In this document: positions 1 to 35,554 of the stretch, one piece after another | Numbering within the stretch: position 1 is the first letter of the stretch | Layout of the letters: each line of letters begins with the position of its first letter | IMG/VR virus record: IMGVR_UViG_3300025168_000279 | Span: 1 to 35,554 of that record | Source: a virus | Length of the DNA stretch: 35,554 nucleotides | Reading direction: 5' to 3' (one strand) | Notes under the pieces: generated by a model | What the model saw: only the letters and a program-made list of their open reading frames with translations | Told to the model about the DNA's origin: nothing | Databases searched by the model: none | Made by a program: the position numbers and the translations under genes

Positions 1-65
1 GAGTCTATAAGTTCTCCTACCCCTTTGACCGCTGCTATGGCAAGCGACAATTCTGCTAGTACCAT
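1..65 (-). CDS. N-terminal part of a coiled-coil, tail-anchored small phage protein (continues across the window ends)
   Basis: The frame starts with ATG at 65, preceded by a GAGGTG ribosome site 5 nt upstream. It encodes 21 residues starting MVLAELSLAIAAVKGVGELI and then runs off the window. The last two bases (tc) plus the first base read from position 35554 complete a serine codon, and the frame continues open into 35554-35293. The joined product is about 108 residues: a hydrophobic N-terminal helix, a charged coiled coil and a C-terminal membrane segment. This architecture, including the MxLAEL start, resembles a small protein I know from marine podoviruses next to tail-fibre genes, whose function is not established. 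That the two pieces are one gene is an inference from the frame match and the architecture. Confidence 0.72.
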   Translation of the reverse strand, partial: MVLAELSLAIAAVKGVGELID

Positions 66-121
66 CTAGCACCTCTAATTCCACCATTTAAATTGGAAAA
101 ACGTAAACACATTGATAAACA

Positions 122-511
122 TCATGGTGCATCAGGCCATGTAACATCTAAAGGATCAAAGCCATCTGTTTCTGGCAAATCTCTTAGTAGCTTTCTGTAA
201 GCAATCCATTTGTTTTTATCGCCATCACTCAATGCTGTGTCTGTCGCTTGTGTCCAATCGCAATCAGCTAGTAAAGCATTTCTTGTTGCTCTAAAAGTCG
301 CCAAATTTATTGCTGTTAGCTCATCTGCTGACAAAGCGTTAGGATTAGTAAATACTGAACCATTCCAAACGTACCCCGTTGCACCATTTCCGTTAACAAA
401 TGCGTGTCCATCTGGTAATTGCCATTCACCATCAGCACCTGACCAATTGTCAGGTAATTCAACGCAATTTACCCAAACATTTGTCGATGAATTTATATAA
501 GTTTTTTGCAT
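122..511 (-). CDS. tail fibre-associated protein with tail assembly chaperone-like C-terminus
   Basis: This is a 129-residue protein with an AGGAA ribosome site upstream of ATG 511. The N-terminal half is polar and rich in Trp, Gly and Asn (WVNCVELPDNW, GYVWNGSVF), as in fibre-associated proteins. The C-terminal ~55 residues carry the pattern RNALLADCDWTQ ... KWIAYRKLLRDLPE ... VTWP, which I recognise from the phage tail assembly chaperone family encoded beside tail fibres (Pfam Phage_tail_APC type). In those systems the protein helps fibre folding or attachment, or forms part of the fibre tip. It sits directly downstream of the glycine-rich tip gene, consistent with that role. The family assignment is from memory of the motif. 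Confidence 0.68.
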   Translation of the reverse strand: MQKTYINSSTNVWVNCVELPDNWSGADGEWQLPDGHAFVNGNGATGYVWNGSVFTNPNALSADELTAINLATFRATRNALLADCDWTQATDTALSDGDKNKWIAYRKLLRDLPETDGFDPLDVTWPDAP

Positions 512-520
512 AACAAATTC

Positions 521-1369
521 CTAAAAAGTCGTAACAATTATTTTTCCAGCGGCCCCTGCACCTGAGTTGCCAGCCACGGAACTGCCTCCTCCGCCGCCCC
601 CAGGTGCGGTTCCTGCTACCCCTGCCACGCCACTACCAGCACCGCCAGCGCCGCCATTTCCTCCATAAGTTGAAACCCCTCCTGCCCCACTTCCAGAGCC
701 AGAGCCATCTCGCCCTCCTCCACCACCGCCGCCCCCATACCAGGCGGCTGCTCCTGCAACAGCAGTTCCATTTCTTTTACCTGCGCCACCTCCGCCACCT
801 CCAAAGCCACCTCCGCCGGGCGTAGCGCCAGTCTTGCAGCCTCCACCACCACCGCCATCAGTTCCATTTGCAGCAACCGCCGCTTCATTTCCAGATTGCG
901 ACGCACCGCCAGTTCCAGCAGCAGCACCAGCTGAAACACCTCCATCTTGTCCAACACCTCTGGCACCACCACCCCCGCCGCCGCCATTTGACTGATTTCC
1001 CCCGCCGCCACCGAAGACCTGTGCTAACGAGCCAAAACTTGAAGTGCCGCCGGGATTGCCGTCGCCGTCACCAGTCTGACTAGCACCTCCAGCGCCAATT
1101 GTAACAGTTTCAGTAGAACCAGCATCGGCTGGAAATATATAAAAAACGTTATAAGCACCACCACCGCCGCCAGCACCTGCTTCTTCCAATCCATCAGAAC
1201 TTCCACCAGAACCACCGCCAGCCCATGCTTGAACTTGTATTAGGCTTCCAGATGCTGGTTTTGTCCATGTGCCACTGCTTGTAAAAGTTTGTATGTCACT
1301 ACCACCAGCAGCAACTGCTTTTAAAAGCCCACTTGATCGCCCTAAGTTGTCACTAATTACTCCACTCAT
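521..1369 (-). CDS. glycine-rich tail fibre tip / receptor-binding adhesin
   Basis: This is a 282-residue protein with a GAGG ribosome site before ATG 1369. Residues ~28-50 (TFTSSGTWTKPASG, IQVQAWAGGG) match the start of the glycine-rich domain found at the ends of many phage fibres (Gly_rich_2 type). Most of the rest is poly-glycine with Ala, Ser and Asn, interrupted by short polar stretches, and the end (GAAGKIIVTTF) is a typical beta-strand close. Glycine-rich sandwiches of this sort form distal adhesins that contact the host receptor in other phages. Its place after the fibre gene supports a tip role. The long frames in other registers over this gene come from the GGN repeats and are not counted as genes. 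Confidence 0.72.
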   Translation of the reverse strand: MSGVISDNLGRSSGLLKAVAAGGSDIQTFTSSGTWTKPASGSLIQVQAWAGGGSGGSSDGLEEAGAGGGGGAYNVFYIFPADAGSTETVTIGAGGASQTGDGDGNPGGTSSFGSLAQVFGGGGGNQSNGGGGGGGARGVGQDGGVSAGAAAGTGGASQSGNEAAVAANGTDGGGGGGCKTGATPGGGGFGGGGGGAGKRNGTAVAGAAAWYGGGGGGGGRDGSGSGSGAGGVSTYGGNGGAGGAGSGVAGVAGTAPGGGGGGSSVAGNSGAGAAGKIIVTTF

Positions 1370-1371
1370 AA

Positions 1372-1701
1372 TTACCTCGTTTGATCTAAGAATGAGACTA
1401 CAATATCTACGTTTGCACTGCTAGCCGTAGAAGCGCAGAGGTGATCTGTGTCTGTGATTACAAATTTATCATTAAAAACAAACGTAGCATTAGCTGCTAA
1501 CGCTTGGTCACTAAGGAGTTCGAAGTCTGTTCCTCCTCCGTTCTCATCTATATAAAGATCAAAGGTTTCAGCAGCCCCTGCTGTCTCTGTAACTATAACC
1601 GAGAGTATTGTGTAGGTGTGATTATCTACGCCGTTAATTAAAACGCTTTCAGAGTTCGTAACTCCTGCGGTTAGACTGTAACTTAATATTTCGCTTGCCA
1701 T
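1372..1701 (-). CDS. small beta-rich virion accessory protein
   Basis: This is a 109-residue acidic protein with no long helix. Predicted strands alternate with turns (NHTYTILSVIVTETAG, ETFDLYIDENGGG, NATFVFNDKFVI). The pattern of a hydrophobic strand followed by 'AxTFxLYI' resembles the small jelly-roll-like accessory proteins often encoded between fibre and adhesin genes in marine phages. An AGGAG ribosome site precedes ATG 1701, and the gene lies between the tail fibre and the glycine-rich tip. A structural role in the fibre or baseplate is inferred from position; no enzymatic motif is visible. Confidence 0.55.
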   Translation of the reverse strand: MASEILSYSLTAGVTNSESVLINGVDNHTYTILSVIVTETAGAAETFDLYIDENGGGTDFELLSDQALAANATFVFNDKFVITDTDHLCASTASSANVDIVVSFLDQTR

Positions 1702-1713
1702 TTTTTACTCCTG

Positions 1714-3756
1714 TTAAAATCCAAATACCAGTGCTTTTCCCGTTAATTGTCCTAAAAAGGGATCAAGCTCAAGTGCTACTTTTGCAGCAGCAACTGTAGA
1801 TGCCCCGGTTCCCCCGTCTGCAATACTAACATCAGTACCGCCTACTCTATAAATGTGGTTTCCCTCCACAGTAAGATCGCCAGCACTCTCTCTAGCCACC
1901 GTAGTGTCACTCGCCGCACCTATGTTAACTGCGGTAAATTGTGGAGAATTTCCACTACCCAGACCTAAGTTTGTTGCACTAGTAGTAGAACTTGCAACAT
2001 CTGATAAGTTGTTCGCAGCAGACAAATCCCCAGAACCGTCTGCGCCAGATGGCACAAATGTTAAACCAACTGAATCTCCGTCTGCGAATGATCCAATTGT
2101 AACAACATGCGTAACAGCCACTTTAGAATATGTTGAAGCTGAAGTAACTGCTCCCGTTACTTTGTATACTAGCAAAGCATTAGACGACCCGTACTTTGCT
2201 ATGTAAACATAGCCTCTTGCAACTGCGTTAGTAACATCGTCCCACGTATCTACCCATGCGTTAACACTCACACCGCCAGCTTCGACATCATCAACATACA
2301 GGACTGTGGCACTAGAAGGTGTGCCGTGATTAAGAAATATCTTACCTGCGCCTTGATCGGTGTCTGTCGTAGTAGTTTCAAATGCAAATTTAACACCATT
2401 CTCAGGTGCATTATTATCAATATAAGCCTTAACCGATTGTTGAGTAACACCAGCCACGGCCGAGTCTGTGGCCATGTCATCTTCATCTAAAAACCCTGCG
2501 GTCAACGTAGCTCCGGCAGACATTGCAAGTGACGTTAAACCACCTAGCGTACCAGAGGTTGCAGTTAGCGCCGAGCATTTAAACGGTGCAAACGCATAAC
2601 TCATGTTTCCAGTAGAATCGGCAGTTGCCGTTGTTGTGCCTACTGTGAAAAAATCACCGCTTTCGTCCCAAAGAATAACAGCATTATTGCCTGTGCTGCC
2701 CCGTTCCATAATTACGCCAAGGTCAGAAGCATTTGAGCTTGCGCCACTATTGAGTTCAATTAGCGGATCTTTAACTTCGGTATTAGTTGCGTCATTCGTT
2801 ACAGTTGTACCATTAATCGTAAGGTTTCCTGTAACTGTTAAATTGCCGCCAATAGTTTGGTTGTCCGTTGTTGTAATGGCATCGACATACAAATTTGCCC
2901 AACGTACTGAGTTAGTTCCTAAATCATCTGTGCTGTCCGTATCACTAACAACGTCATCTCCATGTGTAGCAATACCGCCTACAAATAATTGTTTAGCAAT
3001 ACCAACACCGCCATCTGTGTGAATTGATCCTGTAGTTGCACTCGAGCTTACAGTTGTGTCATCAACAGATAGAATGCCAGAGGTAGTAAGAGTGCCTGTA
3101 ATTGATGTTCCTGCTGCTGCAAAGTCTACACGTTTAGTTCCACCGAGTGTTAAACCTATATTATCGGCTCCAATACGGTAGAACCCGCTGTTGGGATCAC
3201 CAGAATAGCTATAAAATGGAAGGCTTGCAGTTCCGTCTGCGCCGAGATATTGCCCTGCTGCCGAAATAGATGTTGTTAAAGCATTACCCGCACTATTAAA
3301 TAAAACATAAGCATTTGCTACTGGCTCTGGGAATGTTGCGCTTGCACCCCCCGTATAAGTATCAGGGTATTTAAAAGATTGCGCTATGTCGCCGTCTCGC
3401 TCTTGCCCAGCCATCGCCAAACGATCAAAATCTCCTTCTATCGTATTGGCTGCAAACGGATCGTTTGTGACATAATCCGTAGTTTGTGTCGTGGTTGTAT
3501 TTCTGCGGATATGCCATTGAACAGTATCAGCCGGGGCCGATCCAGCAATTACTGTTCCAGTGCTGCCACTACCGCCAGTGATAGTATAGTGCGTAGTGTA
3601 ATCTTTAGTGACCTCAACTCCAGTAGCAATAGTGCGCTCAACAACAGTAAGTTCACTTGCACTACCAGTACCCTGGAAAGCAAATGTAACAGCAAAAGAT
3701 GTTGTACTGCCGTTGCCAGTATAGCTAACGGTTGTTGTTGATGATGAAACACTCAT
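1714..3756 (-). CDS. tail fibre protein with T7 gp17-like N-terminus
   Basis: This is a 680-residue protein whose ATG at 3756 overlaps the upstream stop as ATGA. Residues 1-130 follow the T7-type tail-fibre attachment domain: SYTGNGSTTSFAVTFAF, a VVERT...TKDYT strand, the QWHIRRNTTTTQ segment and the ERDGDIAQSFKYP end. This domain anchors fibres to the tail in T7-like phages. The middle (~residues 150-480) is a Thr/Ser/Gly-rich repeat shaft with GNLTVTGNLTINGTTVT, and the C-terminus (GGTGASTVAAAK ... LD) is typical of marine phage fibres. There is no enzymatic domain, and the receptor-binding tip is probably supplied by the next genes. Confidence 0.85.
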   Translation of the reverse strand: MSVSSSTTTVSYTGNGSTTSFAVTFAFQGTGSASELTVVERTIATGVEVTKDYTTHYTITGGSGSTGTVIAGSAPADTVQWHIRRNTTTTQTTDYVTNDPFAANTIEGDFDRLAMAGQERDGDIAQSFKYPDTYTGGASATFPEPVANAYVLFNSAGNALTTSISAAGQYLGADGTASLPFYSYSGDPNSGFYRIGADNIGLTLGGTKRVDFAAAGTSITGTLTTSGILSVDDTTVSSSATTGSIHTDGGVGIAKQLFVGGIATHGDDVVSDTDSTDDLGTNSVRWANLYVDAITTTDNQTIGGNLTVTGNLTINGTTVTNDATNTEVKDPLIELNSGASSNASDLGVIMERGSTGNNAVILWDESGDFFTVGTTTATADSTGNMSYAFAPFKCSALTATSGTLGGLTSLAMSAGATLTAGFLDEDDMATDSAVAGVTQQSVKAYIDNNAPENGVKFAFETTTTDTDQGAGKIFLNHGTPSSATVLYVDDVEAGGVSVNAWVDTWDDVTNAVARGYVYIAKYGSSNALLVYKVTGAVTSASTYSKVAVTHVVTIGSFADGDSVGLTFVPSGADGSGDLSAANNLSDVASSTTSATNLGLGSGNSPQFTAVNIGAASDTTVARESAGDLTVEGNHIYRVGGTDVSIADGGTGASTVAAAKVALELDPFLGQLTGKALVFGF

Positions 3757-6728
3757 TGGATTTGCCTTCCTACATTCTCAATAATTGCACGAGCCTTTAA
3801 AACTTTTTCACGTAATTCACTAAATTCTTCCTGGTACCGTTCATCTTCAATCATATAAAATAATGCTTCTCTTTTGTATGCACCGTCTTCAATGCGAATT
3901 TCTTTTTGTTTGTCCACCTGCGATATATCACTCCAATTGTTCTTATCGGATGTTATTTCTTTTAAAGCTGAGTAAAAACTAATGTCATCAGGTGGATTGG
4001 CTGCAAACTTAACATACGCATCATACTCTCTTGCGGTTAATTTTACACCATTTATTGTTTTAGAGACCATGGAAAGTGGTACGCCAGCTTCAATAACCTT
4101 AGACAAAACTGGGTCTGCCAAAGCGGCATCTGCATCATCTCCTAGTAAATCTGCGATAATTGGTGGAAATATAACACTTGGAATATTAGCTCCTTTTTGC
4201 AACCTAGGTTTTGCAAATCGATCTCGCAACAATGGACCGCCTGTATCTGTAAATGGGGTACGCCCATCTAAACGCCGAATACCTGCATACACTGTTCTTA
4301 ACCCAAATAGTTCGTTTCTGTCTGGAATAATGCTGTCCATATTTGGATCTATAACTCTTTCAATTGAAGCCAACAACGAACTGTACGGAACCGCCGAGCC
4401 AACCCATCCTTGAACTGTTTTAGACAACATGTTATTTGCTTCTGTAAATGACCTCGCTGACACTATTTTTGCAGCTTGTGCAAATTGTCGGATATAAGTT
4501 TGGTCTTTCATATAATTAAAAAGAACGTCTATCCCAGAAAAAATTAATTCTTGTCTTTCTTCCTGTGTAGCAGTTGGCCATCGCATTCTTTCCGCAACAT
4601 CAACAGACATTGCTAAGACCATGCTGACTGGTTCTAGCCGAGCGTATGAAATGTAATCAACATCGTCAGGATGTAAAATTTCCATATGGCCTACTCGCAT
4701 TTTACGTGGATTTTCAACACCCTCTTTCACTTTTACAAAGGACCATTTCTGCCATCCCGCAGCCTCTAGCTGTCTACGCAAATCAAAATTTGTTGGACCT
4801 GTTCCCGTTAATTTTCCCTGCATTGATTCATAGGCAACATAGCCCATGGTAGCAGAGCCTAAACTGGCACGGGCTAGTAATGCATCTCTTTTAACAGGGT
4901 CTTTAGCATTGCGAATAGCCTTTAAAAAACCATATGGCGTTCTTTCCATAGCAGCAGTGAAAATGTTGGCGGGTGTTTTAAAAAACGGCAGTAACATTCG
5001 ACCAACAAGAGTTCCTTGCATTGCTGCGCCTGCTTGCCCAACAACGCCAGTAACTTCGTTTGTAAATGTAGAATACTTTGCAGCTTCTTCCGCTTGTTGT
5101 AAAATATCGTCATGTTTTCCGCTAAAAATATCGTCCATAGTAGATGCAATGTCATCGACAGATGCGCCGTTTCGTTTCATGTCCTGGGCGCGGCGCAACG
5201 CTAAAGCATTTAATTCTTTACGATATGCAACAGCTTTAAAAAATTCATCTGCTGTCATTAAAGCGCGGCCAGGCATCCGAATAGTTGCGCCCAAATAATC
5301 TACCCATTTTTGTTGCATTTCGCTTCCGTCAGGCAACATATTTTGACCCGTAATCATGCGTCTTCGCGGTGTTTCTATTTTACTTGCAACATCGCGCACA
5401 GGTGCCTCTGTTCTCCACGCCTCTCCCGCAATTTTAAACCCGTCTCCAAAGCCTTGAAAAGTAGCTGCAACGTCAGAAATTGCTTCTTGCATATACACTC
5501 GTTCTGTTTTTGATCCAAAAGCTTGCCTGATTCCACCAATAGCTCCAGCAGTTAATCGTTCAGGAATTTGAATTACTGAAAAAACCATATTGCCAAAAAT
5601 ATTAGCCATTTGCGTGGCTGGGGCCGATAACAATCCATTAATCCATACTTCAAACCAAGCGCCCTTTATTTTGTCCCATGCACTGTATGAAAATCTATTT
5701 CTTTGAGCTTGCGTTTCTAAACGTAAGTACGATTGCGCCATGTCGCGTATTGAATTGTCACCGCCAAACTCTTTCATTAAATCTGAAATAGCACTTGCTT
5801 CTACGTCTGATCCAACGCCTCTAGGAATGCGATGTGCATTTAGCGCTCTAGCTGTTTCTGCCGACACGCCACGCATATTAATTTCTAGTGCGCCTTGAAA
5901 GGATAAGTGCTGACGGAACCTTAACAAATCTCGTTGGTCTGTACTTGTTACAGCAATCTTAGCTAATCGATTCAATTCCATTGCTGATGTTGCGATTGCT
6001 TGCAACGATGCCGTAATGTCTTCCGCTAGTGTATCGAGCTTAAAAGCTCCTGGGCCACGCATCAAGCGGTCAACAACTTCACCTACTCCCATGCTGTCAG
6101 CAAGCTCTTGAGTTTCTGCCCATGTCATCTTGCCGCGTCCAGCAGCTTTTCCAGCATCTCCCCAAATTTTGCTGACTTTATCGATAGTTTGTTTTAAGGC
6201 ATCTGGGCCATCAATATTTTCTAAATTAAAATTAGCAGTAGGAATTCCAGCGGCTTTTTGCGCTTGAGTCGGTGACGGAACACCACGAGTTTTTCCTGTT
6301 AAAGTTAAAAACTCATCCACTTCTTCTTGTGTAGCTTCTCGAACAATAACTTTATTATCAATTTGGCCAGCAACCGATCCTTCTGGGATAAGGTCATCAA
6401 TGCGAGTGTGAGTTTTTGCATCTCCCTGCAATGTACGGCGCAGAATGCCAGTGAAAGGACCAGCAACTTGCGTCTCTGTTAATTCGGGATCTGGTGTAGC
6501 TGTTAGCCCTGTCTCTGATTCTAGGGACACATCCGTAGACAGCATATTATCTTTCGGCAAAGCAATATCTGGGCTTGGCTCTTCAGTTATTATGTCTTCT
6601 TGAATGTCACCGCCTAAATCCATACTAGGTGCTGGTTCTTGCAATGGAGTCATTAACCCATCAAACAAACCGGGATCAGGCGCTCCAGCAGTAGGATCGG
6701 CTACAGGCGCTAAAGGATTAGTTACCAT
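3753..6728 (-). CDS. large internal virion / DNA ejection protein
   Basis: This is a 991-residue protein. AAGGAAG lies upstream of ATG 6728, which overlaps the previous stop by 11 nt. The N-terminal ~100 residues are Pro- and acid-rich. Residues 358-400 (WFEVWINGLLSAPATQM ... NMVFSVIQIPE) form an amphipathic to hydrophobic segment, followed by long helices with RALMTADEFFKAVAYR near 490-505. I recognise that core from very large ejection or polyvalent-type proteins encoded beside podovirus tails. No lytic transglycosylase motif was seen. Position after three other internal proteins, and size, fit the T7 gp16-like slot: a protein delivered into the host envelope with the DNA. The function is inferred from synteny. 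Confidence 0.66.
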   Translation of the reverse strand: MVTNPLAPVADPTAGAPDPGLFDGLMTPLQEPAPSMDLGGDIQEDIITEEPSPDIALPKDNMLSTDVSLESETGLTATPDPELTETQVAGPFTGILRRTLQGDAKTHTRIDDLIPEGSVAGQIDNKVIVREATQEEVDEFLTLTGKTRGVPSPTQAQKAAGIPTANFNLENIDGPDALKQTIDKVSKIWGDAGKAAGRGKMTWAETQELADSMGVGEVVDRLMRGPGAFKLDTLAEDITASLQAIATSAMELNRLAKIAVTSTDQRDLLRFRQHLSFQGALEINMRGVSAETARALNAHRIPRGVGSDVEASAISDLMKEFGGDNSIRDMAQSYLRLETQAQRNRFSYSAWDKIKGAWFEVWINGLLSAPATQMANIFGNMVFSVIQIPERLTAGAIGGIRQAFGSKTERVYMQEAISDVAATFQGFGDGFKIAGEAWRTEAPVRDVASKIETPRRRMITGQNMLPDGSEMQQKWVDYLGATIRMPGRALMTADEFFKAVAYRKELNALALRRAQDMKRNGASVDDIASTMDDIFSGKHDDILQQAEEAAKYSTFTNEVTGVVGQAGAAMQGTLVGRMLLPFFKTPANIFTAAMERTPYGFLKAIRNAKDPVKRDALLARASLGSATMGYVAYESMQGKLTGTGPTNFDLRRQLEAAGWQKWSFVKVKEGVENPRKMRVGHMEILHPDDVDYISYARLEPVSMVLAMSVDVAERMRWPTATQEERQELIFSGIDVLFNYMKDQTYIRQFAQAAKIVSARSFTEANNMLSKTVQGWVGSAVPYSSLLASIERVIDPNMDSIIPDRNELFGLRTVYAGIRRLDGRTPFTDTGGPLLRDRFAKPRLQKGANIPSVIFPPIIADLLGDDADAALADPVLSKVIEAGVPLSMVSKTINGVKLTAREYDAYVKFAANPPDDISFYSALKEITSDKNNWSDISQVDKQKEIRIEDGAYKREALFYMIEDERYQEEFSELREKVLKARAIIENVGRQIQ

Positions 6729-9126
6729 TCTGAGCTTCCTTATTCATTCCAATTGCCAATCCAGATGCGCCAAATGTCGCAACGCCTTTTCGCAATACGC
6801 TGTCTTTCATTTTCTTGGTGACGGGCATTGTCCAGACTTGTTCCATAGTTTTGCCTGTTGCTTCAACACGCCTTCCTGTGTTTAGGTCAGTCACCCCAAC
6901 TTTAGACCCAAACTTTTTGCCCCATTTGTCAGCGTATTGCTTAATCTTCTTGTCATATAAATCTTTGTGGAATTTGCCGCCAACTTGGAGATCTGCACCT
7001 TTTAAACTATGCTGTGACGTATTACCTTTATCGGTTGGAATAGTTTTTCGCGTAGTTGCAAGCAACTTTTCGGTTACATCTTTTCCAATATAATCAGCTA
7101 ATTTATCTTCTGATACGATTTCATTTATAACAGGCGAATACCCATCTTTTTCATAAGCTGTCAGTTTCTTGGTATCAGGGTCATAATCTATTTCACTAAT
7201 CTGTTTACTCAGATCATACCGCTCCGCTTGCATCTTCCCAGGTGTCCACGCAATCGCGTCATAGCCTTCTGCAGCAGCCATTCTTGCCACTCGCCTAAAC
7301 GACATTTCCTGCCATGTCTTTTTCAGCGGTGCGTCTGGAACTCTTTTATTCAAATTATCTTTTATTGCACCATATCTGTTAGGGTTATCAAGTTGTTCTT
7401 GTGCCGCTTTTATAGCTTCTTCCGAATTTGTAATATTTTTATATTCAAGATTACCATCAGCTAATGCAACAGTAGTTGGGTTATTTATGATAATTATTTG
7501 TTGCCCGTTTTTATCTTTAATGGCCCAACCTTCTCCAAATTTAGGGTCTATTTTTTCTGCTGACAGCTTCCCTGTAGGAGTTTTATACCCCTGCTTCTGA
7601 CCCTTCTGGTGCCAATCAGATTGAAATTCCTCAACGAACAATATCTTCTCGCCGTTTGGCCCAGTGCGATCATTCAAGCGAACATGGGCAAGGACGTTTG
7701 GTTCGTCAAAGTGGCCGCCACGAAACTGGCCCTTGTCTTCTCTTAAGCTCACAAGAGAAAGGTATTCATTTCGTTCTGCATCAATTAATCCGTCTAAACC
7801 GATTTCCACACGTTTATCGGTTAATTCAATAAGACGTTTTAATTCTGCATCAGAAATGTTTCTACCCTGCATATCTGGCAACCGCAACAGAACTTCACGG
7901 TAGTTCTCTCCTCCTGGTATAGACAATTCAGGATTAGTATCTGGGCCAAATTGAACAAGTTCAGCCCTTACTACCTCCTCAATCTGCACCTGATTGGCAT
8001 CAACATAATCTTGAATCTCTTGCTTGGTGACAGACTTCTTGCCCTTCAAGAAATCATCGAGGCCAATCCACGCCATCTCCTCTGGCTTGACCTCTGCCGA
8101 CTTTGCAATCATCGCTCTCATCTGATCGCCGCCACCTTTTTCCATTGGCAAGGCATCAACAGCGTTGGCGACAGCAGAGTAAAACACAGGTGCTGGCTTT
8201 TGAGGTTGCATAGCGCCAGCAACCTTACCTACGCCAGCAACAGCCATATCCGCAACAGGCCCAACAGGATTTGCTGATAAGGTGTTTCCTAAATTATTCA
8301 ACCTGGCTTCGGCTTCTTCACCTTTTTTGATTAACGTTTTTGCATCTAAGCCACGAACACCTTTAACAACTTTAATTATGCCTTCTATGATTCCTGATGG
8401 AATTGTATCTTGCAGAGCATTTCTAAATCTATTTTCTGCTACTGTATCATTTGGATCAGTCGCTATAAAATTAGCCATATTTTGTATAACGGGACTTTCT
8501 GGTTTTAAAGATTGCACAAAATTTCCTATGTTCGGATCATCTGGATTAAAAGCAAATGCTCCTGTCAGCCCTTCTGAAATTAACGCAGCAGCGGGTCTGC
8601 CTAACCCAGCTAGTCTTAATGCTTTAAATGCGGGAAACATTCCAACACCAAATTGCGCCAAACCTTGAGCGCCACTGACAACCATTTCATTTGCGCCCCG
8701 TTGCACCGCATCCTCATTAAACTTTTTATCCATATCTCTCATTTGTTGGACTTGTGTTTCAGTAAGCTGTCCAGCAGAAAACATTGTTTCGTAAATAGCG
8801 GCTGCACCCCCTCTGGCTACCGCACCTGGTAATGCCTTTAAATTTGTGCCAATAGTTGATGCTAACCCAACGTCAGTTTGTTGTGGCATTTCAGGAGCAA
8901 ATGGCAAATCTACCTCTCTACCAGTTAAAGAATTTTGCCCTAAAGCATCCATTGTATAATCTTCAACACCACTTGTGCCGTCAGGGAATACGTTAGTGTC
9001 TTTAGGCATTGGGGAACCCATTAAAGATTGTTCGCCCAAGGCATCTGCTGGATCTACACTAGGTGATGGCTCTGTTAGCCTGTCGCGTGAAACTATAAAT
9101 TCCGCATACGAGTCATCATTGTTCAT
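6718..9126 (-). CDS. putative ejection protein with polyvalent-type FQSDWHQ domain
   Basis: From ATG 9126 (GAGG 8 nt upstream) this is an 802-residue protein. A GTG at 9141 is possible but poorly placed. The N-terminus (1-200) is low complexity with hydrophobic helices. The C-terminal half holds a recognisable module: GGHFDEPNVLAHVRLNDRT near 470, LFVEEFQSDWHQKGQKQGY near 500, then RRVARMAAAEGYDAIAWTPG and QAERYDLSKQI near 640-675, and LYDKKIKQYADKWGKKFG near the end. I know this module from large multi-domain proteins of phages and conjugative elements (polyvalent proteins, possibly of the ADP-ribosyltransferase-like group; assignment uncertain). It overlaps both neighbours by 11 nt. The protein may be injected and act on the host early. 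Confidence 0.62.
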   Translation of the reverse strand: MNNDDSYAEFIVSRDRLTEPSPSVDPADALGEQSLMGSPMPKDTNVFPDGTSGVEDYTMDALGQNSLTGREVDLPFAPEMPQQTDVGLASTIGTNLKALPGAVARGGAAAIYETMFSAGQLTETQVQQMRDMDKKFNEDAVQRGANEMVVSGAQGLAQFGVGMFPAFKALRLAGLGRPAAALISEGLTGAFAFNPDDPNIGNFVQSLKPESPVIQNMANFIATDPNDTVAENRFRNALQDTIPSGIIEGIIKVVKGVRGLDAKTLIKKGEEAEARLNNLGNTLSANPVGPVADMAVAGVGKVAGAMQPQKPAPVFYSAVANAVDALPMEKGGGDQMRAMIAKSAEVKPEEMAWIGLDDFLKGKKSVTKQEIQDYVDANQVQIEEVVRAELVQFGPDTNPELSIPGGENYREVLLRLPDMQGRNISDAELKRLIELTDKRVEIGLDGLIDAERNEYLSLVSLREDKGQFRGGHFDEPNVLAHVRLNDRTGPNGEKILFVEEFQSDWHQKGQKQGYKTPTGKLSAEKIDPKFGEGWAIKDKNGQQIIIINNPTTVALADGNLEYKNITNSEEAIKAAQEQLDNPNRYGAIKDNLNKRVPDAPLKKTWQEMSFRRVARMAAAEGYDAIAWTPGKMQAERYDLSKQISEIDYDPDTKKLTAYEKDGYSPVINEIVSEDKLADYIGKDVTEKLLATTRKTIPTDKGNTSQHSLKGADLQVGGKFHKDLYDKKIKQYADKWGKKFGSKVGVTDLNTGRRVEATGKTMEQVWTMPVTKKMKDSVLRKGVATFGASGLAIGMNKEAQNGN

Positions 9127-10639
9127 TTTGGAATGCCTCACGTGCTAAATTCTGAAGTTCATTGTAATCACTTAAATTTAGTCTTTGACCCTCATCGCTA
9201 TCTAAGTAATTTTGTACGGCTGCTTTACTTGTCAAGCCAGCATTAATCTCTAATAAATCTCTCCTTGAATTTTGTGTGTTAATTAAATCTTGATTTTCTT
9301 CTACTATAGTTTTAATTAAATCTTTTGCTGTTTGAAAAATATTAAATGGTTCGTTATCTGATTCTGCTTGCATCTTTAGTGCAATAAGTTCTGAAAAAGT
9401 TTCTGCTTGTTTTGCATTTAATCTTTCTCCATTTCTTCTTTTGTCGCCCCCATCTTTAGGCATAAAAACTTTATGCTGTCTTATTAAATTTAGTGCATTA
9501 GCCAATCTCTTATCTTTACGGCTTTCTAATAAAGTTAACATTGCCGTGACAGTTTCTTGGCTTAAATTTTTATTTAAAATATGTTCAATTGTAACGGTCT
9601 GTGGTGTAAGCCATATTCTCTTTCGCAATTCTTTTACGTCTACTGCATCGTCAAAAGCTTTAGTCACACCCTCTGAAGCTTCTTGTGCTGCTCTAAAGGC
9701 AGATAAAGGAACTTGCGGATTGTCTGCTAATTTTGGAAGTATTTGTTGTTTTCTATCTCTAGACGTTTTAGAGCTAAAAAATTCTAATAGTAATTTTTTT
9801 GCTTCAGTAGTTTGTGCTTTTATAAGATCAGTTTCTTGTGTTCTATTAGCTCTTTCTAAAGCAGCCGCTTTAGTTAAAGCATTACGAATCAATGCATCTT
9901 TCTTAGTGTCATCTAAAAGACTGTACATGTCTCCAATAAGCGGATTATTCTCATCAAAATCAAAAATTCCTGATTTTAATTGTTTATAACCAAAATTATT
10001 GTCTGCGCCTTGGCTTCGCATCCACTTACGCACAGAATTTTCTGCTGTTTCTTTTTTAAATGTTAATGCTATCTTAGCGCCTTCTTTTGCAGTTATAACA
10101 TTTGTCGCTATCGATTGTTCAATGTATTCCAACCCTGTAAATAGCGCCTGATCTCCTGCAATTGCTTTCCCTTCTTGGGTAAGTCCTCTGGAAAGAGAAT
10201 TTAATCCAATTGTAAGATCACCTCGCATTTTATCGTATGCTTTTTTTGTAGCTGTTCCTTGTATTGATATTTGACTACTAGCAGACAACTGCACCCATTT
10301 TTGATCAAAAGCATCACGCACAGCAGAAGACATACCAGCCGAAGATTCTTCGTATATCTTTGCAGCACGGTCTTGGAAAGAACCTAACGCTTCCATGCCG
10401 TCTGTTTTTGCTAATTCCGTTTCTAAAGAATTTAATTTCAATTGTGCATTAATTGTTGATTGATTAATTTCAGCAACAGAATGCGCCTTAAATAAATCAT
10501 CTCCAATTTTACTCAGGTCTTGCCCAAACCCGCCCAAAGCTTGCCCTACTTGGCTTTGAATAGGCACAACTGGCGCTGATGGTGTCCCTGTAGTTTTTGG
10601 CAATGCCGTTTGTCGCGTGAATGTTGGTATAGTAGCCAT
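9116..10639 (-). CDS. helical internal virion protein
   Basis: This is a 507-residue, mostly helical and charged protein. After a Pro/Thr N-terminus come FGQDLSKIGDDLFKAHSVAE and long Lys/Glu/Gln-rich helices with coiled-coil character up to the C-terminus, and no Cys-rich or catalytic motif. The ATG at 10639 overlaps the previous stop (TAATG). Position between the gp14-like protein and the polyvalent ejection protein matches the internal core protein slot (T7 gp15-like). Sequence identity to T7 gp15 is not evident, so the role is inferred from synteny and composition. Confidence 0.6.
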   Translation of the reverse strand: MATIPTFTRQTALPKTTGTPSAPVVPIQSQVGQALGGFGQDLSKIGDDLFKAHSVAEINQSTINAQLKLNSLETELAKTDGMEALGSFQDRAAKIYEESSAGMSSAVRDAFDQKWVQLSASSQISIQGTATKKAYDKMRGDLTIGLNSLSRGLTQEGKAIAGDQALFTGLEYIEQSIATNVITAKEGAKIALTFKKETAENSVRKWMRSQGADNNFGYKQLKSGIFDFDENNPLIGDMYSLLDDTKKDALIRNALTKAAALERANRTQETDLIKAQTTEAKKLLLEFFSSKTSRDRKQQILPKLADNPQVPLSAFRAAQEASEGVTKAFDDAVDVKELRKRIWLTPQTVTIEHILNKNLSQETVTAMLTLLESRKDKRLANALNLIRQHKVFMPKDGGDKRRNGERLNAKQAETFSELIALKMQAESDNEPFNIFQTAKDLIKTIVEENQDLINTQNSRRDLLEINAGLTSKAAVQNYLDSDEGQRLNLSDYNELQNLAREAFQNEQ

Positions 10640-11316
10640 TAACTTAATAACCCCTTGCCAGCAGTTCCATATCTACGACCATATTCATAAGCGCCCTTTG
10701 CAACAGTTCCAGCGGCTCCTATGGCGCTAGACGTAAAGGCGCTATCTGCACTAGAACGGAAGTTCTGTGCTGCGGCAGTTTGACCAACAGCCCCTTGCCT
10801 GGATGCAGCAGCAGATGTTTTGCCGCTATAAAGAATATTTAGCCTTTCTTGAGCGCCTGCAGTTGCAGTATTAATTGCTAGATTTAAAGGAGTGTCTTGG
10901 TTAATTACTACGCCAGAAGATGCATAGCGTGTTGCTTGCGTACCCATCAAAGCTCTGATGCGCTCGTCTGATGCATCTGCACGATCTTCAGCTTCTCTTT
11001 CAGCCATAATTGCGTTGTTTTCGTAAATCTTCCTATTATATTCAGCCATCTGTGCTTGATATTCATAATTTGCCGATTGTTGTGCGCCAGAATATAATTG
11101 ACCAGCACCTTGCATTAGCATGCCGCCTACATTAAATAACGACCCCGCGCCACCTGAAAACAATCCTTTTGTTAATGATCCAGTTGCTAAATTAAACGCT
11201 CCAGCAGAACCTAACAATCCAACAGTTGTACCACCTAACATTGATCCCATTCCAGCACCGCCAACAAGTGTTGGAAATGCTCCTGTAGCAGTACCAAATA
11301 AAACAGGATCACACAT
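10639..11316 (-). CDS. internal virion protein, T7 gp14-like
   Basis: This is a 225-residue protein beginning MCDPVLFG. Residues 1-75 are Gly/Ala-rich and membrane-compatible (GGAGMGSMLGGTTVGLLG). They are followed by a helix rich in Glu, Arg and Ala (YNRKIYENNAIMAEREAEDR) and the segment TRYASSGVVINQDTPLNLAI, a pattern common in podovirus internal virion proteins of the gp14 class. The C-terminus is Ala/Ser-rich and ends in a short basic tail. In T7, gp14 is ejected first and sits in the outer membrane channel. The gene is 5 nt downstream of the large tail protein gene, whose stop region supplies the translation start context. Confidence 0.66.
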   Translation of the reverse strand: MCDPVLFGTATGAFPTLVGGAGMGSMLGGTTVGLLGSAGAFNLATGSLTKGLFSGGAGSLFNVGGMLMQGAGQLYSGAQQSANYEYQAQMAEYNRKIYENNAIMAEREAEDRADASDERIRALMGTQATRYASSGVVINQDTPLNLAINTATAGAQERLNILYSGKTSAAASRQGAVGQTAAAQNFRSSADSAFTSSAIGAAGTVAKGAYEYGRRYGTAGKGLLS

Positions 11317-11321
11317 ATTAG

Positions 11322-14219
11322 TTACCCATCATTAGTTATTAAACGAGTCATAATTGCCGTAATGTGAGAAGGCAAAGGCTGATCTTGCACAATAACAACT
11401 TGCCCTTCCGTTTCCCATCCACCACGAAACGAAATATTTTTATCACCTGAAAATAAAGGTGGTGAGCTATCCATTGGATCACTGCCACCCCGAAAATTAA
11501 TTTCATCCAAGTCCGTTGTATTAGGGCCAACTTTAGCACCTAATGTATTTTTAAACCGCACTGTTGCGTCAAAAATACGTTTGGTTTTGCCTTGGGCTGC
11601 ACCATCGTCTGCTCCAGCTTCAGGACGCAACGTTTTAATTGTTGCCGTTGATCCTAATCCGATATGGCACTTAGACACTTCTGGAGAAAGTCCAGTAATG
11701 GCTCCAGATGCTACAGTTTTGTTTGCATATACTGAACCATTGCCCAGGATAGAAACGCTTTGACCTTCTAAGTGATCCAGGCCAGAGATAGAACCTACCG
11801 CCTGTCGAACGCTTCCGCTGCTAGAATACGTTGTAAAAGCAGCCGAATCAATTAACAGATGAGCCGTACCGCCGCTGGTGTACGCGGTATACCCGCTAGA
11901 ATCTACACCAATTGTAAACGTATTGGCATCTACTCTTGTAACTGTAAAAGCGTTGCCGTTTAACTCCGTCATTCCTGTAACATTTAGAAATCCAACTTGA
12001 TCGTTGTTTACAAAACCGTGTCCTACACAGGTAATTGATCCAGGACTAGCTTGAGTAGCACCAGACACAGGCTTGCCTGCTGTATTCATTAGCTCAAACG
12101 TATTCGTTGTTTTTTCAATAACTTTATAACGAGTGTCGTTTAATTCTGTCATGCCTAAGACATCTTCAATATCCACTAGATCACCATCGCTAAAGCCGTG
12201 TCCCGCTGCTGTGACAACCACGGGATTTGCTTTAGTCGCCGCAGTTATAGTAATTGGATTATTCAACGTTAAACCGCTGTCTACAAAAAAGGCATCGTCT
12301 TTTGTTTGGTTTTCTTCAGTATCAAATTGATTTTCAATAAATTCAATATACCGGCGAGTCGATCCATTAACAGTTCTTTTCACAATCATAAAAACTTGAT
12401 CTTCACCAGAACCAGGAATAACAGCTAAACTTTCAATAATGCCATGACTTGTGCTGGGAGAAAACGAACCGCCTAATTTGTGCCTGTGCCACGCCACTAC
12501 TTTCTGATCTCGAAGATACGTCATGCCAATTAATTGACCGTCTGCTTTCACGCCCCAAACCACTGTTGACGGCTCTTGTTGGAACGAAATTTCTGTCATG
12601 CCGCCTTTGCTTACTTGATTGGATAAAATTGTTAAATCAGGTGACTGAAACGCATCAGATTCAAATGTGTATGCAAATTCTCTTAACTTACGTTGTTGTC
12701 TTTGTATAAACAACACTACGTTATCTACACGGATAGGCGTGTGTGCGTGTGAGCCGCGTGTGCCTTCTCGTACCACACGTACATTAGTTGGGGTTAAAGG
12801 GTCTGCTGTCGTTGATCCAGCAATAGTGAATTCGCCGCCAACGGTTCCGATTGCCATGACTTTGCCTGGAGACAGCCAACGAATGACATTTACCTGATCA
12901 GTCGCAAGAGTGTAAATTAAAGCATCGTTGTCTAGCGTCCCAGGCGTATGATTTTCGTAATCACCACTTTTTGAACCCCACAATGTTTGTGGTTGTTCGG
13001 TTGATCCTGCCCAGAATAAACGTTGCTCAAAAAAAGCGACCGCAGCGGGAAAACCTGTGGTGTCTGAATACGCACCCAACCGCCATTTAGTTTCTGCTGT
13101 TGTTCCACCAAAAGTTGCATTAACGGTTACAGTTACTACCGTTGTATTTGTTCTGGCGGTAACTGTTGCGTATCCCCACTGTATTCCACCATCTCTTAAA
13201 AATTTCCAAGTGCATTCGTTGTCAACGATTTCATCGCCTTCCCCACTTGGCCCACCCGATCCCGCACTGTCACCGGCTTTTAAACATTCATAGACATTGC
13301 CTGAATTTCTTTTCACATCCCCAACCGCATAGGCTGTGCTTGCTGCCCACGCTGCTGCCTGATGACCAATACTGATTAGCCTGCCGACATCCGTGGCTTG
13401 AAAACCATCGCCGCCATTAATACCTCCAACCGCAGAAGCTGTTATTGTTCGAGAGCTCCCTGACGTATGCGAAGGTGTCAAAGTTGTGGTTGTTATATTT
13501 TCGTCCTGATAAGGACCGTCAGTGTAGGTAATATCTGAAATAGTCCATGATGTGTGGGCTGTTCTGGTAATTTTTCTAGGTGTATAACTTGGATGTGCAA
13601 CGTATAAAACGTCTGCGCTTTGAGCAAACTGCAAGGTGGGTATATCAGCAGTGGTATATGTTGTTGTAACGGTGTAAACACGAGCCGCAGTTCCAGCGGA
13701 ACTGTACGCAGTGAAACTGGTAGAATTTATGTTTGTATCATCTATATCTGTAAGTTCAAAAGTGTTAGTAGTTTTATTTTTTATTTTGTAATACTTGCCG
13801 TTTAACTCCGTCATTCCTACTACGCTAGAAATATAAACTTCATCTCCATTTGAAAAACCATGACTACTAGCGGTAACAACGCACGGATTTGCTGCTGTAG
13901 CTCCACTAATTGTCTTGTTGGCTTCAAGAATTGCACCTTCGTCTTTGTAAAAACGAATGTACAAATTGCCAAATTCAATAATGTAAGCTTGCGTGGTAGA
14001 GAATTCAAATGGAAACAGTCGCGTTAACGCAGAGCTTGTTTTTACTTCTTTAACAAAACGAGTTCCTGGTCTTCTTGTAACGCCCCCATGTGGCTGGACA
14101 ATAAAATTTTCTACCGTAGCAGCGCCATTCTGGTATTTTGTAATGTCTACGCGACCAAACAGATCTTCAGACAATTCGCCTGCTGTAAAATTTGTGTTAA
14201 TTACTGAAACGCGAGACAT
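11322..14219 (-). CDS. large tail protein (tail tube/nozzle component) with three E1-FCCH-like repeats
   Basis: This is a 965-residue protein. The N-terminus NTNFTAGELSEDLFGRVDI ... TRRPGTRFVKEVK is the conserved start of the large tail protein of BPP-1/BcepC6B-like and marine podoviruses, filling the T7 gp12 (nozzle) slot. The core (~380-600) has QRLFWAGSTEQPQTLWGS and VVLFIQRQQRKLREF, also conserved. Three repeats share the pattern HGF-x-(N/D)GD ... (V/L)GMTELN ... NTFEL, at residues ~104-181, 659-720 and 721-788. They resemble domains often matched to the ubiquitin-activating E1 FCCH family in phage tails and are probably host-contact or decoration domains. The gene follows the adaptor gene by one base. 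Confidence 0.8.
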   Translation of the reverse strand: MSRVSVINTNFTAGELSEDLFGRVDITKYQNGAATVENFIVQPHGGVTRRPGTRFVKEVKTSSALTRLFPFEFSTTQAYIIEFGNLYIRFYKDEGAILEANKTISGATAANPCVVTASSHGFSNGDEVYISSVVGMTELNGKYYKIKNKTTNTFELTDIDDTNINSTSFTAYSSAGTAARVYTVTTTYTTADIPTLQFAQSADVLYVAHPSYTPRKITRTAHTSWTISDITYTDGPYQDENITTTTLTPSHTSGSSRTITASAVGGINGGDGFQATDVGRLISIGHQAAAWAASTAYAVGDVKRNSGNVYECLKAGDSAGSGGPSGEGDEIVDNECTWKFLRDGGIQWGYATVTARTNTTVVTVTVNATFGGTTAETKWRLGAYSDTTGFPAAVAFFEQRLFWAGSTEQPQTLWGSKSGDYENHTPGTLDNDALIYTLATDQVNVIRWLSPGKVMAIGTVGGEFTIAGSTTADPLTPTNVRVVREGTRGSHAHTPIRVDNVVLFIQRQQRKLREFAYTFESDAFQSPDLTILSNQVSKGGMTEISFQQEPSTVVWGVKADGQLIGMTYLRDQKVVAWHRHKLGGSFSPSTSHGIIESLAVIPGSGEDQVFMIVKRTVNGSTRRYIEFIENQFDTEENQTKDDAFFVDSGLTLNNPITITAATKANPVVVTAAGHGFSDGDLVDIEDVLGMTELNDTRYKVIEKTTNTFELMNTAGKPVSGATQASPGSITCVGHGFVNNDQVGFLNVTGMTELNGNAFTVTRVDANTFTIGVDSSGYTAYTSGGTAHLLIDSAAFTTYSSSGSVRQAVGSISGLDHLEGQSVSILGNGSVYANKTVASGAITGLSPEVSKCHIGLGSTATIKTLRPEAGADDGAAQGKTKRIFDATVRFKNTLGAKVGPNTTDLDEINFRGGSDPMDSSPPLFSGDKNISFRGGWETEGQVVIVQDQPLPSHITAIMTRLITNDG

Positions 14220-14220
14220 A

Positions 14221-14775
14221 TTATACTCTCGAATCTAACCACGTTGTTTCACTCGCTGACAAGCTTTCTTGAGCATCAATCAATCGAGCTTCTTGCATCA
14301 TTGCTGCATATTTTTGTTCAGCAGTAGCAGCTACTGTTTGACTGGCGGTAATGTCGTAAGCTATGTCAGCAGCTAATCTTAAACTGTATGCTTCAATAAA
14401 TTTAGCATCAAATAAATTAGCATCCGTTACTTGATGTACATAAACAATTTGGAGAGGTGCTGCTGCATCACTAACAATTTGACGGCCCTCTACAGCCCAT
14501 TCCTCAGTAGTGTCTACCTCAATAATTCGCAAACAATCGGCTGGCCAATCAAAGGCATTAGTATATTCATAAATTGGTGCGGTTGTGTTAGCTGCAATAG
14601 ACACTCTCTTCAATGAAAAGTTCCAAGGATGATCACGAAGCAATTGATCCCGGCTTTGTTCAAATAAACGCAAACAGGCGCGGCCTTCTTTTGTATCATC
14701 AGTTAGCGCAGTAATTGTAGTACCGCCTAAAAACGTAATTGCTCTATTTGCAATCTCAACAAACGTTGTTGCCAT
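14221..14775 (-). CDS. head-tail adaptor / tail tubular protein A-like
   Basis: This is a 184-residue protein with AAGGAAA before ATG 14775. The pattern IANRAITFLGG near the start, EGRACLRLFEQSRDQLLRDHPWNFSLKR (split here around positions 28-56), the WPADCLRI strand and the helix EAYSLRLAADIAYDIT match the gp11/TubA-type adaptor family of T7-like phages. These proteins form the ring between portal and nozzle. It is the first gene after the capsid terminator and the first of the tail operon, directly before the nozzle-type gene, the expected order. Confidence 0.82.
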   Translation of the reverse strand: MATTFVEIANRAITFLGGTTITALTDDTKEGRACLRLFEQSRDQLLRDHPWNFSLKRVSIAANTTAPIYEYTNAFDWPADCLRIIEVDTTEEWAVEGRQIVSDAAAPLQIVYVHQVTDANLFDAKFIEAYSLRLAADIAYDITASQTVAATAEQKYAAMMQEARLIDAQESLSASETTWLDSRV

Positions 14776-14792
14776 GGTTCATGCTTTCCTTT

Positions 14793-14831
14793 TTTAAAGA
14801 AAGAAAGGGGAGCGGATTAACCGCCCCCCAT
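14793..14831 (-). terminator. intrinsic terminator after the capsid genes
   Basis: On the minus strand, GGGGGGCGG (14829-14821) pairs with CCGCTCCCC (14815-14807) around a 5-nt loop, using one G-U pair. It is followed by the T-rich run TTTCTTTCTTT. It lies directly after the stop of the capsid-associated gene at 14836. It separates capsid from tail transcription units, with partial read-through presumably feeding the tail genes. Confidence 0.8.
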
Positions 14832-14835
14832 TCAA

Positions 14836-15330
14836 TCAGTCTAGCACGTAAGCCAAATATCCAACTAAATCATCGCCAGATACTTGAGCATTGTCTGTCG
14901 CAGTTGCGCGAATAACAACACCACCCTTACTTTCAAAGAGGTAAGTTCCACCCGTAAGAAGGTTAGCCGCAATGGCACCTTCCAACGTTTGAAAACCCAC
15001 GGTATCAACGGAAAGGCCGTTGATAAGACCGTCTGGGTCAGCGGCAGTTGTTGATCCGTCCATCGCTGTATAAGCATCCCAGCCTAGATCTAATGTAGCT
15101 GAACTAGTGGTCCAGTTTACATAAGCTCTAGAAAGTGAAGCTAACAGACGAACTCTTCCAGGTGGCAATGCACCCAGAGCAACGCTAGAACCAGTGTCAC
15201 CAGTTCCGTCTTGGTCATGTGTAAAAAACAAGATTCTTACACGACCATGATCTTCCGTTGTATTGTTGTTTACAACAGGAGTAGCAGTCGCATTAGTGTA
15301 TTCAACAGATTTTTGTGAAGTTACAGCCAT
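14836..15330 (-). CDS. capsid-associated (decoration-like) protein
   Basis: This is a 164-residue protein with a strong site, AAGGAGGG, that overlaps the stop of the capsid gene, so translation is likely high and coupled. It is beta-rich and acidic, with Asp/Thr/Ala repeats and no Cys. Segments such as GRVRILFFTHDQDG, PPGRVRLLASLSRAYVNW and GYLAYVLD suggest an all-beta fold. Small beta proteins directly after the major capsid gene are often head decoration or stabilising proteins. That role is inferred from position and the strong ribosome site, and the sequence is not one I can name. Confidence 0.58.
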   Translation of the reverse strand: MAVTSQKSVEYTNATATPVVNNNTTEDHGRVRILFFTHDQDGTGDTGSSVALGALPPGRVRLLASLSRAYVNWTTSSATLDLGWDAYTAMDGSTTAADPDGLINGLSVDTVGFQTLEGAIAANLLTGGTYLFESKGGVVIRATATDNAQVSGDDLVGYLAYVLD

Positions 15331-15344
15331 TGTTCAGCCCTCCT

Positions 15345-16226
15345 TTATGTTGGGTCACACTCGATATAACCAACAAGCTCTTCTTGCATGCGGGTTGCAC
15401 CGATGGACATTGAAACGAAGACCTGAGTCGCGTGATTTTTATCAGCACGTTCTGAAATCTTGACAGTAGGCTCTGAACCTAAAGCTAATTTTATTCCATC
15501 TCTATGGAAGAATAAAACTTTGTGATCAGAGTTAGAGTCAACTTCAAGTAACTCAGTTCTAATAAACGTGAAACCCAAGAAACTTTCGACCTCGCCATGA
15601 GCAAGAGCTTTGACAGTCGAAAAGTCGCTTGATGTAACTTCGGTTTCACCCAAAAGGTTTTGTAGCTGTTTGGCATTAATGACGCAAAAACGATCATCAT
15701 CTGCTGCCTCATTAGCATCCAAAACATTTTTAGCGGCTCGCAATTTTCCAACATTTAAACCAGTATCCGCAGCAGGTGAAATGCCCACCTGCACATCTAC
15801 TGTGTTGGCCGCAGTGTAAGCGGTTGATGTGCCGCCAGCAACACCCGTAAAGGCAGTACCGTCAGCAGCGTCAATAATTGCTGTATCCATCGCTCTTCCC
15901 ATAGCAGAGCTTGCGGCTCTGGCATAAGGTCCAGCGGGATCGATAAGCATTCTGACCCGGTCTTCATCGTCAATAAGATCGGCCCAATCGTAATCCACAA
16001 GAGAGACTCTGCGTCTTGAATGTGGGGTATCCATGCGAGGCGTATCGGAATGCCTCGATGTGCGAATGCGAGCTTCAGTTTTGCCGATTTGCTCAAAAAA
16101 AGCGTTTTTACCTACAACTGTTTCTGCTGAAACAGCGGATCGTAGACGGGACGCTTCCTGTTGAACAAGATGTTCGACATTACCTCTGTACTGCTCGACA
16201 AACGCGGTAGTGATTTGAACAGACAT
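15345..16226 (-). CDS. major capsid protein
   Basis: This is a 293-residue protein with GGAG 10 nt before ATG 16226. The N-terminal helix (FVEQYRGNVEHLVQQEASRLR), the block RTSRHSDTPRMDTPHSRRRV with the following DYDWADLIDDEDRVRML, the helix AASSAMGRAMDTAIIDAADG and the C-terminal IGATRMQEELVGYIECD are the conserved stretches of the BPP-1/marine podovirus HK97-fold capsid family. Position after the scaffold gene agrees. A 137-nt leader (16227-16363) separates it from the scaffold gene and holds short inverted repeats but no convincing promoter that I can call. Confidence 0.87.
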   Translation of the reverse strand: MSVQITTAFVEQYRGNVEHLVQQEASRLRSAVSAETVVGKNAFFEQIGKTEARIRTSRHSDTPRMDTPHSRRRVSLVDYDWADLIDDEDRVRMLIDPAGPYARAASSAMGRAMDTAIIDAADGTAFTGVAGGTSTAYTAANTVDVQVGISPAADTGLNVGKLRAAKNVLDANEAADDDRFCVINAKQLQNLLGETEVTSSDFSTVKALAHGEVESFLGFTFIRTELLEVDSNSDHKVLFFHRDGIKLALGSEPTVKISERADKNHATQVFVSMSIGATRMQEELVGYIECDPT

Positions 16227-16363
16227 GTTCTTTCTCCACGTTGGTTAAAAGTTAAAGGTGATTGTGGAAGGGGTACCCGAAATCGGACCCTGCCTAGGAT
16301 TACGCTCCGTGAACGCTAAGTCTTTCCTTAAAGTCAACCGGGGCCAGTTATGGCGTATCCGGG

Positions 16364-17188
16364 TTAATTATTAATTATCTCTGTACCGTGCGCTAATTCT
16401 GTTAGCCTTGTCAACTTCTCATTTAACACTTTATTTTCTGGATGAGATGCATCGTACAATCCAGGGTTATTCCTAATAGCAGCAATTTGCTCCAAAGCCA
16501 TTTCAGGAGTTGTTCCAAATTGACCTGAACTTTCGCTGTCTTTAAATTGAGGACCAGTGCCTAACTGCATTCCAATCTTTGAAAATGCTTTGACCAGTTC
16601 TGGGTGTGACCCTAAACCAGCGGCATCAATTGCTTGCTGTAGTTCTGGCGTTCCAAATTCACGTATGGCAGTTCGCGCCGAAGACACTCGTTCGTCAAAA
16701 GCTGTGCCAAATTCTTTTTTCAACTCCGATTCCCATGTTTCGTTTTGTTGTTGCGTTTGATCCATCATGTCTGTGTGTGTAGACATCATGCGCTCAACAA
16801 ATGAATCATGCAGTTTTTGCGCCATTGCTCCAGGCAATTTAGCACCGTGTGCAGCTTCTCGAAACCAATCTGATAATCCTTGATCGTATTGCTCAAAATT
16901 TTCAGGAGCCTCTAAAGCGTAGTCAGCAGCTTCCTTGGGAGTTCCCAATTTTTCCCAGCCGTCCCATTCTGAAAGATCACTATCCGCTGATGGAAGAACT
17001 ATTTTATCTGCTCCAACAGCTTTTTCTAAATTCATATAAGCAGATGCTAAATCACTAGAGCTACCATATCCCTTTACGGTCATATGCTCTTTTACAGCAT
17101 CGTCAAAACCATCCGTCCAATTAACTCCTGAATCCGTATTAGCTTCAGGGGTGCCTGTTAATACAGACCCTTCTGCTTCTTCACTCAT
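16364..17188 (-). CDS. capsid scaffolding protein
   Basis: From ATG 17188 (AGAAGGA 10-11 nt upstream, overlapping the previous stop as ATGAGTGA) this is 274 residues. A TTG at 17197 is too close to the ribosome site. The protein is acidic, Glu/Asp/Gln-rich and helical. Residues ~30-110 hold the typical podovirus scaffold pattern: LASAYMNLEKAVGADKIVLP, DGWEKLGTPKEAADYAL and a YDQGLSDWFREAAHGAKLP stretch. The C-terminal part has helix-turn-helix-like basic clusters that in other phages contact the capsid protein. Its place between portal and capsid genes is classical. Confidence 0.82.
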   Translation of the reverse strand: MSEEAEGSVLTGTPEANTDSGVNWTDGFDDAVKEHMTVKGYGSSSDLASAYMNLEKAVGADKIVLPSADSDLSEWDGWEKLGTPKEAADYALEAPENFEQYDQGLSDWFREAAHGAKLPGAMAQKLHDSFVERMMSTHTDMMDQTQQQNETWESELKKEFGTAFDERVSSARTAIREFGTPELQQAIDAAGLGSHPELVKAFSKIGMQLGTGPQFKDSESSGQFGTTPEMALEQIAAIRNNPGLYDASHPENKVLNEKLTRLTELAHGTEIINN

Positions 17189-17450
17189 TTTGTACAATTC
17201 CTTCTTGTCCAGTTGCGATTAAAGTAATTTGCTCATCATCTAATGCTAAAATCGTAATAATGCGGCGAACCATATCGCGGCCACCTTCTAGATGCTGAAC
17301 CTCAGAATCTGATCGTACGCCTGTCATAGCATACAAGTTACTTGCTTTTAACATATCTTTAAAAATTATTTGACCTTGCGGCGTATGTAAAAATATTTCT
17401 CGATACGCTTGCATAATTTCCGCTTGAACTTTGTGTTGCTCTTGTTTCAT
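17181..17450 (-). CDS. Bbp19-like small packaging/head protein
   Basis: This is an 89-residue protein. The pattern AYREIFLHTPQGQIIFKDML followed by EGGRDMVRRIITIL resembles the short Bbp19-like family encoded between portal and scaffold genes in many podoviruses and siphoviruses. Its role there is unknown. It overlaps the scaffold start by 8 nt and starts 14 nt after the portal stop, so it is translated as part of the head module. Confidence 0.66.
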   Translation of the reverse strand: MKQEQHKVQAEIMQAYREIFLHTPQGQIIFKDMLKASNLYAMTGVRSDSEVQHLEGGRDMVRRIITILALDDEQITLIATGQEGIVQNE

Positions 17451-17464
17451 TAGTTTCCTTTAGT

Positions 17465-19087
17465 TTACTGAGATGGTCCTAACTGACCTTCTTGTGCAAT
17501 ACCAGCAACAGTTGCTGCAACATCTGCCGCAGGCCCAGCGTTATCGACCATAGTTTGCATTTGCTGCGCTTGGTTACGTTGATCACGCATCCCAGCTATT
17601 TCTTCTTCAGAACGCATAATTCGTTGAGGCGCACCATTTGTATCAGCCAACGTTCTGGTAATTTCATCAGTGTCAAAGTTGTCCATAACGCCTGGATCAA
17701 CTGCAGCAATAGGCTGCACCATTTCTAATGTTCTTAGAATGCCAACGCCTTCCTCGGCTTTCATAGCACGAGAAAGTGGAGAAACGTATTCGATTTCGTA
17801 TTCTCCACCCGCTTCCATTAACGCATCTGGCACAGGAGGCAATAACCCCTGGCTATCTAAAATATCAAACTCACGTTCAATCAATGGGCCTAGCATTTCG
17901 GTTTGCTGCCTGCCGATAGTAGGAGCTAACAAAGCACCTTTTTCTTGCGCCCGTTGTAAAACTTCCGTGGCGGTCATTTGTGGTGTCTCAACAAGAATTT
18001 GAAACAACGTAACCAAAAACGCATCGTTAATAACCTTGCGTCTTTGCTCCATCATATCCATGCCAATATCGATACGAGCGCCTGTTTGCAATGGCTGGAT
18101 AGGCGGTTGGTTTCTGCCATCCATTCGCGCAAAGGTAGCAGCACCCGCATTTGTATTAATTGGGAACATAACACCTTCATCAGCAATTAAAAGTGGTGGA
18201 TCAACAACTTTCTGCGCTGCCCGAATAACCGTTTTAGACATTTCATTAATCATTTTAATGTCAGGCAGAATAGTCATTGCAGGAGATCTGCCAAAGATCT
18301 CGCGTGTGCCTGTATTATAACGGCTAATAATATAAGGCTGAGTCGAAAAACCGCCTTCTTCAATTAGTTGTTTGGTTTTAAATTCAAAATAGCCAGAAAA
18401 AAATGCAGCATTCTTTCTATCTTTGCGAGACATGTCGCGGTCTTCGCGAGGCATAACAACATGCAACAATTTAATTTTCTCATCAGGTTTTTCTTTAGCT
18501 GCTTTTTTAAGATCATCAGATAGATCACCGTCTGGAAACATTTTTTCAGCAACTCGCGCTGTAACCTCAAATTTACGAAACACCGTATCAATCATGCCGT
18601 GCTTGTTTTCACAGATAAATAAATCAGCAAGATGTATCGCCCGGTACATTGCTCCGCGCACTGGGGCGGCATCAACAAATAAACCAGCGGTGCCAAACGC
18701 ACCCAACGACATGTAGCCTTCGTGAACTTGAGATGCAAAATTAGCTTTAGGTGAATAGCGATAAGAAAACATCGCATTTTCTACTTGGTTAAAATACATC
18801 TTAACGTCATCATCGCGGTTTAAATCAGGATTAGTTGTGCGTAACGTATGCCACCGCGCACCGCGTGGTGTTAAAAGACTTTCAACAGCAGCGGCAAAAC
18901 GCTCAAGCGCTAATGCAGCAGTTGCATCGTAAAGCTTTTCCGTTCTTTTTTCCCCTGGCTGTCGCTCACCGACAAACTCCGCAGCACGGGGCATCACTCG
19001 TTCTGCAATCTCTTCCCAGTGCGATTCCCACACACCGCGATTTCTTTTTAAAGATTCATACCGCGTAAATATATCTTTATTGTTCAT
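17465..19087 (-). CDS. portal protein (head-tail connector)
   Basis: From ATG 19087 this is 540 residues; the upstream in-frame GTG at 19096 lies before the stop of the preceding gene and is less likely. Conserved segments of the podovirus connector family are visible: KRNRGVWESHWEEIAERVMP, ALERFAAAVESLLTPRG, FGTAGLFVDAAP, the FGRSPAMTILPDIKMINEM helix, VDPPLLIADEG and ATEVLQRAQEKGALLAPTIGR. The portal forms the dodecameric ring through which DNA is packaged and ejected. A Gln/Ala-rich C-terminal tail (QAQQMQTMVDNAGPAADVAA) is typical. Only one base separates its ATG from the stop of the upstream gene. Confidence 0.9.
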   Translation of the reverse strand: MNNKDIFTRYESLKRNRGVWESHWEEIAERVMPRAAEFVGERQPGEKRTEKLYDATAALALERFAAAVESLLTPRGARWHTLRTTNPDLNRDDDVKMYFNQVENAMFSYRYSPKANFASQVHEGYMSLGAFGTAGLFVDAAPVRGAMYRAIHLADLFICENKHGMIDTVFRKFEVTARVAEKMFPDGDLSDDLKKAAKEKPDEKIKLLHVVMPREDRDMSRKDRKNAAFFSGYFEFKTKQLIEEGGFSTQPYIISRYNTGTREIFGRSPAMTILPDIKMINEMSKTVIRAAQKVVDPPLLIADEGVMFPINTNAGAATFARMDGRNQPPIQPLQTGARIDIGMDMMEQRRKVINDAFLVTLFQILVETPQMTATEVLQRAQEKGALLAPTIGRQQTEMLGPLIEREFDILDSQGLLPPVPDALMEAGGEYEIEYVSPLSRAMKAEEGVGILRTLEMVQPIAAVDPGVMDNFDTDEITRTLADTNGAPQRIMRSEEEIAGMRDQRNQAQQMQTMVDNAGPAADVAATVAGIAQEGQLGPSQ

Positions 19088-19088
19088 T

Positions 19089-19292
19089 TTAAACACCTAG
19101 CATAGTTGTCTTGCGTAAAGCATCAACACCAGAATTTCTTGGAGTGCCTTGCAGAATTGTGCCTTGGTACGTGCCGCCACCAGCCGTTGCAGTTGTCTTT
19201 CGTTGCGCCTGGTCTAAACGCGAACCTAAAGAGGACATAGGTGTTTTAGGTCCAGAAGATTGTCTTTGACCATACATTCCAGGGACACACAT
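19089..19292 (-). CDS. small Met-Cys virion protein, paralogue C
   Basis: ATG 19292 gives 67 residues starting MCVPGMYGQRQ and ending GTILQGTP ... LRKTTMLGV. It shares its start (Met-Cys) and end (IL, then K-T/S-x-LLG type) with the two genes just upstream, so the three look like diverged copies. This one has lost the proline run. It starts one base after the previous stop (TAATATG) and ends one base before the portal ATG. Proteins of this type (Pro-rich start, RxSTIL ... KTLLG end) are common in the podovirus head or tail region; their function is unknown. Confidence 0.66.
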   Translation of the reverse strand: MCVPGMYGQRQSSGPKTPMSSLGSRLDQAQRKTTATAGGGTYQGTILQGTPRNSGVDALRKTTMLGV

Positions 19293-19293
19293 A

Positions 19294-19515
19294 TTATGAA
19301 CCAAGTAACGTCTTGCCGACATTTGCGTCACCAAGCACACCGCTCGAAGACGTTAAAATATTAGCCCTTCTACCAGCCGCTCCAGCTAATGCACGTTTTC
19401 TGTTTTGGCTCCCAGAAACAATTTCGTTTGATTCAGGAGTAACAGCAACAGGTGCTGGTGCTGGGGGTGGGGGTGGTGGGGGCGGTGGGGGACTTGGGCG
19501 CGAAAATGAACACAT
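19294..19515 (-). CDS. small proline-rich Met-Cys virion protein, paralogue B
   Basis: ATG 19515 (AGGTGG 5 nt upstream) gives 73 residues: MCSFSRPS, a run of ten prolines, a basic helix and the end ANILTSSSGVLGDANVGKTLLG. The C-terminal ANVGK...LLG is shared with the upstream paralogue. It starts one base after that gene's stop (TAGTATG). Pro-rich small proteins with this end are found in many marine podoviruses near portal genes; I cannot assign a function. Confidence 0.68.
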   Translation of the reverse strand: MCSFSRPSPPPPPPPPPPAPAPVAVTPESNEIVSGSQNRKRALAGAAGRRANILTSSSGVLGDANVGKTLLGS

Positions 19516-19516
19516 A

Positions 19517-19747
19517 CTAACCACCTAATAATGAAGATTTGCCAACATTGGCATCAGTTTGATCGCCTAACGATCCTGAAAGAATTGTGGAACTGCGACC
19601 TTTTTGCGCCAACAAACGCTTTCGCCTTGCAGATGCTTCAGCATTCACCGCTGGATCATCTCTTGTTGGTGGGGGCGGGGGCGGCTCTGGCATGGGAGGC
19701 GGCGCTGGCATCTTTGGCATTTTTGGCGCTAAAGGTCCGATACACAT
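19517..19747 (-). CDS. small proline-rich Met-Cys virion protein, paralogue A
   Basis: ATG 19747 has GGAG 9 nt upstream, so MCIGPLAPKMPKMPAPPP is the likely start, not the ATG at 19762 that supplies the ribosome site itself. The 76 residues hold a Pro-rich stretch, a basic linker (ASARRKRLLAQKGR) and the end SSTILSGSLGDQTDANVGKS followed by SLLGG. The first ~92 nt overlap the 3' end of the gp13-like gene in another frame. The role is unknown; structural is inferred from location. Confidence 0.66.
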   Translation of the reverse strand: MCIGPLAPKMPKMPAPPPMPEPPPPPPTRDDPAVNAEASARRKRLLAQKGRSSTILSGSLGDQTDANVGKSSLLGG

Positions 19748-20237
19748 TTTTAAAATCTCCATTACGCTCTAATCGTGAGCGTGTCCATGAATAACAATGA
19801 AACGTTTTTCTTGTAGGCCCATAATCTTCAACAGAAGCTTCACGCACCGCACCCAAACTTTCCAGCCACCTATGTGCAACATGGTGTCCTTCCATTGACC
19901 AACAATCAGCACGAACGGCCCCAGTGTCAATTAATTCTGGTATAATACGCTTTTTTATATCCCTTGTAACAGTTAATGCTACTTCTGGCCATCTATCTGT
20001 AGCAAACATCCACACAGAATAAAACAGCGGTTTTTGTAATTGCGCTCCATAAGCAGCAACAGGCACGTTATTGGACAATGCAACTTTTGCAATGCCACCA
20101 GCCTGTGACGTTATCGCTGCAAGGTCTTCAGGTTTATTGCTCCAGATTAAAGGTAATATTTCTTCAGCATCTAAAGCACGAAGTCTTCGCGCAATAAACA
20201 CAACATCGCCATAAAGTGCAGGGGCAAGATCAACCAA
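19656..20237 (-). CDS. T7 gp13-like protein with GNAT-type fold
   Basis: This is a 193-residue protein overlapping the large terminase stop by 8 nt. LRALDAEEILPLIW at the start, AAYGAQ ... LFYSVWMFATDRWPEVALTVTR in the centre and RADCWSMEGHHVAHRWLESLGA near residue 120 match the gp13/GNAT-like family seen in T7-like phages (Phage_T7_Gp13 type, recognised by eye). The acetyl-CoA binding loop is not clearly conserved, so catalysis is uncertain. Related proteins assist virion morphogenesis. The last ~30 residues are Ala/Lys-rich and are encoded in the overlap with the following Met-Cys gene. Confidence 0.66.
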   Translation of the reverse strand: MVDLAPALYGDVVFIARRLRALDAEEILPLIWSNKPEDLAAITSQAGGIAKVALSNNVPVAAYGAQLQKPLFYSVWMFATDRWPEVALTVTRDIKKRIIPELIDTGAVRADCWSMEGHHVAHRWLESLGAVREASVEDYGPTRKTFHCYSWTRSRLERNGDFKNVYRTFSAKNAKDASAASHARAAPAPTNKR

Positions 20238-21561
20238 AATTAGTTTCTGGCGGTGTTATTATTCTAGCGCCACCCGGCATCCTGCCCGTCTGAGCAGCAA
20301 TAGACAAAGCATCACTGTTATCATCCCGTATACCAAGGCACATATAACGGAAAGAATCAGAAAAATGGCTAGACCAATCATGATTCGGTCTGTCCTTCCA
20401 GTCATTCGTCTTCTCTGAGAATTGTCGGTGATAATGTCGAAGACTTTTCAGACCCTCAAAACAGTTCTCTTCATCAAAATAACATTTGGGAAGTGACGCT
20501 CTCACGGCTTCAATACCGTCAGCAACGGCTATTCTTTTCAATGCGTTAGGGCGTATTCCCAAATCCAGTAAAGTCTCGTATCGCGTTTTTCCAGATCCCA
20601 GTTCTGTAACCATAACATCGTGCGGAAAAGTATGTTGTCCGTAAATGTACGGTCTTTCTCGCAATATTTTAACGTAATGCAATAAACCTTTGCCGCTCTC
20701 CGCGTAGCAGTCAATCACGCGGATTGCGTTCTCGTGAGGCAAGATTTGATAATACCAAATAGCCGTACTGTCAGCAACGCCCAAATCCCAAGCCGTGTTT
20801 ACTTCTAAATTCGGTTCCCATGGCACACGGCCTATACGGCCTTCGCGTTCCGCAGTATCTAAGTGTTGTGCGTAATATGATCCCACCAGTGCAGCAGACC
20901 AAGAAACCTCAAACTCCTGCAAATATTGTGATTCGTCCATCGTAGCACGAGCGGCATCAAGCTCTTTCTGATCTAAAACACCTGTCTCTGAAGCTGGAAA
21001 GCGCATTGCAAACCATTCTTTATTACCGCGCTTCATTTCCTTAGTGGCTGTGTCAAAGATTTCCTTAAACTGATTGGCACCTCGCGGGGTACCAATCCAT
21101 AAACATTTGCCGGTACCAAAATCTGACAGCGCAGGTCTGACAATTTCTGGAAACAAACGTGCATTCATATCGGCATATTCATCTAAACAAGCGGCATCAA
21201 GGCGCAAACCTCGCAGCGAATCGGGATTTTCTGCTCCTAAAAGCCATATGCGCTGTCCATCAGGCAAATCACAGCGCAACTCTGCCTCATTAAACTTAAC
21301 ACCTTTAATCACGCCAGCGTAATCACGCAACATTACCCAGGCAATACGCTTGGCTGCGCCATATGTAGGCGCAATATACGCACCTTGCGCCCTGGGGTGA
21401 GGACAAATTAGTATCTCGCGCAACAGCCAGTTAATAGCCATAACCGTTTTACCAAAACGTCTATGACACGATGCAACAGTAAAACGCCGCGCTTTTTCGT
21501 GAAACACCTTTTGCAAGGGCCGAGGCGTATAGGGTATCGTTATTTTCTGTGGGCTATCCAT
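20230..21561 (-). CDS. terL: terminase large subunit
   Basis: This is a 443-residue protein whose ATG at 21561 overlaps the previous stop (ATGGATAG). It is the motor and nuclease that packages DNA. Walker A is SCHRRFGKT at 31-39, Walker B is ACLDEYADM with D127 and E128, and the coupling motif IGTPRG is near 156-161. The RNase H-like nuclease domain shows TAWDLGVADSTAIW with D259 and HDWSSHFSDSFRYM with D402. The Arg-rich Walker A is typical of podoviruses of the BPP-1 and marine type. No intein or frameshift was seen. Confidence 0.95.
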   Translation of the reverse strand: MDSPQKITIPYTPRPLQKVFHEKARRFTVASCHRRFGKTVMAINWLLREILICPHPRAQGAYIAPTYGAAKRIAWVMLRDYAGVIKGVKFNEAELRCDLPDGQRIWLLGAENPDSLRGLRLDAACLDEYADMNARLFPEIVRPALSDFGTGKCLWIGTPRGANQFKEIFDTATKEMKRGNKEWFAMRFPASETGVLDQKELDAARATMDESQYLQEFEVSWSAALVGSYYAQHLDTAEREGRIGRVPWEPNLEVNTAWDLGVADSTAIWYYQILPHENAIRVIDCYAESGKGLLHYVKILRERPYIYGQHTFPHDVMVTELGSGKTRYETLLDLGIRPNALKRIAVADGIEAVRASLPKCYFDEENCFEGLKSLRHYHRQFSEKTNDWKDRPNHDWSSHFSDSFRYMCLGIRDDNSDALSIAAQTGRMPGGARIITPPETNFG

Positions 21562-21835
21562 CTATACGCACATTGTATCTTCTGCCGTCCAAGAGTCTTG
21601 CCCACGTTAATTCAGGATCAATCTTAGCATCTGCCTCTAGTGCTGGCCAACCGCGTGTCCTGGCATGCATCTTAGCACGTATTCTATCTTTACATTCTTG
21701 TGTCTGCATAGTCTTAATACGTTTATTATCTTGTTGACCATCTTCAACTGCCCTACGGCAGCGCCCACAAATCAAATCACCATTAGCAATTTTTTCTGGA
21801 TTCGTATTCGATCCACACCACGGACATTCAATCAT
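21554..21835 (-). CDS. zinc-ribbon protein
   Basis: The best start is ATG 21835 (MIECPWCG), giving 93 residues; an upstream TTG at 21850 would add five residues. A four-cysteine ribbon, CPWCG ... CGRCRR, lies in the first ~30 residues. It is followed by a basic helix (DRIRAKMHARTRGWPALEA) and a C-terminal PELTWARLLDGRRYNV. It is translationally coupled to both neighbours (TGAGATG upstream, 8-nt overlap with terL downstream). It may bind nucleic acid or a packaging partner; the function is unknown. Confidence 0.68.
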   Translation of the reverse strand: MIECPWCGSNTNPEKIANGDLICGRCRRAVEDGQQDNKRIKTMQTQECKDRIRAKMHARTRGWPALEADAKIDPELTWARLLDGRRYNVRIDG

Positions 21836-21836
21836 C

Positions 21837-22265
21837 TCAAGCGCCCCCAAAAAACATAATTAAAACACGCCGATTTCCTTTATGCGTAGCAGCACAATGC
21901 ACATTCTCTTTAGCACCATCCCAAGTAATTAAATTTAAATACGGAAACATTGGATCATCAGGAGTATCCCGAAAATAAAACCCGCCGCCCGTAAAATCTA
22001 CCAAGGGCTCCGTCAGCAAAACTTCAGCGGAATAACGACACCACGCCATATGCCCTGTGTTTCCTTGGTCTGTATGCCAAGGATGCCCTATCGCCTTATG
22101 CTCCACCCTCACATACGAAGGATCTTCACAGGAAACAGGAAAGAAACCAGAAACAATATCTAAAATACCCTTCAAACGTGTATCGTTAAAATCAAGGTAT
22201 TTAACCTCAGACGCTAAACTTTGCGCTTCCTCAACCGTAATAACATCATTAACAAAATGCCTCAA
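21837..22265 (-). CDS. 2OG-Fe(II) oxygenase-like protein
   Basis: This is a 142-residue protein. Metal-binding residues are visible as H64-x-D66 in HPWHTDQG and a distal His at 123 in VHCAATHKGNRRVLIMFF, with R132/R133 placed to bind 2-oxoglutarate. The intervening GGGFYF strand is also typical. These enzymes hydroxylate proteins, small molecules or nucleobases; the substrate here cannot be read from sequence. The only in-frame start is TTG at 22265, overlapping the previous stop as TTGA, so translation depends on coupling. The position inside the packaging module is unusual for an enzyme. Confidence 0.78.
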   Translation of the reverse strand: MRHFVNDVITVEEAQSLASEVKYLDFNDTRLKGILDIVSGFFPVSCEDPSYVRVEHKAIGHPWHTDQGNTGHMAWCRYSAEVLLTEPLVDFTGGGFYFRDTPDDPMFPYLNLITWDGAKENVHCAATHKGNRRVLIMFFGGA

Positions 22266-22507
22266 ACAAGCTTGCCGCCTAGTCGGCGCTGGGCAGAGCG
22301 GGTTCCTGGGGGCTTTGTTCTTTGCGCCTCACGGACAGCATCTACATCAACAACAACAGGGTCAGAGACAACAAACGCTTCATTAACATCAGGTGTTGAA
22401 GGATCATCACCTCTAAACGTACCATCCTCATTCTTTGCACGTTTGAGTGGCAGTGTGTTGCGTCTTTTAGCTGCCGCTTTTAATGATTTCTTTTTCAATA
22501 ATGCCAT
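22262..22507 (-). CDS. small basic protein of unknown function
   Basis: This is an 81-residue protein with TAGGAGATTAAA directly upstream of ATG 22507. The N-terminus is very basic (LLKKKSLKAAAKRR), the middle is acidic and Val-rich (VVSDPVVVDVDAVREAQ) and the end is again basic (GTRSAQRRLGGKLV). No family is recognised. It lies between HNH and the oxygenase and overlaps the latter by 4 nt, so it belongs to the packaging operon. Confidence 0.6.
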   Translation of the reverse strand: MALLKKKSLKAAAKRRNTLPLKRAKNEDGTFRGDDPSTPDVNEAFVVSDPVVVDVDAVREAQRTKPPGTRSAQRRLGGKLV

Positions 22508-22508
22508 T

Positions 22509-22769
22509 TTAATCTCCTAAAAGAGTGCGTCTTGTACGCCCCAATAAAGTATTACGTGATCTATTTGCACGTTTTGACTGCACACGCAAATTGCCACCGC
22601 CGTTATTAGAAGGGTTTCTGTCTTTATGGTCAACATCTTTACCATCGCCTTTACGCACTCTACCTGATTGCATTAGTTTAGATCGAGCCGCATTACGACC
22701 AGCACGGCGTTTCTTCTGCTCTGGTCTTGCATGATAATTGTCATATTCACCGCGATAGTTTCTAGCCAT
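22509..22769 (-). CDS. small HNH-type endonuclease
   Basis: This is an 86-residue basic protein. DVDHKDRNPSNNGGGNLRV at ~46-63 is an HNH signature with H48, D50 and two downstream Asn, followed by a helix of basic residues (QSKRANRSRN). Small HNH proteins encoded next to terminase genes are required for cohesive-end or head-full cleavage in several phages, so a packaging role is plausible. It is the first gene after the control region. No strong ribosome site was seen before ATG 22769. Confidence 0.74.
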   Translation of the reverse strand: MARNYRGEYDNYHARPEQKKRRAGRNAARSKLMQSGRVRKGDGKDVDHKDRNPSNNGGGNLRVQSKRANRSRNTLLGRTRRTLLGD

Positions 22770-22833
22770 TGCATTTATGCTTTATGAGCTTGTACATAGT
22801 ATGCGCCTTTTTTTCTTAAAAAACTGGTGTCGC

Positions 22834-22863
22834 ATTTTGCAAAGGGTACCATCGATATGTCAA
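22834..22863 (-). promoter_or_regulatory. sigma70-like promoter for the packaging/structural operon
   Basis: On the minus strand there is a perfect TTGACA at 22863-22858, an 18-nt spacer, and CAAAAT at 22839-22834 (4 of 6 to TATAAT). It lies directly after the terminator at 22872-22898 and about 65 nt upstream of the HNH start. It is called by eye from consensus. Confidence 0.45.
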
Positions 22864-22871
22864 ATCAAGCG

Positions 22872-22898
22872 AAAAAGGCGGGGTACCCCCCCCTAGCC
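22872..22898 (-). terminator. GC-rich hairpin with T-tract
   Basis: Read on the minus strand: GGC, a TA bulge, GGGG, loop GGGGTA, CCCC, GCC, then TTTTT. It would end transcripts coming from terS and upstream just before the promoter at 22863. Confidence 0.55.
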
Positions 22899-22986
22899 CT
22901 GGCGCAGAAAAAAAATAAAATATAGAAAAAAAATAATATACGTGCCAGACAATGGCAGAGTTCTGCGGTTAACAGCGTGTTTGTCG

Positions 22987-23002
22987 CATAATATATATTA
23001 TG
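22987..23002. repeat. 16-bp perfect palindrome
   Basis: CATAATATATATTATG reads the same on both strands. It could be an operator, a DNA-unwinding element or part of the packaging site. A related half, GCATAATTGC, lies about 25 bp away. Confidence 0.5.
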
Positions 23003-23142
23003 TAAAATTACGAAGCATAATTGCTCTGTAACGTATGGTGAGCAAGGGTTACAGCCTGATTTATATGCGTTTATTACTTTATTTGTTCTTTATCTGTTCT
23101 TATTGTGCGCGAGAAGGCGAACAAACAGCTTGAGGCCAACCA

Positions 23143-23610
23143 TCAATTGACACCTGTATCAATAGTAATGCTTGTGAATTCATCATCAGTCAAAGGGTTT
23201 TCATTTGCCTGAACACCATCATCCCAGCCAATTATCATAGGGCCAGAGTGATGTATCTCTTGCTTATCCTTATATCTATTGTCTAGCTTACTAAGCTTGG
23301 CCAAAGCTTGGTGGCCCATATTGTTAGCAGCAGTTACAATTGCCTGCGCTCTCTTAGCATCACCAATGAAAGTATCACTAATCACACTGCGCTGGGCATC
23401 AACAGCTTCAGCAGCATGAACCATAATCCCACGCTTCTCGGCAGCAAAGCATTTATCATCGAGGTCTTTGTCTTTAATGCGCCATTTCTGCAAGGCGCGA
23501 ATGGTAGGCATGTGATCGTCTAGGCAGACTGATGTAATTGTTTCACCCACAGAAAACCGTTCAAGGATTTCATTAATCATTTCATCTGTTCGCATTGAAG
23601 GTCTAGCCAT
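23143..23610 (-). CDS. terS: terminase small subunit
   Basis: This is a 155-residue protein with GAGG upstream of ATG 23610. The N-terminal 60 residues form a helix-turn-helix-like domain: MINEILERFSVGETITSVC and DDHMPTIRALQKWRI. It is followed by a long helix (AVDAQRSVISDTFIGDAKRAQAI, given in part) and NMGHQALAKLSKLDNRYKDK, which match small terminases of marine podoviruses. TerS recognises the packaging site and regulates TerL. It is separated from terL here by five small genes and the control region. A terminator lies only 10 nt upstream of the start. Confidence 0.76.
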   Translation of the reverse strand: MARPSMRTDEMINEILERFSVGETITSVCLDDHMPTIRALQKWRIKDKDLDDKCFAAEKRGIMVHAAEAVDAQRSVISDTFIGDAKRAQAIVTAANNMGHQALAKLSKLDNRYKDKQEIHHSGPMIIGWDDGVQANENPLTDDEFTSITIDTGVN

Positions 23611-23620
23611 AAAACCTCAC

Positions 23621-23648
23621 AAAAAAAAGAGACACCGGGTGATGCCTC
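23621..23648 (-). terminator. intrinsic terminator / attenuator ahead of terS
   Basis: On the minus strand GAGGCATC pairs with GGTGTCTC (8 bp, two G-U pairs, loop ACCC) and is followed by eight T. It ends 10 nt before the terS start codon, so terS expression needs read-through or antitermination. Confidence 0.75.
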
Positions 23649-23672
23649 AAGTTTGTATAAGAAAGGGGTCAA

Positions 23673-23688
23673 CGTGATTTCTCTCACG
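23673..23688. repeat. short inverted repeat, possible operator
   Basis: CGTGA and TCACG flank a 6-nt centre. It lies in the 137-nt leader between the DUF6456-like gene and terS, near a possible TTGACG -35 element. Regulatory meaning is speculative. Confidence 0.3.
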
Positions 23689-23747
23689 CTAATTTCAGCA
23701 ATACCATTGATGTGATCTCGCCGTCAACTGGAAAATTAACAGAAAAT

Positions 23748-24242
23748 TCACACATTATAAAAACTACACAACCCATCTAATGCTAACCGCAAAGCTGCAA
23801 CACCGTCCTGGCCAGATCTTTTACTTCTATGCACACCAGACCAAGTGCCAGCTAATTGGCCATCACCCACAACATGAATAATAATCGAATCTAAGGGTTG
23901 ACCAACATGTTTCAACGCATCGCGAATGTTTTGCTTCGCCATTTGAATAGCTTCAGCCGCAGCAATTGTAAGTTCACCGCCAGGTAGATTATTATAACGG
24001 ACTTGCGAATATGCCGTAACCAGCGAAGCTTTCCGATACTGCTTCGCAAAAATATCACCCGCTTCAAATTGTCTAAATGAAATTGTTTTACGATTTTTGT
24101 ATGTCTCCAGTGGATCATGGGTAATATTTTTTAATCCCTTAACACCAGAGTTTGTATTTACCTCTACATATTCGTTATGTTGCAGTTTTTCTAGTGGACC
24201 TAAATCTGCGTGAATAATCTTCTTTTTTATTTTTTTTACCAT
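23748..24242 (-). CDS. DUF6456-like protein
   Basis: This is a 164-residue protein with GAGGTAAA directly before ATG 24242. Residues ~55-164 (FRQFEAGDIFAKQYRKASL, IIIHVVGDGQLAGTW, DGVAALRLALDGLCSFYNV) follow the DUF6456 pattern known from alphaproteobacterial chromosomes and phages: an AG-x5-YR segment, a V-GDG turn and a C-terminal L-x2-ALD-x-L helix. The family may be DNA-binding; its function is not established. It lies directly downstream of the repeat cluster and ahead of the small terminase. Confidence 0.6.
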   Translation of the reverse strand: MVKKIKKKIIHADLGPLEKLQHNEYVEVNTNSGVKGLKNITHDPLETYKNRKTISFRQFEAGDIFAKQYRKASLVTAYSQVRYNNLPGGELTIAAAEAIQMAKQNIRDALKHVGQPLDSIIIHVVGDGQLAGTWSGVHRSKRSGQDGVAALRLALDGLCSFYNV

Positions 24243-24284
24243 TTTACCTCACAGCCCAATATCACGCACCATGCGCCAAATTAC

Positions 24285-24394
24285 GAGTGAGACAGCAGCA
24301 CACTTTAAGAGGTGTGCTGTCCTGTCTCGCTCTTTTGGTACTTTCAAGACACTTGTCTCGCACCTGTCTCGCACCTGTCTCGTTCACTGTCTCA
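24285..24394. repeat. GAGACAG repeat cluster with long hairpin (candidate replication origin)
   Basis: Five copies of CTGTCTC/TTGTCTC (plus strand) start at 24322, 24353, 24364, 24375 and 24387, and an inverted copy lies at 24289-24295. The four rightmost are 11, 11 and 12 bp apart, one per helical turn. Copies at 24285-24295 and 24322-24332 form the base of a hairpin of 11 bp (one G-U), then 8 bp (CAGCACAC/GTGTGCTG) around an 8-nt loop. Placed just after the primase-helicase gene, this fits iterons of an origin or a multi-site operator. Confidence 0.6.
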
Positions 24395-24410
24395 TGTATA
24401 TACAGTGACA

Positions 24411-26258
24411 TTATATTCTCCATAAAGAGTCTGAATTACCAGCAAATCGACCTATTTTATTCAAATCGGCAACAGCACGACTGAAAACTTTTCGATCACC
24501 ATCAGACATCACTTTTCCACCATCATCTTTAGGTGGAATTAACCCATGATCTACAATCCATCGCCGTACTTCTGCTATTTTTATAGCTCGCACTGCGCTG
24601 CCATCGTGTCCGGTGTGGTTTTCCACCGCATTATGGGATAAATTGCTGTATGCTTGCTCTATGTATTCTGCGTAATTGGTGCGGTCATCGCCCTTTTTTG
24701 CCTTTTCTTTGATAGATTGCTCTGCAACCCATCCACTATCTGTAAGCTGGCAGTGTACGCGATCAAACTCTTCAGCGTTTTCAAAGGTCTTGAGCCTGTT
24801 CTTTGTAAAGTTCAGCACAAAACCTTCTTCTTTATTTGGCGGTCTGTCCAGGCGCAATACAGTGTCTAGCTCCCACTCTCTGGTGTTTGAGCCATAGCTC
24901 TTACCTTCCGCATGTCCAGTGTGGTGTACCCAGATCTGCGCTATGCGCTGGTTTGTCAGCCATTTCATTAAAGATTTGATTGGCTCCCAGGATTCTTCAT
25001 CTTTCATATCTCCAGACAATAAACACATGATGGAATCAAATGCGATTGCTGCTGGGCGCACGTATTTTATCTTATGTTTCAGCCATTCCACGCCAGCTTC
25101 CGTGTTGAGTGGCGGCATTTCCAAGTTATTGGTGGATTGATCATCGCGGTTAATGCCAACAAGATCGATGTCTGCTCCATACAATCCAGTAACCTGTACG
25201 ATGCGTTCTTTAAATGTCTCCGCTGGCATTTCGCCGTCAATGTACATAACGCGACAGGCATGGCCACCTTGCCAATTCAAAAATTGCTGACCAGCAGAGA
25301 TTGCCGCCATCATGTTTAAGGTAAACAGCGTCTTACCTAGCCCTGTGGGCGCATACACCATCCATCTGCTTGTTGTGCAAAGAAGTGTACCCATAAGATA
25401 GTCCCGTGGCTCCATTGTTTTTTGCAGCCATGCGCTTGCTGTGTAGTCATAAAAATTAAATATGTCTTGGTCTTCTATCTTTTCACCGAGCGCCCAGGGT
25501 AAGAATTTCGTTAATTCATTGAATAATGTTTTGGGATTGTTGCGCTGTAGCCACTGAATGATGTCATCTTTCTCGTTCAAATCGCCGCAAACGTTGGAAA
25601 TGATGATAGTATTAGCTACCTTGTGTAGCTTTTCTGCAACATTTAAGGCATGCTTGCGCCCAGGCTCATCGTTGTCAGGTATGATGTAAACGTCTTTGTC
25701 AGCAAAATATTTGTTTAACTCTGATTGCCAATTGCCTGCGCCACCGGGATTAGTTGTCGCTGGATAACCATACTTATTTAATGCCTCAACCCCTTGCTCA
25801 CCTTCGCATATGATAATCGCTTTGTGATCATGCCAATGGTGTAGCTGGTAGGGAATTCTTTCAATACCGTCCATGGTATGGCTGTCTATTCCATGCTGTC
25901 GGAACGTTTTGCCACCTTCTGGCCGTGCCTGACGCTCAACAACGAACACAGGTTTTCCTTTTTCATTCCTATAAATATGCTGTCGAGGGCTGGGGTAATC
26001 TTTAGTAAAAGCAGGGGGATGTATATGCTCTTGATGCTCTTCTCTTGGCTCAAATACACCAAGATCAGTTAATGCAGCCTGTACTTCATCCTGGGTACAT
26101 CCTGCGTGGCACTTCCAGAGTATTTTATCGTTATCTGCATCGCTTATAGATAATGACGGCGTTTTGTCGTTGTGTGCTGGGCAACACGCAATCCAGCTAC
26201 CATCAACGTTTTTTTTAGGCTTCTTTAAAACCTTTGCAATCTCTGATGCGCTCGTCAT
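24411..26258 (-). CDS. primase-helicase
   Basis: From ATG 26258 this is 615 residues; the in-frame TTG at 26264 is less likely. It begins with a CHC2-type zinc finger (CPAHNDKTPSLSI with C26 and H29, KCHAGC with C50 and C54). A TOPRIM domain follows (IIICEGEQGVEAL with E152, YIIPDNDEPG with D195 and D197). The ATPase is RepA/AAA_25-like: Walker A APTGLGKT at ~303-310, MYIDGEMP, IAFDSIMCLL and IWVHHTGH. It would prime and unwind at the phage origin. No DNA polymerase gene is seen in this genome, so the host polymerase is presumably recruited. Confidence 0.88.
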   Translation of the reverse strand: MTSASEIAKVLKKPKKNVDGSWIACCPAHNDKTPSLSISDADNDKILWKCHAGCTQDEVQAALTDLGVFEPREEHQEHIHPPAFTKDYPSPRQHIYRNEKGKPVFVVERQARPEGGKTFRQHGIDSHTMDGIERIPYQLHHWHDHKAIIICEGEQGVEALNKYGYPATTNPGGAGNWQSELNKYFADKDVYIIPDNDEPGRKHALNVAEKLHKVANTIIISNVCGDLNEKDDIIQWLQRNNPKTLFNELTKFLPWALGEKIEDQDIFNFYDYTASAWLQKTMEPRDYLMGTLLCTTSRWMVYAPTGLGKTLFTLNMMAAISAGQQFLNWQGGHACRVMYIDGEMPAETFKERIVQVTGLYGADIDLVGINRDDQSTNNLEMPPLNTEAGVEWLKHKIKYVRPAAIAFDSIMCLLSGDMKDEESWEPIKSLMKWLTNQRIAQIWVHHTGHAEGKSYGSNTREWELDTVLRLDRPPNKEEGFVLNFTKNRLKTFENAEEFDRVHCQLTDSGWVAEQSIKEKAKKGDDRTNYAEYIEQAYSNLSHNAVENHTGHDGSAVRAIKIAEVRRWIVDHGLIPPKDDGGKVMSDGDRKVFSRAVADLNKIGRFAGNSDSLWRI

Positions 26259-26293
26259 AGCCAATTTACTTTTGTTTCTGTTTTTTTTCTCAT

Positions 26294-26647
26294 TTAGAAG
26301 GGTATTTCATCGTTAAGTTCATTCGGACCTTTGTCATCAGGGTGACGTTTACTCTCAAAATATTCAGCCCGTTCCTCGGCAAACGCTGAGATTATTATAG
26401 ATCCAAACATTAGAAGTTTGTCCTTTGGCAGATGCCTTAGATCATGCTGATTAATGCTGTCGAGATATTGACCGGCCTTTTTAATGGCTTCCCAAAGTGG
26501 TACATCTTCTTCTTGTTCTAAATGGTGGCCTGTCATCTGATGCCTTCTGCTACAATAAAACGTTAGTTGCCGCCTGCTTTCGTAACCAAAGCCTTGTGTT
26601 TTGCGAAAACAGACGGGGCATAACTTGTTATGTATTACGAATTCCAT
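26294..26647 (-). CDS. small zinc-finger protein
   Basis: The likely start is ATG 26647 (MEFVIHNKLCPVCF), overlapping the preceding stop by 13 nt (ATGGAATTCGTAA); this gives 117 residues. CPVC at ~10-13 and CSRRH near 35 could form a zinc site. The remainder is helical (LWEAIKKAGQYLDS, FGSIIISAFAEERAEYF). It is reminiscent of DUF6511-like proteins of alphaproteobacterial phages, but the match is weak. It sits between the putative DNA-binding protein and the primase. Confidence 0.55.
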   Translation of the reverse strand: MEFVIHNKLCPVCFRKTQGFGYESRRQLTFYCSRRHQMTGHHLEQEEDVPLWEAIKKAGQYLDSINQHDLRHLPKDKLLMFGSIIISAFAEERAEYFESKRHPDDKGPNELNDEIPF

Positions 26648-27387
26648 GCACCAGCTGGTGGTTGTACAGGTGCAGGAGCCGCTGGTTGAGCTACAGGCTG
26701 TGCGTCCCACGCTGGTTGAGCTACAGGTTGAGGCGCTACAGGGGCTACAGGGGCTACAGGGGCTACAGGCACAGGTATAGGTGGCACTGGCAGCGGTGGG
26801 GGCGTTGCTTCCATAGGCTGAACCTCAATCATAAAACAATTAGGCTGGCCTACCCATTGCATTATCTCAAAATTAGGCACATTTGTTTTAAACTTTTTAA
26901 ACTCTGTAGTGGTTGATCCCTGTTCTCCCGGAACTTTTCTAATCAGCGGATATTTACCTGGATTCTGCGGCGCTTGCTGTTGAATAACGGCGGCAATGTT
27001 GCAGAAGCCCATAAAGCTTCCTACGCTTGCTTGTTCCCAGCATGCGGAGACATCATTGGTAATGGCCATAGGGATTTTAAAACACCTTTTGTATTCAGGC
27101 CCAGGCAAGGGCGCAGGCTGGCTCGGTGACGGATCTGGAACGTAAATCTTTTCACCGCCCTGGGGCCAGTTCAACCAACCTGTTTCCAAATTATAAATAT
27201 CCCATACACATCCTTGTTCGATGTTAGGAAATGGCATGGCGGGATTACCCGCCCCTGCCTCTCGAATAGAGAACGTGCAAGCTTGGATTGTATTGTCCGA
27301 AGAATTATTCGCATGCCAATTTAAATAGTGGCTGTACCCTTGTTGTTCGCCAGTAAAGTTGTCCATGGTAGGTGCAATAAAAGTCAT
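26635..27387 (-). CDS. putative DNA-binding (SSB-like) protein with proline/alanine-rich tail
   Basis: This is a 250-residue protein with AAGGAA before ATG 27387. Residues 1-180 look like a beta-rich folded domain with many Trp and aromatic residues (HYLNWHANN, CVWDIYNLETGWLNWP, SFMGFCNIAAVI). Residues ~190-250 are a Pro/Ala/Val tail with PVAP repeats and two copies of QPVAQPA, ending AGAWNS. Position next to the nuclease and primase, and a flexible tail, suggest an ssDNA-binding or annealing protein; no OB-fold signature is clear. The tail is encoded by short tandem DNA repeats. Confidence 0.5.
   Translation of the reverse strand: MTFIAPTMDNFTGEQQGYSHYLNWHANNSSDNTIQACTFSIREAGAGNPAMPFPNIEQGCVWDIYNLETGWLNWPQGGEKIYVPDPSPSQPAPLPGPEYKRCFKIPMAITNDVSACWEQASVGSFMGFCNIAAVIQQQAPQNPGKYPLIRKVPGEQGSTTTEFKKFKTNVPNFEIMQWVGQPNCFMIEVQPMEATPPPLPVPPIPVPVAPVAPVAPVAPQPVAQPAWDAQPVAQPAAPAPVQPPAGAWNS
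26735..26769. repeat. 9-bp tandem repeat, about four copies
   Basis: GCTACAGGG units run in frame through the tail of the gene at 26635-27387 and encode the PVA repeats. Flanking longer repeats (GCTGGTTGAGCTACAGG near 26681 and 26711) show recent expansion. Confidence 0.75.
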
Positions 27388-27396
27388 AGTGATTCC

Positions 27397-28206
27397 TTAT
27401 TTTAAAAGTGAAATGTGATTACGGTTAGTGTGCTGAAATGACCAAGGTGGCAAAGACAGCATTACTTTTTCGCTTGAGTACGCATGAAAGTGATTTTCTT
27501 TAACACATTCGTTGTGTATTTCTATAGCTCTTTGTGCTGATGCCCAGCCTTCCTTTTCTGACATAGCGTCAAGCTCGTAAATTGCACAAGCATACGGCGC
27601 TGACTTCTCAATCACTACAAAAATAAAATGGTCAACAGCTTTCCCTGAAGCTTGTGCGTATCCGTATTTGTAAAAGGCATGCTGTTGATGGTACCCGTAT
27701 TTAGCGATTGAATGTGCAAAACCATCTGGGCTCGCATCAATTGAGGTCTTGAGATCGATGATAGTATTACTTTGGGCAGCGTCTACTTTGCATTTACACT
27801 GAGTGCCATCGACCTCAAAGAACGCTGCTTTCTCGTACACGGTACCTTTTTGTGTTAAAATTGTGGCAGCAGTTGCGTTGCGATATACACTGTCGCGCAT
27901 TTGCATGCATTGCAGGTAATCCGCACTTGTTAAGATCATTTTACCGCTGTCTTCTGCGTCTTTCTTGGCTTCCGTCCATGCCTTACCGCGCCTATTCTCT
28001 GGCCCCTGCACAATTAAATTTGATGATAATTCTGGTTGCAAGACAGCCAAATGCACGGCACTTCCTAAAGTCATAGCATCAGTCTTATCTATTCCGATCT
28101 GTGCATGCGCTGGTGTTTTATTAATCAGTTGCCACAGGTAAGAGTTATTTAAGGCATCTTCAGCAAAGTATTCCTCATCCGATAGATCATAAGTGCCTGT
28201 CTTCAT
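27397..28206 (-). CDS. RecE/PD-(D/E)xK-type exonuclease
   Basis: This is a 269-residue protein; its ATG at 28206 overlaps the previous stop (TAATG). The RecB-like nuclease motifs are visible: GSAVH with H52 near the N-terminus, KCKVD with D142, then NTIIDLKTS with D151 and K153, and YGYHQQHAFYKYG (~170-182). The family digests duplex ends 5' to 3' and usually partners with an annealing protein. No recognisable RecT or Erf gene is next to it; the adjacent unknown gene at 26635 could fill that role. Confidence 0.82.
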   Translation of the reverse strand: MKTGTYDLSDEEYFAEDALNNSYLWQLINKTPAHAQIGIDKTDAMTLGSAVHLAVLQPELSSNLIVQGPENRRGKAWTEAKKDAEDSGKMILTSADYLQCMQMRDSVYRNATAATILTQKGTVYEKAAFFEVDGTQCKCKVDAAQSNTIIDLKTSIDASPDGFAHSIAKYGYHQQHAFYKYGYAQASGKAVDHFIFVVIEKSAPYACAIYELDAMSEKEGWASAQRAIEIHNECVKENHFHAYSSEKVMLSLPPWSFQHTNRNHISLLK

Positions 28207-28478
28207 TATGCCACCTCACTTAATAAAGACGCATACCCTGCAACGTCTATCTGACTATCAGTGTGTGTAGGATCATTAATTAATCTAGCAATTTTTATCT
28301 GTAACATGATAAATATTACGTCCGTGCTAGAAATAAAATGCTCGTCTTTTAATTTATCTTTTAATACAGCGTTTATTAAGTCTGCTGCTTTTTGAAAATT
28401 ATCGCAAGATTTGCCATACGTTTTTTCTCGTTGATTTACTATTTCCATAGCTTTATTCAAAACGTCTTCTTTACTCAT
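28206..28478 (-). CDS. DUF6378-like protein
   Basis: This is a 90-residue helical protein. The pattern QREKTYGKSCDNFQKAADL ... ISSTDVIFIMLQIKIARL ... DPTHTDSQIDVAGYASLL matches DUF6378, a small family common in tailed phages. Its function is unknown. It overlaps the resolvase gene by 8 nt (ATGAGTAA) and the exonuclease start. Confidence 0.72.
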   Translation of the reverse strand: MSKEDVLNKAMEIVNQREKTYGKSCDNFQKAADLINAVLKDKLKDEHFISSTDVIFIMLQIKIARLINDPTHTDSQIDVAGYASLLSEVA

Positions 28479-28914
28479 TGTTTTTCCCCCTTGCCCAATG
28501 GGCTATTAACGCCGCTTCTGCGCGGCCATCATCTTTTTTACGTTTGAATTGTTCAGCATTTTTTGGATACAACCGTGTGGCCATTGATCTCGATAAGTCT
28601 TTATCTTTACCTAGCCCCAAATCTTTTTTCCACCTCGCAGGAGATACCCTTGTATAAGGAATTTCCAAGGTTGCTAATACACCTAAAAGAATTCCATATC
28701 CCATACCAAAATTGAATGCTGATTGCCTGCCCATGCCAAAACTATTCAAAGATTCTGTGTACAAATGATCAGGGCGAAACTCTTTAAAAATATTAGCGAC
28801 AGCAGACCCATTTATTTCCTTACCAAAGATAGGAATGTCTTCTATATACAATGTGCCGTCTGTGTAAAGTAGGGCAATTGCACCTGTCTTCCCTGGATCT
28901 ATGGCCGCAATCAT
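28471..28914 (-). CDS. RuvC-like Holliday junction resolvase
   Basis: This is a 147-residue protein with RNase H-fold motifs: AIDPGKTGAIALL with D6, DHLYTES with E54, and KKDDGRAEAALIAHW with D128 and D129. These are the four acidic residues expected for the metal centre. It would resolve branched replication and recombination intermediates before packaging. ATG 28914 overlaps the upstream stop as ATGA. Confidence 0.87.
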   Translation of the reverse strand: MIAAIDPGKTGAIALLYTDGTLYIEDIPIFGKEINGSAVANIFKEFRPDHLYTESLNSFGMGRQSAFNFGMGYGILLGVLATLEIPYTRVSPARWKKDLGLGKDKDLSRSMATRLYPKNAEQFKRKKDDGRAEAALIAHWARGKNNE

Positions 28915-29036
28915 TTCTTAACCTTCTTTTTTTTAAATATTTTATTATAATTATCTTTGTATTTCTTAGTTGGAATTGGAATTGCCCACCATCTTTTTCG
29001 CCGAGTGTCAGGCAATTTGTGAAAAATATCAGTCAT
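28911..29036 (-). CDS. 41-residue basic protein
   Basis: ATG 29036 overlaps the methyltransferase stop as ATGACTGA, and its own TGA overlaps the resolvase start as ATGA. The product MTDIFHKLPDTRRKRWWAIP is followed by a Lys/Tyr-rich tail ending KKKKVKK. The tight coupling at both ends is the main evidence that it is a gene. It is strongly basic with a Trp-Trp pair, which would suit nucleic-acid binding; the function is unknown. Confidence 0.66.
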   Translation of the reverse strand: MTDIFHKLPDTRRKRWWAIPIPTKKYKDNYNKIFKKKKVKK

Positions 29037-30321
29037 TGTTATTATCCCAAGTTTTTAATACAGCTTGAAATATCTCTGATGCCACTTGAGGCACAATCGC
29101 ATTACCCAGCGCCTTTAATCTCTTGGCTCTGTCCTTCTGACCTGTAGTCACTCTTGGGACTCCTCGTTCCCAATCTGCGTCCACCCAAGTGGATAACCCA
29201 TTAAAAGTTCCACCCAATCCGCTGAAAGATGTCCCCTCAGTTTGTCCTGATTGTCCTGATCCTTTTCTTTTTGGTAAACCTGCACTGGTAATTTGCCATC
29301 GTCCCTGCTTCCTTGACCCCTGTCCGTTTGGTTTGGAGTGTCTTTCCAACCCCGCGCCATTGGTGTCGGCCACATCTTCTCCGCATGATTTACTGCGTCC
29401 CTCAGTTTCACGCCCCACCTCACGCCTTCCTTGTTCTTCCGACTGAATTTTCCGTTTTCGTAATCCACGTTTTGAACTATTCCCCCCTCTACATCCGCTG
29501 CCCTTGGTGTCGGCCACATTTGTATCGCCTGACGCAGTGAAACCATCAAATTCACGCCCTCTCTCTTCTTCTTTTCTGCCCTTTTGATCCATTTTTCCTG
29601 TGGTTCCGCTGGGTTTGCGTCTCTTGCCCCTGGTGTCGGCCACATTTTCGGATGCACCACTTGCTCTCGTAAATTCCCCAATCTCATTCTGCCTTTCCTG
29701 TTTTTCTGATTGGTTGAACAATTCTCCGCTAACCTCGCTGGAAGATGATCCATAGTGTTGGGTGTTGCCCAAGTTAGCCAACCGCTGTTCATGCTGGGAG
29801 CTAGTTGATTCGCCTTCGCTGTTGGCGTATGCAACAATCCAGACTCGCTGTCTGCGGTGGGGGGCATTTTGGGAAATAGCTCCAAGTACGCACGGCCACG
29901 CATTGTAACCTTCATTTTCCAGATCAAGTAACACCGAGTCGAGGCCCATGCTGATGTGACCAACAACATTTTCAAAAACGCATACATCGGGTCTTGTGTG
30001 CTTAACGATTTCAATAATCCACGGCCAGATGTGCCTGTCATCTGCCTCGCCTTTGCGCTTCCCAGCTTGGGAGAATGGTTGGCAAGGATATCCGGCTGTG
30101 AGGATTGAGACTTTGCCGAAGTCTTTGGGGAAGGTTTTGACATCATCGTAGATTGGCGTGTCAGGCCAATGTTTGTTGAGGACTCGCTGGCAGAACTCGT
30201 CTTGTTCGCAGAAGGCAACGGTGCGAACATTTCGATCTGTTCTGCGTCCCGCGTCTGCGAGTGCGAGTGCGAATCCTCCGATTCCAGAGCAGAGGTCAAG
30301 GTGGGTAATTTCTTCATTCAC
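29029..30321 (-). CDS. dcm: DNA cytosine-5 methyltransferase
   Basis: The start is GTG at 30321, 5 nt after GGGGAG and overlapping the previous stop (TAGTG). The protein has 430 residues. Conserved motifs: I DLCSGIGGF (9-17), IV GYPCQPFS with catalytic C80, VI FENV (116-119), VIII QNAPHRRQRVW (151-161) and X RLKALGNAIVPQ (401-412). The region between VIII and X (~165-390), where a target-recognition domain is expected, is unusually polar and low in hydrophobics. It holds three copies of VADT(R/K/N)G, at ~227, 269 and 317. A second long frame runs over 90% of the gene. It probably protects phage DNA from host restriction; the target is unknown. Confidence 0.88.
   Translation of the reverse strand: MNEEITHLDLCSGIGGFALALADAGRRTDRNVRTVAFCEQDEFCQRVLNKHWPDTPIYDDVKTFPKDFGKVSILTAGYPCQPFSQAGKRKGEADDRHIWPWIIEIVKHTRPDVCVFENVVGHISMGLDSVLLDLENEGYNAWPCVLGAISQNAPHRRQRVWIVAYANSEGESTSSQHEQRLANLGNTQHYGSSSSEVSGELFNQSEKQERQNEIGEFTRASGASENVADTRGKRRKPSGTTGKMDQKGRKEEERGREFDGFTASGDTNVADTKGSGCRGGNSSKRGLRKRKIQSEEQGRREVGRETEGRSKSCGEDVADTNGAGLERHSKPNGQGSRKQGRWQITSAGLPKRKGSGQSGQTEGTSFSGLGGTFNGLSTWVDADWERGVPRVTTGQKDRAKRLKALGNAIVPQVASEIFQAVLKTWDNNND
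29148..30317 (-). CDS. overprinted frame: WPTP-repeat protein of a phage methyltransferase-associated family
   Basis: ATG 30317 lies 4 nt after the GTG of the methyltransferase and shares its GGGGAG ribosome site. The frame has 389 codons. Residues ~110-389 look like a real protein: SAWASTRCYLIWKMKVTMRG, LFPKMPPTADSESGLLHTPT, three MWPTPxA repeats (~225, 267, 315) and the end LSADWVELLMGYPLGWT. I recognise this pattern from phage proteins annotated as methyltransferase parts, where it ends LNPxxVEWLMGxPxGWT. Residues 1-109 are Ser/Thr/Pro-rich and lie over the catalytic half of the methyltransferase. It may be a separate protein, or a C-terminus reached by frameshift. Existence as protein is not proven. 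Confidence 0.6.
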   Translation of the reverse strand: MKKLPTLTSALESEDSHSHSQTRDAEQIEMFAPLPSANKTSSASESSTNIGLTRQSTMMSKPSPKTSAKSQSSQPDILANHSPKLGSAKARQMTGTSGRGLLKSLSTQDPMYAFLKMLLVTSAWASTRCYLIWKMKVTMRGRAYLELFPKMPPTADSESGLLHTPTAKANQLAPSMNSGWLTWATPNTMDHLPARLAENCSTNQKNRKGRMRLGNLREQVVHPKMWPTPGARDANPAEPQEKWIKRAEKKKREGVNLMVSLRQAIQMWPTPRAADVEGGIVQNVDYENGKFSRKNKEGVRWGVKLRDAVNHAEKMWPTPMARGWKDTPNQTDRGQGSRDDGKLPVQVYQKEKDQDNQDKLRGHLSADWVELLMGYPLGWTQIGNEESQE

Positions 30322-30530
30322 TATTGCTCCCCTGCACCTTTGACGCGGCGGTCTAAATCTTCCTGTATATCATTAAGAATAGTTGGCAGATACGATTCCA
30401 GCGCCTTTTCAATGACACCCGTCATAGTAATGGGGCGGTGCCTCGACACTAATTTTAAGTCTTCAAGTAAATCGGCTCGAAGCCGTATGGAGAAAGGACT
30501 GCGGGTAAATTTCATTTTATCTTTCAACAT
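30321..30530 (-). CDS. ribbon-helix-helix regulator
   Basis: This encodes 69 residues from ATG 30530, or 64 from ATG 30515; neither start has a strong ribosome site. SPFSIRLRADLLEDLKLVSR, then ITMTGVIEKALESYL, is the strand-helix-helix pattern of Arc/MetJ-type DNA-binding proteins. It is the first gene of the DNA-metabolism operon, next to the divergent promoter region, so it is likely to regulate that operon or the opposite plus-strand block. Its stop overlaps the methyltransferase start by one base. Confidence 0.7.
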   Translation of the reverse strand: MLKDKMKFTRSPFSIRLRADLLEDLKLVSRHRPITMTGVIEKALESYLPTILNDIQEDLDRRVKGAGEQ

Positions 30531-30629
30531 TTTTTTAAAATATCACTTGAATATGTAATACAATGTCTATACAAATACAAATGGAAAGTAACCAGAAAAT
30601 TTAGAAACTTAACAGAAAAGGGTAAAGCA
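30531..30629. promoter_or_regulatory. divergent promoter region
   Basis: This AT-rich 99-nt region lies between divergent operons. On the plus strand TTGAAT (from ~30546) is followed 17 nt later by TACAAA, a weak sigma70-like pair; TACAAT nearby is an alternative -10. Repeats of the type TACAAATACAAATG could be operator half-sites. AAAAGGG is the ribosome site of the plus gene. Confidence 0.4.
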
Positions 30630-31205
30630 ATGAGAAACACATTAAAGAGAGAATTTTACATTCCTGCGAATGCTAAAGAATTAAAGATTGCCAAAAACGT
30701 TGATGTCGTTGCATACACTTATAAAGTGTCTAACAATCATTATGCTCTTGCTTTTGCTGGCAAAGCGATCAAACCGTCTTGGCATTATCGTTTTAAAAAT
30801 ATTGCTCAAAGAAATAAAACTATAAAAGAGTTTGTACAAACTCGTTTAGATCACCTGGCCGAAAAAAAAGAGCGTAGAATTAATAACAAAAGACCTCATA
30901 CTTATAAAGTGGGAGACATTTTGTACAGCACTTGGGGATACGAACAAACCAACGTAGATTTTTATCAAGTATTAAGCGTGACAAATTCTACAATTAAAAT
31001 TCAGCCTATTCGTTCACATTTAGTTGAAAGTTTTACAGGGTATAATCACGTTGCGCCAATTCCAAATTCAACATTTGGAACTATTAAAAATAAAAAACCT
31101 AACAGAACCGGGGAAAATGTTTATGTAAAAATAGATTCTTTTTCTGTAGCCACATTATGGGATGGTAGTCCAAAACATGAAACAGCCGCTGGCTGGGGCC
31201 ATTAA
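30630..31205 (+). CDS. conserved phage protein with WGYEQTNVDFY motif
   Basis: This is a 191-residue basic protein with AAGGG before ATG 30630. The second half (KVGDILYSTWGYEQTNVDFY, then VLSVTNSTIKIQPI, PIPNSTFG and VKIDSFSVATLWDG) is a pattern I know from many phages and prophages, often in early or accessory regions. Its function is unestablished. Beta-strand spacing suggests a small barrel that could bind nucleic acid. It is the first gene of the only plus-strand operon and has the best ribosome site there. Confidence 0.66.
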   Translation: MRNTLKREFYIPANAKELKIAKNVDVVAYTYKVSNNHYALAFAGKAIKPSWHYRFKNIAQRNKTIKEFVQTRLDHLAEKKERRINNKRPHTYKVGDILYSTWGYEQTNVDFYQVLSVTNSTIKIQPIRSHLVESFTGYNHVAPIPNSTFGTIKNKKPNRTGENVYVKIDSFSVATLWDGSPKHETAAGWGH

Positions 31206-31229
31206 TAAAAAATTAAAGGAGAAATTTTA

Positions 31230-31427
31230 ATGTTTTACAAACCTAGATTGCCCAAAGATTACATAGAAGAACGTAGAAGAGAGTGTCTGCGTTCATTAAG
31301 TAAAGACCAATTTAAGAAAGAAGAACAAAATTATAGACAATTAAGTAGACGTTTTTTAAATGAGCAAGAAGCACTTGATTACTTTGATTGCCAAAAGGCA
31401 CAAATGTTAGGGATAAAAAAGGATTAA
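31230..31427 (+). CDS. small charged helical protein
   Basis: This is a 65-residue protein with AAAGGAGAA 7 nt before ATG 31230. The whole length is charged and helical (DYIEERRRECLRSLSKDQFK, LSRRFLNEQEALDYFDC). No family is recognised. The strong ribosome site and operon position support it as a gene. Confidence 0.6.
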   Translation: MFYKPRLPKDYIEERRRECLRSLSKDQFKKEEQNYRQLSRRFLNEQEALDYFDCQKAQMLGIKKD

Positions 31428-31431
31428 TAGT

Positions 31432-31746
31432 ATGACAATTCAAATTGATATTGATGAAGTAACACTGTGTTCCGCAACAGCAGTTTGGAACACTAACGAC
31501 ATCGCCGCTTTTGGCAACGAGCAGGATTGGGTATGTGAGCCTGATGATGTTGTTGAAAGCCGCGCCACGGTTGAAGATTTTCAGCAGGGCATTGCTAAAG
31601 GCAAAGTTGCCAAATGCGTAGACACGCCAGCGGGGAAGTTGCACGTCTGGACAGGAATTCAGACTAGAAAAGGTTGCCGCCGGGGCGATCTTTTTGTCCT
31701 TCAAAACGGCGAGAAATCATTTAGTTATTTTGACGGTGGTAGTTAG
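31432..31746 (+). CDS. unknown protein of the plus-strand operon
   Basis: This is a 104-residue acidic protein 4 nt after the previous stop, with AAAGGAT upstream. It has four Cys (CSATAVW, WVCEPDD, KCVDTP, GCRRGDLFVL) spread over the length and a C-terminus KSFSYFDGGS. GC content of the gene looks higher than its neighbours, suggesting a different origin. No family is recognised. Confidence 0.58.
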   Translation: MTIQIDIDEVTLCSATAVWNTNDIAAFGNEQDWVCEPDDVVESRATVEDFQQGIAKGKVAKCVDTPAGKLHVWTGIQTRKGCRRGDLFVLQNGEKSFSYFDGGS

Positions 31747-31842
31747 ATGATTAAATTTGTAGCTAGTAGTTTTTGCCTAGCCATTTATCTTCTTGGAATG
31801 ATGGCATTTATGATAGTATTAGACGCATGGTTGAACACATGA
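31747..31842 (+). CDS. 31-residue single-pass membrane peptide
   Basis: ATG 31747 follows the previous stop directly (TAGATGA). The peptide is MIKFVASSFCLAIYLLGMMA plus 11 more residues, almost entirely hydrophobic with a charged end (LDAWLNT). Its stop overlaps the next ATG as ATGA. The tight spacing at both ends is the main evidence. It may act on the membrane, for instance as a small toxin or as a regulator of superinfection; that is speculation. Confidence 0.5.
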   Translation: MIKFVASSFCLAIYLLGMMAFMIVLDAWLNT

Positions 31843-31997
31843 TTAATACATTAACTAACGACCAAATACACAAATTTTACCAAGATGTTAAAAATGCAAA
31901 TAGCCTAACGACTATTCAATATTTACACGACACTGGTCTGCGTGTGGACAATCAGCCCGTTTTTACAATTAAATATAAGGATATTCACAATGCCTGA
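31839..31997 (+). CDS. 52-residue unknown protein
   Basis: The best start is ATG 31839 (MINTLTNDQIHKFYQD), overlapping the previous TGA; upstream in-frame starts would overlap the membrane peptide more. The product is polar and helical, ending FTIKYKDIHNA. Its stop overlaps the next ATG as ATGCCTGA. Not recognised. Confidence 0.52.
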   Translation: MINTLTNDQIHKFYQDVKNANSLTTIQYLHDTGLRVDNQPVFTIKYKDIHNA

Positions 31998-32364
31998 ATT
32001 GTTGCTTACAAAACGTCAAAAAGAAATTTATGAATACATTCAAAATTACATTAATAGTTATGACATTGCTCCTACCTACAAAGAGATAATGGCTGGCACT
32101 GCTATGAAGTCATACGGCCAAATGTTTGATGTCTTAGAATTTTTAAAAGAAAAAGGCTATATCACTAAGGTTGCTGGTGAAAAACGTGGGATTAATCTTG
32201 TCATAAAAAAAGAAGATGAATTGCGTGTGGCCGTCAATCAATTTATTGTTCATCAGACGGCTCTCAGACAAGCACACGATGTCGGTGACAGCAAAGGTGT
32301 AAAAGACAATGCTCCTCTTGTTGCGAGCGCCTTAGAGTCGCTAAAAGTGGTGGCTTCAGAATGA
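31990..32364 (+). CDS. LexA-type winged-helix DNA-binding protein (no peptidase domain)
   Basis: ATG 31990 overlaps the previous stop. The protein has 124 residues. Residues 1-68 follow the LexA N-terminal domain: LLTKRQKEIYEYIQNYINSY, IAPTYKEIM (the first helix of the helix-turn-helix), MKSYGQMFDVLEFLKEKGYI (recognition helix region and turn) and KRGINLV. The rest (~70-124) is helical and lacks the Ser-Lys autoprotease, so it would not be cleaved in the SOS response like LexA. It probably regulates the plus-strand operon, or competes with host LexA for SOS boxes. Confidence 0.72.
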   Translation: MPELLLTKRQKEIYEYIQNYINSYDIAPTYKEIMAGTAMKSYGQMFDVLEFLKEKGYITKVAGEKRGINLVIKKEDELRVAVNQFIVHQTALRQAHDVGDSKGVKDNAPLVASALESLKVVASE

Positions 32365-32537
32365 AAATGTTTTTGGTGTTTATTACCATGGCTGGTGGAT
32401 TTCCCACGATACAATCTGTTGCTTGGGTGCCTGACCTCAAGACATGCAAAATCGTTGCCTCAACGCTCAATAAAGAGTCTGTTGAAGCAAAACGCGGAAC
32501 GTTCAATTGTATGAAATTGCCGAGTGCTGATAAATGA
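32361..32537 (+). CDS. 58-residue exported peptide
   Basis: ATG 32361 overlaps the previous TGA (ATGA). The N-terminus (MKMFLVFITMAGGFPTIQSV) looks like a signal peptide or short anchor. The rest (KTCKIVASTLNK ... GTFNCMKLPS) has two Cys that could form a disulphide in the periplasm. Its stop overlaps the next ATG. Not recognised; the role may be at the host envelope. Confidence 0.55.
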   Translation: MKMFLVFITMAGGFPTIQSVAWVPDLKTCKIVASTLNKESVEAKRGTFNCMKLPSADK

Positions 32538-32701
32538 GTAAGTTTAAGAGATGTCCAAAATGCTCTGGACTTTTTGTTCATTTATTAACTATTGGGCAGA
32601 CAGAATTATGGTGTTGCGAAGACTGCCAACATGAAGCAGAGACTATTCCTAACGATAACATAACGCCAGACACCAAGTTAATGGATTTATACGGTGAATA
32701 A
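32534..32701 (+). CDS. small zinc-ribbon protein
   Basis: ATG 32534 overlaps the previous stop as ATGA. The 55-residue protein begins MSKFKRCPKCSG and contains WCCEDCQHE, four Cys suited to a zinc site, then an acidic tail ending KLMDLYGE. Likely nucleic-acid or protein binding; no function can be assigned. Confidence 0.6.
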   Translation: MSKFKRCPKCSGLFVHLLTIGQTELWCCEDCQHEAETIPNDNITPDTKLMDLYGE

Positions 32702-32702
32702 A

Positions 32703-32915
32703 ATGAGGTTAGCAGTTGTCGCATGTGCGCTATTTCTAAGCGGGTGTGCAACTGCGGCCTTACCGCTTGCTGGTCTAGGATCAGGCATACGCCAAGAGTT
32801 GCAGATTAAATCTTTGCAAGAGCAAATTAATGAGAACAATCAGATCATAGAATTTTTGCTTGATCTTCACCCAGAGCTAGAGAAAGACCCCAAGGATCAA
32901 TCCGACAGTGAATGA
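32703..32915 (+). CDS. small lipoprotein
   Basis: ATG 32703 (an in-frame GTG at 32694 would add three residues) gives 70 residues. The N-terminus MRLAVVACALFLSGCATAAL has a classic lipobox LSGC. After cleavage come a Gly-rich linker and a coiled-coil helix (QELQIKSLQEQINENNQII), ending in an acidic tail. Lipidated coiled coils of this size occur as outer spanins and as superinfection-exclusion proteins; the position in the plus-strand block favours the latter, but this is uncertain. Confidence 0.66.
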   Translation: MRLAVVACALFLSGCATAALPLAGLGSGIRQELQIKSLQEQINENNQIIEFLLDLHPELEKDPKDQSDSE

Positions 32916-32978
32916 TATACTGATACAGATTGCATGCTTGATGCAATAAAATTTTATGTTTTCTAAAGTTTCATTCAT
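32877..32978 (-). CDS. 33-residue membrane peptide (tentative)
   Basis: ATG 32978 overlaps the previous stop as ATGA. The product MNETLENIKFYCIKHAICIS continues ISFTVGLILGVFL, a plausible membrane segment. It overlaps the 3' end of the plus-strand lipoprotein gene by 39 nt in antisense, which makes the call uncertain. No ribosome site beyond coupling was seen. Confidence 0.35.
   Translation of the reverse strand: MNETLENIKFYCIKHAICISISFTVGLILGVFL
32929..32957 (+). terminator. weak terminator-like hairpin at the convergence of operons
   Basis: ATTGCAT (32929-32935) and ATGCAAT (32941-32947) form a 7-bp stem with loop GCTTG, overlapping the palindrome ATAAAATTTTAT. The stem is AT-rich and the T-run is short, so efficiency is doubtful. 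Confidence 0.35.
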
Positions 32979-33046
32979 TTTTTTGGCTTCTTTTTAACAG
33001 GTGGACGGCCTTTTTTTGTTCCGTAGCTTCCTTTACCATAAGGCAT
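32975..33046 (-). CDS. 23-residue basic peptide
   Basis: AGGAGAAG lies before ATG 33046. The product MPYGKGSYGTKKGRPPVKKK is a short basic peptide of a type (MPYGKGxYGxKxGRPP) I know from many marine phages, usually beside other tiny basic genes. GRP suggests an AT-hook-like DNA contact. Its function is unknown. Confidence 0.66.
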   Translation of the reverse strand: MPYGKGSYGTKKGRPPVKKKPKK

Positions 33047-33056
33047 AATTCTTCTC

Positions 33057-33200
33057 CTATTTTCTTTTTGGTTTAGTGTGTGAAAGAAACTTGCTAGTTT
33101 TAGTATGCTTCGCACCTGACATTAATCTTCCATTAGTTTTATGCGTAGCTCCAGTGTGTAATTTTCCACTCGGTAAATAATGCGGTTTGTTTTTTGCCAT
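33057..33200 (-). CDS. 47-residue basic His/Lys-rich protein
   Basis: The frame from ATG 33200 to TAG 33057 encodes MAKNKPHYLPSGKLHTGATH, then KTNGRLMSG and KHTKTSKFLSHTKPKRK. The repeated (S/N)GKLHTG / NGRLMSG pattern is like small proteins seen in pelagiphage-like genomes. It ends 10 nt upstream of the next start, whose ribosome site overlaps its stop. Not characterised. Confidence 0.6.
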   Translation of the reverse strand: MAKNKPHYLPSGKLHTGATHKTNGRLMSGAKHTKTSKFLSHTKPKRK

Positions 33201-33201
33201 A

Positions 33202-33351
33202 CTATTTTCTTTTCACAGTTTTAGACGCTTGTTTAAAAGATCGTGCAGTTGGTGCGCCTTTACTACCAACCCTACGCATTTTTTCTTTAGAACCTGATGC
33301 TATTCTTTTTCTTTTAGCATGAATGTTACTATAAAGTCCTCGTTTAGCCAT
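33202..33351 (-). CDS. 49-residue conserved marine phage protein
   Basis: AGGAGAG precedes ATG 33351. The product MAKRGLYSNIHAKRKRIASG, then KEKMRRVGSKGAPTARSFKQ, matches a tiny basic protein found widely in marine and proteobacterial phages (MAKRGLYANIHAKRxRI). Its function is unknown; virion or DNA association is possible given its charge. The start overlaps the previous stop by one base. Confidence 0.72.
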   Translation of the reverse strand: MAKRGLYSNIHAKRKRIASGSKEKMRRVGSKGAPTARSFKQASKTVKRK

Positions 33352-33605
33352 TACGCTCTCCTGCTTGTTGCACCAGAACATTTCCAACGTTTTCGACTTA
33401 ACCGTAATGGACTGTTTGGATTTCTAGCAGCCTTTGTATGTGACCGCATTTGTCCAGCAGACCTAGCGCAATACGCATCGCCTTTTGATGTCCCTGCACG
33501 AACTCTTGGCCCACCGCCCTTGGCTCGTCCAGCTTGACCGTAGCTGATTTTTTTTCCACCAGCCGTAATTTTAACTTTAGCTTTACCTTTTCGTGGCGTT
33601 GCCAT
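33351..33605 (-). CDS. 84-residue conserved basic protein (GGGPRxRxGTSKGDxYCARS)
   Basis: AAGGAG precedes ATG 33605, which overlaps the holin stop (TAATG). KVKITAGGKKISYGQAG, GGGPRVRAGTSKGDAYCARS and LSRKRWKCSGA are three blocks I know from a small phage family with two conserved Cys (in YCARS and RWKCSG). The family lies near lysis or packaging genes in many podoviruses and siphoviruses; the function is unknown. Confidence 0.72.
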   Translation of the reverse strand: MATPRKGKAKVKITAGGKKISYGQAGRAKGGGPRVRAGTSKGDAYCARSAGQMRSHTKAARNPNSPLRLSRKRWKCSGATSRRA

Positions 33606-34060
33606 TATTTCTTGCTCCTTAAACAACGATCCCCGAACCACCATAACACGCTTGACGAGGACATATAAATTACAGATGCTTCTATTGTAGCACGGCCTCC
33701 CATATCTGCTAAGAAATACAAAATGCCAACTAAAACAATGAGGCTAAAAGTAAGAACAGGACGCACAAGACGTAACACATTAGCGACCCACACACTACCT
33801 GTACCAGCCATTGAGTCGTGTTGGTAGGAAGCCATTCGCATGTTGGCATCTGCATTTGCTTCTGCCACTGCCATTTCTCTTTCGTTTTCTTCTGCGCCAA
33901 TTTCATTCTGTAATCGAAGCATCTCAATTGTTCTGATGTGGTCTTTGTCAGCTTTCTTCTCCTCCTGCCATGCGTCAACGAAGCCAAAAAGTTTGCCGAT
34001 CACAGAGCCAATCACACCTGTAGCTCCTCCTGTTAAAACTGTTCCTATTAAATCAAACAT
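33605..34060 (-). CDS. holin (3TM, GTA-holin-like)
   Basis: ATG 34060 overlaps the endolysin stop as ATGTTTGA, giving 151 residues. A hydrophobic N-terminal segment (FDLIGTVLTGGATGVIGSVIG) is followed by a charged coiled coil (~25-90). Two membrane segments follow (LVRPVLTFSLIVLVGILYFL and the stretch ending SSSVLWWFGDR). The layout and the WWFGDR end match the 3TM holin family of gene transfer agents and phages. It would time lysis by permeabilising the inner membrane for the adjacent endolysin. Confidence 0.7.
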   Translation of the reverse strand: MFDLIGTVLTGGATGVIGSVIGKLFGFVDAWQEEKKADKDHIRTIEMLRLQNEIGAEENEREMAVAEANADANMRMASYQHDSMAGTGSVWVANVLRLVRPVLTFSLIVLVGILYFLADMGGRATIEASVIYMSSSSVLWWFGDRCLRSKK

Positions 34061-34457
34061 GCCAAATTTTTCCCCATCGCGCCCTTTTGGGCCGCCTGTC
34101 CAAATGTAAAAAAGTATGATAGTAACCAAAGCCTGTAAATTTTAATTCTAGTGCCAATTTCTCAAGTAAGAATTTGTCTTTGTTTCTGATTGAGATGTCG
34201 CAAGCATCTCCGAAGAGGTGACGACTGCGAACTGCTCCACCAACACACGAATTATGGTAGGGACTGCGGTAAGCAGACAATATAGTAACAGGACTGTCGA
34301 AACGAATACGAAGTAAATCAAGACTGTCAAGAAGTCCGCTAGATATTTTGAGTTGTCCCGTTCCCTTACACGCCATTTCGCTGGGAGAAAAATACTTCCA
34401 TCGCCATGCTTTGAATGTGCGTGGAACTTGCTTCCAGTGCTCATATTCTAACTCCAC
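34053..34457 (-). CDS. M15-family endolysin
   Basis: The best start is GTG 34457, 9 nt after GGAGG, giving 134 residues. The zinc peptidase motif is clear: SAYRSPYHNS, then VRSRHLFGDACDIS with H80 and D87, and TFLHLDRRP with H118. An N-terminal YFSPSEMACKGTG block is typical of Peptidase_M15 lysins. It would cut the peptide cross-links of peptidoglycan. There is no signal sequence, so export depends on the holin. It overlaps the upstream lipoprotein gene by 17 nt. Confidence 0.87.
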   Translation of the reverse strand: MELEYEHWKQVPRTFKAWRWKYFSPSEMACKGTGQLKISSGLLDSLDLLRIRFDSPVTILSAYRSPYHNSCVGGAVRSRHLFGDACDISIRNKDKFLLEKLALELKFTGFGYYHTFLHLDRRPKRARWGKIWHV

Positions 34458-34785
34458 GTTTCCGATCCTCCAGACTATAATCGCTACCCCATATAACGGC
34501 ACAGGATATTTGATCTTGACCTGTTATCGTAACTGTAAAACTACCGCTGTGACTAGAGTAAAATAACACTAACATTTTCTTTGGAGCAGATTGCAAGATG
34601 CCTGATGCTTTCAAAGTTTCTTTAAATTTTTGAAACAAAACACGGCTCATCTCTGGCGCAGGAAGACATTTTGGAAGTAAACGTTCTTCCGTAATATTTT
34701 TTAATTTTACAGGTATATTTGGTGTTGCTCCAGTACAACTGGTTAGTAAAAAAATAATGGCAGTAACAATTAATTTACTTGCCAT
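34441..34785 (-). CDS. lipoprotein, outer-spanin candidate
   Basis: AGGAAG precedes ATG 34785, giving 114 residues. MASKLIVTAIIFLLTSCTGA is a lipoprotein signal with the lipobox LTSC. The mature part has PEMSRVLFQKFKETLKASGI (helical), then a beta-rich C-terminus (FYSSHSGSFTVTITG, CAVIWGSDYSLEDR) and three further Cys. Position between membrane coiled-coil proteins and the endolysin fits an outer-membrane lysis component. It is larger than most Rz1 proteins, so another envelope role is possible. Confidence 0.58.
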   Translation of the reverse strand: MASKLIVTAIIFLLTSCTGATPNIPVKLKNITEERLLPKCLPAPEMSRVLFQKFKETLKASGILQSAPKKMLVLFYSSHSGSFTVTITGQDQISCAVIWGSDYSLEDRKRGVRI

Positions 34786-34942
34786 CTTTTTCTTCCTGCT
34801 CTTTAACGTAGTCCTCAATAAACTCTTGGACAATCTCCCCATCACAGCACGGCGCTATGTTGTTTTTACATTGTACGCATTGCTCGTGGCCGTGAACATA
34901 CACTCTATCTGTACAACCACAATGAGGGCAGCGATCACTCAT
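34775..34942 (-). CDS. 55-residue zinc-ribbon protein
   Basis: ATG 34942 overlaps the previous stop (ATGAGTGA), and its TAA overlaps the lipoprotein start by 11 nt. The product MSDRCPHCGCTDRVYVHGHE is followed by QCVQCKNNIAPCCDGE and an acidic helix. This RCPxC...VYVHGHxQC..C pattern is a small zinc-ribbon family that I know from marine phages. Its function is unknown; it sits in the lysis cluster. Confidence 0.72.
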   Translation of the reverse strand: MSDRCPHCGCTDRVYVHGHEQCVQCKNNIAPCCDGEIVQEFIEDYVKEQEEKDGK

Positions 34943-35279
34943 TTTTAATTACCCTGGATTCGATCTTATTTATTTCTTTTTCTAGCTGTTCTAGTTTAAC
35001 CGCTGTCCTTTCTGCTTCTCTAGCTCGCCTCTCCATGGTGGGCGGGTCCATCATTTTGGCAATCACATCCAGCCTTTGTTTTACCGTGCCAAGCTGTGTT
35101 TCAATTTTTATTTCAATACGATCCGTGCGTGTGTCAGCCTTTCGCATGCGCTGCTCAATATCTTTTAATAATTCAGTCAGTCTTGCTATTTGGGATTTTG
35201 CAACAGCAGCAGCGCCAGCTATTGAAAACAGTATGCCGCCAATAGTAATAATAAATTTAATGTCTACAGAACCGTCCAT
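34935..35279 (-). CDS. membrane-anchored coiled-coil protein, inner-spanin candidate
   Basis: ATG 35279 gives 114 residues: a short N-terminus, one membrane helix (IKFIITIGGILFSIAGAAAV), then a continuous charged coiled coil to the end (LTELLKDIEQRMRKADTRTD, REAERTAVKLEQLEKEINKI). One anchor plus a periplasm-length coiled coil is the plan of an inner-membrane spanin, and a lipoprotein gene lies two genes downstream. The zinc-ribbon gene in between is atypical for a spanin pair. Confidence 0.58.
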   Translation of the reverse strand: MDGSVDIKFIITIGGILFSIAGAAAVAKSQIARLTELLKDIEQRMRKADTRTDRIEIKIETQLGTVKQRLDVIAKMMDPPTMERRAREAERTAVKLEQLEKEINKIESRVIKNE

Positions 35280-35292
35280 ACTTACTACACCT

Positions 35293-35554
35293 TTAATAGT
35301 ATTGCAGTAGCCAAATTGCAAAAACGGTTAATGTCGCTAAAAGTCCTATTACTTTTAACATTTCTAGCCAAAATCTTTTACGTTCTTCTTGTAACTCTTT
35401 TAATTTATCTCGATGATCTTGCTCTAATTGTTTTTGTTTTGCGAGGCGTTTAGCTCTAATCTCTAGTATTTTATCCCAAGTTCCTCGTCCAAACTTAATG
35501 TCTAACTTAGTTCCCATGCGGTACAACTCATGTTTTAAAGTTTTTGCATCAGTG
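35293..35554 (-). CDS. C-terminal part of the coiled-coil, tail-anchored small protein (continues from 1-65)
   Basis: The frame is open to the window edge; its N-terminal part lies at 65-1. Within this part come TDAKTLKHELYRMGTKLDIK, a Lys/Glu/Gln coiled coil (LAKQKQLEQDHRDKLKELQE) and a C-terminal membrane segment (MLKVIGLLATLTVFAIWLL) ending QYY. Internal starts (TTG 35526, ATG 35517) lack good ribosome sites, while the ATG at 65 has one. It may belong to the fibre or tail end or to the lysis module, as it sits between the two. Confidence 0.7.
   Translation of the reverse strand, partial: TDAKTLKHELYRMGTKLDIKFGRGTWDKILEIRAKRLAKQKQLEQDHRDKLKELQEERKRFWLEMLKVIGLLATLTVFAIWLLQYY

Follow-up and report, generated by a model that had tools for sequence, protein, structure and literature searches.

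A tailed-phage cytosine-5 DNA methyltransferase gene overprinted by a nested +1 frame with shuffled cassettes

The analysed DNA, here called the window, is the whole stretch of 35,554 nt forming positions 1 to 35,554 of IMG/VR record IMGVR_UViG_3300025168_000279, a tailed-phage genome fragment in which terminase and tail genes are present. Two long overlapping frames lie on its minus strand at 29148-30317, as the original prediction had stated. The outer frame, alpha (29029..30321, GTG start, 430 aa, frame 0), encodes the catalytic subunit of an m5C methyltransferase, and the frame nested in it at +1, beta (29148..30317), has an ATG start and 389 aa. A RuvC-like resolvase gene (28471-28914) and an exonuclease VIII-like gene (27397-28206) are neighbours of the methyltransferase on the same strand. 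An Arc-like/ribbon-helix-helix (RHH) gene (30321-30530, minus strand) stands upstream of alpha, and its TAG stop overlaps the alpha GTG; from this arrangement, translational coupling of the RHH gene to alpha is plausible.

Alpha was matched by the Pfam profile PF00145 (E 2e-39) and the PHROG profile phrog_363 (E 3e-67), and motifs I, IV (PCQ), VI (ENV), VIII and X identified it as a cytosine-5 DNA methyltransferase. The AF2 model of alpha combined an M.HhaI-like core, for which M.HhaI and M.HaeIII were the best Foldseek matches, with a C-terminal helix; residues 185-394 (about 210 residues) were without structure. Alpha runs from motifs I-VIII through this long unstructured stretch to motif X (RLKALGNAIVPQVAS, 29086..29130, minus strand), which is located beyond the beta stop at 29148, and third-position variation of the alpha codons past that stop was ordinary. 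This frame had been credited with all key motifs; the alignment of the window and its relatives showed I-VIII and X, but no motif IX in the alpha polypeptide.

Beta consists of an N-terminal extension, an overlap with the alpha core, five cassettes and a motif IX-like end, all on the minus strand. The extension (about 71 aa, 30105..30317) is confined to the clade of the window, has no clear amino-acid constraint and shows an alpha-like codon-position pattern (0.11/0.07/0.28); in other clades +1 stops occur at this place and beta starts near alpha codon 50-60. The next segment (DILANHSPKLGSAKAR...SAWASTRCYLIWK, 29835..30104) covers alpha motifs IV-VIII, and alpha dominates selection there. Cassette 1 (LHTPTAKANQLAPSMNSGWLT, 29772..29834) belongs to a family of 13 members, cassette 2 (WATPNTMDHLP...NLREQV, 29643..29771) to one whose 52 members occupy 31 neighbour contexts and cassette 4 (WPTPRAADVEGG...KLRDAVNHAEKM, 29373..29516) to one whose 20 members occupy 15. 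Cassette 3 (WPTPGARDANPAEPQEKW...SLRQAIQM, 29517..29642) was 58% identical to a cassette of locus L122, and for cassette 5 (WPTPMARGWKDTPNQ..., with a linker, 29244..29372) no close family member was found among the cassettes of 194 loci. The last segment (GHLSADWVELLMGYPLGWTQI, 29172..29243) overlaps the alpha segment WERGVPRVTTGQKDRAKRLK before motif X and was assigned as candidate motif IX by its consensus, LxPxWVEWLMGYPxGW, and by its position relative to the cassettes and motif X, which is that seen in the in-frame relatives. Pfam, NCBIfam and PDB searches failed to recognise it, and nothing useful was obtained when beta or fragments of motif IX/X were the queries. The profile phrog_1008 matched beta of the window (E 7e-29), making it a PHROG 1008 member by profile, while the AF2 model of beta was poor (mean pLDDT 50) and unusable. 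The SAWAS..LIWK, WPTP and LMGYPLGW patterns described earlier in this frame are real and common to the relatives. When codons were shuffled with the alpha protein and its codons kept, the open +1 run had a mean of 155 and a maximum of 373 codons, and 0 of 20,000 trials reached 389. The length of beta is improbable by chance, as had been supposed, but the probability of 1e-8 originally attached to it presumes independent codons.

A 15-nt repeat, TGGTGTCGGCCACAT, marks the cassette junctions on the plus strand at 29361..29375, 29505..29519 and 29631..29645. The three copies are exact and spaced 144 and 126 nt apart, in agreement with the first description, and the expectation for the window was 0.06. 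The coding strand of the repeat, ATG TGG CCG ACA CCA, encodes MWPTP in the beta frame, and the stretch of alpha over it is VADT. Exact junction repeats of at least 15 nt were detected in 18 of 161 multi-cassette loci including the window (17 nt). A total of 542 beta cassettes was collected from 194 loci, with 0-6 per gene and five in the window; their length was 38.7 ± 9.4 aa, and they open with the motif (W/L/F/Y)(P/A)TP. The cassette families occur in varied order, the largest in 31 neighbour contexts. Taking cassettes at least 75% identical as similar, 150 of 703 similar pairs connected loci with cores less than 50% identical, and therefore cassettes move between genes. The longest array seen was that of Arthrobacter phage Colucci gp83 (L208:775-2037), a 421-aa 'hypothetical protein' adjoining a separate methylase gene, in which at least seven LPTP-type cassettes are followed by a motif IX-like segment and motif X.

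Phage records, viral contigs and bacterial genomes all yielded relatives when searched with either frame; the viral scan gave at least 447 confirmed ones, the genome scan 270 and the plasmid search distant core matches only. Using profiles for both parts, beta was located at exactly +1 inside an open alpha in 122/126 and 77/80 loci, together 199/206, a frequency biased by the finding of most loci via the beta motif and with which the loci found via alpha agree. In nearly all whole-gene loci of the first set the +1 frame was open from about alpha codon 52-55 to about 15-55 codons before the alpha stop, and the +2 frame contained about 8-40 stops. The exceptions were L036, which is truncated, L037, where +1 is open beyond the alpha stop, and L003 together with the clade of the window, where it is open from near the alpha start. 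No earlier description of such an overlap in phages was found in the open-access literature.

Database annotation of these loci varies. The nested frame is already annotated in Paenibacillus phage Diva as 'g49 internal gene'; elsewhere one of the two frames is picked arbitrarily, as in L041, L044 and L043, with beta alone annotated in Stenotrophomonas phage SOVA965 and Komagataeibacter phage phiKX1 and alpha alone in Salmonella phage S9-5. Several loci are irregular. In marine phage KM23-C739 (L005, KT997847, 16128-16370) alpha is apparently frameshifted near codon 50 and beta is still open. Five loci of equal match score and length (L147-L151) were present on one Roseovarius MAG chromosome (OX638333.1), possibly as several related prophages. 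Behind a complete nested pair, L057:1150-2600 contains a partial tandem duplication, in which the beta frame is uninterrupted through a second WPTP cassette and a motif IX-like segment, with stops in the alpha frame. In L203:2750-3800 motif X is read in continuation of the beta frame and is also overlapped, in a third frame, by a second motif IX-like segment; this locus looks like the product of an indel or rearrangement, or an assembly error. In L036:2450-3900 apparent frameshifts distribute a core, LPTP cassettes, a motif IX-like segment and motif X over three frames, and the locus is taken to be a decayed or mis-sequenced monomeric relative.

The overlap is resolved in some natural relatives. 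In L122 and L131 alpha terminates immediately past motif VIII, with 22 and 8 stops, respectively, following in its frame; the cassettes of beta, its motif IX-like segment and motif X nevertheless share one frame. Split versions were also found in actinophages (Peaches gp77/gp76, Colucci 82/83 and Zakhe101 7/6). Homologues fused directly after motif VIII, which had been proposed as a check, do exist: in mycobacteriophage Estave1 gp75 the core, LPTP cassettes, an EWMMGWPAGW segment and motif X form one polypeptide, the cassettes follow motif VIII in frame, and the +1 frame has 9 stops. Profile comparison with hhalign aligned the cassettes and motif IX-like segment of beta with those of the in-frame relatives (96.8%, E 2e-10), and this homology supports the earlier suggestion that the second frame plays a role in target specificity. 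In five canonical phage methyltransferases with an in-frame motif IX-like sequence (RKLTPRECWRLQGFP or RRLTPRECFRLQGFP), the +1 frame contained 9-23 stops and its longest open run was 38-165 codons; in KpV2811, which has no motif IX, it was open for 306 of 331 codons. The same methyltransferase with a stop-filled second frame was absent within the subfamily, and only the canonical enzymes with motif IX in frame fit that description.

In the window, a Shine-Dalgarno-like GGGGAG (30327..30332, minus strand) precedes the alpha GTG (30321) by 5 nt and the beta ATG (30317) by 9 nt, and is predicted to serve as a shared ribosome signal. The likely beta start is this ATG, four bases past the alpha GTG; it is still uncertain, as the first ~71 residues are without amino-acid constraint, and no Shine-Dalgarno was found ahead of the internal ATG at 30146. 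A GTG and an ATG behind one GGGGAG at the RHH stop would permit coupled initiation of both frames. Across the 194 loci, a Shine-Dalgarno-like sequence with a start within alpha codons 40-75 was present in +1 in 151, compared with 8 and 57 in the other frames. These starts bear on the suggestion, made at the outset, of a frameshift-selectable C-terminus, by which ribosomes translating alpha would move to +1 after motif VIII and add an alternative C-terminus with the recognition domain. The product of such a programmed shift would have the order of the monomers (core, cassettes, motif IX), but it would lack motif X, no conserved slippery heptamer was found (present in 2/194 loci only), and beta possesses, in most relatives, a Shine-Dalgarno and start of its own; its N-terminus over motifs IV-VIII is more conserved than a shift product would require. 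A programmed frameshift is very improbable on this evidence.

Beta might also be a separate protein, such as a restriction partner or inhibitor, which is overprinted on the methyltransferase gene and stands outside the enzyme. The finding that beta has no Pfam match above the cut-off is compatible with this. However, Estave1 gp75 contains a like module joined covalently to the enzyme between its motifs VIII and X, and phrog_1008 matches residues 203-366 of this protein, the C-terminal half (E 9e-50), so that one profile spans both proteins; beta is always accompanied by an alpha-type core at the same locus, except in one contig-edge fragment among the 206 loci; and alpha lacks motif IX where beta is present. 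A role outside the methyltransferase is thus very improbable, even more so than a frameshift.

Selection was analysed region by region in 42 independent pairs of 78-99% identity, with each difference classed by its effect on each frame; a non-overlap control gave a pseudo-beta omega of 0.64. Ahead of the overlap, the codon-position rates of alpha (0.072/0.033/0.267) were like those of a normal gene. Over the core motifs IV-VIII omega was 0.20 for alpha and 0.43 for beta. Over the WPTP cassettes omega was 0.91 (0.78-1.08) for alpha and 0.24 (0.18-0.31) for beta, and the third codon position of alpha was the slowest there. In the motif IX/X segment omega was 0.28 for beta and 0.40 for alpha. Between the window and locus L008, the codon-position values were 0.27/0.12/0.22 within the overlap and 0.19/0.16/0.51 past the beta stop. 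Alpha-frame stops across the cassettes numbered 0 in 24,010 codons versus 755 expected from beta-synonymous shuffles; the loci were preselected for an open alpha, and the census shows that an open alpha is the rule.

The locus is overprinted as originally proposed, since nearly all relatives keep +1 open and selection acts on it in its own right: purifying selection acts in both frames at the core and the IX/X segment, and on beta alone over the cassettes. The original statement that both frames are constrained at once is correct for the core and the IX/X segment, but full dual constraint across the entire overlap was rejected for the cassettes, where the alpha sequence is free and only its openness is kept. 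Since alpha is neutral and beta selected there, the VADTxG repeats of alpha are a by-product of WPTP. A lack of selection in the second frame, which would have spoken against overprinting, does not describe the cassettes (0.24 versus 0.64 in the control), and the core signal is weak. That beta is only a shadow frame, encoding no protein and showing motifs that mirror conserved alpha motifs via the +1 shift, is hardly credible: conserved alpha stretches do mirror conserved beta ones (VADT/WPTP, VGRVADGVPNRVD/WVEWLMGFPIGWT) and the beta signal is weak in the core overlap, but the cassettes are alpha-neutral and beta-selected, they are kept in L122 and L131 despite a closed alpha, like modules occur in in-frame monomers, and no codon shuffle reproduced the open run.

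The reading that we prefer, with a probability of roughly 0.87, places this overprinted m5C methyltransferase with the two-polypeptide enzymes of the M.EcoHK31I kind; beta would carry motif IX and shuffled recognition cassettes of about 39 residues. Alpha and beta would be the two polypeptides of one enzyme, made from the same DNA in two frames and initiated separately, and would assemble into a complex. Alpha would supply the catalytic part, with motifs I-VIII, the ~210 unstructured residues and motif X, and beta the recognition cassettes, each opening with (W/L)(P/A)TP, plus the motif IX-like segment; alpha is kept stop-free over the cassettes so as to reach motif X. Judging from homology and sequence patterns, beta very probably carries interchangeable DNA-target-recognition pieces, and the cassettes may be target recognition domains with differing targets. 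A more specific form of this, for which we consider the chances about even, is that the +1 frame is a modular array of up to six swappable ~39-residue cassettes, each adding one methylation target and exchanged at short junctions like the 15-nt WPTP/VADT repeat, with alpha serving there as a stop-free passive linker. The enzyme is predicted to be active and multispecific, and would shield phage DNA against host restriction. The open frames, the region-wise selection, the module homology and the cassette shuffling are direct observations.

Outside the small viruses, a long overlap between two genes of the same strand is frequently put down to annotation noise. The beta polypeptide of M.EcoHK31I is said to be read in another frame inside the alpha gene as well, and is reportedly 176 aa long; with 389 aa, beta of the window is about twice this size, has five cassettes and occurs in a phage. 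M.EcoHK31I (YGGCCR) is likened to the window by its described layout, in which the large subunit contains motifs I-VIII and X and the small subunit motif IX alone (PMC3404938). It differs in that its predicted recognition domain was assigned to the large subunit (PMC3404938), whereas the cassettes of the window are selected in beta. M.AquI (CYCGRG) consists of a catalytic subunit and a subunit with the recognition region and motifs IX and X (PMC3404938). This plan is shared by L122, L131, Peaches gp77/gp76 and Colucci 82/83; in contrast, motif X of the window is in alpha and beta is wholly nested in alpha.

The recognition domains of multispecific phage methyltransferases comprise roughly 40 residues, and the cassettes here average 38.7 aa. 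To our knowledge, no recognition-domain array in an overprinted frame is known. The SPbeta, rho11s, phi3T and H2 enzymes have several modules like the window, but as single polypeptides in one frame and with motif IX in frame, whereas the array of the window is overprinted; a phi3T/SPbeta hybrid methyltransferase copy had 18 stops in +1. Multispecific m5C methyltransferases with arrayed recognition domains have been described in Bacillus temperate phages, where they act against many restriction systems (PMC12707154). Estave1 gp75 shares with the window the LPTP cassettes, the EWMMGxPxGW segment and the phrog_1008 match, but all in one frame. The PHROG 1008 label, 'DNA methyltransferase', is silent on the second coding frame which most of the members found overlap.

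In conclusion, the basic layout has a precedent in one studied enzyme; its widespread and modular form is new, as are the region-resolved selection, the location of the putative recognition cassettes in beta instead of alpha and the shuffling of these cassettes. Hundreds of tailed-phage contigs and bacterial genomes contain the overlap, selection shows which frame is decisive in each region, and natural relatives resolve the overlap as in-frame monomers or split genes. Should the cassettes prove to be recognition domains, the recognition domain predicted in the literature for the large subunit of M.EcoHK31I-type enzymes would be called into question, and the family would be a combinatorial device against restriction, with its specificity encoded in a frame often left out by annotation.
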